Assembly (NCBI RefSeq): GCF_000226255.1
Contig: NZ_AGFG01000043.1
Coordinates: forward strand, 1-51,586
From: Desulfovibrio sp. A2
Lineage (GTDB): Bacteria > Desulfobacterota > Desulfovibrionia > Desulfovibrionales > Desulfovibrionaceae
Length of the DNA: 51,586 nt
Reading direction: 5' to 3'
The notes under the pieces were generated by a model, which was not told where the DNA came from, did not search any database, and saw only the letters and a list, made by a program, of their open reading frames with translations. This document shows, piece after piece, positions 1 to 51,586 of the stretch; the stretch's first letter is position 1; each line of letters opens with the position of its first letter. Made by a program: the position numbers and the translations under genes.

Positions 1-2
1 AA

Positions 3-929
3 GGCCGCCTGCCCAAGAAGGACGGCGACCTCGTGCTGTTCGTGGACACCACCAACGAACCCACCACCGAACAGATCGACGACTTCGCCGCCGCCACGCG
101 CGCCCATGACAACCGCCTGCCCTGCACCGTCGTCGCCATCGGCGGCGGGGCCACCCTGGACGTGGGCAAGGCCGTGGCCAACATGCTGACCAACCCCGGC
201 CAGGCCGCGGACTACCAGGGCTGGGACCTGGTCAAGAACCCCGCCCCGCACAAGATCGGCGTGCCCACCCTGTCCGGCACCGGGGCCGAATGCTCGCGCA
301 CCTGCGTGCTGCTGAACGCCAAGCGCGGCATCAAGCTGGGCATGAACAGCGACATCACCATGTACGACCAGCTGCTGCTGGACCCGGAACTGACCCGCAC
401 CGTGCCGCGCGACCAGTACTTCTACACCGGCATGGACACCTACATGCACTGCATCGAATCGCTGCGGGGCAGCTACCGCAACGTCATCGTCGATGCCCTG
501 GCCCAGAAGGCCGTGGACATGTGCGAGGAAATCTTTCTCTCCGACGACATGATGGCCGAAGAGAACCTGGAAAAGATGATGATCGCCTCGTACCTCGGCG
601 GCATGAGCGCCGGTAACGTGGGCGTCATCCACCCCATCTCCGCCGGCCTCTCCGTGGTGCTGCACACCCACCACGGCATCGCCAACTGCTACGCCCTCAG
701 CGTGCTGGGCGAATTCTACCCCGAAGACTACCCCAAGTACGCCCGGATGATCGAACGCCAGGGCGTCAACCTGCCCAAGGGCCTGTGCGCCAACCTCTCC
801 GACGACCAGATGAAGGCCCTGGTGGCCTCGTCCGTGGTGCACGAAAAGCCGCTCATCAACGCCCTCGGCCCCGACTTCCGCAAGATCCTCACCGACGAGA
901 AGGTCATCTCGCTGTTCAAGGCCATGTAG
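3..929 (+). CDS. kdnB: KdnB-like iron-containing alcohol dehydrogenase (5' end outside window)
   Basis: The frame is open to the left window edge, so about 308 C-terminal residues are seen and the start is missing. The protein is a group III (iron-type) alcohol dehydrogenase: the NAD-binding motif GGGATLDVGK lies near the N-terminal part and the metal-ligand region includes HCIES and HTHHGIANC. Its closest remembered relative is Shewanella KdnB, which oxidises C8 of Kdo to an aldehyde before transamination. The assignment is strengthened by the next gene, a KdnA-like aminotransferase, and by a KdsB-like enzyme 14 kb downstream. Family membership is clear; the exact substrate is inferred. A G-rich hairpin repeat follows the stop codon. 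Confidence 0.8.
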   Translation, partial: GRLPKKDGDLVLFVDTTNEPTTEQIDDFAAATRAHDNRLPCTVVAIGGGATLDVGKAVANMLTNPGQAADYQGWDLVKNPAPHKIGVPTLSGTGAECSRTCVLLNAKRGIKLGMNSDITMYDQLLLDPELTRTVPRDQYFYTGMDTYMHCIESLRGSYRNVIVDALAQKAVDMCEEIFLSDDMMAEENLEKMMIASYLGGMSAGNVGVIHPISAGLSVVLHTHHGIANCYALSVLGEFYPEDYPKYARMIERQGVNLPKGLCANLSDDQMKALVASSVVHEKPLINALGPDFRKILTDEKVISLFKAM

Positions 930-956
930 GGCCGCCTTTCCGGAAAATGAGACGAA

Positions 957-1027
957 CCGGGGGAAGGAACCTTTTGAAAAAGGTTCCTTCCCCCGGACCC
1001 CCATCCTCCCAAACTTTTCAATGGGGG
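957..1027 (+). repeat. Family A hairpin, copy A1 (forward)
   Basis: A perfect 15-bp stem (957-971 with 982-996) closes a TTTTGAAAAA loop. A conserved tail containing CCTCCCAAACTTTTCA follows; its CCCCCAT and ATGGGGG ends can form a second stem. There is no downstream T-run, so it is not a standard intrinsic terminator. Related copies lie at 5140, 5381, 8493, 14384, 20528, 20652 and 26727. Confidence 0.85.
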
Positions 1028-1104
1028 GCAGCCACTCTGGCAGAGCGGCGGGGGACAATCCGCCTTGGCTTTGAACCTCGCCCTTTGTGCCGCCTTGCCC
1101 ACAT

Positions 1105-1139
1105 CCTGTTTGCAGCGCACGCAGTGCGATGCAAACAGG
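1105..1139. repeat. Isolated 10-bp inverted repeat
   Basis: CCTGTTTGCA (1105-1114) and TGCAAACAGG (1130-1139) are perfect complements, with a further GCAC/GTGC pairing inside. No second copy was noticed in the window. Role unknown. Confidence 0.6.
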
Positions 1140-1142
1140 CAG

Positions 1143-1225
1143 AAGGGGTCAAGGGACGGTAGCCGTTATGTGAGCGCGTAGCGCGAACATTACGGATAGC
1201 GATCGCAAAGCGTCACGGACCCCTT
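1143..1225 (+). repeat. Family B element B1 inside an inverted repeat
   Basis: The 52-nt B core (1161-1212) begins AGCCGTTA and ends with TTACGGATAGCGATCGC followed by AAAGCG. It is enclosed by AAGGGGTC (1143-1150) and its complement GACCCCTT (1218-1225). Other copies are at 5169-5220 (also 52 nt), 18312-18358 (reverse) and 32184-32222. Confidence 0.75.
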
Positions 1226-1285
1226 GCGGGGTGCGGGGCAGAGCCCCGCATGCAAATCCAGTTCACGTCGCAGGAGCATGGACAG

Positions 1286-2479
1286 ATGGATATCAAGGTG
1301 AATTTCAGCGGCCGCGCCCTCTACTACACGGAGGACGAGATTGCCGTGGTGGCCGAGGCCATGCGCACGGCCGAGACCCTGACCCAGGGCCGGTACATGC
1401 AGGAGTTCCAGCGCAAGTTTGCGGACTACCTGGGCGTGGAGCACTGCTTTGCGGTGATGAACGGAGTGTCGGCGCTGGAGTTGTCGGCGCAGCTGTGCCG
1501 GTTCAAGCCGGGCGACGAGGTGATCATTCCCTCGCACACGTTCACGGCGTCGGCGTATCCGTTCCTGAAGAAGGGCGCGAAGCCGGTGTGGGCGGACATC
1601 GACCTGAAGACCCGCGTGGTGACGGCGGAAAGCATCGAAAAGGTGCTCACCCCGCGCACCAAGGCCATCGTGGTGGTGCATCTGTACGGCTATGTGGCGG
1701 ACATGCCCGCCATCATGGAGCTGGCGCGTTCGCGCGGCATCCTGGTGGTGGAGGACACGGCCCAGTCCATCGGGGCAGACGTGGACGGCAAGATGTCCGG
1801 CAGCTTCGGCGACTTCGCCATCTATTCCTTCCACTCGCACAAGAACCTGACCACGCTGGGCGAAGGCGGCATGCTGGTGGTGCAGGATCCGGAACTGGCC
1901 AGGCTGGTGCCCGCGCTGCGCCACAACGGGCACTGCGGCTTCGACTACGAGCGGCCCGACTACTGGGTGCCCGCCATGGGCAACGTGGACATGCCCATGA
2001 TCGACGGCGAGATGCTGTGGCCCAACAACTACTGCATCGGCGAAATCGAGTGCGCGCTGGGCATCAAGCAGCTGGAACGCATCGACCGCATCAACGCGGA
2101 AAAGCGCGAACGCGCCGTGCGCTTCATCGACGCGCTGGCCGACTATCCGGAGCTGGAGTTCCACCGGGTGGACACCACCCGGCACAACTACCATCTGCTG
2201 GCGGCCCGCATGACGGGGAACGACTCGGCCAACAAGCGCGACGCGTTCATCCGCACCATGTTCAACGACAAGGGCGTGAAGTGCGTGGTGCAATACTACC
2301 CGCTGAACCGCTACCCGTTCTACCAGCGCCTGGGCTACGGCGCGGCCGACTGCCCCAATGCGGACACGTTCTTCGACAACATGATCTCCTTCCCCTTCCA
2401 GCACTGGCTGACCGAGGCGGAATTCGACTACATGCTCGCCGCCACCAAAGACGTGCTCGACGGGCTGCGCAGGGGCTAG
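1286..2479 (+). CDS. kdnA: KdnA-like DegT/DnrJ/EryC1 aminotransferase
   Basis: 397 aa, PLP-dependent fold-type I aminotransferase of the sugar-aminotransferase (DegT/DnrJ/EryC1) family. The internal aldimine lysine is visible as K186 in FHSHKNLTTLGEGG, and EDTAQSIGA is the usual motif upstream of it. ATG 1286 was chosen over ATG 1250 because AGGAG at 1272-1276 is correctly spaced for it. With the KdnB-like dehydrogenase just upstream, the likely reaction is transamination of 8-oxo-Kdo to 8-amino-3,8-dideoxy-Kdo, as established for Shewanella KdnA. The substrate is inferred from context; other nucleotide-sugar or ulosonate aldehydes remain possible. Confidence 0.78.
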   Translation: MDIKVNFSGRALYYTEDEIAVVAEAMRTAETLTQGRYMQEFQRKFADYLGVEHCFAVMNGVSALELSAQLCRFKPGDEVIIPSHTFTASAYPFLKKGAKPVWADIDLKTRVVTAESIEKVLTPRTKAIVVVHLYGYVADMPAIMELARSRGILVVEDTAQSIGADVDGKMSGSFGDFAIYSFHSHKNLTTLGEGGMLVVQDPELARLVPALRHNGHCGFDYERPDYWVPAMGNVDMPMIDGEMLWPNNYCIGEIECALGIKQLERIDRINAEKRERAVRFIDALADYPELEFHRVDTTRHNYHLLAARMTGNDSANKRDAFIRTMFNDKGVKCVVQYYPLNRYPFYQRLGYGAADCPNADTFFDNMISFPFQHWLTEAEFDYMLAATKDVLDGLRRG

Positions 2480-2486
2480 CGGCACC

Positions 2487-4421
2487 ATGACCGCCCCCCG
2501 GCGCTGCATCGTCATCCCCGCCATCAAGAAGAACGCGGTCATCCCCGACCAGCTGGTGAAACGGCTGGCCGGGGTGACCCTGATCCAGCGCGCCATCGAC
2601 ACGGCCCGGTCCGTGGCCGAGGCGGCGGACATCGTGGTGGTCACCGACAGCCAGGAAATCGCCCTGGTCTGCGAGCGCAACGGCGTGCGCCACCACTACA
2701 ACGCCAGCCTGCGCTTCACCTCGCTGGACATCGTGCGCGAACTGCGCGGCGTGCTGGAAGAACTGGCCGCCACCTACCCGTACCTGGTCATCTACCGGGC
2801 CAGCTGCCCGCTGCTGACCGGGCACGACATCGACGACGCCTTCGACCGCTTCGTGCGCGAAGGGGCCGACGTGCTGGTGACGGTGAAAAGCATCCGCCAG
2901 CGGGTATGGGAAAAACGCGACGGCAGCCTGGACGCCATCCTTGCGGATGAAGGGCCGGAAGACGGGGCGGACGCGGGCACGGAAGACGGGGCGGCGCTGC
3001 CGGACCGCCCGACGGGTGACCGCCCGTCTGGCGACCGACCTTCCGGCAGCCGCGAAGTCTACGTGGAAAGCAAGGCGCTGGTCATGCTACGCGCGGCCGC
3101 CCTGGCCCCCGGGGCCACCCCGCGCGTGATGCCCTACTTTCTCAACGACCGGGCCATCGAGATCAACAGCTACCAGGACTGGTGGCTGTGCGAAAAGCTG
3201 CTGGAGCGACGGCACATCGTGTTCGTGGTGGCGGGCTACCCGGCCATCGGCATGGGGCATGTGTTCCGCGCCCTGATGCTGGCCCACGAGATTTCCGACC
3301 ACAAGATCACCTTTCTGTGCACCCGCGACAGCGAGCTGGCGGTGAAGAACATCGCCGCGCGCGATTACCGCACCCTCATCCAGCGGGCCGATGACCTCGC
3401 GGACGACGTGCTGCGCCTTGCGCCGGATCTGGTGGTCAACGACATCCTGGACACCGACGCCAGCTACATGCTGCGCCTGAAGGCCGCCGGGGTGCGCACC
3501 GTGAACTTCGAGGATGAAGGCCCCGGCGCGGCCCACGCCGACCTCGTGGTCAACGCCCTGTACGAGGAAAAGCACGAAGACCCGCGCCTGCTCTACGGCC
3601 ACCGCTACTTCTGCCTGCGCGACGAATTCATCGCCGGCGAGCGCAACCCCTTCCGGCCGCAGCCCCGGCGGGTGCTGGTAACCTTTGGCGGTACCGACCA
3701 TTCCGACTTCACCCGGCGCACCCTGGACGTCATCGAGCCGCTGTGCCGCGAGCGGGGCATCGCCATCAGCATCGTGGCCGGGCCGGGCTACGCCCACCGC
3801 GAGGCCATGCAGGCCCACGTGGACGCCCTGAATTCGCCGCTGGTGGAATTCACCCACGCCACCAACGTCATGTCGCGCAAGATGGAAGGGGCGGACATCG
3901 CCATCTGTTCCGCCGGACGCACCGTGTACGAACTGGCGCACATGCGCGTGCCCGCCATCGTCATGGCCCATCACGAGCGCGAGGCGCGCCACACCTTTGC
4001 CCGCGCCCGCAACGGCTTCGCCTACCTCGGCGTCATGCACCCCTTCCGCGAAGGGGCGCTGCGCCGGGCCTTCACGCGCATGCTGGTTGAAGACTTCCGC
4101 CGCACCCTGCACGGCCGCATGCAGCGGCTGGACTTCACCCGCAACAAGGCCGGAGTGGTGGCGCGCATCGGCGCGCTGCTGGCCCCCGCGCAGGCCGGGG
4201 CCGCCCCGCGCCGCCCCTCGTACATCGACGAGCTGCCCTTCGGCCCGGACTTCGACCTGCGCACCGCGCTCATCGAGCAATCTCCGTCCGTCGAAGGGGC
4301 GGTGGCCGTGTCTGCCTCCACCGTTACCTCGGGCGCTTCCCCCCATTCCCCCGACTCCCCGCTTTCGGGCGCGCCCGTGATGCCAGACGCATCGCGCGGC
4401 CCCCACGGAGATTCCGCATGA
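2487..4421 (+). CDS. Fusion: NeuA-like cytidylyltransferase + PseG/SpsG-like GT-B hydrolase
   Basis: 644 aa. Residues about 1-240 resemble CMP-sialate synthetases (start CIVIPAIKKN in place of the usual IPARxxSK). Residues about 245-590 resemble PseG/SpsG, the UDP-sugar hydrolase of pseudaminic-acid synthesis (GIGMGHVFRA-type motif as AIGMGHVFRALML, FGGTDHSD, ICSAGRTVYELA). A hydrophilic low-complexity stretch (about residues 150-195, repeating GDRPS) interrupts the cytidylyltransferase part. The last 50 residues are Ser/Pro-rich. The stop overlaps the next start (ATGA), which implies translational coupling. Likely role: activation or processing of a nonulosonic acid. The altered N-terminal motif makes true CTP transfer uncertain. 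Confidence 0.75.
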   Translation: MTAPRRCIVIPAIKKNAVIPDQLVKRLAGVTLIQRAIDTARSVAEAADIVVVTDSQEIALVCERNGVRHHYNASLRFTSLDIVRELRGVLEELAATYPYLVIYRASCPLLTGHDIDDAFDRFVREGADVLVTVKSIRQRVWEKRDGSLDAILADEGPEDGADAGTEDGAALPDRPTGDRPSGDRPSGSREVYVESKALVMLRAAALAPGATPRVMPYFLNDRAIEINSYQDWWLCEKLLERRHIVFVVAGYPAIGMGHVFRALMLAHEISDHKITFLCTRDSELAVKNIAARDYRTLIQRADDLADDVLRLAPDLVVNDILDTDASYMLRLKAAGVRTVNFEDEGPGAAHADLVVNALYEEKHEDPRLLYGHRYFCLRDEFIAGERNPFRPQPRRVLVTFGGTDHSDFTRRTLDVIEPLCRERGIAISIVAGPGYAHREAMQAHVDALNSPLVEFTHATNVMSRKMEGADIAICSAGRTVYELAHMRVPAIVMAHHEREARHTFARARNGFAYLGVMHPFREGALRRAFTRMLVEDFRRTLHGRMQRLDFTRNKAGVVARIGALLAPAQAGAAPRRPSYIDELPFGPDFDLRTALIEQSPSVEGAVAVSASTVTSGASPHSPDSPLSGAPVMPDASRGPHGDSA

Positions 4422-5113
4422 GAACTGTCGCCCTCATCCAGGCCCGCCTGGGTTCCACCCGCCTGCCCTGCAAGACCATGCTCTCGCTGCACGGCCTGCC
4501 CGTCATCGACTGGGTGGTGCGCCGCACCCGCAAGGCGGCGCTCATCGACGAGGTGGTCGTGGCCACCTCCGACCGGCCCGAAAACGACGTGCTGGAATAC
4601 CACCTGTCGCGCCAGGGCGTGGCCGTGTTCCGGGGGCCGGAAGATGACGTGCTGGAACGCTTCCGCCTGGCTGGCGCCGCCCACGGCGCGGAGCAGGTGG
4701 TGCGCATCTGCGCCGACAACCCGCTGATCTGGGGACCGGCCATCGACGACCTGATCCGCTTCTGGCGCAGCGAGAACGCCGCCGGGGCCTGTGACTACGC
4801 GTACAACCACATCCCGCGTGGCAACAGCTACCCCGATGGCCTCGGCGCGGAAACCCTGTCCTACGCGCTGCTGGCCGACATCGCCGCCAGGGCCACCCTG
4901 CCCGCCCACCGCGAGCACTGCCTGTCGTACATCTGGGACAACCCCGGCCAGTACCGCATCCGCACCTTCGACCCGGCCAACCCCGCCCTGCGCCGCCCCG
5001 ACCTGAAGCTGGACATGGATACCCCCGAAGACTACCGCGCCCTCGCCCTGCTGGACATCCACCCGGACATCACCCCCGAGGAGATCGTGGCCCTTTTTCC
5101 GCCCAAGGGGTAA
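4418..5113 (+). CDS. SpsF-like cytidylyltransferase family protein
   Basis: 231 aa. The N-terminus VALIQARLGSTRLPCK is the nucleotide-binding signature of the SpsF/cytidylyltransferase-3 family. RICADNPLI and LDMDTPEDY correspond to later conserved blocks. It starts inside the stop of the preceding fusion (4-bp overlap), so the two are co-translated. With the SpsE/NeuB-like gene downstream it forms an spsEFG-like set as found in Bacillus spore-coat and other glycan loci. The substrate cannot be read from the sequence. A composite repeat (A2 with B2 in its loop) follows. Confidence 0.82.
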   Translation: MRTVALIQARLGSTRLPCKTMLSLHGLPVIDWVVRRTRKAALIDEVVVATSDRPENDVLEYHLSRQGVAVFRGPEDDVLERFRLAGAAHGAEQVVRICADNPLIWGPAIDDLIRFWRSENAAGACDYAYNHIPRGNSYPDGLGAETLSYALLADIAARATLPAHREHCLSYIWDNPGQYRIRTFDPANPALRRPDLKLDMDTPEDYRALALLDIHPDITPEEIVALFPPKG

Positions 5114-5139
5114 TGAGAGCAGAAGGAACAGGCGAGAAC

Positions 5140-5284
5140 GGGGGGAGAGGGAAAACCCCTTTTGCGGCAGCCGTTGGGCGAGCGCGCAGCGCGAGTCCTA
5201 CGGATGGCGACCGCAAAGCGCAGAAAGGGTTTTCCCCTCTCCCCCCCGGCCCCCCTCTCCCTTTCCCCAAAACTTTTCCATTGG
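5140..5284 (+). repeat. Composite repeat: family A copy A2 with family B copy B2 in its loop
   Basis: The G-rich left arm (about 5140-5158) pairs with a C-rich right arm (about 5227-5247), with one bulged base. In place of the short A loop sits a 52-nt B core (5169-5220). TTTGCGG (5161-5167) and CCGCAAA (5211-5217) add a 7-bp inner stem. The A tail with CCCCAAAACTTTTCCATTGG follows. Confidence 0.75.
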
Positions 5285-5380
5285 TCCGTTGCATCAGAGT
5301 TTTAGAGGCCAGTCAGGCCCCCCTTTCACCGACGGACACCTACAGCGCTTACTGAACCGCAAGATAGCCGTCCCCGAGCC

Positions 5381-5453
5381 CCCACCCCCAATAAAAAGTT
5401 TGGGGGGGAGGGGGCCGGGGAGGGAGACCCTTTCCAAAGGGTCCCCTCCCCGG
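5381..5453 (-). repeat. Family A hairpin, copy A3 (reverse)
   Basis: The tail comes first (AAAAAGTTTGGGGGGGAG), then a stem of CCGGGGAGGG type (about 5415-5431 with 5438-5453). It is oriented opposite to A1 and A2 and lies 60 bp upstream of the next start codon. Confidence 0.75.
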
Positions 5454-5512
5454 TTACTCTCCCACCCACAAGTTTCGTTCCCACCACCAGTCATTTCACA
5501 AGGAGCACGACC

Positions 5513-6577
5513 ATGCGCCTGACCGAAATATGCAGCACCAAGCCTGCGTGCGCACGCAGCGCGGGCATCCAGCGTCCGTACATCATTGCCGAGGCGGGCG
5601 TGAACCACGAAGGCAGCATGGACATTGCCAAGCGCCTGGTGGACGAGGCCTGCGCGGGTGGCGCGCACGCCATCAAGTTCCAGACGTACAAGGCGGCCAC
5701 GCTGGCGTCCAAGGACTCCCCGGCCTACTGGGACACCACCAAGGAGCCGACCAAGAGCCAGTACGAGCTGTTCACCCGGCACGACAAGTTCTGGAAGGGC
5801 GAGTTCGAAGCGCTGAAGAAGCACTGCGACAGCGCGGGCATCGAGTTCCTATCCACGCCGTTCGACGTGGAGTCGGCCAAGTTTCTGAACGACATGATGG
5901 ACGTGTACAAGATCTCGTCGTCGGACATCACCAACAAGCCGTTCATCGAGTTCCTGTGCGGGTTCGGCAAGCCCATCATCCTGTCCACGGGCGCGGCGCA
6001 CCTGCACGAGATCGCCGAGGCGGTGGAATGGATCGAGGCCAAGGGCAACCCGCTGGCCCTGCTGCACTGCGTGCTGAACTACCCCACGGACGACGTGAAC
6101 GCCGCGCTGGGCATGATTCCGGCGCTGCGCCAGCACTTTCCGCAGCACGTCATCGGCTACTCGGACCACACCCTGCCCCGCGACATGAAGGTGTTGGAAG
6201 TGGCCACCCTGCTGGGCGCGCGCATTTTGGAAAAGCACTTCACCCACGACAAGACCTTGCCCGGCAACGACCACTACCACGCCATGGACAAGGACGATCT
6301 GGCGCGCTTCAACGCCTCGCTCGACCGCATCCTGCCCATGGTGGGGCCGTTCACCATTTCCGCGCTGGAATCCGAGGCCCCGGCCCGCCGCAACGCCCGG
6401 CGCAGCCTGGTGGCGGCGCGGCCCATCGCGGCGGGCGCCGTGATCACCCGCGACGACCTGACCTGGAAGCGCCCGGCCCACGGCGTGAGCCCGCGCGAGA
6501 TCGACGCGGTGCTTGGCAAGCGCGCCCGCGCCGACATCGCGGAAGACACCGTGCTCCAGTGGAGCCATCTGGAATAG
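5513..6577 (+). CDS. NeuB/SpsE-like sialic-acid (nonulosonate) synthase
   Basis: 354 aa. The TIM-barrel synthase domain (about residues 20-265) carries YIIAEAGVNHEGS at its start, IKFQTYKA, FLSTPFD, KISSSD and GYSDHTLP, all typical of the NeuB family. A C-terminal SAF/antifreeze-like domain (about 285-352) begins ARRSLVAARPIAAG. NeuB enzymes condense phosphoenolpyruvate with an amino-hexose to give sialic, legionaminic or pseudaminic-type acids; the family is clear, the particular sugar is not. AAGGAG precedes ATG 5513. Together with the SpsF-like and fused SpsG-like genes upstream it suggests a complete ulosonate-activation block. Confidence 0.88.
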   Translation: MRLTEICSTKPACARSAGIQRPYIIAEAGVNHEGSMDIAKRLVDEACAGGAHAIKFQTYKAATLASKDSPAYWDTTKEPTKSQYELFTRHDKFWKGEFEALKKHCDSAGIEFLSTPFDVESAKFLNDMMDVYKISSSDITNKPFIEFLCGFGKPIILSTGAAHLHEIAEAVEWIEAKGNPLALLHCVLNYPTDDVNAALGMIPALRQHFPQHVIGYSDHTLPRDMKVLEVATLLGARILEKHFTHDKTLPGNDHYHAMDKDDLARFNASLDRILPMVGPFTISALESEAPARRNARRSLVAARPIAAGAVITRDDLTWKRPAHGVSPREIDAVLGKRARADIAEDTVLQWSHLE

Positions 6578-6608
6578 GCGGCTGGCGAATCATCCGTTGA
6601 CGAACCGG

Positions 6609-6633
6609 ACGCGCCGGACACCATCCGGCGCGT
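6609..6633 (+). terminator. Hairpin after the NeuB-like gene
   Basis: ACGCGCCGGA (6609-6618) and TCCGGCGCGT (6624-6633) form a perfect 10-bp stem with a 5-nt loop, 32 bp after the stop. No T-run follows, so it may be a transcript-end stabiliser rather than an intrinsic terminator. Confidence 0.45.
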
Positions 6634-6784
6634 CACGGGCGCGCAACTGGTGCGCAACCGGAGCCTTTCCGATCACTGACCAGCCGTCTTCCGTGTACCG
6701 CACAACGCACATGACCGCCCGGCGTCCCGAACATTCGGGCGCGCCGGGCCTTCACGAAACACCGCGCCCCGCGCGCAGCCGCAC

Positions 6785-8467
6785 ATGAGCCAACGCCGTA
6801 CCCTCGTACTTGCCATCGCCCCCGACAACGCCGCGCCCGATACCCATCTGATGGCCGGGCCGTGGTGCTTCCACGGGCGCGAGGACGCCTTTCCCGACTG
6901 GGACGACCGCTTCGTCTTTCCCCCCGACCCCTACGCCACCGGCGACGAGGTGGCCGCGGCCATCGACGAGGCCAACAGCTACGCCATAGCCCGCATCCCC
7001 GATCTGGCCCTGCGCCTGGGCGCGCACCACGGCGCGGATCTGCCGCGCGACTTCTGGGACCTGACCCTGTACCCGTGGCTGACCCTGTGCTGCCAGATGC
7101 TGCACGAGCGCCAACGCCGCGTGCAGGACATGATCCGCCTGTGGGGCAACGAGGAACTGGACGTCCCCCTGCTGCCCCGCGACTGCGAATTTTCCTTCGA
7201 GGACAGCCACCAGTTCATCCTGGCGGGCGCGCAGGACCAGCTGTTCAACTGGTGGGTGTTCTCGCGCATCCTCGAGCCGCAGTTGCCCGCCGCGTGGCGC
7301 GCCATCCATGCCGACCCGGTCGTCCGCCATTCCGGCGCGCCCGCCGAAGGCGGCCTGCGCGCGCTGGCGCGGCGGCTGCTGTACGCGCTGCCGTTCCCGC
7401 GCATCAAGGGTTTCTCCACCCTGCAATCGCTGGTGTTCTCCATGGCGCTGGCGGGGCCGCGCACCTGCGAGGACCGCACCATCCCCCTGGCCCAACTCAA
7501 GGGGCGCATGCCGGCGTGGCGCTTCGAGCCGGATGACGTCATCCTGCCGTCCATCCCCCGCGCGCTGTGCCAGCAGCGCCTGCCCCGCACCGTGACGCCC
7601 GGCCGCCCGCGCACCCGCGTGGTCAACGTGGCCTCGTACCACGACGACGCCTACCGCATGCGCGTGGCCCTGGACCGCGCCGCCGGGGCGCGGCTGGTGT
7701 TCATCCAGCACGGCGGCAACTACGGCCACATCCGCGAATCCGCCGTGGTGCCCTATTACGAGTACCGCCAGCACGCCTTCGTCACCTGGGGCTGGACCAG
7801 CCATGCGCCGTTCCGGGGCAACTTCGTACCCCTGCCGCACGGGCAGCTGAACCGCATCAAGGACAGCCACGCCGACCGCACCGGCGCGCTGGTGCTGGTG
7901 GGCGCGGAAATGAGCCTGCTCTCGTACCGGCTGGATTCGCGGCCGCAGTCGCTGCAATGGCTGGACTACCGCCGCGACAAGGCGCGCTTTCTCGCCGCCC
8001 TGCCCGACCATGTGCGCGCGTCCGCCCTGTACCGGCCCTATTTCCAGACCATGAGCGGGCTGGACGACGGCCCGTGGGTGCTGCGCCGCTTTGCCGACGT
8101 GCGCCGCTGCGAAGGCAGCCTTGACGAGCACATGCTGGGCTGCCGCCTGCTGGTGTTGGACCACCACGGCACCACCCTGGAACTGGCCATGGCCGCCAAT
8201 ACCCCCACGGTGCTGTACTGGAACCCCGAGCACTGGCGCGTGGGGCGGGAAACCGCCGCCGCCCTGGCCGAACTGGCCGCCGTGGGCATCCACCACGCCA
8301 CGCCCGACGCCGCCGCCGCGCACATCTGCCGCATCTGGCCCGACGTGCAAGGCTGGTGGCAGAGCGAACCCGTGCAGCAGGCCCGCCGCAACTGGTGCGC
8401 CCAGTACGCCATGACCACGCCCGGCAGCATCAACGGCATCTGGCTGGACGCGTTGCGCGGGTTGTAA
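6785..8467 (+). CDS. Putative GT-B-like surface carbohydrate transferase (LIC12162-like)
   Basis: 560 aa, soluble. The opening LAIAPDNAAPDTHLMAGPWC and the block VFIQHGGNYGHIRE recall the putative transferases known from Leptospira O-antigen loci (LIC12162 type; from memory, unverified). The C-terminal HHGTTLELAMAANTPTVLYW resembles the donor-site loop of GT-B enzymes (S/T-T-x-x-E). No membrane segment is seen. Its place between ulosonate-synthesis genes and an acetyltransferase suggests transfer of an activated sugar to the glycan. No strong ribosome binding site is visible at ATG 6785, so the exact start is less certain. Confidence 0.6.
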   Translation: MSQRRTLVLAIAPDNAAPDTHLMAGPWCFHGREDAFPDWDDRFVFPPDPYATGDEVAAAIDEANSYAIARIPDLALRLGAHHGADLPRDFWDLTLYPWLTLCCQMLHERQRRVQDMIRLWGNEELDVPLLPRDCEFSFEDSHQFILAGAQDQLFNWWVFSRILEPQLPAAWRAIHADPVVRHSGAPAEGGLRALARRLLYALPFPRIKGFSTLQSLVFSMALAGPRTCEDRTIPLAQLKGRMPAWRFEPDDVILPSIPRALCQQRLPRTVTPGRPRTRVVNVASYHDDAYRMRVALDRAAGARLVFIQHGGNYGHIRESAVVPYYEYRQHAFVTWGWTSHAPFRGNFVPLPHGQLNRIKDSHADRTGALVLVGAEMSLLSYRLDSRPQSLQWLDYRRDKARFLAALPDHVRASALYRPYFQTMSGLDDGPWVLRRFADVRRCEGSLDEHMLGCRLLVLDHHGTTLELAMAANTPTVLYWNPEHWRVGRETAAALAELAAVGIHHATPDAAAAHICRIWPDVQGWWQSEPVQQARRNWCAQYAMTTPGSINGIWLDALRGL

Positions 8468-8492
8468 AAGAAGAAAACGAGCCGGGAAACTT

Positions 8493-8567
8493 GCGGGGGA
8501 GGGGCACCCTTTGGAAAGGGTGTCCCCTCCCCCGCACCCCCACCCCTCCCAAACTTTTCAGTTGGGG
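8493..8567 (+). repeat. Family A hairpin, copy A4 (forward)
   Basis: The stem runs GCGGGGGAGGGG (from 8493) to CCCCTCCCCCGC (ending 8535) with a one-base bulge and a CCCTTTGGAAAGGG apex. The conserved tail CCTCCCAAACTTTTCA and a closing GGGG follow. It fills most of the 144-bp gap before the next gene. Confidence 0.8.
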
Positions 8568-8611
8568 TAGGCAGAAAGCAGGCGCGAAAAGAACGCGCAA
8601 AGGTCGGGGAC

Positions 8612-9283
8612 ATGGGCGGATTCATCACCAAGGCGCTGCGCAAGGTGCGCGAAGAGGGGCTGACCCCGCGCGACATCGTGTCCTACGGTTGCATGGCCGT
8701 GCACCGCAACGCATCCTGCCTGTGGGGCACGGCGCGCATGCGGCTGAAGGCCGCGCTGTTCGGCGTGCGGCTGGGCCACGGCTGCGAGTGCTGCGGCCCC
8801 ATCATCCTGCAGCGCTGGCCGGGCAGCCGCATCGAGCTGGGGCGCGGGGTAGGCATCATTTCCTCGTCGCGGCGGTGCACATCCGCCACCATCCACGCCC
8901 CCACCCGGCTGCGCACCTTTGCGGGCAGCGCCGCCATCCTGGTCGGCGACGGCGTGACCATGAACGGCACGGCCATCACCGCCCGCTCGCGTACCATCCG
9001 CATCGGCAGGGGGACCATGATCGGCCCCAACTGCGTGATCACCGACTCCGACTTCCACGCTCCTTGGCCGCCGGAAACGCGCCTGACCACCCCGGCCTTC
9101 GAGCGCGACCGCGACGTGACCATCGGCGACAACGTCTGGCTGGGCATGCGCTGCATCGTCCTGAAGGGCGTGACCATCGGCGACGGGGCCATCGTGGCCG
9201 CTGGCAGCGTGGTCACCCGCGACGTGCCCCCCGCCACCCTCGTGGCGGGTACGCCCGCCCGCGTGGTACGGCATTTGCCGTAG
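8612..9283 (+). CDS. Hexapeptide-repeat acyltransferase (WbbJ-like)
   Basis: 223 aa. The C-terminal half is a left-handed beta-helix with hexapeptide repeats (VTMNGTAITARS, IGRGTMIGPNCVI, VTIGDNVWLGMRCIVLKGV, IGDGAIVAAGSVV) ending in the usual VAGTPARVVRHLP. The putative catalytic histidine is in DSDFHAPW. Members acetylate surface or LPS sugars using acetyl-CoA. The first 70 residues contain several Cys residues (CECCG) of unknown meaning. AAAGG lies upstream of ATG 8612. Confidence 0.82.
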   Translation: MGGFITKALRKVREEGLTPRDIVSYGCMAVHRNASCLWGTARMRLKAALFGVRLGHGCECCGPIILQRWPGSRIELGRGVGIISSSRRCTSATIHAPTRLRTFAGSAAILVGDGVTMNGTAITARSRTIRIGRGTMIGPNCVITDSDFHAPWPPETRLTTPAFERDRDVTIGDNVWLGMRCIVLKGVTIGDGAIVAAGSVVTRDVPPATLVAGTPARVVRHLP

Positions 9284-9770
9284 CTGCCGCGCCGCCCTCG
9301 TTCCCTTTTTCCCCGATGCGGTGTATGCGCTCGCGCAACGGCCAGGCTCTGGGCCGAACCGTGCTGCTCAAGCACAAACCGTAGCGCGATTCGTGCCCGC
9401 CGCCGGAGATCGCCGCCGCATGGCGGCGGAAGCTCCGGCGGAGCGGGTACGCCGCGAACAACGTGTGATACCGGCACCCCACGCCCCGCCATGGCGACGA
9501 GAGCAACGCGCGCCTTGCATTCCGCCGGTCAGATCACCCGAAGGCGCGCCGGCCGCAGGGAAGCTGACCGGCACAGGAATGTCGGCGCATGAGGCCGGGG
9601 GGATCGGGGGGCGCGCCCCCCGAAGCGCGGGGGTCGGTAGGGGGCCGCCGCTATGCGGCCCCCTACCCCACGCCGGAGGCGGCCCAAACCCCGCCAACAC
9701 TCGACCGTTTTTGTTTCCGATACTTCCGTTCGTGCGCAGTCCTTCCTCCACACAGCAACCAGCCCACCCC
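9284..9770. other. Intergenic gap with two family D modules (9401-9690)
   Basis: 487 bp. Frames running through it into the flippase gene look repeat-derived: the stretch 9400-9690 is collinear with 31550-31840. D1 has stem CGCCGGAG/CTCCGGCG (9401-9408, 9433-9440). D2 has GCCGGTCA/TGACCGGC (9524-9531, 9565-9572) with outer CATTCC/GGAATG. Both enclose the AGATCRCC...GGAAGCT motif. Confidence 0.75.
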
Positions 9771-11297
9771 ATGACCCAACAAACCCTTGCCAAGCGATAC
9801 GCGTTCAAGCTGCTGGCGAACGTGGCGTCCATCCCGGTGTACCTGACCATGGAGGCGGTGTTGCCGCGCGCCCTGGGGCCCACGGGGTACGGCAACTACA
9901 GCTTTGCCACGAACATGTTCCAGCAGTTCGCTGGGTTCCTGGACATGGGCACCTCCACCTGCTTCTACAACGCGTTGTCGCGGCGGCAGCAGGAATTCGG
10001 GCTGGTGTCGTTCTACGTGCGGGTGGCGGCGCTGGTGCTGGCCATCACCATGCTGTTCTCGCTGTCGGCGTTCGTGCCGGGGCTTGGGCAGTGGCTGCTG
10101 CCGGACGTGCCCGCGTGGATCGTGCCGCTGGCGGCCTTGTGGGCATTTCTGTCGTGGTGGGGACGGGTGCTGCGGTCCATGAACGACGCGCTGGGGGTAA
10201 CGGTATCCAGCGAAATTTCGCGCACGGTGCTGAACCTGGCCAGCGTGGCGGGGCTGCTGGCCCTGTTCCTGCTGGGCTGGCTGAACATGGGCACGCTGTT
10301 CGCGCACCAGTACGTGACGCTGATCGCGCTGGCGGTGGGCTATGCCATGGTGCTGCGCGGGGGCTGGCCCACGGTGAGCTTCCGCATGGACCGGGAAACG
10401 CGGCGGGCCTACACGCGCGAATTCGCGGACTACAGCACGCCGCTGTTCGTGCAGGCGCTGGCGTCCACCGTCTTTCTGGTGGCGGAACGCTGGCTGCTGC
10501 AAACCTTCAACGGCAGCGCACAGCAGGGGTTCTTTGCCCTGTCGCAAAAGGTGGGCATGGCCTGCTTCCTGTTCGTTTCGGCCATGACGCCGCTGGTCAT
10601 GCGCGAGTTGTCCATTGCCTGGGGCAAGGGCGACCGGACGGAAATGGGCAGGCTGATGGACCGCTTTGCGCCGCTGCTGTTCACCGTGGCGGGGTATTTT
10701 TCGTGCTTCACGGCCATGGAGGCCCCGGCGGTGGTGCGCATCTTCGGCGGGGCGGACTACGCGGCGGCCATCCTGCCGGTGCAGATCATGGCCCTGTACC
10801 CGGTGCACCAGGCCTACGGGCAGCTTGCCGGGTCGGTGTTCTACGCCACGGGCCGCACCCGCACCATGCGCAACATGGCGGTGACGGAATACGTGCTGGG
10901 CTTCGGCCTGTCGTGGCTGCTGCTGGCCCCGGCGGACAAGTTCGGCTTCGGCCTTGGGGCCATGGGCCTTGCGGTAAAGACGGTGCTGGTCCAGTTCCTG
11001 TCCGTGAACTTCATGCTGTGGGTCAGCTCGCGGATCATCCCGCTGAACTACCTGCGCAACGTGGCGCATCAGGCGCTGTGCCTGGCCTTTCTGGGCGGCG
11101 CGGCATGGGCCTGCCGCAGCCTGACCATTGCCACGGGGCTGGGGGACGCGCAGGACATCGTGCGCTTCTTCGTTTCCGGCGTGGTCTATTCCGCGCTGGT
11201 GGGCACGGCGGTGCTGGCCGTGCCGCAGCTGGTGGGCCTTACCCGGCAGGACCTGCGCGGGTTGGCCACGCGGGCGCTGGGGCGGTTCAAGAAATAA
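9771..11297 (+). CDS. wzx: Wzx-type polysaccharide flippase (MATE/MVF superfamily)
   Basis: 508 aa integral membrane protein with about 12-14 hydrophobic segments. The N-terminus KRYAFKLLANVASIPVYLTM followed by LPRALGPTGYGNYSFA is the typical opening of polysaccharide-synthesis exporters, which flip lipid-linked repeat units across the inner membrane. ATG 9771 was chosen because translation upstream of it reads repeat DNA. No Wzy polymerase or O-antigen ligase was recognised in the window. The stop is only 11 bp from the next start, so the HEPN-like gene is probably co-transcribed. Confidence 0.85.
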   Translation: MTQQTLAKRYAFKLLANVASIPVYLTMEAVLPRALGPTGYGNYSFATNMFQQFAGFLDMGTSTCFYNALSRRQQEFGLVSFYVRVAALVLAITMLFSLSAFVPGLGQWLLPDVPAWIVPLAALWAFLSWWGRVLRSMNDALGVTVSSEISRTVLNLASVAGLLALFLLGWLNMGTLFAHQYVTLIALAVGYAMVLRGGWPTVSFRMDRETRRAYTREFADYSTPLFVQALASTVFLVAERWLLQTFNGSAQQGFFALSQKVGMACFLFVSAMTPLVMRELSIAWGKGDRTEMGRLMDRFAPLLFTVAGYFSCFTAMEAPAVVRIFGGADYAAAILPVQIMALYPVHQAYGQLAGSVFYATGRTRTMRNMAVTEYVLGFGLSWLLLAPADKFGFGLGAMGLAVKTVLVQFLSVNFMLWVSSRIIPLNYLRNVAHQALCLAFLGGAAWACRSLTIATGLGDAQDIVRFFVSGVVYSALVGTAVLAVPQLVGLTRQDLRGLATRALGRFKK

Positions 11298-11308
11298 CGG
11301 GCGCATTC

Positions 11309-12148
11309 ATGCCAAAGGCACAGGCAATGGCACCCTTGGAATTCCGCCTCCGCTATTTGTATTTGGCTGGCTTGCACGTACCACGCGCCATCCCCCTGCA
11401 AGAAGGCGTGGAACTGCTGCCCGCATCTCCTCCGCCCGCCCTGCTGGATTCGCTCCGTGACGACCCGGACCTTACGCGCCTCGGTTTGATGTGCCTGTAC
11501 CTGCCGTTTGTCGGGGCACAATTTCATATATCCTGCCGTCGACCACAAGACTTCGCCCCTCTCACGCAAAACTGCATGTGGGATGCCCTGCTCATGGGTG
11601 CGCTGTTCGATCGAAGCACGTCCATCAATCTACAGTCCGACGTTCCACTTGAAGAAGTCAAATCCTCTGGGCAAATCGATATCGCAAGCAACCACCGGTT
11701 GCCGACCCCGAACAGCAGAGCCAAATCGTTACAAGCTACAGAAACAGCATGGATCTGCCGACATTACACACAAGCAAGACACCTGCTTTCCAGCAACATG
11801 GCATTTACCACATCGACCCACTGCCTTGCCTCCCACGCATGGCATGCAAGCCCAAGGGCACAATTGACACTCCTGTGGTCCGGCATCGAAGCCCTGTTCG
11901 CGCCGCGCTCGGGCACATCATTAATGCTCTGCCAATGCATTTCCCGCTTCCTGCATCCTGCTGACGAAAAACTCGGGGAGAAGCGGCTTGCTGCCGTAAG
12001 ACGACTCTACGCGCAGCGCTCAACGGCCGTTCATGGGTGTGAAATCACACAGGATACTCAGTCAGCAGTACGTGATTCCGCAGAATTGCTCCGTACACTG
12101 CTTTTCAGATGCGTCGAAACAGACCGAATTCCCGACCGCGCAGAATAG
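11309..12148 (+). CDS. HEPN-domain protein (Apea-like), unknown role
   Basis: 279 aa. The C-terminal third has a HEPN signature: LLWSGIEALFAP, an internal helix pair, then RRLYAQRSTAVHG, where R237 and H242 match the R-x4-6-H motif of HEPN ribonucleases. The first 170 residues are not recognised. Base composition and codon use (more A/T-ending codons) are visibly unlike the GC-rich neighbours, suggesting transfer. It follows the flippase by 11 bp. HEPN proteins are often RNases in toxin-antitoxin or phage-defence systems; whether this one is active is unknown. No antitoxin partner is seen next to it. Confidence 0.72.
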   Translation: MPKAQAMAPLEFRLRYLYLAGLHVPRAIPLQEGVELLPASPPPALLDSLRDDPDLTRLGLMCLYLPFVGAQFHISCRRPQDFAPLTQNCMWDALLMGALFDRSTSINLQSDVPLEEVKSSGQIDIASNHRLPTPNSRAKSLQATETAWICRHYTQARHLLSSNMAFTTSTHCLASHAWHASPRAQLTLLWSGIEALFAPRSGTSLMLCQCISRFLHPADEKLGEKRLAAVRRLYAQRSTAVHGCEITQDTQSAVRDSAELLRTLLFRCVETDRIPDRAE

Positions 12149-12481
12149 GCGCCCAAGAAACGGATCACCAAATCTCCAGCATCTCCCTCCCTGGCCTGAC
12201 ACCGGCATATTGCACCCCGCATCGTGCGCGGATATACTGCCACCGCCTGAAAAGCCCCCCTGCCAGGCCGCGCGGTGCGGACTCCGCACGAGGGGGCACG
12301 GGGGCCACGGGACAACGGGCTACAGGGCGCGCACCGGCAGCATCAGCATGACCGGGACGCAACCGAATGCGACCTTGCGCAGCCCGGCCCGCGCGGTTCC
12401 CACATCATCGACGGACGCCACCGCGCCCGCCCCACACCATCCGGCGGCACTGCCGCCGCACCGCACGCGAACGCAACCACA
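12149..12481. other. Intergenic gap, no gene seen
   Basis: 333 bp with a gradual return to high GC. A small hairpin GTGCGGA/TCCGCAC lies at 12275-12289. No repeat family member was recognised, and no clear promoter or ribosome binding site stands out before ATG 12482. Confidence 0.6.
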
Positions 12482-13261
12482 ATGATCACCGCACGCGACA
12501 TTCGGGAAAAGATGCGCCGGGGCGAAGCCACCATCGGCACCTGGATGCAGATTCCTTCCACCGACGTGGCCGAAATCCTCGGCCGGTCCGGCTATGACTG
12601 GGTGGCCGTGGACCTGGAGCACGCCGCCTTCACCCGCAGCCAGTTGCCCGACGCCTTCCGCGCCATCGAACTTGGCGGGGCCGCGCCCTTCGCCCGCGTG
12701 GCCGAAGCCACCCTGACCGACATCAAGGCGTCGCTGGATTCCGGCGCGCGGGGCCTGATCTTTCCCATGATCGAAACCCGCGAACAGCTGGACGCCGCCA
12801 TCGGCTGGGCGCTGTACCCCCGTACCGACGGTCCTTCCGGCGTGCGCGGCGTGGGCTACTGCCGGGCCAACCTGTTCGGCCGCGAATTCGCGCCCTACGT
12901 GAACGAAACCGCCCGCGACACCCTGTTCGTGGCGCAGATAGAGCACATCCGCGCGGTGGACAACCTGGACGCCATCCTGTCCCACCCGCGCCTGGACGCC
13001 ATCATGGTGGGGCCGTACGACCTTTCCGGCTCCATGGGGCTTACCGCGCAGTTCGACCACCCGGACTTTCTCGCCGCGCTGGACCGCATCGCCGCCGCCG
13101 CGCGCGCCCACGACGTGCCCATGGGCCTGCACATCGTGCAGCCCGACACGGCGGACCTTGCGCGCCGCATCGGCGAAGGCTACCGGTTCATCGCGTGGTG
13201 CATTGATGCGGTGTTCCTGTACCGCAACTGCTCTTGTCCGCCCGCTGGCGGCGCGGCGTAG
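12482..13261 (+). CDS. HpcH/HpaI-family class II aldolase
   Basis: 259 aa TIM-barrel aldolase. Conserved residues of the family are visible: general-base H47 in DLEHAAF, pyruvate-binding R72, and metal ligands E154 (AQIE) and D180 (GPYDLSGSMG). Members cleave or form 2-keto-3-deoxy acids from pyruvate and an aldehyde. Here it lies in a glycan locus beside an epimerase and a KdsB-like activating enzyme, so it may build or trim a 3-deoxy-ulosonic acid; this is inference. A hairpin (CCCTTC/GAAGGG, about 13280-13298) follows the stop. Confidence 0.85.
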   Translation: MITARDIREKMRRGEATIGTWMQIPSTDVAEILGRSGYDWVAVDLEHAAFTRSQLPDAFRAIELGGAAPFARVAEATLTDIKASLDSGARGLIFPMIETREQLDAAIGWALYPRTDGPSGVRGVGYCRANLFGREFAPYVNETARDTLFVAQIEHIRAVDNLDAILSHPRLDAIMVGPYDLSGSMGLTAQFDHPDFLAALDRIAAAARAHDVPMGLHIVQPDTADLARRIGEGYRFIAWCIDAVFLYRNCSCPPAGGAA

Positions 13262-13276
13262 TTCCGGCACCTGACT

Positions 13277-13305
13277 TGTCCCTTCGCTGACTGAAGGGCA
13301 GGACA
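13277..13305 (+). terminator. Weak hairpin after the aldolase gene
   Basis: TGTC+CCCTTC pairs with GAAGGG plus GACA around a GCTGACT loop, 15 bp after the stop. There is no T-run. Confidence 0.35.
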
Positions 13306-13433
13306 ACTCCGGGCCACGGCTCGACGCACAACACAGCAACCGAATCCATACGGCCCGCACCGCGCCCCTGATGCGCGGCGGACCACCCCGCCCACGGGCG
13401 GCATGGGGCACAGCCCCGAAGGGATGCAGCACA

Positions 13434-14348
13434 ATGAAGATCACCTTTTTCGGCGGGGCCGGGTTCCTCGGCTCCCACGTCTGCGACAAGCTTTCCGACG
13501 CCGGGCACGAGGTCACCATCGTGGATCTGCGGCCCTCGCCATACCTGCGCAACGACCAGCGCATGGTGGTCGGCAACATCCTTGACGAGGCCGCCGTGGA
13601 CGCCGCCATTGCCGGGGCCGACGCCGTGTTCAACTTCGCGGGCATCGCCGACATAGGCGAGGCCAACCGCAAGCCCGTGGACACCGCGCGCATCAACGTG
13701 CTGGGCAACGTCATCCTGCTGGAAGCCTGCCGCAAGGCCAAGGTTTCGCGCTACGTGTTCGCCAGTTCCTTGTACGTGTACGGCAAGTCCGGCGGGTTCT
13801 ACCGGTGCAGCAAGCAGGCCTGCGAACTGTACATCGAGAACTACCAGGCCATGCACGGCCTTGATTACACCATCCTGCGCTACGGCTCGCTCTACGGCCC
13901 ACGCGCCGACCGCCGCAACGCCATCAACCGCTTCGTGGCAGAGGCGCTGGAAACCGGGGCCATCACCTACTACGGCAGCGCCACCGCCCTGCGCGAGTAC
14001 ATCCACGTGGAAGACGCGGCCCTGTGCACCGTGGAAGTGCTGAAGCCGGAATACGCCAACGAGAACATCGTGCTCACCGGCAACCAGCCCATGCGCGTGG
14101 GCGACCTGTTCAAGATGATCGGCGAAATGCTGGGCAAGGATCTGAACATCGTCTACCAGCACGACCCCAACAGCGGCCACTACCAGGTCACGCCCTATGC
14201 CTTCATGCCCAAGGTGGGCAAGAAACTGGTGCCCAACCTGACCACCGACCTCGGCCAGGGCGTGCTGCGCGTGATGGAAGAAGTGCACCGCGAACTGCAC
14301 CCCGACATGCACGACGTGGGCGGTTACCTGCTGCCGCGCGAGGAGTAG
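13434..14348 (+). CDS. NAD-dependent epimerase/dehydratase (extended SDR)
   Basis: 304 aa. The Rossmann motif GGAGFLGSH sits at residues 8-16, the catalytic Ser in FASSLYVYG, and the YxxxK motif in YRCSK. Extended SDR sugar enzymes epimerise, dehydrate or reduce nucleotide sugars; this one is UDP-glucose 4-epimerase-like in layout (RYGSLYGPRADRRNA). ATG 13434 fits the start of the Rossmann strand; an upstream in-frame start would add an unconserved leader. A family A hairpin follows. The sugar is unknown. Confidence 0.85.
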   Translation: MKITFFGGAGFLGSHVCDKLSDAGHEVTIVDLRPSPYLRNDQRMVVGNILDEAAVDAAIAGADAVFNFAGIADIGEANRKPVDTARINVLGNVILLEACRKAKVSRYVFASSLYVYGKSGGFYRCSKQACELYIENYQAMHGLDYTILRYGSLYGPRADRRNAINRFVAEALETGAITYYGSATALREYIHVEDAALCTVEVLKPEYANENIVLTGNQPMRVGDLFKMIGEMLGKDLNIVYQHDPNSGHYQVTPYAFMPKVGKKLVPNLTTDLGQGVLRVMEEVHRELHPDMHDVGGYLLPREE

Positions 14349-14383
14349 GGCGCGGACAGGATGATTTTGGGGAAAAGAACTTT

Positions 14384-14448
14384 CGGGGAGGGGACCTTTT
14401 AAAAAAGGTCCCCTCCCCGAGCCCCTCCCCCCCAAACTTTTTAAATTG
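14384..14448 (+). repeat. Family A hairpin, copy A5 (forward)
   Basis: A perfect 17-bp stem (14384-14400 with 14403-14419) closes a two-base loop. The tail CCCCCCAAACTTTTTAAATTGG follows in two parts, matching the family consensus. Confidence 0.85.
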
Positions 14449-14540
14449 GTGAGAAGACGCCGCTGGCACTGTCCGCAACCGCGATGCTCTCAACACCTTT
14501 ATCCTCACAAAAATTTCCATCTGCTGATCTGACAATGCCT

Positions 14541-14712
14541 TTCTTCCTTATACCCCGCAGCGGTCTTCCGCTGCGGGAGGCTGGTGCGGGGACGATGCAA
14601 GGAATTACGAGTTGTTGAGCCGGACAAGGCGGCGCGCGATTTTCGCGCGGAGCGTACTTTGGTACGTGAGCAGCGAAAATCAAGCGCCAACGCCGTCCGG
14701 CTCAAAAAGACG
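14541..14712 (+). repeat. Family C structured element, copy C1
   Basis: Two-domain fold. Hairpin 1 has a 10-bp stem (14554-14563 with 14568-14577) and a 4-nt loop. Domain 2 is closed by TGAGCCGGAC/GTCCGGCTCA (14616-14625, 14695-14704). It continues through GGCG/CGCC and GATTTTCGC/GCGAAAATC (14638-14646, 14673-14681) to the apex CGTAC-TTTG-GTACG (14653-14666). Compared with C2, the stems differ but stay paired, which argues for selection on structure. Confidence 0.8.
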
Positions 14713-14843
14713 GATTCTGCAAGCAGCGTGTCCGCAGTACCCTGAGCGCCACTCCACCAACCCAACAGGCCGGGCCTTGCCCCGCCTTTCCACCGCACCC
14801 AACCAGACATTTCCCGGCGCACCGCGCCGCCAAAGGAGCAGCC

Positions 14844-15614
14844 ATGAACATCGTCGCCATCATCCCCGCCCGCATGGGCTCCAGCCGCTTTCCGGGCAAG
14901 CCCATGGCCGACATCCACGGCGTGCCCATGGTGGGCCACGTCACCTTCCGCACGGCCATGAGCCCCACCCTGACCGCCACCTACGTGGCCACCTGCGACC
15001 AGGAAATCTACGACTACGCCGAAGGCGCGGGCCTGAAGGCCGTCATGACCGGCGACCACCACGTGCGCTGCACCACCCGAACCGCCGAGGCCCTGCTGAA
15101 AATCGAGGCCGCCACCGGCAAGCGCGTGGACATCGTGGTCATGGTGCAGGGCGACGAGCCCATGGTCACCCCGGACATGATCGACGCCGCCATCGAACCC
15201 ATGCTGTCCGACCCCGCCATCAACGTCACCAACCTGATGGCCCGCATGGAAACCGTGGAAGAATTCGAAGACCCCAACGAGGTCAAGGTGGTGGTGGACC
15301 TGAACTCCGACGCGCTGTACTTCTCGCGCGAGCCCGTGCCCTCGCGCAAGAAGGGCGTCACCGACGTGCCCATGCAGAAGCAGGTGTGCATCATCCCCTT
15401 CCGCCGCGACTACCTGCTCAAGTTCAACGACATGCAGGAAACCCCGCTGGAAATCATCGAATCGGTGGACATGATGCGCATCCTCGAACACGGCGAAAAG
15501 GTGCGCATGGTGCCCACCGACAAGCGTACCCTCAGCGTGGACACCCCCGAAGACCTCGCCCGCGTGGTGGACATGATGGCCGAGGACACCCTGCGCCTCG
15601 TCTACACGAAGTAA
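14844..15614 (+). CDS. kdsB: KdsB-like CMP-ulosonate synthetase (candidate CMP-8-amino-Kdo synthetase)
   Basis: 256 aa. The N-terminal PARMGSSRFPGKP and VQGDEPM (about residues 101-107) are the CTP/metal-binding motifs of KdsB, which activates Kdo with CTP. The usual HQSGTxR substrate loop is replaced by HHVRCTTR (residues 72-79), consistent with a changed sugar tail. Shewanella has a divergent KdsB that activates 8-amino-Kdo made by KdnA/KdnB; both partners occur at the left of this window. The assignment to CMP-8-amino-Kdo is therefore supported inference. AAAGGAG precedes the start, and the next gene follows after 10 bp. Confidence 0.82.
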   Translation: MNIVAIIPARMGSSRFPGKPMADIHGVPMVGHVTFRTAMSPTLTATYVATCDQEIYDYAEGAGLKAVMTGDHHVRCTTRTAEALLKIEAATGKRVDIVVMVQGDEPMVTPDMIDAAIEPMLSDPAINVTNLMARMETVEEFEDPNEVKVVVDLNSDALYFSREPVPSRKKGVTDVPMQKQVCIIPFRRDYLLKFNDMQETPLEIIESVDMMRILEHGEKVRMVPTDKRTLSVDTPEDLARVVDMMAEDTLRLVYTK

Positions 15615-15624
15615 CGGAGCAACC

Positions 15625-16263
15625 ATGCCCACGCCGCACATGCCGCGCATGCCCGACATGTCGCGCCTTGCCGCCCTGGCCGAGGAACTCTGGCTGTCCC
15701 TGTTCGCGTGGATTCCCACCATCATCGGCGTGGGCGCGCGTCTTGTCGCGTGGCAGCCGCTGTTCTGCCACTGCGGCCGGGTACGCTTCGGCCAGTCGGT
15801 GACGGTGCAGGGCTGCCGCAACATCGCGCTGGCCGACGGCGTGCGCATCGGCAAGGGCTGCCACCTGTACGCCCGCACCGGCGCGCTGGAAATGGGCGAG
15901 AACGCGGCCCTCAACGTCAACGTGGTGGTGGACGCCGACGGCGGGCACATCCGCATGGGCGCGCACGTCACCGTGGGCCCCGGCACGGTCATCCGCGCGG
16001 CCAACCACAATTTCGACCGCACCGACGTGCCCATCATGTTCCAAGGCCACGAGTACGGCGAGGTCACCATCGAGGACGACGTGTGGATCGCGGCCAACTG
16101 CACCGTCACCCCCGGCGTGCGCATCGGGCGCGGGGCGGTGGTGGGGGCCGGGGCCGTGGTCACGAAGGACGTGGAGCCCTACACCGTGGTGGGCGGCGTG
16201 CCCGCGAAACCGCTGCGCAAGCGCGGCGTGCATGAGCGGGCGGCAACCCCGCCGGAAGCGTAG
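15625..16263 (+). CDS. Hexapeptide-repeat acyltransferase
   Basis: 212 aa. Hexapeptide repeats of a left-handed beta-helix run from about residue 50 (VTVQGCRNIALADGV, IGKGCHLYARTG, IRMGAHVTVGPGTVIRAANHNFDR, VTIEDDVWIAANCTV, IGRGAVVGAGAVV) and end with the standard VVGGVPAKPLRKR. The ANHNFDR histidine is the likely catalytic residue. It starts 10 bp after the KdsB-like gene with GGAG upstream, so the two are one transcription unit. Acetylation of the amino-ulosonate made in this locus is a reasonable guess. Confidence 0.83.
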   Translation: MPTPHMPRMPDMSRLAALAEELWLSLFAWIPTIIGVGARLVAWQPLFCHCGRVRFGQSVTVQGCRNIALADGVRIGKGCHLYARTGALEMGENAALNVNVVVDADGGHIRMGAHVTVGPGTVIRAANHNFDRTDVPIMFQGHEYGEVTIEDDVWIAANCTVTPGVRIGRGAVVGAGAVVTKDVEPYTVVGGVPAKPLRKRGVHERAATPPEA

Positions 16264-16355
16264 CCCGCCCGCCATATCTGACCTGTCGACAACGACACGC
16301 GCGGCATGCCGCGCGACAGCCGAGGGGCCATGCCCCCGGCAAAGGATAACGAATC

Positions 16356-17261
16356 ATGAAGGTAGCCATCACCACCTCGTCGTTCGCCAAATTCAGCGAC
16401 GAACCGCTGCGCCTGTTGCGCGAGGCGGGCATAGAGTACGTGCTCAACTCCACGGGCCGCGCCATCACCGAAGACGAAGCCATCGAACTGTTGCAGGGCT
16501 GCATCGGCGTGGCCGCCGGCACAGAGCCGCTGACCCGCCGGGTGATGCAGGCCCTGCCGGAACTGAAGGTCATCTCGCGCTGCGGCACAGGCATGGACAG
16601 CGTGGACCGCGCCGCCGCCGCCGAACTGGGCATCGCCGTGCGCAACACGCCCGACGCGCCCACCCAGGCCGTGGCCGAACTGACCCTGGGCTACGCGCTC
16701 GACCTGATGCGCCTGGTCAGCCGCATGGACCGCGAACTGCGCGCGGGCACGTGGAAGAAGCGCATGGGCAACCTGCTGGCGGGCAAGAAGGTGGGCCTGA
16801 TCGGCTTTGGCCGCATCGGCCGCGCCACGGGCAAGCTGTTCGAGGCCTTCGGCTGCGAGGTGGCCTTTGCCGACCCCTTCGCCGAAAGCGACACCAACGC
16901 CAAGATGGAACTGGACGCCCTGCTGGCCTGGGCGGACATCGTCTCGCTGCACTGCTCGAAGCCGGAAGGCGGCGGGTACATTCTGGACGAACGCCGCCTT
17001 GGCCTGATGCGCCCCGGCACGTGGGTGATCAACGCCGCGCGCGGCGGACTCATAGACGAGGCCGCCCTGCACGCGCTGCTGGCCTCCGGGCATCTGGCCG
17101 GGGCCGCGCTGGACGTGTTCGCCAAGGAACCCTACGAAGGCCCCCTGCGCGACCTGCCCAACGTCATCCTGACCCCGCACATTGGCTCGTACGCCGTGGA
17201 AGCCCGCGTGAAGATGGAAACCGACACCATCCGCAACCTGCTGGACGCGCTGCCCAAATAA
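16356..17261 (+). CDS. D-isomer-specific 2-hydroxyacid dehydrogenase (SerA-like)
   Basis: 301 aa. NAD-binding motif GLIGFGRIGRATG lies mid-protein. The catalytic triad of the family is visible: Arg in NAARGGLID, Glu in FAKEPYEG and His in TPHIGSYA. There is no C-terminal ACT domain, unlike most biosynthetic phosphoglycerate dehydrogenases. In this locus it may reduce or oxidise an alpha-hydroxy acid precursor of the sugar, rather than make serine; this is inference. AAAGGA precedes ATG 16356. Confidence 0.85.
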   Translation: MKVAITTSSFAKFSDEPLRLLREAGIEYVLNSTGRAITEDEAIELLQGCIGVAAGTEPLTRRVMQALPELKVISRCGTGMDSVDRAAAAELGIAVRNTPDAPTQAVAELTLGYALDLMRLVSRMDRELRAGTWKKRMGNLLAGKKVGLIGFGRIGRATGKLFEAFGCEVAFADPFAESDTNAKMELDALLAWADIVSLHCSKPEGGGYILDERRLGLMRPGTWVINAARGGLIDEAALHALLASGHLAGAALDVFAKEPYEGPLRDLPNVILTPHIGSYAVEARVKMETDTIRNLLDALPK

Positions 17262-17601
17262 GCGGCGAACTCATCTCGGATTCGATGGACGCGCCCCGCC
17301 CCCCTGCGGGCGGGCAAAATCATCGCAAACGGGATGGTGGAGTTGTTCCTCATACCCCGCGACGGATTTCCGTCGCGGGAGGCTGGTGCGGGCGCGATAC
17401 GCGGACTTCCGGTTTTTGCCCGCCGGGCCAGGCGGATCGACGTTTTTGAGCGCAGCGTACTTATGTACGTGAGCATCAAAAACGTCGAGCCAACGCCGCC
17501 CGGCGGCAAAAGGCGGATTCCGTGTGTAGCGCGCCCGCGCTACATCAGGGCAAGCAGTCTGCCAAGGCTTCCGCCACCGCAGCACTGTCCCAAGGAGTAC
17601 C
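17262..17601. other. Intergenic gap holding repeat C2
   Basis: 340 bp. The stretch 17341-17520 is the second family C element; upstream of it is a small G/C-rich inverted repeat near 17291-17315. AAGGAG (17592-17597) serves ATG 17602. Confidence 0.8.
17341..17520 (+). repeat. Family C structured element, copy C2
   Basis: Same plan as C1. Hairpin 1 is 10 bp with a 4-nt loop (17356-17365 with 17370-17379). Domain 2 is closed by GCCGGGC/GCCCGGC plus TTTTGCC/GGCAAAA. GGCG/CGCC and a perfect 12-bp stem (17438-17449 with 17476-17487) lead to the apex CGTAC-TTAT-GTACG (17456-17469). Single-strand joints such as GGAGGCTGGTGCGGG and GAGCCAACGCC-type sequence match C1. Confidence 0.8.
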
Positions 17602-18243
17602 ATGCCCCTTTCCTGCATCGTCTTCGACTGCGACGGCGTCATCCTGGAAAGCGTGAACGTGAAGACCGAAGCCTTCGCCCGCGTGGCCGAACCCTTCGGC
17701 GCGGACGCACGCGACCGCCTGGTGGCCTACCACATGGAGCACGGCGGCGTGAGCCGCTACAAGAAGTTCGAGTGGCTGTACCGCGAGGTGCTTGGCCGCG
17801 AAATCACCTCGGACGAAATGGACGACCTGGGCCGCAAGTATGCGGACTACGCCTTCGAGGGCGTGCTGAACGCCCCCATGGTGCCCGGCGCGCACGACGT
17901 GATCACCGCGTGGCATGGCCGCGTGCCGCTGTACGTGTGCTCCGGCGCCCCGCACGAGGAACTGGTGCACATCCTGACCGAGCGCGGGCTGGCCAGATAC
18001 TTCGAGGCCATCTATGGTTCGCCGCCCGGCAAGACCGACGTGCTGCGCCGCGCCGTGGAAAAGGCCTCCGTGCCCCCGGCGGAAGTGGTGATGATCGGCG
18101 ATGCCAAGACCGACATGACCGCCGCAGAGGCCGTGGGCACCCTGTTCTATGGCCGGGGCGAGGCCTTTGCCGCCACCCCGCACCCGTGGGGGCATGACCT
18201 GACGCAACTCAATGCGTGGCTGGAAGGCGTGGCCAAGTCTTAA
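17602..18243 (+). CDS. HAD-superfamily phosphatase (beta-phosphoglucomutase-like)
   Basis: 213 aa. Motif I is FDCDGVI (nucleophile D9, acid D11), motif II lies in YVCSGAPHEEL, and motif IV is IGDAKTDM. A helical cap is inserted after motif I, as in the phosphoglycolate phosphatase/beta-phosphoglucomutase subgroup. Within this pathway it could remove the phosphate from a sugar phosphate before CMP activation (a KdsC-like job), although KdsC itself lacks this cap. AAGGAG precedes ATG 17602. An intrinsic terminator follows at once. Confidence 0.83.
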   Translation: MPLSCIVFDCDGVILESVNVKTEAFARVAEPFGADARDRLVAYHMEHGGVSRYKKFEWLYREVLGREITSDEMDDLGRKYADYAFEGVLNAPMVPGAHDVITAWHGRVPLYVCSGAPHEELVHILTERGLARYFEAIYGSPPGKTDVLRRAVEKASVPPAEVVMIGDAKTDMTAAEAVGTLFYGRGEAFAATPHPWGHDLTQLNAWLEGVAKS

Positions 18244-18249
18244 CCCAAA

Positions 18250-18289
18250 TCGTCCTTTTGCCCGCTGCCTGCGTCAGGACGGCTTTTTG
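18250..18289 (+). terminator. Intrinsic terminator with conserved loop (family E, copy E1)
   Basis: CGTCCT (18251-18256) pairs with AGGACG (18276-18281), followed by GCTTTTTG, directly after the HAD stop. The loop CGCCCGCTG-like segment (18254-18275) matches a second hairpin at 26664-26685 in 19 of 22 positions. The right arm is also used by the larger inverted repeat 18276-18387. Confidence 0.7.
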
Positions 18290-18387
18290 TTCCGGTCGAA
18301 TACCGCATGGACGCGTTGCGGTCGCCATCCGTAATGCTCGAAGACTTGCATAACGGCTGCCGCACTCCCTCCACAAAAAGCCGTCCT
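18276..18387 (-). repeat. Family B element B3 inside a 15-bp inverted repeat
   Basis: AGGACGGCTTTTTGT (18276-18290) and ACAAAAAGCCGTCCT (18373-18387) are perfect complements. Between them, on the - strand, lies a B core (18312-18358) with AGCCGTTATGC...GCATTACGGAT and GGCGACCGCAA. Its left arm overlaps terminator E1, so the two structures exclude each other. Confidence 0.75.
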
Positions 18388-18509
18388 TCCTTGGCAGCGA
18401 ACAAAAATCCTGATTTGGGAAAAGCGTTGGAGTTCGGGCATACCGCAAAGCCGCACGCCGCACCGGCGCGGCTCCCCGCGCCTTTCGCACCCGCCGCAAA
18501 GGAGCCTTC

Positions 18510-20522
18510 GTGACCACCTTCATCCTGCTGGATGGACCAGACGCCCCGCCCCGCCCGCAACCGGCATCCGACGGCCTGCCCCCGGTGGTGGCCCACTGGG
18601 CCCGGCGCAACGTGCCGCACGGCCATCTTTCCGTGCCCGCGCTGGTGGAGACGCACTTTGCCGACATCCGGCGCGAGTACATCACCTGGGCGCACGAGAC
18701 GGGGCTGACCCGGCCCGCCCGATCCACCCGCAATCTTCGGGAACTGCTGGCCGTGGGCGACACCTTCTCGCACTGGTGGTTCACCACGCTTGCCGAAAAG
18801 CATCCGAAAATCTGCCGCAACCTGTACGAAGTGACCAAGCTGCGCGCGCTGGAGCTGGCCGTCGAGGACGCCCGCGCCGACAGCGTGTGCGTGGTCACCG
18901 ACGACACGACGCTGGCGAACGTCCTGCTGCGGTTCTGCGCGGCCACCGGCCGCCGGTTCGAGTTGCATCCGACAGGCATGGGGGCCGGAAACGCCGCGGG
19001 CGCGGCAGCTCCCGCCGACGCCGCCGCCCGCTCGGCCAAACAACGGCTGGCCGCCCTATACTACCGCCTGCCCGCCCCGGTGCAGGCCTTGGCGCGCCTT
19101 GGCGCGTGGCTGCTGCGCGAAAAGCGCCTGCTGCCCGCCGCGCCCGAGGCCACAGGCAAGGCCAGCCTGCCCGCGCACCCCCGCCCCTCCACCGTGGCCA
19201 CCTACTTCCCCAACATCGACGTGCAGGCCGTCAAACAGGGCCGCCTGCGCTCGCGCTACTGGGAAAGCCTGCACGACGCGCTGGCCCCGGAACAGGGCGG
19301 CGTGCACGGGGTGACCTGGCTGTTCATCTTCGAGCCCACGCCCCACTATTCGCTGGCCGACGCCATCCGCCTGCGCGACGAATTCCGCGCCCGCAAGCAG
19401 GACGGCATCGCCTTCCACTTCATCGAGGAATTCCTGACCCCGGCCACCATCGCCCGCGAAGTGCTGCACTACTGCCGCATGGCCTTCCGGGCCGCGCGCC
19501 TGACCCGCCACGTGGCCGGGCAGTGCCGTCTGCCCGGTTCGCGCATGGACTTCTGGCCGTACATGGAACGCAACTGGGCGGAATCCACGCGCGGCTGGCT
19601 GGGCCTGCAACGCCGCCTGATGCGCGCCGCCTTCCGTCAGTACGCGGCAGTCTGCCCGCCGCAGGAATGGACCATCTTTCCCATGGAAAACCACCCCTGG
19701 GAAAAGTCCCTCACCCACGCCATGCACGAGGCGCGGCGCGGACCGGTGTACGGCACCCAGCATTCCACGGTGCGCCCCACCGACCTGCGCTACTACGAGG
19801 ACGCCCGCGCCTTCGCCGAACCGGACGCCGCCGCCACCCTGCCCGACCTGCTGTGCTGCAACGGCCAGGGCGCGCTGGGCCACATGCGCGACGCGGGCAT
19901 GCCCGCCGAACGGCTGGGCGAGATCGAAGCGCTGCGCTACCTGTACCTTGCCGACGTGGCTGCGGTCCCCACCGCTTCCGCTACCGTTTCCGCCACCGCT
20001 TCCGCCATTGACCTGGGCGACACCCCCGGCAAGCCCACCCTGCTCATCGTCACCAGCTTCTTCATCGACGAGACCGACAACCAGCTCGACGTGCTGGCCG
20101 CCGCCGCGCGGGCCGGCACGCTGGACGGGTACGACGTGGTCGTCAAGCCGCATCCCAACCTGCCCGTGGAAGGCCGCCTTGCCGCGCGCTTTCCCGGTGG
20201 CGGCGCGCCCCGCGTGGTGAACACCCCCGTGGCCCAACTGCTTGTTCCCGGCCCCCATGGATTGGTCGTCTGGGCCGCCAACTCCACCACCGTGGCGCTG
20301 GAAGCCGCCTATCAGCGGCTGCCCCTCATCGTGCAGACCGCCGCCAACGACTTCAACATGTGCCCGCTGCTCGGCGTGCCCGGCACCACCTTCGTGGCCA
20401 CCGCCGACGACCTCGCCGCCGCCCTGGCCCACCCCGCACCGCCCGACCTGCCCCCCGGCTTCCTGGCCCTGGATCGCGGGTTGCCCCGCTGGCGACGGTT
20501 GTTGGGGATGCCTGAACAGTAA
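18510..20522 (+). CDS. Putative GT-B-like surface carbohydrate biosynthesis transferase
   Basis: 670 aa, soluble. The C-terminal half shows a GT-B-like donor region: VVVKPHPNLPVEG, then VVWAANSTTVALEAAYQRLP (compare KPHP and S-T-T-x-x-E of Kdo/polysialic-acid and CDP-polyol transferases). A mid-protein YGTQHSTVRP block also fits large O-antigen-locus transferases of spirochetes (recollection, unverified). A short 12-bp tandem repeat (19971-20006) encodes a Thr/Ala/Ser linker. GTG 18510 is preceded by AAAGGAG. In a locus that makes CMP-ulosonic acids, this is a candidate transferase for one of them. Confidence 0.6.
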   Translation: MTTFILLDGPDAPPRPQPASDGLPPVVAHWARRNVPHGHLSVPALVETHFADIRREYITWAHETGLTRPARSTRNLRELLAVGDTFSHWWFTTLAEKHPKICRNLYEVTKLRALELAVEDARADSVCVVTDDTTLANVLLRFCAATGRRFELHPTGMGAGNAAGAAAPADAAARSAKQRLAALYYRLPAPVQALARLGAWLLREKRLLPAAPEATGKASLPAHPRPSTVATYFPNIDVQAVKQGRLRSRYWESLHDALAPEQGGVHGVTWLFIFEPTPHYSLADAIRLRDEFRARKQDGIAFHFIEEFLTPATIAREVLHYCRMAFRAARLTRHVAGQCRLPGSRMDFWPYMERNWAESTRGWLGLQRRLMRAAFRQYAAVCPPQEWTIFPMENHPWEKSLTHAMHEARRGPVYGTQHSTVRPTDLRYYEDARAFAEPDAAATLPDLLCCNGQGALGHMRDAGMPAERLGEIEALRYLYLADVAAVPTASATVSATASAIDLGDTPGKPTLLIVTSFFIDETDNQLDVLAAAARAGTLDGYDVVVKPHPNLPVEGRLAARFPGGGAPRVVNTPVAQLLVPGPHGLVVWAANSTTVALEAAYQRLPLIVQTAANDFNMCPLLGVPGTTFVATADDLAAALAHPAPPDLPPGFLALDRGLPRWRRLLGMPEQ

Positions 20523-20527
20523 GAGCA

Positions 20528-20600
20528 ACGGGGGAAGGGATCCTTTGAAAAGGGTCTCCTTCCCCCGTACCCCCATCCCCCTAAACTTTTTACATGGGTA
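20528..20600 (+). repeat. Family A hairpin, copy A6 (forward)
   Basis: Imperfect ACGGGGGAAGG/CCTTCCCCCGT stem just after a stop codon, then the tail with CCCCCTAAACTTTTT and a closing ATGGG. It faces copy A7 tail to tail. Confidence 0.75.
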
Positions 20601-20651
20601 CGGGGCCGATGCCGTGTTTCGCGCGTCTTCCCCGCCATTACCGGCACAAAA

Positions 20652-20740
20652 ACCCAATTGAAACGTTTTGGGGGATAAGGGATGGGGTCCGGGGAAGGGG
20701 AAAGACCCCTTTTGGAAAAGGGGTCTTTCCCCTTCCCCGG
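20652..20740 (-). repeat. Family A hairpin, copy A7 (reverse)
   Basis: The reversed tail is followed by a perfect 25-bp stem (20689-20713 with 20716-20740) and a 2-nt GG loop, the longest hairpin in the window. It ends 41 bp before the next start codon. Confidence 0.85.
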
Positions 20741-20781
20741 TTGCCTCTTACCTTTCCCTCCCCTCCCCAAGGAGCCGACAC

Positions 20782-22098
20782 ATGCTGACCACCATCACCC
20801 GCAAGCTGAAGGAACTGACCCGCATGCTGTGCACGCGGCCCTACTACGGGTTCGTGACCGGGCACGGGTATTTGACGGAAGCGCAGGTGACCGAGGTGCG
20901 GCGGGTTCTGGAGTCGCCCACGCAGGCGGCGGAGACGGTGGCGGAGTATGAGCGGCGCTTCGCGGCGGTGGTGGGCGAGGGACGCGGACTGGCCACGGCG
21001 GGCGGGCGCATGGCCCTGTTCGCCACGTTGCGCGCCCTGGGCGTGGGTGCGGGGCACGAGGTGATCCTACCCGCGTTCACCTGCTCGGTGGTGGCCAGCG
21101 CGGTGCTGCGCACGGGCGCAACGCCGGTGTTCACCAACGTGGACCCGGCCACCTTCGGCACCGACCCGGACGCGGTGGCAAAGGCCGTTACGCCGAAGAC
21201 GCGGGCCATCATCGCGCAGCACAGCTTCGGCATTCCCTGCCGGGTGGGCGAACTGCGCACGCTGGCCGACAACTGCGGCGCGGCGCTGATCGAGGACTGC
21301 GCGCTGACCGTGGGCTCCACGCGCGACGGGGTGGCCGTGGGCAACACCGGGGACGCGGCGTTCTTTTCCACGGACCATTCCAAGCCCATGAACACGGTGG
21401 TGGGTGGGTTCTTCTACACCCGCGACGCGGGCCTGTACGACGCGGTGGCCGCCCAGTTGAACGACGCGCCCACCCTGCCGGAAGCCCAGCTGCGGCGGCT
21501 GTTCGGCCAGTTCCTGCTGGAGCGGCGGCTGGCCCGGCCCGCCAGCTACGGCCTGTACCAGTTGGCCATGCTGGGCAAGTCGGTGCTGCGGCGGCTGTCC
21601 GACCCCGGCATGACCTTTCTGGACGACGACTACGTGGTGGAGCGCACGGGCGCGTATGCCTACCCGGCGGGCCTGCCCGCCGTGCTGGCGCGCATCGGGC
21701 TGTTCGAGCTGGACCGCTGGCCCGCCGAGGCCGCCCGGCGCGAGGCGCTGCTGCAACGCTACCTGACCGCCGCCTACGGCACGCCGCTGGCCGCGCACCT
21801 GCCCGCCGCCTATGCCGACCCGGCGCTGCGCATCGTGGCCCACCGGCTGGCCTTCACCCACCCCCGCGCCGACCAGTTGAAGACGCTGATGGACGCGCGC
21901 GTGCACACCGCCTGGACGTGGTTCATGGACCCCATCGTGGGCGCGCGGGCGGGGCTGGCCTCGCTGGGCTATGCCGCCGGAGCCTGCCCGGTGTCGGAGC
22001 GGGTGGGCACGCAGGTGCTGAACTGGCCGTGCGTGGTGGAGCGGGGGGCGGAAGGCCCGCTGCTGGAGTTTTTCGCGCAGGTGGCCAAGCAGGCGTAG
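20782..22098 (+). CDS. DegT/DnrJ/EryC1-family aminotransferase
   Basis: 438 aa. The PLP lysine is K201 in FSTDHSKPMNT; EDCALTVGS is the equivalent of the usual ED(A/C)A motif, and LPAFTCSVVASAVL is the substrate-side loop of the family. ATG 20782 is preceded by AAGGAG (20769-20774). The sequence is divergent from KdnA at 1286 and from the aminotransferase at 28593, so three sugar aminotransferases serve this locus. The substrate is unknown. A region of repeat A7 lies directly upstream in the leader. Confidence 0.83.
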   Translation: MLTTITRKLKELTRMLCTRPYYGFVTGHGYLTEAQVTEVRRVLESPTQAAETVAEYERRFAAVVGEGRGLATAGGRMALFATLRALGVGAGHEVILPAFTCSVVASAVLRTGATPVFTNVDPATFGTDPDAVAKAVTPKTRAIIAQHSFGIPCRVGELRTLADNCGAALIEDCALTVGSTRDGVAVGNTGDAAFFSTDHSKPMNTVVGGFFYTRDAGLYDAVAAQLNDAPTLPEAQLRRLFGQFLLERRLARPASYGLYQLAMLGKSVLRRLSDPGMTFLDDDYVVERTGAYAYPAGLPAVLARIGLFELDRWPAEAARREALLQRYLTAAYGTPLAAHLPAAYADPALRIVAHRLAFTHPRADQLKTLMDARVHTAWTWFMDPIVGARAGLASLGYAAGACPVSERVGTQVLNWPCVVERGAEGPLLEFFAQVAKQA

Positions 22099-22200
22099 CG
22101 CCGCCCCCGTCCGGGTGCATCCGGCCACATCCGGGCACAGGTGGGCACAGGTGGGCAACCCGTCCGTTCCCTTGCGGCCCGGCGGCCATCTGCCCGACGC

Positions 22201-22229
22201 TTGACGCTGGACAACGCCTGCATCATGCT
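22201..22229 (+). promoter_or_regulatory. Possible sigma70 promoter for the GGDEF-EAL gene
   Basis: TTGACG (22201-22206), a 17-bp spacer and CATGCT (22224-22229) lie 38 bp upstream of ATG 22267. The -10 match is weak. Confidence 0.35.
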
Positions 22230-22266
22230 CGACGATAGCCCAGGCCGCACTTCATAGGCACGCTCA

Positions 22267-25200
22267 ATGAACACAGGCGCACGGAACCAGCCTTCGCCCC
22301 CGGAAACGCCGGAACACCCCCCGGCCGCAACCAGCCCTCGCCGCAGCCTGCGTGGGGGGGCGGCCTTCGGCCTTACGGCCATCTTCTGCGCGCTGGGGTT
22401 GATCTGCGTGCTGGCCACCGGTTCGCTGGTGGTCGGCAGGCTGGACGCCTTCGAGCACGAACTTGCCGCAGCCAACGCCCGTCGAGCGGTCAACGCGCTG
22501 CAAAGCGACGTGCGCAGGCTGGATGCGCTGCTCAAGGACTGGGCCTGGTGGGATGATTCCTACCAGTTCATGGTCGACGTCAATCCCGCCTACATTGAAA
22601 GCAACATCACGCCCGAAGTCTTTCGCGACCAGCACCTGGACGCCATCGTCTTCATTTCCGGCGACGGTCGGGCAGTCCACTCCGCCGCGCCGGACATTGT
22701 CAGCGGCGGCGTGGAAAGGGTCCATCCCGCCCTGCTCGCCTTCATGCGCCAAGCCGTCGCCACGCTGCCCCACACCGTGCAGCATGACGGGCTGTCCGGG
22801 CTGGTCCGCATCGGCGATGCCACCTGGATGGCGGCCTGCCGCCCGGTGCTCGATTCGCTGCAAAGCCGCCCCCCTCGTGGTTGGATATGGATGGCCCGCC
22901 TGGTCGATGATCCGTACCAGAAGGAGCTGGCCCGGAACACGGAACTGGAACTCGCCCTTGTTCCGGCCCTGCCCGATAACCTGCCCGCCAGCTTGCGCAA
23001 ACTTGCCGATGTCTCCGCTGACGTCCCCTTGCGGGGCAGACCCGCACCGGAAACTCCCGTGGTGGGTGTGGACCGCCACACCATCTGGAGCGGCGCGCTG
23101 CTGTCCGACCTGAACGGCGGCGCTCCCCTGGCCGTCATCGTCCAGGCCCCCCGCGCCCTGGGCGAAACCGCGCGCAACATCGTGCACAGCGGCCTGCTGG
23201 TGGTGCTGACGCTCAGCATCCTTGCGTTGATCGCGGGCCTGCTGTTCCTTGACCGGCGGGTGCTGGCGCGGCTTGCCGCGCTGAGCGAACGCGTGGCCGC
23301 CAATGTCCCCGCCGCCAAGCTGGCGGGCATGCCCCAGGGCGGGGACGAACTGGACCGCCTTGCCGAGGTCACCGCCTGGGCCTTCCACGCCATCCGCGAG
23401 AACGAGCGGTTCCTGTCCGAAATGCTCGACGCCCTCAAGGTGGGCATCATGCTGGTGGACCGCGAGACGCGCACCATCGTCAGCATCAACCGCCATGCCT
23501 GCACCCTGCTGGGCCGCACCACGGAAGAGGTGGTGGGCAGGCGCTGCCACCAGTTCACCTGCCCGACGGAAGAAGGCGCGTGCCCGGTCTGCGACCTGGG
23601 CCAGCCCGTGGACCACGCCAAACGCACCCTGCTGACCTCCGGCGGCGAGATGGACATCCTGAAATCCGTGGTGCCCATCTCTCGCGAGGGCAAGGAATAC
23701 CTGCTCGAAACCTTCATCGACATCAGCGATCTGGAGCACACCCGACGCATGCTGGAGGAATCGGAGGAACAGTACCGGGCCATGTTCCTGAACACCGGCA
23801 CGCCCGCCATCCTCATCAACGAGGATACCTCCGTGGCGCTGGCCAACCCGGAATTCCTGCGCCTGGCCCGCGCGGACCAGACCATGCTGGACCGCCACCC
23901 CTCATGGACCTGCTTCTTTCACGAGCGCGACGTGCCCCGCATGCTGGGCTACCACGCCGACCGCCGCAACGGCGCGGCCGCGCCGAGGGAATACGAGACC
24001 CGGCTTATCGACGCCTCCGGCGGGATGCACCACGTGGCCATGACCGTGACCATGATTCCGCACACCCGCCAGTCCGTGGCGTTCATCCGCGACATCACCG
24101 ACATGAAGCTGGCCGAGGCCCGGCTGCAGGAACTGGCCTTCACCGATTCCCTCACCGGCCTGCCCAACCGGCTGCGCGGGCTCGACAACCTCAACGACAT
24201 GCTGGCCGCCGCCCACCAGCGGCAGGGCGCGCTGGGCGTGCTGCTGCTGGACCTGGACGACTTCAAGCTGGTCAACGATTCCATGGGCCACGCCGCGGGC
24301 GACGTGGTGCTGATGGAGGTGGGCACGCGGCTGGCACGGGTGCTGGGGCCGGACGAGACCGTGGCGCGCCTTGGCGGCGACGAATTCATCATCGTCTCCG
24401 CGTCGCAGGGCGGCAACGAGGCCTGCGCCGCGCTGGCCAAACGGCTCATCGGCGAATTCTCCGCGCCGTTCCGGGTGGCGCATGCGGAAGTCTACCTGAG
24501 CGTCAGCATCGGCATCGCGGGCTACCCCAAGGACGGCGACACCGGCGGCCAGTTGGTGCGCTGCGCCGACCTGGCCATGTACCGGGCCAAGGCGGCGGGC
24601 AAGAACACCTATCGCTTCTACACCCCGGAACTGACCCAGGCGGCCCAGCGCCGCCTGGAGGTGGACGCCGAATTGCGGCCCGCCATCGCCTTGGGGCACA
24701 TCGTGCCCTACTACCAGCCGGTGGTGGACCTGGGCAGCGGCCGCATCGTGGGGGCAGAGGCGCTGGCCCGCTGGCGCAAGCCCGACGGCACGCTGGTGTC
24801 GCCCGCAGACTTCATTCCCGTGGCCGAACAGACCGGCCTCGTCACCAGCATCGACATGGCCGTGCTGTCGCAGGCCTGCCCGCAGGTGCAGGCCTGGACC
24901 GAGGCGGGACTGGGGCGGCTGCGCGTTTCGGGCAACATTTCGGCGCGGCACCTGCAACGGGGCAACCTGCCCGGCGACATCCGCGCCGTTCTCGAGGCCA
25001 GCGGCCTGCCCGCCGCGCAACTGGCCCTGGAAGTGACCGAAACGGTATACATGGAGAACATCGACAAGGCGCGGGCCATGCTTGACGCGGTGACGGAGCT
25101 TGGCGTGCGCATCGTGCTCGACGACTTCGGCACCGGCTACTCGTCGCTGTCGTACCTGCAATCGCTGTCGTTCGACCTCATCAAGATCGACCGTTCGTTC

Positions 25201-25434
25201 GTGAAGGACCTGCCCGACGCCTCGTCGCTGGCGCTGTTGCGGGCCATGCTGGGCATAGCGGCCGGGCTTGGCGTCACCTCGCTGGCCGAGGGCGTGGAAA
25301 CCGTGGAGCAGTATGTGTTGCTGAAATCGCTGGGCTGCAGCCGGGGGCAGGGCTACCTGTTCTCGCCCCCGGTGCCCGCCGCGCAGTTCGAGGAACTGCT
25401 GCGCGCACAGAAGGCGGGCAAGCGGTTTCCCTAG
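22267..25434 (+). CDS. CHASE4-PAS-PAS-GGDEF-EAL membrane sensor (c-di-GMP turnover)
   Basis: 1055 aa. TM1 lies at about 31-55. A periplasmic CHASE4-like domain follows (WAWWDDSYQFM). TM2 is at about 309-331, then two PAS regions (about 390-510 and 515-630). GGDEF is intact at 703-707 and EAL at 831-833, with later DDFGTGYSS and AEGVET motifs also intact, so both cyclase and phosphodiesterase activity are possible. The first PAS carries four cysteines (C427, C432, C439, C442) in a CHQFTC...CPVC pattern. It sits within the polysaccharide locus and may tune glycan production to an external signal; that link is inference. Confidence 0.9.
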   Translation: MNTGARNQPSPPETPEHPPAATSPRRSLRGGAAFGLTAIFCALGLICVLATGSLVVGRLDAFEHELAAANARRAVNALQSDVRRLDALLKDWAWWDDSYQFMVDVNPAYIESNITPEVFRDQHLDAIVFISGDGRAVHSAAPDIVSGGVERVHPALLAFMRQAVATLPHTVQHDGLSGLVRIGDATWMAACRPVLDSLQSRPPRGWIWMARLVDDPYQKELARNTELELALVPALPDNLPASLRKLADVSADVPLRGRPAPETPVVGVDRHTIWSGALLSDLNGGAPLAVIVQAPRALGETARNIVHSGLLVVLTLSILALIAGLLFLDRRVLARLAALSERVAANVPAAKLAGMPQGGDELDRLAEVTAWAFHAIRENERFLSEMLDALKVGIMLVDRETRTIVSINRHACTLLGRTTEEVVGRRCHQFTCPTEEGACPVCDLGQPVDHAKRTLLTSGGEMDILKSVVPISREGKEYLLETFIDISDLEHTRRMLEESEEQYRAMFLNTGTPAILINEDTSVALANPEFLRLARADQTMLDRHPSWTCFFHERDVPRMLGYHADRRNGAAAPREYETRLIDASGGMHHVAMTVTMIPHTRQSVAFIRDITDMKLAEARLQELAFTDSLTGLPNRLRGLDNLNDMLAAAHQRQGALGVLLLDLDDFKLVNDSMGHAAGDVVLMEVGTRLARVLGPDETVARLGGDEFIIVSASQGGNEACAALAKRLIGEFSAPFRVAHAEVYLSVSIGIAGYPKDGDTGGQLVRCADLAMYRAKAAGKNTYRFYTPELTQAAQRRLEVDAELRPAIALGHIVPYYQPVVDLGSGRIVGAEALARWRKPDGTLVSPADFIPVAEQTGLVTSIDMAVLSQACPQVQAWTEAGLGRLRVSGNISARHLQRGNLPGDIRAVLEASGLPAAQLALEVTETVYMENIDKARAMLDAVTELGVRIVLDDFGTGYSSLSYLQSLSFDLIKIDRSFVKDLPDASSLALLRAMLGIAAGLGVTSLAEGVETVEQYVLLKSLGCSRGQGYLFSPPVPAAQFEELLRAQKAGKRFP

Positions 25435-25870
25435 GGGGTCTCAAGGAGTCGTGGGGCGCGGCCCTGGCCGCAAGCGCGGAACCGCCACGAAAATCACGCG
25501 CCGCACCTATGGACAAGCGTGACGCGCGAGCGTATCTAGCACGCCACGAAGAAGGGCCGGAAATTCCGGCGGTAACGCGGCGCGCCAGTGCGCCGCGCCG
25601 CCCCCGCAAAAACGGCCCCCCACCCGCGCGCGGAACGGAGGTTCCGCACGTCATCATGACGCCACCGCACCCATCCCCCCCATTGCACCCGGCCAACAAT
25701 TCAGGCGCATTCCACGATGTTCACAGGGCGCGCCGCGTGCGCCGCGCGCACCGTGCGACAGGGCGCCCCCCGGCCCCGGCGGCATCGGCCGCAGGGCGTT
25801 CCGCAACGCCGCGCGTTCTGCTATATCCATCCGGACGACGACAGCACATTACCCCATCACGAGGTATCGC
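25435..25870. other. Intergenic gap, no gene seen
   Basis: 436 bp. It has small GC-rich inverted repeats (GGCGCG...CGCGCC near 25579-25602) and a TATATC-type stretch about 45 bp before ATG 25871 that might be a -10. GAGGT lies just upstream of the start. None of the repeat families was recognised. Confidence 0.6.
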
Positions 25871-26653
25871 ATGAAGGTCATCATCATGTGCGGGGGCAAG
25901 GGCACCCGCCTGCGCGAAGAAACCGAATTCAAGCCGAAGCCCATGGTCGAGATCGGCGGCCGCCCGGTGCTGTGGCACATCATGAGCATCTACGCCCGCC
26001 ACGGCCACAAGGATTTCATCCTGCCGCTGGGCTACAAGGGCGAGGTGATCAAGCAGTATTTCCACGACTACCGCATCCGCAACACCGACTTCACCGTGGA
26101 CCTCGCCACCGGCGCGATGACCACCCACGAGTGCAACAGCTGCACCGACTGGAAGGTGACCCTGTGCGACACCGGGCAGGAAACCCTGAAGGGCGCGCGC
26201 ATCAAGCGGGTGGCCCAGCACATCGACACCGACCGGTTCATGGTCACCTACGGTGACGGCGTATCGGACATCGACATCGACAAGCTGGTGGAGTTCCACA
26301 AGAAGTCGGGCAAGATCGGCACCTTCACCGGCGTGCGCATGCCCTCGCGCTTTGGCGCGGTGCAGACCGATGCCGACGGCAACATCCTGTCCTGGCAGGA
26401 AAAGCCGGTGCTGAACGAATACATCAACTGCGGCTTCTTCGTGTTCAAGCGCGAATTCCTCGACTACCTGGACGAGGACGAATCGTGCGACCTCGAAAAG
26501 CAGCCGCTGGAACGCCTTGCCGCCGACGGCCAGCTTTCCATGTACCCCCACGAAGGCTTCTGGGAATGCATGGACACCCTGCGCGACTGGCAGAAGCTGA
26601 ACGCGATGTGGGACAAGGGCAGTGCGCCTTGGGCCAAGGGGTTCAAGGTATAG
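25871..26653 (+). CDS. rfbF: Glucose-1-phosphate cytidylyltransferase
   Basis: 260 aa. The nucleotidyltransferase signature MCGGKGTRLREETEFKPKPM and the block VTYGDGVSDIDI match RfbF, which makes CDP-glucose from CTP and glucose-1-phosphate. The length is the family norm. WECMDTLRDWQKLN near the C-terminus is also typical. It starts the CDP-sugar branch with rfbG downstream. A hairpin (E2) begins at its stop codon and a family A element separates it from rfbG. Confidence 0.95.
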   Translation: MKVIIMCGGKGTRLREETEFKPKPMVEIGGRPVLWHIMSIYARHGHKDFILPLGYKGEVIKQYFHDYRIRNTDFTVDLATGAMTTHECNSCTDWKVTLCDTGQETLKGARIKRVAQHIDTDRFMVTYGDGVSDIDIDKLVEFHKKSGKIGTFTGVRMPSRFGAVQTDADGNILSWQEKPVLNEYINCGFFVFKREFLDYLDEDESCDLEKQPLERLAADGQLSMYPHEGFWECMDTLRDWQKLNAMWDKGSAPWAKGFKV

Positions 26654-26693
26654 TTCAGATGGGCCTTTCGCCCGCTGGCTGCGCCTTCTGAAC
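26653..26693 (+). terminator. Hairpin with conserved loop (family E, copy E2)
   Basis: GTTCAGA (26653-26659) pairs with TCTGAAC (26687-26693); the loop CCTTTCGCCCGCTGGCTGCG matches that of terminator E1. No T-run follows, so termination is not certain. Confidence 0.5.
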
Positions 26694-26726
26694 ACTTCTC
26701 CGCAGCCCCTTTCCATGGCTGCCCGT

Positions 26727-26796
26727 CCACAATGAATGTTTAGGGGGATGGGGGTCCGGGGGAAGGGGACCCTTTACAAAGGGTCCCTTCCCCCGG
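26727..26796 (-). repeat. Family A hairpin, copy A8 (reverse)
   Basis: Reversed tail (TGTTTAGGGGGATGGGGGT), then a CCGGGGGAAGGGG/CCCTTCCCCCGG stem (26756-26796) with one bulge. It ends 43 bp before ATG 26840. Confidence 0.75.
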
Positions 26797-26839
26797 TTCC
26801 CTCTCCGCCTTCCCCGTCGAGAATACGGAGAGACATACA

Positions 26840-27949
26840 ATGTTTGCAGATGCCTATCGCGGCCGCAAGGTGCTGGTCACCGGCCATACCGGGTTCAAGG
26901 GGTCGTGGCTGACCGCGTGGTTGTTGCAGCTTGGCGCGGAAGTGGCCGGGCTGTCGGTGGACGTGCCCACCAGCCCCGCCAATTTCGATGAGCTGGGCCT
27001 TGGCGCGCGCATCACGGACATCCGCGCCGACATCCGCGACCGCGCGGCGGTGTGCAAGGCCGTGGCCGACTTCGCGCCCGAGGTGGTGTTCCACCTGGCG
27101 GCGCAGGCCCTGGTGCGCAAGTCGTACGACGACCCGGCGGCCACCATAGAGGCCAACGCCATGGGCACCCTGAACATCCTGGAGGCGGTGCGCTGCGCGC
27201 CTTCGGTGCAGGCCGTGGTGTGCATCACCTCGGACAAGTGCTACCGCAACGACGAATGGGTGTGGGGCTACCGCGAAACCGACCACCTGGGCGGCGAGGA
27301 TCCGTACTCCGCGTCCAAGGGCTGCGCCGAGATCATCGCGCACTCGTACTTCCGCTCGTTCTTCAGGAACGGCGTGCGCTGCGCCACCACCCGCGCGGGC
27401 AACGTCATCGGCGGCGGCGACTGGGCGGCGGACCGCATCGTGCCCGACTGCGCGCGGGCATGGGCCGCGGGCAAGGCCGTGCAGATCCGCAGCCCGTGGG
27501 CCACGCGCCCGTGGCAGCACGTGCTGGAACCCCTTTCCGGCTACCTGTGGCTGGGCGCCAAGCTGCTGCTGAACGAGCAGGGGCCGTTCCCCCTTTCGGG
27601 CGAGGCCTACAACTTCGGCCCGGCGGCAGACGTGAACAACAACGTGGCCGAGGTGGTGGACGCCCTTGCCCCCTACTGGCCCGGCTTCGCCAGCGAAATG
27701 GACCGCGCCGGGCAGGCGGGCATGAAGGAATGCACCCTGCTCAAGCTGTGCTGCGACAAGTCGCTGGCCTACCTTGGCTGGCAGGCCACGCTGAACTTCG
27801 CCGAAACCATCCGCTTCACGGCGGAATGGTACCGCGCGTTCTACGCGCCGCAGGGTGCCGCCCGTGCGGACATGTACGCCTTCACCATGAACCAGATCGC
27901 GGAATACTCCGACAAGGCCGCCGCCAAGGGCCTTGCCTGGGCGAAGTAG
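26840..27949 (+). CDS. rfbG: CDP-glucose 4,6-dehydratase
   Basis: 369 aa extended SDR. The N-terminal VLVTGHTGFKGSWL is diagnostic of RfbG, and ITSDKCYRN followed by YSASKG gives the catalytic Thr/Ser-Tyr-Lys set. The enzyme converts CDP-glucose to CDP-4-keto-6-deoxyglucose. GGAGAG precedes ATG 26840. The next gene (3,5-epimerase-like) starts 23 bp downstream, so the two are co-transcribed. Confidence 0.95.
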   Translation: MFADAYRGRKVLVTGHTGFKGSWLTAWLLQLGAEVAGLSVDVPTSPANFDELGLGARITDIRADIRDRAAVCKAVADFAPEVVFHLAAQALVRKSYDDPAATIEANAMGTLNILEAVRCAPSVQAVVCITSDKCYRNDEWVWGYRETDHLGGEDPYSASKGCAEIIAHSYFRSFFRNGVRCATTRAGNVIGGGDWAADRIVPDCARAWAAGKAVQIRSPWATRPWQHVLEPLSGYLWLGAKLLLNEQGPFPLSGEAYNFGPAADVNNNVAEVVDALAPYWPGFASEMDRAGQAGMKECTLLKLCCDKSLAYLGWQATLNFAETIRFTAEWYRAFYAPQGAARADMYAFTMNQIAEYSDKAAAKGLAWAK

Positions 27950-27972
27950 CGCCCCGCGCAAAGGATGCTGCC

Positions 27973-28422
27973 GTGAACGCCACGACCATCGACGGGGTGG
28001 TGACGCTGGACCTGCGCGTCATCCCCACCGAGGGCGGCCCCGTGCTGCAAATGCTGCGGCCCGATTCGCCCATGTTCATGAGCTTCGGCGAACTGTACTT
28101 CTCCGAGGTGGAGCCCGGCGCGGTAAAGGCATGGAAGCGCCACACCCGCCAGACGCAGCACTTTGCCGTGCCCGTGGGGCGGATGAAGGTGGTCATCCAC
28201 GACAACCGCCCCGGTTCGCCCACCTGCGGCGTGACGGAAGAATTCCTGCTGGGTAGGCCGGACGACTACCGGCTGCTGCGCATCCCCCCGCTGGTGTGGT
28301 ACGGATTCAGCGCGGTAAGCGAAACGCCCGCGCTGATCTGCAACTGCGCGGATTTGCCGCACGACCCCACGGAAAGCGAACGCGCCCCCAGGGATACCCC
28401 GGACATTCCGTACCGCTGGTAG
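27973..28422 (+). CDS. RmlC-like cupin, probable CDP-4-keto-6-deoxyhexose 3,5-epimerase
   Basis: 149 aa cupin of the dTDP-4-dehydrorhamnose 3,5-epimerase superfamily. AWKRHTRQTQHFAV carries the family histidine, and DNRPGSPTCG and RIPPLVWYGF are standard blocks; the last usually reads VWHGF, so one His is Tyr here. GTG 27973 was chosen because AAAGGA sits at 27960-27965 and upstream translation overlaps rfbG out of frame. It is shorter than RmlC (about 180 aa). Coming after rfbG, its substrate is probably the CDP-4-keto-6-deoxy sugar. Confidence 0.78.
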   Translation: MNATTIDGVVTLDLRVIPTEGGPVLQMLRPDSPMFMSFGELYFSEVEPGAVKAWKRHTRQTQHFAVPVGRMKVVIHDNRPGSPTCGVTEEFLLGRPDDYRLLRIPPLVWYGFSAVSETPALICNCADLPHDPTESERAPRDTPDIPYRW

Positions 28423-28592
28423 GCGGCGGGCAGCGGGGATAGCTGGCGCAGGCCGCCCCCCGCATCGCAACACACGCATCCTTCCGGCCCCGTGGCGGCC
28501 CGCACGCCCGCCACGGGGCCTACAGCGAATTTCCCGTCCACAACTTGCCACGCGGCGCTCCCGCGCCCGCGCCAACACCAGAGCGACACGCC

Positions 28593-29726
28593 ATGACCAC
28601 CTCCGCCTTGCGCCTTTCCCGGTCCATCGTGGGCCAGGCCGAAGCCGACGCCGTGAGCCGCGTCATCCTCGAGGACGGCTACCTCGGCATGGGCAACGAA
28701 GTGAAGCGCTTCGAAGAAGACATCGCCGCCTACCTCGGCGTGCCCGCGCAGAACGTCGTCACCGCCAACACCGGCACCGCCGCCCTGCACCTGGCCGTGC
28801 AGGCCGCCGTGCAGCCGGGCGCGGAAGTGCTGGTGCAGTCGCTGACCTTCGTGGCCTCGTTCCAGGCCATCAGCGGCGCCGGGGCCGTGCCCGTGGCCTG
28901 CGAGGCCCTGCCCGAAACCTGCACCATCGACCTTGCCGACGCAGAGCGCCGCCTGACCGGGCGCACCGCCGCCATCATGCCGGTGCACTACGCCAGCAAC
29001 CCCGCCGGGCTGGACGCGGTGTACGCCTTTGCCCAAAAGCACGGCCTGCGCGTCATCGAGGACGCGGCCCACGCCTTCGGCTGCCGCCACGACGGCCGCA
29101 TGATCGGCACCTTCGGCGACATCGCCTGCTTCAGCTTCGACGGCATCAAGAACATCACCAGCGGCGAGGGCGGGTGCATCGTCACCGCAGACCAGGCCGT
29201 GGCCCAACTGTGCCGCGACGCGCGCCTGCTGTCCGTGGCCAACGACACGGAAAAGCGCTTCTCCGGCCAGCGCAGCTGGGATTTCGACGTCACCCGGCAG
29301 GGCTGGCGCTACCACATGAGCAACATCATGGCCGCCATCGGCCGCGTGCAGCTGGCCCGCCTGCCCGGCGAGTTCGCCCCGGCGCGCATGCGTCTGACCG
29401 CGCGCTACCGCCAGCGGCTTGCCGGTGCGCCGCACCTGGCCCTGCTGACCACGGACCCCCGTGACGTGGTGGTGCCGCACATCTTTCCGGTGCGCATCCT
29501 GGACGACAAAAAGCACCACGTGGTGGACGCGTTGCAGGCCAAGGGCATTCCCACCGGCATGCACTACAAGCCCAACCACCTGCTGACCTACTACGGCGGC
29601 GGCACGCAGTCCCTGCCCGTCACCGAAATGCTGGGCCGCCAGCTGACCACCCTGCCCCTGCACCCCGGCATGAGCGACGCCGACGTGGATATGGTGTGCG
29701 ATGCGTTGCTGGAGGCGCTGGCGTAG
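28593..29726 (+). CDS. DegT/DnrJ/EryC1 aminotransferase, CDP-sugar branch
   Basis: 377 aa. The PLP lysine K186 is present in FSFDGIKNITSGEGG, and EDAAHAFG precedes it. This matters because RfbH (E1 dehydrase of CDP-3,6-dideoxyhexose synthesis), the usual partner of rfbFG, has His at that position and is longer; this gene is therefore a true aminotransferase. The predicted product is a CDP-amino-6-deoxyhexose. ATG 28593 lies just before the conserved LSRSIVGQAEADAV start. The 170-bp gap upstream shows nothing recognisable. Confidence 0.83.
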   Translation: MTTSALRLSRSIVGQAEADAVSRVILEDGYLGMGNEVKRFEEDIAAYLGVPAQNVVTANTGTAALHLAVQAAVQPGAEVLVQSLTFVASFQAISGAGAVPVACEALPETCTIDLADAERRLTGRTAAIMPVHYASNPAGLDAVYAFAQKHGLRVIEDAAHAFGCRHDGRMIGTFGDIACFSFDGIKNITSGEGGCIVTADQAVAQLCRDARLLSVANDTEKRFSGQRSWDFDVTRQGWRYHMSNIMAAIGRVQLARLPGEFAPARMRLTARYRQRLAGAPHLALLTTDPRDVVVPHIFPVRILDDKKHHVVDALQAKGIPTGMHYKPNHLLTYYGGGTQSLPVTEMLGRQLTTLPLHPGMSDADVDMVCDALLEALA

Positions 29727-29875
29727 GGGGCGATTTTTTTGACGCCTCCGGCGGGCAGGGGACTATCGCCCCCTGCACCCCCATCTTTGTCTGCCCCCTT
29801 GTGGCAGACAAACACAACTTCCGACAACTCTTCGAAAAAACCGCCCCCGGTTCCTTCCCCGAGAAACAAACTGCC

Positions 29876-30850
29876 ATGACCGACACCGCCGCCCACTCCG
29901 CCCCCCCCGCTCCCACAGTCAGCGTGATCATGAACTGCCTGAACTGCGGCGAGCACCTGCGCGCCGCCATCGACAGCGTGTTCGCCCAGACCTTTGACAA
30001 CTGGGAAATCGTGTTCTGGGACAACGGTTCCACCGATTGCAGCGCAGACATCGCCCAGAGCTACGGCGACAAGGTGCGCTACTTCCGCGCCGAGAGCACC
30101 GTGCCGCTGGGCGCGGCGCGCAACCTGGCCATTGCCCGCGCGCGGGGCGAGTTCATCGCCTTTCTCGACTGCGACGACCTGTGGCACCCGGAAAAGCTGG
30201 CCCGGCAGGTGGCGCTGTTCCGCGCCAACCCCGCCGTGGGGCTGGTGAGCTGCGACACGGTGATGTTCAGCGCCGACAAGGAACTGAGCCGTCAGTTCCA
30301 GGCTGCGTCGCCCGCGCGCGGCAAGGTGTTCCGCGAACTGATGACCACCCAGTGGATTTCCATGTCCTCCGCCGTGATCCGCCGCAGCGCACTGGACGCG
30401 CCGGGCATGGGCGGGCACTGGTTCGACGAGGCGCTGAACGTGTGCGAAGAGGCGGACGTGTTCTACCGCATCGCCTGGGACTGGGAGCTGGATCACGTGG
30501 ATGCGCCACTGGCCCGCTGGCGGGTGCATGGCGGCAGCACCACCTTCCGCAAGTTCGCCCAGTTCGCAGACGAGACGGAAGCCATCCTTGCCAAGCACAT
30601 CCGCATGTACCGCGACTACGAGCGTGACTACGCCGACCTTGTGGCGCTGCTGCGCCGCCGCGCCGCGTTCCAGCGCGGGGTGGCCCTGTGGCGCGAGGGG
30701 AACGGAAGCGAGGCGCGGGCGGCCATTGCGCCGTATGCAGGGTCTTCGCTGAAGTTCCGGTTGTTCCAGTTGGCCACGTTCCTGCCGGGCGGGATGTTCG
30801 ACGCGGCGGCGGGGGTGTATTTTGCGCTACCATCGTTCTTGAGAAGGTAG
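29876..30850 (+). CDS. Family 2 glycosyltransferase
   Basis: 324 aa, GT-A fold. VSVIMNCLNCGEHLRAAI begins the nucleotide-binding domain, and FLDCDDLWHPEKL contains the metal-binding acidic motif. The C-terminal 100 residues are hydrophobic/helical. It ends the surface-glycan locus and likely adds one sugar of the repeat unit; donor and acceptor are unknown. The leader (29727-29875) has a CGATTTTTTT stretch and a small G-rich inverted repeat. Confidence 0.88.
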   Translation: MTDTAAHSAPPAPTVSVIMNCLNCGEHLRAAIDSVFAQTFDNWEIVFWDNGSTDCSADIAQSYGDKVRYFRAESTVPLGAARNLAIARARGEFIAFLDCDDLWHPEKLARQVALFRANPAVGLVSCDTVMFSADKELSRQFQAASPARGKVFRELMTTQWISMSSAVIRRSALDAPGMGGHWFDEALNVCEEADVFYRIAWDWELDHVDAPLARWRVHGGSTTFRKFAQFADETEAILAKHIRMYRDYERDYADLVALLRRRAAFQRGVALWREGNGSEARAAIAPYAGSSLKFRLFQLATFLPGGMFDAAAGVYFALPSFLRR

Positions 30851-31140
30851 GGGCGGCGCGGGCATACGCCGTAAAGACAAAGATCGTGGCGTGCCCTGAT
30901 GGGGGCGGCTTCTACGAAAACAGTCCAGCGTTATTGTTCTCCCTCGATTTCGGTATGTCTCCGGCGGGACTCAAAGGGGTTGAGCCCTAATGGGCCCGGC
31001 TTCTACGAAGGCACGCCAGTCCTGTTGACCGCGCCCGATTTCGTTATGCCTCCGGCGGACAGGGGGCCGCTAAGCGGCAGCCCCCTGTACCCCCGCGCTC
31101 CGGGGGCTCCGCCCCCTGGTCCCCCGAGTTCGTCCTGCAC

Positions 31141-31339
31141 CGCATTCCTTTCCTCGCCAGCTTCCCTGCGGCGCTGGGCGCCTCCGGGCGATCTGGCGAC
31201 GGGAATGCGATGTGCGCCTGTCTCTCGTTGCCTCGCCACAGGTCAGGCCCCCTATCCCCACCCATCCTGCGCCGCGTTCCTGCGTCGGACAGCTTCCCTC
31301 GGCCAAAGCGCCTTCGGGCGATCTGCCCGCCGGAACGCG
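31141..31339 (+). repeat. Family D modules D3 and D4
   Basis: D3: outer CGCATTCC/GGAATGCG (31141-31148, 31202-31209) and inner TCGCCA/TGGCGA. D4: outer CGCGTTCC/GGAACGCG (31273-31280, 31332-31339), inner stem imperfect. The outer stems differ by a compensated A-T to G-C change. Confidence 0.75.
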
Positions 31340-31549
31340 AATGCGCACCAGTCTCTCGCCGCCTTTATCCCACCAAGGTGCCTTTACCTTCGCCCTCGTT
31401 GCGACGCATATGCCGCCGCCAAAGGCCGGCGGCATACGCTTCTACGCACGTAACGTCTCCGTTGGGCAAAATAAGAGACACCACACGCCACGGCTACCTC
31501 TGCCAAGAACGCGTTACGCCCAACGCCCGCCATCCGCGCGGATTGCGCC

Positions 31550-31895
31550 CGCAGCCGGAGATCACCGCCGGAGGCATCGCGACGGCGGAAGCTCCGGCGT
31601 CCCGGGCGCACCGCATAAGAACCGTCGGTAAAGGCACACCCCGAACCTTCGCCATGCCACCGGGAGCATCGCGCACATCGCATTCCGCTGGGCAGATCAC
31701 CCGAAGGCGCTTTGGCCGAGGGAAGCTGCCCGGCATGGAATGCGGTGCAGGATACGCCGGGGGACCAGGGGGCAGAGCCCCCTGGAACGCGGGGGCGCAG
31801 GGGGTGTTCGTTACAACACCCCCTGCCCGTCGGAGACATAGCGAAATCGAGCGGAATCAACAGGGCACAACTGCCTTCGTAGAAGCCGTGCCCAA
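31550..31895 (-). repeat. Longest family D unit (modules D5 and D6)
   Basis: D5: GCCGGAG/CTCCGGC (31554-31560, 31592-31598). D6: outer CGCATTCC/GGAATGCG (31679-31686, 31737-31744). The unit continues through a CCAGGGGG/CCCCCTGG hairpin and ends with AACTGCCTTCGTAGAAG. It is collinear with 9400-9690. Confidence 0.75.
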
Positions 31896-31917
31896 CAACG
31901 CCCCCCCCCAAAAAAAC

Positions 31918-32345
31918 CTTCGCCATGGCGACGAGAGCCGCGTGCGCATTGGCGGCACCGGCGGCAGATTACCCGGAGGCGCACCGCGCCGCAGGGAAGC
32001 TGCCGCCGAAGGGACGCCGCGCAGGGCACCCCACGGTACGTGCACACCCCGAACCTTCGCCATGCCACCGGGAGCATTGCGCACATCGCATTCCGCCGGG
32101 CAGATCGCCCGAAGGCGCCTTGGCCAAGGGAAGCTGCCCGGCAGGGAATGCAGTGCAGGATAAGCCGGGGGTCCAGGGACTTCAGCCGTTAGGCGAGCGC
32201 GAAGCGCGAGTCTTACGGATGAAGATAGCAGCGCTGCGAAGCCCCCCTGGAACGCGGGGGTGCAGGGGGCCGTCGGAGACATAACGAAATCGAGCGGAAT
32301 CAACAGGGCACAACTGCCTTCGTAGAAGCTGCGCCCAACAGCGCA
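31918..32345 (-). repeat. Family D modules D7 and D8, with B4 nested in D8 unit
   Basis: D7: CGGCGGCA/TGCCGCCG (31959-31966, 32001-32008). D8: GCCGGGCA/TGCCCGGC (32095-32102, 32135-32142) with outer GCATTCC/GGAATGC. Where the D6 unit has a short loop (31768-31785), this copy carries B element B4 (32184-32222) between CCAGGG and CCCTGG. Confidence 0.75.
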
Positions 32346-32395
32346 CCCCCTTCCCCCTCCCCACCCCATCCCGCACTTCCGCCCCTCCACCCCGC

Positions 32396-32426
32396 TTGAC
32401 CTACGCACACGCAACCATGCTATGGT
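32396..32426 (+). promoter_or_regulatory. Possible sigma70 promoter
   Basis: TTGACC (32396-32401) and TATGGT (32421-32426) are separated by 19 bp, 77 bp upstream of ATG 32503. The spacing is long, so support is moderate. Confidence 0.4.
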
Positions 32427-32502
32427 ACACCCATTCTTGGTTCTTTCCCCCGGCGCACCGAGCTGCACGCCTCGCCCCCCTACCCCCCTTACCGGAGGCC
32501 CC

Positions 32503-32841
32503 ATGTCCCCCTTCACCACCGGCACCTTCCGCACCGACGTCACCATGGTCGAATGCTTCGGCCATGCCGTGCTGTGGTTCCTGATCACCCTGTGCACGCT
32601 GGGCATCGGCGTGTTCTTCTATCCGTATGCCCTGGCCAAGTTCATCATCAACCGCACCTATGTCGACCGCGAGGGCGCGCCGCGCCAGCGGCTGGTCTGC
32701 GACCTGGACCTGGCCGCGCAGGTGGGCCACGCGCTGATCTGGCTGCTGCTGTCCATCGTCACCTTCGGCCTGGCCTACTTCCTGTACCTGTACGGCGTGG
32801 GGCGTTACGTGGCCGCGCACACCCGCATCGAGCCCGCGTAG
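32503..32841 (+). CDS. Small inner-membrane protein, unknown function
   Basis: 112 aa. Two hydrophobic segments (about 20-45 and 75-98) flank a short polar, basic loop. The pattern TLGIGVFFYPYALAKFIINRT recalls DUF898-type membrane proteins. GGAGG (32494-32498) is well placed for ATG 32503. No function can be assigned. Confidence 0.75.
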   Translation: MSPFTTGTFRTDVTMVECFGHAVLWFLITLCTLGIGVFFYPYALAKFIINRTYVDREGAPRQRLVCDLDLAAQVGHALIWLLLSIVTFGLAYFLYLYGVGRYVAAHTRIEPA

Positions 32842-33163
32842 CCGCCTACGGCCGAAGCTCGCCGCGCACGCCTGCGCGGGCGGCCTTGCCCTTCCGCCCG
32901 CAGGCGCAGCGCATCCGGTGCCGCGTCCGCTCGAAACTGGCTCGAAACTGGCCCGCAACTGGCCCGCAACCGGCTTCGCCACTGCCGCCACCCCGGTGCA
33001 CCGCCGCGACATCGTGCGCCACCCCGCTTGCCAGCCGGACAGGCCGGGCGTATGTGTCGCCACCGGGCTTGAAGCGACCCGTCCGCATCCATATCCACGC
33101 CTGTTCCGCGCCCACACCCCATACCACCCCAAACCGCCGTCCACGCCAGCGACCGAGACCGCC
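32842..33163. other. Intergenic gap with an 11-bp tandem repeat
   Basis: 322 bp. Four 11-bp units (CTCGAAACTGG twice, CCCGCAACTGG, CCCGCAACCGG) occupy 32930-32973. No credible gene; no strong ribosome binding site before ATG 33164. Confidence 0.65.
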
Positions 33164-34408
33164 ATGCGTCGCCCCACCCTCGCCGACATATCCCCCGCCC
33201 ACATCCGCCACGGGCTGAAGACCGGCATCGCCGCCGTGCTCGCCCTGGTGGTGGCCGACGTGCTGCACATCGAATACGGCTACTGGGCCGTCATTTCCGC
33301 CGTCATCGCCATGCAGATGAACGTGGCCGACGCCATAGAGATGTGCCTGTACCGGTTCATCGGCACGGTCATGGGCGCGGTGATGGGCGTCATCGCCATC
33401 ATGCTCTTTCCCGACACCCCGGTATGGAACGGCGTGGCCCTGTTCGTGACCACCGGGCTGTGCGCCTTTCTCACCCGGTGGGACCCGCGCTACCGCATGG
33501 CGGCCATCACCGTGAGCATCGTCATCCTGGCCAGCGCGGGCCATGCCGGGCGCATCGACGTGGGCCTGTTCCGTGTGCTGGAAATCGCCATTGGCGTGGG
33601 CTGCGCCTTCGTGGTCACGGTAACGCTGTGGCCGGTGCGCGCGGCGGTATCCCTGCGGCGCGACCTGGCCTCGCAGGCCGAAAACTGCGCCCACTACATG
33701 ACCACCCTGGTGGACCGGTTCCTGGCCCGGCAGACCCACGTGCCCGCAGACCTGCTGGACCCGCTGCTGCGCGCCACCCCGCGCAACCGCGAACGGCTTT
33801 CCAAGGTGCGCCGCCACGAATCGCTGATCTACTTCTACGACAACCAGCCGCTGGAAACGCTCTCCACCGTGGTGGAGCGCACCACCGACCACCTGCGGGT
33901 GATGCTGCGCAGCCTGAACGCCTGCGACGCCGACGGCTACGACATCATGATGGCCGCCGAAATGCGCGCCCTGGCGGAAACCGTGGCCCACACCCTGCGC
34001 CGCATGGCCGCCGCAACCACCGGAGTCACCGGCGCGCGGCCTGGCCGGACCGCTCTCGGCGGCCTGGCCGGGATGGCGAAACGGCTCGGCCTGGGCGGCA
34101 AGAACGCACCTGCGGGAACGGCGGGCGCGAGCGGGGCAGACGGCGCGGAATCCGCCCCCGGCCAGCGCCCCCGCGCCAACCGCGCGCTGGAGGACGCCAT
34201 CGCCCGCGCAGACGCCCGGCTGCGCGCCCTGCGCGAGGCCGGGGCCACCAGGCGCTTCGACCTGGCCATGCTCACCCAGTTCTACGCGTTCTACTACGCG
34301 CTGCGCCAACTGGCCGAAGACGTGAAGGTGCTGGCCGCGCGCATGGACGGGGAAGAGGACGATCATCTGGACCATCGCAATCTGGGCCCCGGCGACGCCA
34401 CGCCCTGA
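33164..34408 (+). CDS. FUSC-family membrane protein (aromatic-acid exporter-like)
   Basis: 414 aa. Six hydrophobic segments occupy about residues 15-165, starting LKTGIAAVLALVVADVLHIE and YGYWAVISAVIAMQ, the typical opening of the FUSC/aromatic acid exporter family. A long cytoplasmic helical domain follows, including an Ala/Gly-rich low-complexity stretch (about 285-335). The family exports aromatic carboxylates or acts in fusaric-acid resistance; the substrate is unknown here. ATG 33164 was chosen because the hydrophobic domain begins 20 residues later. Confidence 0.8.
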   Translation: MRRPTLADISPAHIRHGLKTGIAAVLALVVADVLHIEYGYWAVISAVIAMQMNVADAIEMCLYRFIGTVMGAVMGVIAIMLFPDTPVWNGVALFVTTGLCAFLTRWDPRYRMAAITVSIVILASAGHAGRIDVGLFRVLEIAIGVGCAFVVTVTLWPVRAAVSLRRDLASQAENCAHYMTTLVDRFLARQTHVPADLLDPLLRATPRNRERLSKVRRHESLIYFYDNQPLETLSTVVERTTDHLRVMLRSLNACDADGYDIMMAAEMRALAETVAHTLRRMAAATTGVTGARPGRTALGGLAGMAKRLGLGGKNAPAGTAGASGADGAESAPGQRPRANRALEDAIARADARLRALREAGATRRFDLAMLTQFYAFYYALRQLAEDVKVLAARMDGEEDDHLDHRNLGPGDATP

Positions 34409-34448
34409 CCCTCACGACAACACATCCCGGCCCCCGCCCGGAGGCCCC

Positions 34449-34745
34449 ATGCCCGCGCCGACCACCGATTCCGCCACCCTGTCCACGCTGGTCGAGGGCA
34501 TCGGCTACGTGGCGGGCCTGCTGACCTCCCTGGCCTACCTGCCGCAGGTGGTGCGCATCGCCCGCACCCGTTCGGCCGACGACATCTCGCTGCCCACCTT
34601 CCGGCTGCTGGCCGTGGGCGTGGCCCTGTGGCTGGTCTATGGCGTGGGCATCGGATCGTGGCCGGTCATGGCCGCCAACGCGGTGGGCCTGGCGCTGATA
34701 CTGGCCGTGATCTGGCTGAAGCTGCGTTACTCCCGCCGGGCGTAG
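34449..34745 (+). CDS. SemiSWEET sugar transporter
   Basis: 98 aa, three predicted helices, matching the half-unit size of bacterial SemiSWEETs (which work as dimers). LTSLAYLPQVVR contains the PQ-loop Pro-Gln. GGAGG precedes ATG 34449. The transported sugar is not predictable. Confidence 0.85.
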   Translation: MPAPTTDSATLSTLVEGIGYVAGLLTSLAYLPQVVRIARTRSADDISLPTFRLLAVGVALWLVYGVGIGSWPVMAANAVGLALILAVIWLKLRYSRRA

Positions 34746-34810
34746 CGCAGGCGGGGCGGCGCATCACCGTCCCACCGCGCATCCCCTGTGGACTACGGCC
34801 CGTTTCCGGG

Positions 34811-34816
34811 TATACT
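34811..34816 (+). promoter_or_regulatory. Possible -10 element of the ZIP transporter gene
   Basis: TATACT lies 55 bp upstream of ATG 34871; the -35 candidate (GTGGAC at 34788-34793, 17-bp spacer) is weak. Confidence 0.35.
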
Positions 34817-34870
34817 CGGCGCGTTGAAGCCTTCCGGCCGACTTCCCTCCACCCGCAACGGAGACCGGAC

Positions 34871-35683
34871 ATGCCCACCGCCTTCGCCAACCTCGATCCC
34901 GTCCTGCAGGCCTTCATCGCCGGGCTGTTCACCTGGGGCGTCACCGCTCTTGGGGCCGCGCTGGTGTTCCTGACCAAAAGCTTCTCGCGCAAGGCGCTGG
35001 ACGTCATGCTGGGCTTTGCCGCCGGGGTGATGATCGCGGCCAGCTTCTGGTCGTTGCTGGCCCCCGCGCTGGAAATGTCCGAGCACCTCGGCCGCTGGTC
35101 GTTCGTGCCCGCCGCGGTGGGCTTCGTGCTGGGCGCGCTGTTCCTGCGGCTGGTGGACATGCTGCTGCCCCACCTGCACCTGCACAACCCCATCGAGCAC
35201 GCCGAGGGCCTGCCCAGCACGTGGCAGCGCTCCACCCTGCTGGTGACGGCCATCACCCTGCACAACATCCCGGAAGGGTTGGCCGTGGGCGTGGCCTTCG
35301 GGGCCGTGGCGGCGGACCTGCCCTCGGCCTCGCTGGCCGGGGCCATGGCCCTGGCGCTGGGCATCGGCATCCAGAACTTTCCCGAAGGCACGGCGGTGTC
35401 CGTGCCGCTGCGGCGCGAGGGCCTTTCGCGCATGAAGGCGTTCCTGTTCGGGCAGGCATCCGGCATGGTGGAACCCATCGCCGCCGTGCTGGGCGCGGCG
35501 GCCGTGGTCTGGGCGCGGCCCATCCTGCCGTATGCGCTGGCCTTCGCGGCCGGGGCCATGATCTTCGTGGTGGTGGAAGAGGTGATTCCCGAGTCGCAGG
35601 GCTCGGGCTACGGCGACCTTGCCACCATGGGCGTCATTGCCGGGTTCACCCTGATGATGACCCTGGACGTGGCCCTGGGGTAG
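34871..35683 (+). CDS. ZIP-family divalent metal transporter (GufA/ZupT-like)
   Basis: 270 aa with about eight helices. The two signature helices carry ITLHNIPEGLAVG and IGIQNFPEGTAVS, whose His, Asn and Glu residues form the metal site. A His-rich loop (LLPHLHLHNPIEHAE) lies between helices 3 and 4. ZIP proteins import zinc or other divalent metals to the cytoplasm. It is followed after 155 bp by a P1B metal ATPase, so import and export functions sit side by side. GGAG precedes the ATG. Confidence 0.9.
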   Translation: MPTAFANLDPVLQAFIAGLFTWGVTALGAALVFLTKSFSRKALDVMLGFAAGVMIAASFWSLLAPALEMSEHLGRWSFVPAAVGFVLGALFLRLVDMLLPHLHLHNPIEHAEGLPSTWQRSTLLVTAITLHNIPEGLAVGVAFGAVAADLPSASLAGAMALALGIGIQNFPEGTAVSVPLRREGLSRMKAFLFGQASGMVEPIAAVLGAAAVVWARPILPYALAFAAGAMIFVVVEEVIPESQGSGYGDLATMGVIAGFTLMMTLDVALG

Positions 35684-35774
35684 TTGCCCCCCGGCGGCCA
35701 CGGTTGCCGGCCGCCTCCGCAAACCCGGCGAGTTTCCCTTTCCATCCGGCCTATTGCGCAGCCCCAGAAATACC

Positions 35775-35819
35775 TTGACGGTCAAACTATCTTGCACATA
35801 AAGAAGTTTGACCGTCAAA
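35775..35819 (+). promoter_or_regulatory. Promoter overlapping a double palindromic operator
   Basis: A perfect 14-bp inverted repeat (35775-35788 with 35805-35818) consists of two palindromes, TTGACGGTCAA and TTTGACCGTCAAA, whose centres are 33 bp apart (three helical turns). TTGACG also serves as a -35 with ATAAAG 17 bp downstream. The site ends 20 bp before the GTG start of the ATPase. A repressor dimer pair is likely; no regulator gene is adjacent. Confidence 0.7.
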
Positions 35820-35838
35820 CATTTTGGAGGCACACCTC

Positions 35839-37800
35839 GTGATCGGACGCTTCGCCTGCCCCGGCTCCTACCGGGAGCTCAGTTCCTCGCGTGAAACCCT
35901 GCTTTGCCTGCTGGGCGGCATCCTGGCCGCCGTGTCCTGGGGCACCACCCTGGCGGGCGCGCCCGCGTGGCTGGCCGCCGCGCTGGCCCTGGCCGGGGCC
36001 GCCATCAACGGCCTGCCCATCGTCAAGGGCGCGGTGGAAGGTCTGCTGGAAAAGCAGGTCAACGTGGACGAACTGGTGTCCATCGCCCTTGTGGCCTCGG
36101 TGGCGCAGGGCGAATACCTGTCCGCCGCCATCGTGGCCTGCATCATGAAGGCGGGTTCGCTGATCGAAGGATTTCTCAGCGACGCGGCCCGCCGCTCCAT
36201 CCGGGCCCTGGCCGAGGTCACGCCCGACACCGCCACCATCGTCGAGCCGGGCGGCCGCGAACGCACCTTGCTGGCCGCCGAGGTGCGCGTGGGCCAGCAG
36301 CTGCGCGTGCGCCCCGGCGAGCGCATTCCCGTGGACGCGGTGATCGTTTCCGGCGTCACCGCCGTGGACGAATCGTCCATCACCGGCGAGCCGCTGCCCC
36401 GGTCGTGCGCGGCGGGCGACACGGTGCTGGCGGGCACCATGAATTACAACGGCGTCATCGTGGTAGAGGCGCAGCGCGTAGGCGAAGACACCACCATTGG
36501 CAAGGTGGTGCGCCTGGTGGAAGACGCGGAGGCCCACAAGCCCAAGGCCGCCCGGCTGGTGGACAGGTACGCCCGGTGGTTCACCCCGCTGGTGCTGGTC
36601 TGCGCCGCCGTGGCCTGGGCCGTGTCCGGCGAGACGTCGCGCGCCGTGGCCGTGCTCATCGCCGGGTGCCCCTGCGCCCTGCTGATGGCCACGCCCACCG
36701 CCGCCGTGGCCGCCGTGGGCCGCGCCGCCCGCGCGGGCATCATCGTGCGCGGCGGGCAGGCGCTGGAAGGCGTGGCATCCGCCTCGCTGGTGCTGTTCGA
36801 CAAGACCGGCACCCTCACGTTCGGTCGTCCAGAACTGGACGAGGTGCTGCCCGTGCCCCCCGGCGGCGAGACGGCCGACGGCGCACAGCCCATCAGCGCC
36901 GACCGGCTGCTGGCCCTTGCCGCCGGGGCCGAGGCGGGCGGCACCCATCCCATCGCCCGGGCCATCGTGGCCGGGGCCGAGGCGCGGTCCATTGCCCCTG
37001 CCCCGGCCGAGGGGGCGTTCACCGAGGTGGGCGTGGGCGTGCGCGCCACCGTGGATGGCCACGCCGTGGAAGTCTGCGGCGTAACGGCCGAGGTGGAGGC
37101 GGAACTGGCCGAACGCGCGCCTAGCCTTGTGGCCCCGCTGGCCGCCCTGCGCGGGCGCGGGGCCACGGCCCTGCTGGTGCGCGTGGATGCTGCCCCAGCC
37201 GGGCTGCTGGCCGTCACCGACACCCTGCGCCCCGGCGCGCGCTCTGCCGTCAGCGGCCTGCGCACCGCTGGCCTGGCCCACGCGGGCATGCTGTCCGGCG
37301 ACCATGAAACCGCCGCCGCGCGCATCGCGGCGCAGGCGGGCATAGACTACTGGCGCGCGGGCCTGAAGCCCGCCGACAAGCTTGCGGCCATCCGCACCCA
37401 GCAGCAGTCCGGGGCAACTGTCATCTTCGTGGGCGATGGCATCAACGACGCCCCCGCCCTGGCCGGGGCGGACGTGGGCGTGGCCATGGGCGGCGCGGGC
37501 ACCGACGTGGCCCTGGAAACCGCCGACGTGGCCCTGACCCATGACGACATCGGCCGCCTGCCCTTTCTGGTGCGGCTGGCCCGCCGGTCCATCTCGCTGA
37601 TCAAGATCAACATCGGCCTCGGCATGCTGTTCAACGCGCTGTCCATCCTGGGCAGCGGCTATGGCCTGCTCTCGCCGGTGGCGGCCTCGGTGTTCCACAA
37701 CGTGGGCTCGGTGATCGTGGTCATCTCGTCCGCCAGCCTGGCCTTCTTCGACGACGGCGACCCCGGCCAGGCCGCCTGCCCGGCCCCGGAAAAGGCCTAG
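35839..37800 (+). CDS. P1B-type heavy-metal translocating ATPase
   Basis: 653 aa. The phosphorylation motif DKTGTLT has D321; the actuator motif is SSITGEPLP; the hinge motif VGDGINDAPAL is intact. The metal motif in TM6 is CPC (C277-C279). No N-terminal heavy-metal-associated domain is present. The last helix pair reads FHNVGS (H620, N621) where ZntA/CadA enzymes have an Asp, so zinc/cadmium specificity should not be assumed; manganese- or copper-type sites are alternatives. GTG 35839 is preceded by TTGGAGG. The operator upstream suggests metal-inducible expression. Confidence 0.88.
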   Translation: MIGRFACPGSYRELSSSRETLLCLLGGILAAVSWGTTLAGAPAWLAAALALAGAAINGLPIVKGAVEGLLEKQVNVDELVSIALVASVAQGEYLSAAIVACIMKAGSLIEGFLSDAARRSIRALAEVTPDTATIVEPGGRERTLLAAEVRVGQQLRVRPGERIPVDAVIVSGVTAVDESSITGEPLPRSCAAGDTVLAGTMNYNGVIVVEAQRVGEDTTIGKVVRLVEDAEAHKPKAARLVDRYARWFTPLVLVCAAVAWAVSGETSRAVAVLIAGCPCALLMATPTAAVAAVGRAARAGIIVRGGQALEGVASASLVLFDKTGTLTFGRPELDEVLPVPPGGETADGAQPISADRLLALAAGAEAGGTHPIARAIVAGAEARSIAPAPAEGAFTEVGVGVRATVDGHAVEVCGVTAEVEAELAERAPSLVAPLAALRGRGATALLVRVDAAPAGLLAVTDTLRPGARSAVSGLRTAGLAHAGMLSGDHETAAARIAAQAGIDYWRAGLKPADKLAAIRTQQQSGATVIFVGDGINDAPALAGADVGVAMGGAGTDVALETADVALTHDDIGRLPFLVRLARRSISLIKINIGLGMLFNALSILGSGYGLLSPVAASVFHNVGSVIVVISSASLAFFDDGDPGQAACPAPEKA

Positions 37801-38159
37801 CCAAACACAGCCACAGGGCGAACCACGCCGACGCGCCTGCGGTCGGCGGCATGCCCCGCCCGCGCATCGCCAGACGCCGCACGGGCCGGAAAGGACACCC
37901 TTCCGGCCCGTTTGCCGTTCCATCACCCCTCGGGCATTGCTTTTTCCGGTCGCCACGGCCAGACGCGCCCCAGACTTGGTCTGGACGCAGGTCCGACACG
38001 CAACTCGCAGGGCCGCCCACCAGCCGCCGCAGCGCCCGCGCGGCCTTGATTTCCCGCCCGGATTCTGCAATGCCTATCCGGTTCGCGCCCTCACCGCGCG
38101 AGCGCACCACGGGCCGTGCGCGCACCAGCGCCCGCGCCGCAACAGACCGGAGGAACCAC
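37801..38159. other. Intergenic gap with a terminator
   Basis: 359 bp. The hairpin at 37881-37911 ends the ATPase unit. The rest is GC-rich without clear features except GGAGGA (38149-38154) before ATG 38160. Confidence 0.65.
37881..37914 (+). terminator. Intrinsic terminator-like hairpin after the metal ATPase
   Basis: ACGGGCCGGAA (37881-37891) pairs perfectly with TTCCGGCCCGT (37901-37911), followed by TTG. The T-run is short. Confidence 0.55.
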
Positions 38160-38906
38160 ATGAAGCGTCTCATCCAGATCGCCCTCGGCCTTGCCCTGGT
38201 GGCCGCGCTGTGCGCCCCCGCCATGGCCAAGAAGCTCGTCGTCGCGCACGACACCAACTTCAAGCCCTTCGAGTTCAAGGGCGAGGACGGCAAGTACACC
38301 GGCTTCGACATCGAACTGTGGCAGGCCGTGGCCAAGATCGTGGGCGTGGAGTACGAACTGCAGCCCATGGACTTCAACGGCATCATCCCCGGCCTGCAGA
38401 CCGGCAACATCGACGTGGGCATCGCGGGCATCACCATCAAGGCCGAGCGCCAGCAGGTCATCGACTTTTCCGCCCCCTACTACGATTCCGGCCTGATGAT
38501 CCTGGTGCGCGAAGGCGACGCCGCCATCAAGTCGGTGGAAGACCTGAAGGGCAAAATCGTGGCCACCAAGACCGCCACCTCTTCCGTGGACTTCGTGAAG
38601 GCCAGCGCCAACGCCAAGGAAGTGAAGCTGTTCCCCAACAACGACGGCATGTTCTTCGAACTGATGAGCGGCGGCGCCGACGCCGTGGTGTTCGACATGC
38701 CCGTGGTGAAGGAATTCGCCATGACCGCCGGCAAGGGCAAGGTGAAGACCGTTGGCCCGCTGTACCAGGGCCAGTCCTACGGCATCGGCTTCCCCAAGGG
38801 CAGCCCGCTGGTGGCCAAGGTGAACGAGGCCCTCAAGAAGGTGAAGGCCGACGGCACCTACGACAAGCTGTACATGAAGTGGTTCGGCTACGCCCCCGGC
38901 AAGTAG
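38160..38906 (+). CDS. Periplasmic amino-acid-binding protein of an ABC transporter (GlnH-like)
   Basis: 248 aa. A signal peptide (LIQIALGLALVAALCAPAMA, cleavage after about residue 23) precedes a type II periplasmic binding fold. NFKPFEFKGEDGKYTGFDIE is the usual amino-acid-binding start, and the GIAGITIKAERQQVIDFSAP block is typical of glutamine/polar amino-acid binders. GGAGGA lies upstream of ATG 38160. Permease and ATPase genes follow. Confidence 0.92.
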   Translation: MKRLIQIALGLALVAALCAPAMAKKLVVAHDTNFKPFEFKGEDGKYTGFDIELWQAVAKIVGVEYELQPMDFNGIIPGLQTGNIDVGIAGITIKAERQQVIDFSAPYYDSGLMILVREGDAAIKSVEDLKGKIVATKTATSSVDFVKASANAKEVKLFPNNDGMFFELMSGGADAVVFDMPVVKEFAMTAGKGKVKTVGPLYQGQSYGIGFPKGSPLVAKVNEALKKVKADGTYDKLYMKWFGYAPGK

Positions 38907-38916
38907 CCCCCGCCAC

Positions 38917-39014
38917 GGCGTCCCCCTATGGGGATGCCACGGGCGCGCCCGCATGCCGCATGCGGGCCTGACCACCTGAACGGATGCGACGGGGATGGCC
39001 CACGGGCCATCCCC
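38917..39014 (+). repeat. Three consecutive stem-loops between binding protein and permease
   Basis: (1) GCGTCCCC/GGGGATGC about 38918-38937; (2) GCCCGCATG/CATGCGGGC at 38947-38955 and 38959-38967; (3) GGGGATGGCCC/GGGCCATCCCC at 38991-39001 and 39004-39014. Such barriers often keep the binding-protein mRNA abundant relative to downstream genes. Confidence 0.65.
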
Positions 39015-39145
39015 TTGCCCGTTCCCGCCCCGCGCGTCATGCCCAGGCCGGGCCGCATGCCCCGGCCGTGTCCGCACCGCGCGCCGCACCAGACGACCAG
39101 AAGCCGCCCGGCAATGCTGCCGCGCGTCTTCCCCAAAGGCATTCC

Positions 39146-39817
39146 ATGGCACTGGACTTTCAAGCAAGCGTCATGTGGGAAAGCGTGCCCCTGCTGCTCG
39201 GCGGGGTGCACCTGACCATCATCATCACCCTGGGCGGCCTGGCCATCGGCTTCGTGCTGGGCACCGCCACCGGGCTCGCCAAGACCGCGCGCGGCAGGCT
39301 GCCCCGCGCCGTGGCCGACATTTACGTGGAGGCCATACGCGGCACCCCGCTCATCGTGCAGGTGATGTTCCTGTATTTCGGCGTGCCGCTGGCCACCGGC
39401 ATGCGCATTCCGCCGGTGACGGCGGGCATCATCGCCATCGCGGTCAACTCCGGGGCGTACATCGCCGAAATCGTGCGCGGGGCCATCGAATCCATCGACG
39501 TGGGCCAGTCCGAGGCGGGCCGCTCCATCGGGCTTACCCGCATGCAGACCATGCTCTACGTGGTGTGGCCGCAGGCCTTTCGCCGCATGATCCCGCCGCT
39601 GGGCAACCAGTTCATCATCTCGCTGAAGGACACCTCGCTGCTGGTGGTCATCGGCGTGGGCGAACTGACCCGGCAGGGGCAGGAGATCATCGCCGTGAAC
39701 TTTCGCGCCTTCGAGGTGTGGCTGACCGTGGCCGTGATGTACCTGGTGATGACGCTGAGCATCGCCCGCGTGCTGCGGGTATACGAACGCAGGCTGAACG
39801 CCCGCTTCGGCAGATAG
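39146..39817 (+). CDS. Polar amino-acid ABC transporter permease (GlnP-like)
   Basis: 223 aa with five hydrophobic segments. The EAA loop, which docks onto the ATPase, is ESIDVGQSEAGRSIGLTRMQ. VEAIRGTPLIVQVMFLYFG is the standard N-terminal block of HisM/GlnP permeases. ATG 39146 sits behind AAAGG. It forms the membrane pore with the ATPase encoded 15 bp downstream. Confidence 0.92.
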   Translation: MALDFQASVMWESVPLLLGGVHLTIIITLGGLAIGFVLGTATGLAKTARGRLPRAVADIYVEAIRGTPLIVQVMFLYFGVPLATGMRIPPVTAGIIAIAVNSGAYIAEIVRGAIESIDVGQSEAGRSIGLTRMQTMLYVVWPQAFRRMIPPLGNQFIISLKDTSLLVVIGVGELTRQGQEIIAVNFRAFEVWLTVAVMYLVMTLSIARVLRVYERRLNARFGR

Positions 39818-39832
39818 AAGGGGGACGCAACC

Positions 39833-40582
39833 ATGAAGACATGTGAAACCCCCATGATCGAAATCCGCAACCTGCACAAGACGTTCGGGAAGAACGAAGT
39901 GCTGCGCGGCATCGACCTTACCGTCTGCCCCGGCGAGGTGGTGGTCATCATCGGGCCGTCCGGCTCGGGCAAGTCCACGGCGCTGCGCTGCATCAACCGG
40001 CTGGAGGAAATCACCTCCGGCAAGGTCATCGTGGACGGGCACGACCTGTACGACCCCGCCACCGACATCAACTACGTGCGCACCGAAGCGGGCATGGTGT
40101 TCCAGCAGTTCAACCTGTTTCCGCACATGTGCGTGCTGGACAACGTGACCCTGGGCCCCATCCGCGTGCGCCGCACCCCCCGCGCCGAAGCCGACAGGTT
40201 GGGCCTGGCCCTGCTGGAAAAGGTAGGGCTGGCCGACAAGGCCGCCGCCTACCCGGACCAGCTTTCCGGCGGGCAGAAGCAGCGCGTGGCCATTGCCCGC
40301 TCGCTGGCCATGCAGCCCAAGGTGCTGCTGTTCGACGAACCCACCAGCGCGCTGGACCCGGAACTGGTGGGCGAAGTGCTGGAAGTCATGCGCGCCCTTG
40401 CCCTGGAAGGCATGACCATGGTCATCGTCACCCACGAAATGGGCTTTGCCCGCGAGGTGGCCGACCGGGTCATCTTCATCGACCAAGGCAGGATTCAGGA
40501 ACAGGGCCCGCCGGACGAATTCTTCAGCGCGCCGAAAAACCCGCGTCTGCGCGAATTCCTGGGCCGCGTGCGCCACGCGTAG
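39833..40582 (+). CDS. Polar amino-acid ABC transporter ATPase (GlnQ-like)
   Basis: 249 aa. Walker [10 protein letters not shown], signature LSGGQKQR, Walker [13 protein letters not shown] and the switch His in IVTHEMGFA are all intact. ATG 39833 or the internal ATG 39854 could be used; the second lies directly before the conserved IEIRNLHK strand. The length and motifs match GlnQ/HisP. A perfect 15-bp hairpin follows 72 bp after the stop. Confidence 0.93.
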
Positions 40583-40653
40583 ACGGGCCGCTGCCTGGCG
40601 GGGAAACAGCCTGGCGCACGACCTGCGCTACGCGGGGTTACGGCGTGATGCTT

Positions 40654-40689
40654 CAAGGGGGGAACCGGACCAGACCGGTTCCCCCCTTG
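40654..40689 (+). terminator. 15-bp hairpin ending the ABC operon
   Basis: CAAGGGGGGAACCGG (40654-40668) and its perfect complement (40675-40689) close a 6-nt loop. There is no T-run. Confidence 0.5.
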
Positions 40690-40790
40690 CACGTTGCGGG
40701 CCGCCGATCTGCCCCTCCCCCCCCCCGCGGACGTCGGCGCGCAGTTCCGCGCCTTGCCAGCCGCGCCGTGCGTGCGGTACATCCCCGCCC

Positions 40791-42077
40791 ATGCCCGCCC
40801 GCGACACCTTCCCCCATTCCGCTTGCGCCAGCGCCGCCGCTGGCCGGGCGGATGCCCAACCGGCCCCCCAGCAGCACCGGTCCCAGCCAGACGCCGCACC
40901 CGCCACCACGGTCCGACGCAACAGCCCCGCAGCCACCGCCGACACCGGCCAGCCCCGCGAACTGCCCACCGCCGTCTTTGCGGAAGCCTTCGCCACGGCC
41001 CTGCTGGACTGGTTTGCAGTGCACAAGCGCCCGCTGCCGTGGCGGTTCGGCTACGAGCCGTATTCGGTGTGGATTTCCGAGGTGATGCTGCAACAAACCC
41101 AGATGGACCGGGGGGTGGACTACTTCCTGCGCTGGATGACCCGATTCCCCGACGCGGCCAGCGTGGCCGCCGCCAGCGAGGACGAACTGCTGAAGGCGTG
41201 GGAGGGGCTGGGCTACTATTCGCGGGTGCGCAACCTGCACAAGGCGGCCAAAGCCCTGGTGGAACGCCACGGCGGCGAACTGCCCGACGACCCGGAGGCC
41301 ATCCGCGCGCTTCCGGGCATCGGCCCGTACACGGCCGGGGCCATCGCGGGCATCGCCTTCAACCGCGACGTGACCTGCATCGACGCCAACGTGGAGCGGG
41401 TGCTGTCGCGGGTGTTCGACATCGACACCCCCGTACGCGCCCAACCCGCCGCCGGGCGCATCCGGGCGCTGGCCGCCGCCCTGCTGCCCGCCGGTCGCGC
41501 CCGGGACTTCAACCAGGCGCTCATGGAACTGGGCGCGCTGGTCTGCCGCAAGAAACCGCAATGCGCTTCATGCCCGCTGTCCGGCCTGTGCGAAAGCCTG
41601 CGCCTGGGCATTCCGCACGAGCGGCCCGTGCCGGGGCGCAAGCAGCCCATCACCCCGCTGGACGTGGCCACCGGCGTGCTGGTGCACGGCGATCGCATCT
41701 TCATCCAGAAGCGGCCGGACGAGGGCGTGTGGGCGGGGTTCTGGGAATTTCCCGGCGGGTGCGTGGAAAAGGACGAATCGCCGGACGCGGCCATCGTGCG
41801 CGAGTACGCCGAGGAAACCGCCTTCCGCATTGCGGTGCGTGACAAGCTGGCGGTGATCCGCCACGGGTACACCACCTACCGGGTCACCCTGCACTGCTAC
41901 CTGTGCACGCTGGATGGGGACATGCCTGGGGCCCCGCCCGTGCCGCCGATACTGGACGCGGCCACCGAATACCGCTGGGTGGACTTCGCCGAGTTGCCGC
42001 GCTTCACCTTTCCGGCCGGGCACCGCAAGCTCATCGACCAACTGGCCACGGACCTGCGCTTCGCGCCGTACCGCTAG
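40791..42077 (+). CDS. mutY: A/G-specific adenine glycosylase
   Basis: 428 aa. The first 55 residues are a low-complexity leader. HhH-GPD domain: catalytic E97 in EVMLQQTQ, helix-hairpin-helix LPGIGPYTAGAI, catalytic D198 in CIDANVERV. The FeS-cluster cysteines are C252, C258, C261 and C267, spaced C-X5-C-X2-C-X5-C, one residue shorter than the classic C-X6-C. The C-terminal domain (about 290-425) is NUDIX-like and retains almost a complete Nudix box (GCVEKDE...REYAEE). MutY removes adenine opposite 8-oxoguanine. ATG 40791 is the last start before the domain; upstream frame overlaps the ATPase gene. Confidence 0.92.
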   Translation: MPARDTFPHSACASAAAGRADAQPAPQQHRSQPDAAPATTVRRNSPAATADTGQPRELPTAVFAEAFATALLDWFAVHKRPLPWRFGYEPYSVWISEVMLQQTQMDRGVDYFLRWMTRFPDAASVAAASEDELLKAWEGLGYYSRVRNLHKAAKALVERHGGELPDDPEAIRALPGIGPYTAGAIAGIAFNRDVTCIDANVERVLSRVFDIDTPVRAQPAAGRIRALAAALLPAGRARDFNQALMELGALVCRKKPQCASCPLSGLCESLRLGIPHERPVPGRKQPITPLDVATGVLVHGDRIFIQKRPDEGVWAGFWEFPGGCVEKDESPDAAIVREYAEETAFRIAVRDKLAVIRHGYTTYRVTLHCYLCTLDGDMPGAPPVPPILDAATEYRWVDFAELPRFTFPAGHRKLIDQLATDLRFAPYR

Positions 42078-42215
42078 CGCGTTCGCGCGGGGCCGCTTCG
42101 CCGTGCAGCGGCGCGGCTCATTGCCTCCGCATCAGGCACGCACGCACGGGGTTCCAAGGGGCGACAGCCCCTGGGCCGCCGGAGGCACCCAAAAAAGGAC
42201 ACCCGCATGCGCCGC

Positions 42216-44648
42216 CTACGGACGGCGGAACACCACGAAGTGCTCCGTCTCGTCCACCGCGCGCCACTCCCGGCGCACCCGCTCGGGCACGGAATAGCGG
42301 GTGCGCGCGTACCCGTCCGGGGCCACGGTGTCCATCTGGTCGCGCTCCATGAACACCACCACGTCGCGGGCCGCCAGCAGGCCGTACACCTCGTCCACCC
42401 GCCCGTTGATCTCGCCGTCCTGCAACCATTCGGCGGGCAGGGCCGGGCGGTCGCCGGTCAGCAGGTAGGCCAGCGGAAAACCGGGCAGCGTCTTGTAGTT
42501 GGCCCCGTAGCGGGCGCGCAGGTCGCGCAGGTCGCGCAGGGTGCCCAGCAGCACGCCGTCCACCTTCACCCCGGACAGGCGGGGAAACACCGCGCCCGCG
42601 TCGTGGACCAGCTCCGCGCGCGAAAGGGGCCGCTGCGGAAACACGTAGGGATACTGGTACCCGACCCGAAACATGACCAGCCCGCAAACCAGGGCCACCC
42701 ACGCCAGCGTGGCCCCCCGGCCCCCCAGGTGCGCGTGGACCAGCATGGCCGCCAGCCACAGCGGCGCGGCAAAGAAGGCCGGGGTCTTGTAGCCCCAGCT
42801 GATGCCCGTGGACCACGCCAGCAGCAACCCCGCGCCCAGCAGCACGGCGGCCCGGTCCACGGGGGGGACGGCTGGCGCAGCCCCCTCCACCGGTTTTCCT
42901 CCGGATTCCATGCCGGTCCCCTTGCCATCCCCCTCGGACGCCTCCGATCCGCACCCCACCGCGAAGGCCCCGACGAGGTCGCCGGAAAGCAGCACGCACG
43001 CCGCGCCCACGGTCACCAGCAGCAGCGGCCAGTCCGCCCCGTAGCCGTTCCAGCTACGGGTGGTCGCCACCGTGTACAGGTAGTCGCCCGCCAGCAGCAG
43101 CACGTAAAGCACCAGCGGCTGCACGCCGCCGCGCGGCCTGCCGTCCAGCACCGCCCACGCACCCCACAGCAGCAGCGCCAGCGCGGGCAGGGGCAGATCC
43201 TGCGTCAGATACAGCACGACGCCCGCCTGCAACGCCTCGCCAAGGCCCGTTTGGCCCACGGTCATGGCCCGGAAGGCGTTCCACGCGCCTGCGGCGCGCA
43301 ACAGCCCGGCGAACACCGCGAAGGACGCGGCAGCGCCCAACACCGCCAGCGCTCCGTCACGCCAGTGCAGCCCGTGCAGTCGTGCCCGGCAAGGGGAAGC
43401 AGCGGCGGCTTCCGGAAGCGTGGCGATAATGCCGCCCGCAACGCCCCCGCCCCGCGAACACATCCCCGCCCGTCCGGCCACCAGCGCGGCCATGGCCACG
43501 CCCAGCGGCATCAGCGCGTACGATTGCTTGGTCAGCGCGCTGGCCGCCGCCAGCATCCCGGCCAGCAGCGGGTGCCCTGCCGCCACGGCGTACAGCGCCC
43601 CCGCGCCGAACAGCACGCCCTCCACGGTGTGCCACGGCATGGGCGGGAAGGAATGCACCGACCACACGAAGCCCAGCGTGGCCAGCAGCGGCAGGGGCAC
43701 GCCCAGGCGACGCAGGTCCACGGCACGGGCCAGATACAGCGCCCCCAGCCACGAGGCAGCCAGCATTTCGGCGTAGAATCCGGCCTTGCCCGCCAGCACG
43801 GAAAACCGCTCCGGCGTCAGCCACAGCCAGAAGGCGTGCCAGTACAGGGAGAGCGGCGGCTTGACGTAGAAGAAGTCGCGGTAGGGTACCTCGCCCTGCA
43901 GGATGCGCCAGGCGTGCCCGTAGAAGAAGCCGAAATCGGTGGTGTCCATGCCGTAGGGCGCGTAGCCCGCCACGTAGGCCACGGGCACGGCCACCGCGAC
44001 GATGCAGATCCACCGGACGGGCGCGGCGTCGCCGCCTTGCCGCCGGAAGCTGTACAGCTTGTGCCCCGCGAAATTGACCACGAACCCGGCCACTATGCCC
44101 GCCGCGTGGCAGCCGCCCTCCAGCGCCCGGCCCATGACCGGGGCAAGGGCGGCGGCACCCCCCTGCGGCAGCACGGCGCGCCACGCGGCCGGGTCGTGCA
44201 GGGGTACGCCCGCGCCGTCCGCCGCCATGGGCCAGCCCGGCAGCAACGGCACGAGCGACTCCGCCACCCGCAACGCGGCCACGGAGACCACCCACACCAC
44301 CGCCATGCCCGCGTGGGCCACCAGCACGAAGCGCAGGCCCATGGCCGCGTCCGGCCTGCGCACGCCGAAGGCGCGGCGGTACGACAGCAGGAACACGATG
44401 ACCATGCCGGTGTACGTGGCCAGCAGCACGCCCGCCTCGAAGCCCACCAGCTCCGACCACGCGAAGCGCGACACGAAGTTGGCCAGCGTGCCGATGATCG
44501 ATGCCTGAAGATACAGGAAGGCCTGCCGGGCGGTGGCGGTTTCCGGCGCGCGCGGGCCGGGGGCAGCCCCGGATGGCCCCGCGCCCGTGGTCCGGACCGG
44601 GCCGGACGGCGAAGGAGGAGAATCGTGGTCCATGGGGGTGTGCGGCAT
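42216..44648 (-). CDS. GtrA-domain / membrane glycosyltransferase fusion
   Basis: 810 aa. Residues about 35-190 are GtrA-like (four helices; LQASIIGTLANFVSRFAW and NFAGHKLYSF), the domain thought to flip or present polyprenyl-linked glucose. Residues about 200-800 are a multi-helix GT-C-like transferase with MDTTDFGFFYGHAWRILQG and PYRDFFYVKPP near its start. ATG at 44648 shares a base with the stop of the upstream GtrB-like gene (TGATG), so they are translationally coupled. The pair looks like a compact O-antigen/cell-surface glucosylation system. Part of the middle is Gly/Ala-rich and less conserved. The stop lies 138 bp from mutY, tail to tail. Confidence 0.82.
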   Translation of the reverse strand: MPHTPMDHDSPPSPSGPVRTTGAGPSGAAPGPRAPETATARQAFLYLQASIIGTLANFVSRFAWSELVGFEAGVLLATYTGMVIVFLLSYRRAFGVRRPDAAMGLRFVLVAHAGMAVVWVVSVAALRVAESLVPLLPGWPMAADGAGVPLHDPAAWRAVLPQGGAAALAPVMGRALEGGCHAAGIVAGFVVNFAGHKLYSFRRQGGDAAPVRWICIVAVAVPVAYVAGYAPYGMDTTDFGFFYGHAWRILQGEVPYRDFFYVKPPLSLYWHAFWLWLTPERFSVLAGKAGFYAEMLAASWLGALYLARAVDLRRLGVPLPLLATLGFVWSVHSFPPMPWHTVEGVLFGAGALYAVAAGHPLLAGMLAAASALTKQSYALMPLGVAMAALVAGRAGMCSRGGGVAGGIIATLPEAAAASPCRARLHGLHWRDGALAVLGAAASFAVFAGLLRAAGAWNAFRAMTVGQTGLGEALQAGVVLYLTQDLPLPALALLLWGAWAVLDGRPRGGVQPLVLYVLLLAGDYLYTVATTRSWNGYGADWPLLLVTVGAACVLLSGDLVGAFAVGCGSEASEGDGKGTGMESGGKPVEGAAPAVPPVDRAAVLLGAGLLLAWSTGISWGYKTPAFFAAPLWLAAMLVHAHLGGRGATLAWVALVCGLVMFRVGYQYPYVFPQRPLSRAELVHDAGAVFPRLSGVKVDGVLLGTLRDLRDLRARYGANYKTLPGFPLAYLLTGDRPALPAEWLQDGEINGRVDEVYGLLAARDVVVFMERDQMDTVAPDGYARTRYSVPERVRREWRAVDETEHFVVFRRP

Positions 44649-45802
44649 CAGCCGTGATGCGGGTCGGAGCCGACGTGCGGGGCCACTTCGTGCGGGGCGG
44701 GGTGCACGCCCCCCGCCAGCGGCGCGCCGCAGGTGGGACAGCGCCCGGCGGGGGCGCATTCCGCGCCGTCGAAGCCCACGCGCCGACGTACCACGTACTG
44801 CGGACGACGCTTGACCTCTTCGTACACCCGGCCGAGATATTCGCCGATGACGCCCAGCGAGACCATGACCAGCCCGCCCAGGGTCAGCAGGGTGACCATG
44901 AACGAGGCGTAGCCCGCCACCTCCACCCCGAACAGCAGGGTGCGCCCGGCGATGATGGCCGCGTAGACGAACCCGGCCAGGGCCACCCCCATGCCCAGGT
45001 AGCTCCACACCCGCAGGGGCAGCGTGCTGAACCCGGTGATGCCGTCGATGGCGAAATTCCACAGCTTCCACGGCTTCCACTTGCCCACGCCCGCCGCGCG
45101 CGGGGCGCGGTCGAAGCGCACGGCCACCTGCCGGAAGCCCACCCAGGTGTACAGCCCCTTGGTGAAGCGCACCCGCTCGGGCAGCGCGTTCAGGGCGTCC
45201 ACGGCCGGGCGCGTGAGCAGGCGGTAGTCGCCCGCGTCGGGCACGATGGGGTTGCCGCTCACCCGGTTGAACAGCCGGTAGAACAGTCGCGCGCTGACCC
45301 GCTTGCCCACGGTGTCGCTGTCGCGGGCGCGGCGCACGCCCACCACCACCTCGGCCCCTTCCTCCCACGCGCGCAGGAAGTCGGGCAACACCTCCGGCGG
45401 GTCCTGCATGTCCACGTCCATGGGCACCACGGCGTCGCCGCAGGCGGCCTGCAACCCGGCCGCCAGGGCCAGTTCCTTGCCGAAGTTGCGCGAAAGGTCC
45501 ACCAGCTTCACGCGGGGGTCGCGGACGTGCTCGTCCAGCAGCACCTGCACCGTGCGGTCGCTGCTGCCGTCGTTCACGAACACGAACTCAAAGTCGTAGG
45601 GCTCGCGGTCGGCAATGGCCCGCACCGCCGCGAGAAAGATGGGTATGGCCTCTTCCTCGTTCAGCACCGGCACCACCAGCGAGACCGTGCGACGGGATGC
45701 GCCCCCCATGCCCATGGGCGCGACGCCGGACGCCACGCGAGACCCGGCAGCGGTGCCGGAAGATGTCGTGGGCGGCGTTTCGTCCATAGGGTGGGGCATC
45801 AT
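44648..45802 (-). CDS. GtrB-like polyprenyl-phosphate glycosyltransferase
   Basis: 384 aa. GT2 domain: VSLVVPVLNEEEAIP, then FVNDGSSDRT and the DXD region MDVDMQDPPE. Two C-terminal hydrophobic helices (about 280-350) match GtrB/DPM1-type enzymes that load a sugar on undecaprenyl phosphate. An extra tail (about 355-384) has CAPAGRCPTCGAPL, a possible zinc-binding knuckle. The start is uncertain: ATG codons at 45802, 45799 and 45787 are in frame. It is translationally coupled to the GtrA fusion downstream. Confidence 0.85.
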   Translation of the reverse strand: MMPHPMDETPPTTSSGTAAGSRVASGVAPMGMGGASRRTVSLVVPVLNEEEAIPIFLAAVRAIADREPYDFEFVFVNDGSSDRTVQVLLDEHVRDPRVKLVDLSRNFGKELALAAGLQAACGDAVVPMDVDMQDPPEVLPDFLRAWEEGAEVVVGVRRARDSDTVGKRVSARLFYRLFNRVSGNPIVPDAGDYRLLTRPAVDALNALPERVRFTKGLYTWVGFRQVAVRFDRAPRAAGVGKWKPWKLWNFAIDGITGFSTLPLRVWSYLGMGVALAGFVYAAIIAGRTLLFGVEVAGYASFMVTLLTLGGLVMVSLGVIGEYLGRVYEEVKRRPQYVVRRRVGFDGAECAPAGRCPTCGAPLAGGVHPAPHEVAPHVGSDPHHG

Positions 45803-46055
45803 GCATGGCACATAGCCCATCACGGGGATTCCGGCAATGCGACGAAAATGTAGCGTAGGTCGCCGGAACGCGGATGGACCGTCATCGCGCCCCGCGTCGC
45901 GGAACGGGCGGGCCGTTGCCGCCTGTCCGGCGTGGCGCGGGAACGGGTTGCGCACTGCGGCGATCCGTCCGGGCCAATGCCCGCGCGACTGCACGGCCGG
46001 GCACGGCCGCGCAGTCGCAGTGGCGGCGTGCGTGTGCTGCGGCGGGCCTGGCACG

Positions 46056-47237
46056 CTACGCCAGTGTCACGCGCACCCGCGTGCCTTCCGGCATGTCCGC
46101 GCGCAGGGTGTGCACCACCAGTTGGGGCACGGCGGGCAAGGACGGTCCATCCCCCCGCACCGGTTCCCGCGCCGCCATGCGGGCCGGCACCAGGGTCAGC
46201 CGGGTGACCTGCCCGGTGAACACCGCCCGCGCCACCACGGCGGGGCCGTCCGGGTCGGGGATGGCGGCCAGCCCTTCGGGGCGCAGGGCCAGGGGGGCGC
46301 AGTCGTCGCCGCCTCCGCACAGGCAGCCGCCCGGCAGGGGCAGACCGAAGGCCGTGCACGCCGGGCCGTCCAGCACGTTCACCGGCCCCAGAAAGCGCGC
46401 CACCTCCAGCGATGCGGGCCGCCCGTACAACTCCGCCGGGGTGCCGAACTGGGCCAGCCGCCCGTGCAGCATGACCCCGATGCGGTCAGACACGGCGAAC
46501 GCCTCTTCCAGGTCGTGGGTGACGCTGAGGGTGGTCACCCCGTAGCGGCGCACCGTGTCGCGCACATAGGCGGCCGTCTCCAGGCGCAGGGAGCGGTCCA
46601 GGTTGGCGAAGGGCTCGTCCAGCAGCAGCAGGGCCGGGTTGCACACCAGCGCCCGCGCCAGCGCCACCCGCTGGCGCTGCCCGGCGGAAAGGTGGGCCGG
46701 GTAGCGGTGGGCCAGATCGCCAATGCCGAAATCGGCCAGCATGTCCCGCGCGCGGTCGGCGCGGTCGCGGCGGCCCACGCCCCGCGCGCGCAGGCCGAAG
46801 GCCACGTTGTCGCGCACGGTCAGGTGCGGGAACAGCAGGTAGTCCTGAAAGACCAGGATCACCGAAGGGTCGCGCCCGGGGGGCGGGGTGACGGAAAAGC
46901 CCCCCGCGTCGTACGGATGCAGCCCGGCCAGCACCCGCAGCAGGGTGGTCTTGCCCACGCCGGAAGGCCCGACGAGACAGGCCATCTCGCTCTGCGCCAG
47001 GTGAAAGGTGACCCCTCTGAACACCGGGGCCGCCGGTGCGGTGCGCCCGTTGCACTCGGCCCGTGAAGGCGAAGAAGCCCCGTCATGCCGGTCATGCGGC
47101 AACGACGCGCGTGCCCCGCGCCGCCCTGCGGCAAGGCCCACGGCCCGTCCAACGGCGGCTGCCACCAGCCCCGCGCCGCCGGGCGCGGCATCGCCCTCTC
47201 CGTACGAGGCGCACAGCCCCTCTACCGCAAGAACCAT
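46056..47237 (-). CDS. ABC transporter ATPase (PotA/ThiQ/FbpC-like), no cognate permease in window
   Basis: 393 aa. Walker A GPSGVGKTT (90-98), signature LSAGQRQR, Walker B LLLLDEPFANLD and switch His THDLEEAFAV are intact. The C-terminal 120 residues resemble a TOBE regulatory domain. A low-complexity insertion (about residues 17-69) separates the first strand from the rest of the domain; whether it is a real insert or the true start is further inside is unresolved. Its start overlaps the end of the APH-fold gene by 16 bp. No binding protein or permease is present in the window; partners may lie elsewhere. Confidence 0.78.
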   Translation of the reverse strand: MVLAVEGLCASYGEGDAAPGGAGLVAAAVGRAVGLAAGRRGARASLPHDRHDGASSPSRAECNGRTAPAAPVFRGVTFHLAQSEMACLVGPSGVGKTTLLRVLAGLHPYDAGGFSVTPPPGRDPSVILVFQDYLLFPHLTVRDNVAFGLRARGVGRRDRADRARDMLADFGIGDLAHRYPAHLSAGQRQRVALARALVCNPALLLLDEPFANLDRSLRLETAAYVRDTVRRYGVTTLSVTHDLEEAFAVSDRIGVMLHGRLAQFGTPAELYGRPASLEVARFLGPVNVLDGPACTAFGLPLPGGCLCGGGDDCAPLALRPEGLAAIPDPDGPAVVARAVFTGQVTRLTLVPARMAAREPVRGDGPSLPAVPQLVVHTLRADMPEGTRVRVTLA

Positions 47238-48379
47238 GCGATGTTCCCCAGATAGCGTTCGATGGTCCGGAAGGTGTCGGCGTGGGCCAGCGCCCGTCCG
47301 CCGCCCGCGTATTCGTGCCAGGCCATCAGGCACCACGACAGGCCGCGCAGCAGCACGGCGCGCACCAGGATGTCCGTCTTCACGGCGCATTCCTCCGCAT
47401 CGGGCGCGGGGTGGCCCGCCGCGCGCAGGGCCGCCCGGTAGGCGTCCAGAAAGGCCGCGCGCGAGGCCGCGTCGAAGACATGGTCTGTCTTCCACAGGGT
47501 GGTGGTGGGCGACAGGAAGTGCCCGAGGTCCTGGTAGCGGGTGGTGACCACCGCCTTTTCCCAATCCACCAGCCATGCCCCGCAGGGGGCGGCCAAATTG
47601 CCGGAGGATGCCGCGCCATCGCCTTCGGGCACCAGAAAGTTGCCGGAATTGACCTCGGTATTGGCGATGACCGGGGCCTCGGCCGCGAACAGGTGGCGGG
47701 TATCCCCGGCCAGCCGGGCCACCCGGTCGCGGTACCCCAGCAGCGCATGGCGGGCGTGGATCATGCGCGGGGCCAGCGAATGGCCTACGTGGCGGTCCAG
47801 CAAGGCCGAACTTTCCGCCACGATGGCCGCCACCGGGTCCGGCTGCGCGGCCAGCATGCCGCGCGGCAGCACGTGCGGCACCGGGCCCGGCGGGGGCAGT
47901 TCCACTGCCGGGGGCACAGGGGCCGCGTGCACGGCGGCGAACACCCGCGCGGCATGGCCAGCGTCGGTGCGGTAGTCCAGCGCGCGGCCCGGCAGCCAGT
48001 GCATCAGCAGCGCGCCGCCGGGCGATGATGCGGCGGGGGCGTCTACCCCCCGCGCCTGCATGTCTGGCAGGTCGGGCAGCGGCGCAAGGGCCAGCGGGCG
48101 GGGGGTGGCCCCGCATGCCGCAAGCGCGCGCAGCACCCGGTATTCGTAGGAAATCTGGTCGGCCAGCCCCAGTTGGCTGCCCGCCGCGCCGCCCCGGTTG
48201 CCACGCAGCACCACCGGCCCGGCCGGGGCGCGGACCAGCCAGTTTTCGTGGTATTCCCCGGCGGCCAGAAAGGATATGTCAGCTTCCGCTACCGGCCCGC
48301 CCAGCGCGGCGGCCCAGGCGTGGGGCGTGGCGGCGTCGGCCTCGTCCGGCGTATAGGGCGTATCGGGCGTGTCCGACAT
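47222..48379 (-). CDS. APH/ChoK-fold phosphotransferase-like protein
   Basis: 385 aa. Aminoglycoside-phosphotransferase fold: N-lobe LAAGEYHENWLVRAPAGPVVLRG-type strands, hinge and a C-lobe. The catalytic loop reads ANTEVNSGN (240-247), so the usual catalytic Asp is Glu (E242), while the Mg-binding Asp is kept (D272 in DWEKA). Family members phosphorylate small alcohols, amines or sugars. Start is uncertain (ATG 48379 or 48403). Its overlap with the ABC ATPase suggests a shared small substrate. Confidence 0.72.
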   Translation of the reverse strand: MSDTPDTPYTPDEADAATPHAWAAALGGPVAEADISFLAAGEYHENWLVRAPAGPVVLRGNRGGAAGSQLGLADQISYEYRVLRALAACGATPRPLALAPLPDLPDMQARGVDAPAASSPGGALLMHWLPGRALDYRTDAGHAARVFAAVHAAPVPPAVELPPPGPVPHVLPRGMLAAQPDPVAAIVAESSALLDRHVGHSLAPRMIHARHALLGYRDRVARLAGDTRHLFAAEAPVIANTEVNSGNFLVPEGDGAASSGNLAAPCGAWLVDWEKAVVTTRYQDLGHFLSPTTTLWKTDHVFDAASRAAFLDAYRAALRAAGHPAPDAEECAVKTDILVRAVLLRGLSWCLMAWHEYAGGGRALAHADTFRTIERYLGNIAWFLR

Positions 48380-48928
48380 GCAGGGCGCGGACGAAAATAT
48401 CATGGGCCGGGCATCGGCGCGCGCCGCGTTTTCCGCAGCGCCCCCGTCCCGGTCCCGGACCATGCGCCCGAGAAATGCCGCCACCATCGTCGCCGTCCGC
48501 ACATCCGCCTCCCGTGTCGATGCCCTGCCATAGCAGGAAGCCGCCGCCCGCTCAACGCGGGCCGCCCCGCCCCCCCCCCGCCGGGCAGGATTTCCCCGCC
48601 CCGGCCACGCCAGACAACGCCAGACAACGCCAGACAACGCCAGACAACGCCGCCGGACGCCAAAGGCACCATGATGCGTCAAGGGCTTGGAAAGCGCGGG
48701 CAAATGGGGTAGGGCTGAATTCTCGTCCGGGTTCCCGTGCGGACGAAGTTCCGGCAATCCATGGCAGAACAAGGGCCGTGACGGCTGGTCGGCGTGCGCC
48801 GGTCCGCCCCACGGCGGTTTTCTGCGGCGTTTCGCCCGGCGTCGCCGCGCACCGCGCAGCCTTCCCGCGCACCGCGACGAAACAAGCAACCACCGCCCTT
48901 CCCGCTCGCCCCGGAAGAGAGCACCACG
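48380..48928. other. Divergent intergenic region with a 10-bp tandem repeat
   Basis: 549 bp between the - strand APH-like gene and the + strand DksA-like gene, so it must hold both promoters, although none is obvious. A perfect 4 x 10-bp array sits at 48611-48650, and C-rich stretches flank it. Confidence 0.65.
48611..48650. repeat. Perfect 10-bp direct repeat, four copies
   Basis: CAGACAACGC is repeated four times without a mismatch. The period equals about one helical turn, so any bound protein would face the same side. Confidence 0.9.
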
Positions 48929-49270
48929 ATGACGCCCAACGACAGACAAAAACTCCGGGACAGGATCGTCGCCGATCTCGCCCGCATCGCGCAGGACATC
49001 GAGGCCCTGAAGGAACTGACCAAGCCGGTCCCCCCCGGCGCGGACGGCATGGACGAAGTGTCGCGCATGGACGCCATCCAGAACAAGAGCGTCAATGAAG
49101 CGGCGCTGGCCCAGCTGCGCAACCGCCAGGTGGGCCTGGAATACGCCCTGAAGCGCATCGACGAGGATGACCCCGACTTCGGCTTCTGCGTGGAATGCGG
49201 CGAGCCCATTCCGCTGGCCCGGCTCATGGCCATGCCCGAGGCCAGCCGCTGCGTGAACTGCGCGGACTGA
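48929..49270 (+). CDS. DksA/TraR-type zinc-finger protein
   Basis: 113 aa. A coiled-coil N-terminal two-thirds leads to the C4 zinc finger FCVECGEPI...RCVNCAD. The length and the DksA/TraR signature (GEPIPLARLMAMPEASRCV) are typical. Such proteins bind the RNA polymerase secondary channel and modulate stringent control. The coiled-coil tip residues D-x-x-D/A of E. coli DksA are not evident (DDPDFGF follows), so strength of action is unclear. ATG 48929 has GGAAG upstream. Confidence 0.88.
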   Translation: MTPNDRQKLRDRIVADLARIAQDIEALKELTKPVPPGADGMDEVSRMDAIQNKSVNEAALAQLRNRQVGLEYALKRIDEDDPDFGFCVECGEPIPLARLMAMPEASRCVNCAD

Positions 49271-49463
49271 GCCCGCCCGCGCCGAATTCCGCTCCCCTTT
49301 TCGCCTCCGCGCGCCGCTCCGGCCAATCTCCCCCGAGGGGCGCGCCACCGGGTCCGCCACGGGGCATCCCGCCCCGCATGGCCCAGAAGTGTCACCGTGA
49401 CAGGTAACCGTGCCGGTTCTCCGTGCCGGGCCAGCACGGCTGGCCACCGACAGGGACGACGCC

Positions 49464-51353
49464 ATGCCGCACGCATCCCTCGCCATCGCCTGGCAGCGCT
49501 TGCCACTGTGGCTGCGCATCCGCCTCGCGCACGGCAGCGTGGGCTCCGTGCACCGGCTGCGCTGCGCTGCCGACGCCATCGCCCGCTCGCAATCCCCCTC
49601 CGCTTCGCCCGACTCTCGCGCCGAAAAGGATATCCTGCTGCGCACAGGCCGTGAACTGCTGCTGGCCGCGTGGGAGGACGACCCATGCAACGGTCAACTG
49701 GCCGGGCAGGCGCTGCTGCTGCACCAACGCATGCCCTGGCTGCACCCCGCGCTGGCCGCCCTGCTGGCCGCCGTACAGGGGGCATGGCGACGCCCGGCGG
49801 ACCTTGCCCGCTACGAGCGGCTGGCCGCCCAGGCCGACTGGGTGCGCCTGCAACGGCATGTGGACGGCGAACGCCAACGCGACCCCGCCAACCTGTTCTG
49901 GGTGCAGCAGGCCGTGGCCGTGGGCGAGCTGGCCGGGGATCTGGACTGGCTGGCTGATCATATGGCGCGGGCCGAAGCCCGTCTGTCCCCGCCTTCCGGC
50001 AACGCGTCCCCCCTCGCCCCGCTGTTCGCCCATCTTTCCGGCTGCCTGGAAGCCAACCGCGCCGCCGGGGCGGACGAGTCCACCGCCGCCAGCCGCCATG
50101 CCGACGCGCTGGCCCGCTTCCGCGCCGCCGCCCAGGCCGTATCGGGCATGGCGGGCGGCGACGCCGCCCCCGGCCCCGGCTGTTGGCTGGCCCCGCTGGA
50201 GCATGCCGCGCACGGCCTGGCCCGGCTTGGCGACGTGGCCGCAGCCCTGCCCCTGTGGGACGCGGTGCTGGCCGCCCGGCCGTGGCACGCCAACCTTGCC
50301 CTGCGCGCCCACGACGCATGGCGCGGCGCGGACGCCCCGGAGGCCGCCCCCGCCGGGTCCACCGCCGTGCTGCTCTATTCGTGGAACAAGGCGGCGGAAC
50401 TGGACACCGTCCTCACCCACCTGGCCCCCAGCCTGCCGGACATGACCCGCATCGCCCTGCTGGACAATGGATCCACCGACGGCACCGGCGACGTGGTGCG
50501 CGCCTGGGCCGACCGATTCGGCGCGGACCGCTGCACCGCCGTGCACCTGCCGGTCAACGTGGGGGCCGCCGCCGCGCGCAACTGGCTGATGCGCCTGCCA
50601 GAGGTGGCCGCCTGCGACTTCGCCGCCTATCTGGACGACGACGCCGCCGTGCCGCCCGACTGGCTGCGCCGCCTGGCCGGGGCCGTGCGCCGCCAGCCGG
50701 ACGCCAGCGCCTGGGGCGGCCGCACCCTGGACTGGCACGCCCCGTACGTGGTCCAGTCCGCAGACCTGCACCTGACCGCGCACTTCCGCGCGCCGGAGGG
50801 CACCCCGGCGGACCTCGCCGCCTTCGCGGACGACACCCCGCCCACGCCCGATGGCGAGACCGGGCACCCGCGCCCCGACGCCCTGTCGCCCGACGTGGCC
50901 TTTTCCCCCGCCCGCGCCCACGCGCTGCCCTTCTCGGTCAGCGACCTGCACGCCCAGGTCACGGACATGGGCCGCTTCGACTACCTGCGGCCATGCATCT
51001 CGGTGACGGGGTGCTGTCACCTGTTCCGCACCGCCGAACTTCTGGCGGCCGGTGGCTTTGCCCTGCCCCTGTCGCCCTCGCAGTACGACGACCTGGAACA
51101 CGACCTGCGCCAAGCCCGTGCCGGGCGCATGGCCTGCTACACCGGCTTTCTGCCCGTGCGCCACATGAAGCGCAGCGGCAGGGCCGTGCGCATGGGCGCG
51201 GCCCAGTTCGGCAACGGCCTTGGCAACCGCTACAAGCTTTCCGGCATGTTCGACGCGGCCGAAATACTGGCCATGCGCCGCCGCGAATTCGAGGCGCTGG
51301 AACGCGATTTGCTCCGCAAGCTGGCGGCGCTTTCCGCGCGCACGGGTTCCTGA
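49464..51353 (+). CDS. Large GT2-type glycosyltransferase with N-terminal helical domain
   Basis: 629 aa. Residues 1-285 are alpha-helical, TPR-like in character, with no recognised family. The GT-A domain begins TAVLLYSWNKAAELD; IALLDNGSTDGTGD and YLDDDAAVPPDWL (DDD metal motif) are typical GT2. CISVTGCCHLFRTAELL and DDLEHDLRQA complete the domain. The C-terminus is helical. ATG 49464 follows AGGGA. It may glycosylate flagellin or another surface molecule; no neighbour decides this. Confidence 0.8.
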   Translation: MPHASLAIAWQRLPLWLRIRLAHGSVGSVHRLRCAADAIARSQSPSASPDSRAEKDILLRTGRELLLAAWEDDPCNGQLAGQALLLHQRMPWLHPALAALLAAVQGAWRRPADLARYERLAAQADWVRLQRHVDGERQRDPANLFWVQQAVAVGELAGDLDWLADHMARAEARLSPPSGNASPLAPLFAHLSGCLEANRAAGADESTAASRHADALARFRAAAQAVSGMAGGDAAPGPGCWLAPLEHAAHGLARLGDVAAALPLWDAVLAARPWHANLALRAHDAWRGADAPEAAPAGSTAVLLYSWNKAAELDTVLTHLAPSLPDMTRIALLDNGSTDGTGDVVRAWADRFGADRCTAVHLPVNVGAAAARNWLMRLPEVAACDFAAYLDDDAAVPPDWLRRLAGAVRRQPDASAWGGRTLDWHAPYVVQSADLHLTAHFRAPEGTPADLAAFADDTPPTPDGETGHPRPDALSPDVAFSPARAHALPFSVSDLHAQVTDMGRFDYLRPCISVTGCCHLFRTAELLAAGGFALPLSPSQYDDLEHDLRQARAGRMACYTGFLPVRHMKRSGRAVRMGAAQFGNGLGNRYKLSGMFDAAEILAMRRREFEALERDLLRKLAALSARTGS

Positions 51354-51586
51354 CGGCCGTCGGCCGCCTGCACCCCGGCTCCAGGGCGGCTGGCCCTGTT
51401 TGACCCGCCCCAAGCCGTTGGCAACGTCCAATTTCCTCAAGGGAAATGCTCTTTTGCGTCAGCCGTTAGCTCTCCGCATTGCTTGAAAGGGCATAGGCAT
51501 GACTCAGGCGGCAGATGCAAGCCTGCATACAATGCGGCTCTCTCTTGTTGTGTCCGGTTTTTCAGATTATTCTCTTGAGGCAGGAT
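51354..51586. other. Intergenic end of window
   Basis: 233 bp without a gene. CAGCCGTTAGCTC (51460-51472) resembles the left edge of a family B element, but the right half is missing. Confidence 0.5.

Follow-up and report, generated by a model that had tools for sequence, protein, structure and literature searches.

A mosaic intergenic repeat of Desulfovibrionaceae with a conserved internal loop on variable, complementary stems

Results

Architecture of the locus

The stretch of DNA analysed here (the window, 51,586 nucleotides) is a whole contig of the draft genome of Desulfovibrio sp. A2, which comprises 4.15 Mb in 83 contigs. At about 31 kb it holds a mosaic of repeated modules whose order, judged by eye, is roughly X'-Y'-Dn'-E' / centre / T2-Dn-Y-X. 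The D1, T2 and E modules were located by pattern on both strands, and the X and Y modules by eye and through short motifs; the scores given below are those of R1, a covariance model of the type 1 (D1) units.

Two X' elements form the outer left end (30900..31057, minus strand, boundaries by eye; GGCTTCTACGAA... CTCGATTTCG..TATG..TCCGGCGG), with CGTAGAAGC on the minus strand at 30908 and 30999. They are followed on the same strand by Y', a G/C-rich double hairpin assigned by eye (31060..31130), to which a module at loci L013, L015 and L021 is similar, by D1 units at 31117..31245 (core 31159-31194, inner stem CGTCGCC/GGCGAGG, 117.9 bits) and 31249..31376 (core 31291-31324, outer stem GCGTTCC/GGAACGC, 109 bits), and by a leader hairpin, E, with GTAG at its foot (31405..31445, a pattern match with 1 mismatch). 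The centre between the two halves (31446..31520, ends by eye) was delimited from an alignment of five orthologous loci. The right half lies on the plus strand and begins with a type 2 unit, T2 (31525..31622, core 31559-31593), defined by its core, its structure and an alignment (A2), with ends set by eye. A D1 unit (31643..31768, core 31694-31727, 119.9 bits) comes next, then a Y element (31752..31834, ends by eye; GCCCCCTGGAACGCGGGGG at 31777) and an X element (31835..31895, ends by eye; ACATAGCGAAATCGAGC ... CTTCGTAGAAGCC, with CATAGCGAAATCG at 31837 and CGTAGAAGC at 31878). Two further D1 units (31914..32042, core 31966-32001, 94.7 bits; and 32051..32176, core 32102-32135, 117.3 bits) precede a second Y element (32160..32270, ends by eye) and, at the outer right end, a second X element (32272..32335, ends by eye; ATAACGAAATCG at 32281 and CGTAGAAGC at 32321). 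Elsewhere in the window, also on the plus strand, a T2 unit (9360..9474, core 9407-9434), to which R1 gives a weak 35 bits, stands beside a D1 unit (9480..9608, core 9531-9565, 102.2 bits).

X elements (ACGAAATCG...CTTCGTAGAAGC) recur at 30900-31057, 31835-31895 and 32272-32335. The second Y contains an inserted module, CCGTTAGGCGAGCGCGAAGCGCGAGTCTTACGGATG..., with a similar insert in L015; this module interrupts Y at several loci and on either strand (window 32180-32240; L015 3497-3550; L278 of genome G066), and is probably another repeat. Past the array, window positions 32396-32426 hold a possible promoter of the downstream DUF6693 gene (TTGACC..TATGGT, 19-base spacer); a similar candidate is present in four relatives, and it is missing along with the array in G136.

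The earlier note had reported eight copies of the motif AGATCRCC...GGAAGCT in the window. All eight cores are present, as are the stems quoted for them and their positions: seven match strictly, the two in the left half on the minus strand and the others on the plus strand, and the eighth, at 31966-32001 (+), reads AGATTACC. Two sub-types can be told apart, type 1 (D1) and type 2 (T2, cores 9407 and 31559), and the true core length ranges from 26 to 37 nt. The strict pattern occurs 35 times in the genome, split 18 and 17 between the strands, and its reversed control does not occur at all; R1 found 35 places in the same genome: 33 full type 1 units, 1 unit cut by a contig end and 1 weak type 2 match. 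Descent of the copies from a decayed gene is unlikely, because core lengths of 26-37 nt put them out of frame with one another and the subfamilies have no common open frame (by eye); a coding origin was rejected on these grounds.

Fold and conserved residues

A type 1 unit is about 130 nt long. Its 5' end is a short variable stretch, often able to form a small hairpin (by eye), after which come GRGAG, a four-pair outer stem, the AT bulge, two more stems, an internal loop and a tip hairpin. By computation, one strand of each unit can fold into a long hairpin with two variable but complementary stems, an AU bulge, a conserved AUCR/AAG loop closed by the near-invariant pairs AG-CU and CC-GG, and a tip that varies. 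The motif had been described as apical; it is instead an internal loop (AG-AUCR-CC / GG-AAG-CU), capped by another hairpin (CCC..GGCGC / GCGCC..GGG). Folded as RNA, positions 31630-31760 reach -63.1 kcal/mol (z -3.65), a value matched or undercut by 1 of 200 shuffles. A copy at L044 from a second genus, g40, which we take to be Desulfovibrio, has a fold stability like that of its shuffles (z -0.26).

In 150 copies found with the model, A57-C61 (AGATC), C63-G66 (CCCG), G86-G94 (GGGAAGCTG) and the AT bulge are conserved at 96.7-100%, and GRGAG at 97-99% except for its R. The loop letters AUC and AAG stand at 96-100% and the swapping stem columns 50-53 and 97-100 at 49-56%, which supports the proposal that conserved unpaired letters are carried on variable, complementary stems. 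The contrast is not uniform, because several stem columns (35, 36, 38, 43, 44, 54 and 56, at 95-99%) are conserved as strongly as the loop, and some unpaired columns vary freely. Part of the loop's invariance also arises by construction: the motif was the means by which most copies were located, and it is also part of R1, so that ascertainment is reduced but still present in the model-found set.

Covariation of the stems

That the stems differ and yet remain complementary was borne out far above shuffles, both in alignment-free counts and in two alignments (A1 and A3). For the alignment-free count, 254 pattern matches were sorted by regular expressions into 103 type 1, 22 type 2 and 31 g40 copies; the rest, which includes chance matches, was not counted, and a copy needed at least 45 nt on each side to be included. 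In the type 1 set, which combines loci from several genomes of the host genus, 674 of 824 cells at positions 1-8 beside the core are Watson-Crick pairs, against a shuffled mean of 474 (sd 17, maximum 523). The type 2 set (110/132 cells; shuffled 106.8, maximum 110) and the g40 set (87/124 cells; shuffled 82.2, maximum 85) say less because they vary little. When the 49 distinct inner-arm pairs were counted once each, 302 of 343 cells were paired, G-U included (shuffled 212.6 ± 10.8, maximum 249): 21 of the arm pairs are fully paired, 20 are one pair short and 3 have 4 or fewer of 7.

Alignment A1 (39 copies, omitting one copy at a contig end) shows changes on both sides at 12 of 28 pairs, and A3 (150 of 159 matches), whose figures lean toward the structure because it was fitted to it, at 16 of 28; 0 of 500 shuffles reached the observed number in either case. 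When the partner is shifted by one column, pairing in A3 drops from 94.5% to about 33%.

Part of this covariation is due to shared descent. Mutual information is about as high for non-pairing columns as for pairing ones, so the stems are inherited as few haplotypes and independent compensatory events must be fewer than the cell counts suggest. Two such haplotypes, GCCGGGC/GCCCGGC and CGGCGGC/GCCGCCG, account for 26 and 10 of the 103 type 1 copies, and the outer arms belong to one class in 96 of the 103. Among the 7 discordant copies, two (L018 and L021) are clearly mixed-arm, while the others, including window 31291, differ by 1-2 letters or are misfiled. Because L018 and L021 combine outer arms of different classes, their sequences point to recombination inside the conserved core.

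G-U pairs outnumber A-C mismatches in the inner stem of type 1 (24 vs 9, positions 1-7) and of type 2 (3 vs 2, positions 1-6), as they do in A3 (100 vs 47; 60 vs 42 with the tip helix excluded); the cells are not independent. The excess is slight evidence of selection acting on the motif strand in single-stranded form, RNA and ssDNA alike.

Spread across relatives

As the earlier note expected, the clade holds many copies. Searches of 199 genomes of the family, including our own, returned 6-45 matches in each of the 8 genomes of the host genus, inferred to be Nitratidesulfovibrio, and 0-43 per genome in the g40 sample; no other genus of the family exceeds 5, and the listed cases resemble short coding matches (by eye). 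With a stricter pattern requiring GG and CC beside the core, which makes these letters invariant in g40 by construction, copies were found in 21 of 79 g40 genomes, with a maximum of 42. The covariance-model search of relatives that the note had recommended, run with R1 under stricter filters and with at most 23 candidates per genome, found units in at least 11 of 149 family genomes: 8 of the host genus, 2 of g40 and one weak case, a single match, in a third genus, g27 (G026, E 3.5e-5). A phylum-wide set of 395 genomes includes 378 from outside the family, none of which exceeds 3 matches. Single matches in many unrelated genomes look like chance, and a scan of a plasmid collection for the pattern gave no match. 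The pattern is present in five viral contigs.

The 34 g40 copies that were compared form subfamilies a-d (12, 11, 8 and 3 copies), with stems and tips largely unlike those of our genome. Short stretches are common to both, such as TACGCG and, in subfamily c, GCCGCC beside the core as in T2. The g40 tips read GCGNAGC, with all four letters seen at N; such tips are unusually stable in DNA. The copy at L044 1-85 lies about 1.4 kb past a 5S rRNA gene.

Placement, organisation and turnover

In the host genome, 17 clusters or single units were placed relative to genes called by codon-position bias. Seven lie between convergent and seven between codirectional genes, none between divergent ones, and three at contig ends were not callable, so that all 14 callable places are of the kinds typical of REPs. 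The mosaics follow the 3' end of at least one adjoining gene. The neighbour at L016 is a plus-strand amidohydrolase gene; 18 of 20 neighbour proteins in one set and 7 of 8 in another exceed the Pfam cut-off, and their functions are unrelated.

Several motifs alternate in orientation within one locus, as in BIMEs. Across 26 sources from our genome and G038, halves beginning with E and halves beginning with T2 were both found at five loci, always as opposite halves; L020 and L265 have a further E outward of T2. By strict scan many loci show one leader only, with no T2 at, for example, L010, L017, L267, L269 and L272, and degenerate leaders exist. E has nine matches in our genome at up to 3 mismatches, 6 of them with GTAG at the foot.

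Within the genus the arrays occupy old positions, whereas their number of copies and their stem haplotypes change. The 12 mosaics taken from the one-contig genome G038 account for 33 of the 36 strict units there. For 11 of them one or both flanks are orthologous to a place in our genome, and for 7 both are. All 8 genomes of the genus contain the left flank of the 31-kb locus. Five have an array between the same flanks, with 6, 4, 4, 2 and 3 pattern-found units, and three (G136, G085 and G100) have no array beside it. In G136 the same two genes are separated by 86 bp that retain an X remnant; G085 and G100 also keep an X remnant, with neither right flank nor unit in the 2.9 and 3.4 kb past the left flank. 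Arrays thus can be lost from old places, and at this locus the array is dispensable in the three genomes that lack it. X may be an independent repeat, since its remnants persist where the D array is missing.

Discussion

Fold potential, covariation, placement, the age of the places and turnover are observed properties of D, a repeat family that is real, of a known kind and with an unusual signature, and absent from print in the literature searched: among open-licence papers, those listed for Nitratidesulfovibrio and Desulfovibrio included, there was none on this repeat and none containing any of five core strings.

The nearest likenesses are to REPs and BIMEs. As reported in one study (PMC3733652), REPs are palindromic and intergenic, lie mostly between convergent or codirectional genes, form pairs in opposite orientation, and show complementary stem changes and G-T pairs in their stems. 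D shares the palindromy, the intergenic placement, the opposite-orientation pairs, the complementary changes and the G-T pairing, but its unit spans about 130 nt rather than a 20-40 bp palindrome, it has no conserved GTAG/CGTC foot, no RAYT was found, and its common signature is the conserved internal loop. The earlier note had set the family apart on the ground that usual REP elements conserve the stem. This distinction does not hold for E. coli TnpAREP, which is reported (PMC8266576) to need GTAG and an unpaired bulge; its upper stem and loop can be swapped, and some lower-stem positions matter. The substrates of TnpAREP (REPtron) and D are thus alike in that recognition depends, or would depend, partly on unpaired bases with an exchangeable upper stem and loop; they differ in that D has no adjoining GTAG and that TnpAREP was not found in the host genome. 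In pneumococcal BOX elements, boxA-(boxB)n-boxC (PMC3049150), the middle module varies in number, a fold upon transcription is predicted and turnover is slow. Compared by organisation from that paper alone, D loci share the modular order and the variable number of middle modules, but differ in having a centre flanked by two sets of modules in roughly inverted order, and stems that swap.

Fixed unpaired letters on arms that change in step suggest that something in the cell reads the folded strand. We favour, with a probability of roughly 0.6, the reading that D units make up the repeated module in a REP/BIME/BOX-like mosaic found between genes of Desulfovibrionaceae, in which the folded strand offers unpaired bases to a trans-acting factor. 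The D hairpin would form when the strand opens, during replication or read-through transcription. The factor would then contact the unpaired bases, with the stems serving mainly as scaffold, which would make them exchangeable provided that both arms change. Turnover would proceed through local duplication and through recombination between units inside the conserved core. A more specific form, which we advance only tentatively, is that D represents a previously undescribed class of folded-strand recognition site in two genera, whose factor reads the AGAUCR / GGAAGCU loop and a few further unpaired bases while the scaffold is replaced.

Could the units instead be transcribed, as a structured RNA family with divergent RNAs at each locus (E-D-Y-X and T2-D-Y-X) that act as small RNAs? 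The strand-polar conserved unpaired residues, the G-U excess, the stable fold of the window copy (z -3.65), the tandem organisation and the separation of the E and T2 leaders, on opposite halves at 5/5 loci with both as first element, would all be accommodated. We nevertheless consider this rather unlikely. Scored against the sigma-70 consensus only, the sequence upstream of 44 first units gives a mean best score of 4.81, against 4.85 for the antisense strand and 4.85 for shuffles. Rfam 15 has 0 matches in the window at the gathering score, and two permissive scans gave nothing above chance for D, the one significant match being 5S rRNA at the edge of L044. The g40 copy, moreover, folds no better than shuffles, and relatives lack the array at one locus. 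A reverse-transcriptase-linked RNA (retron or group II intron) was rejected since PF00078 has 0 matches in the host genome; readings as CsrA sites, kink-turns, SRP, loop E or integron attC seemed a poor fit and were dropped. Nor does a site recognised as double-stranded DNA or cruciform by a nucleoid- or chromosome-organising protein, for which palindromy matters and single-strand reading does not, explain the family well: the long inverted repeats past gene ends and the likeness of the half-sites AGATCRCC and AGCTTCC (by eye) fit it, but a symmetric site would be expected to show neither strand-polar invariants outside the core (GRGAG at the 5' side, A.GA at the 3' side, the AT bulge) nor an excess, albeit modest, of G-U over A-C. 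Its probability is low.

Mobilisation by a RAYT (TnpAREP) reading folded ssDNA, with the enzyme since lost from most genomes, would account for the inverted pairs, the REP/BIME-like mosaics and intergenic placement, and the GTAG at the E foot in 6/9 matches. It is the reading to which we give the least credence. Within 20 nt of the D1 foot on the expected side, GTAG occurs in 8/150 copies and CGTC in 36/150, with 11 and 34 on the other strand. No Y1_Tnp was found in the host genome or in 6/8 genomes of the genus; the other two have fragments (L282, L283), and the 1.7-3.3 kb examined there contain no D, X or E motif. Y1_Tnp is likewise absent from G189, G068, G040, G206 and G251 (6-42 copies each), among them the richest g40 genome (G189, 42 copies) and one assembled as one contig (G040), and in g40 its occurrence in 12/21 motif-bearing and 34/58 motif-free genomes shows no association. 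RAYT was accordingly rejected as a present-day partner, and D is not filed as a RAYT-mobilised REP, because the tag is lacking, the enzyme is absent from our own and several copy-rich genomes, and the g40 association is missing. Finally, D might be functionless: a few old stem haplotypes spread by recombination, with covariation due to descent only. The linkage of the haplotypes, the mixed-arm copies, the loss of the array at one locus and neighbours of no common function agree with this, yet neutral drift is an improbable source of a loop kept at 96-100% while the adjoining stem columns diverge, of its recurrence in g40 on largely different stems, and of 49 distinct arm pairs of which only 3 have 4 or fewer of 7 pairs.

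Repeat families are usually recognised by the identity of a stem or tag. A family like D is easily missed, because its main common signature is an internal loop on exchangeable stems. Since dnaB (L021) and rpoC (L017) are among the genes with a mosaic beyond their 3' end, any effect on transcript ends would touch important operons. The presence of one loop on many scaffolds in two genera can serve as a natural experiment in the search for its reader, and, if the folded-strand reading is true, lineages would be able to replace most of the stem scaffold without losing recognition.
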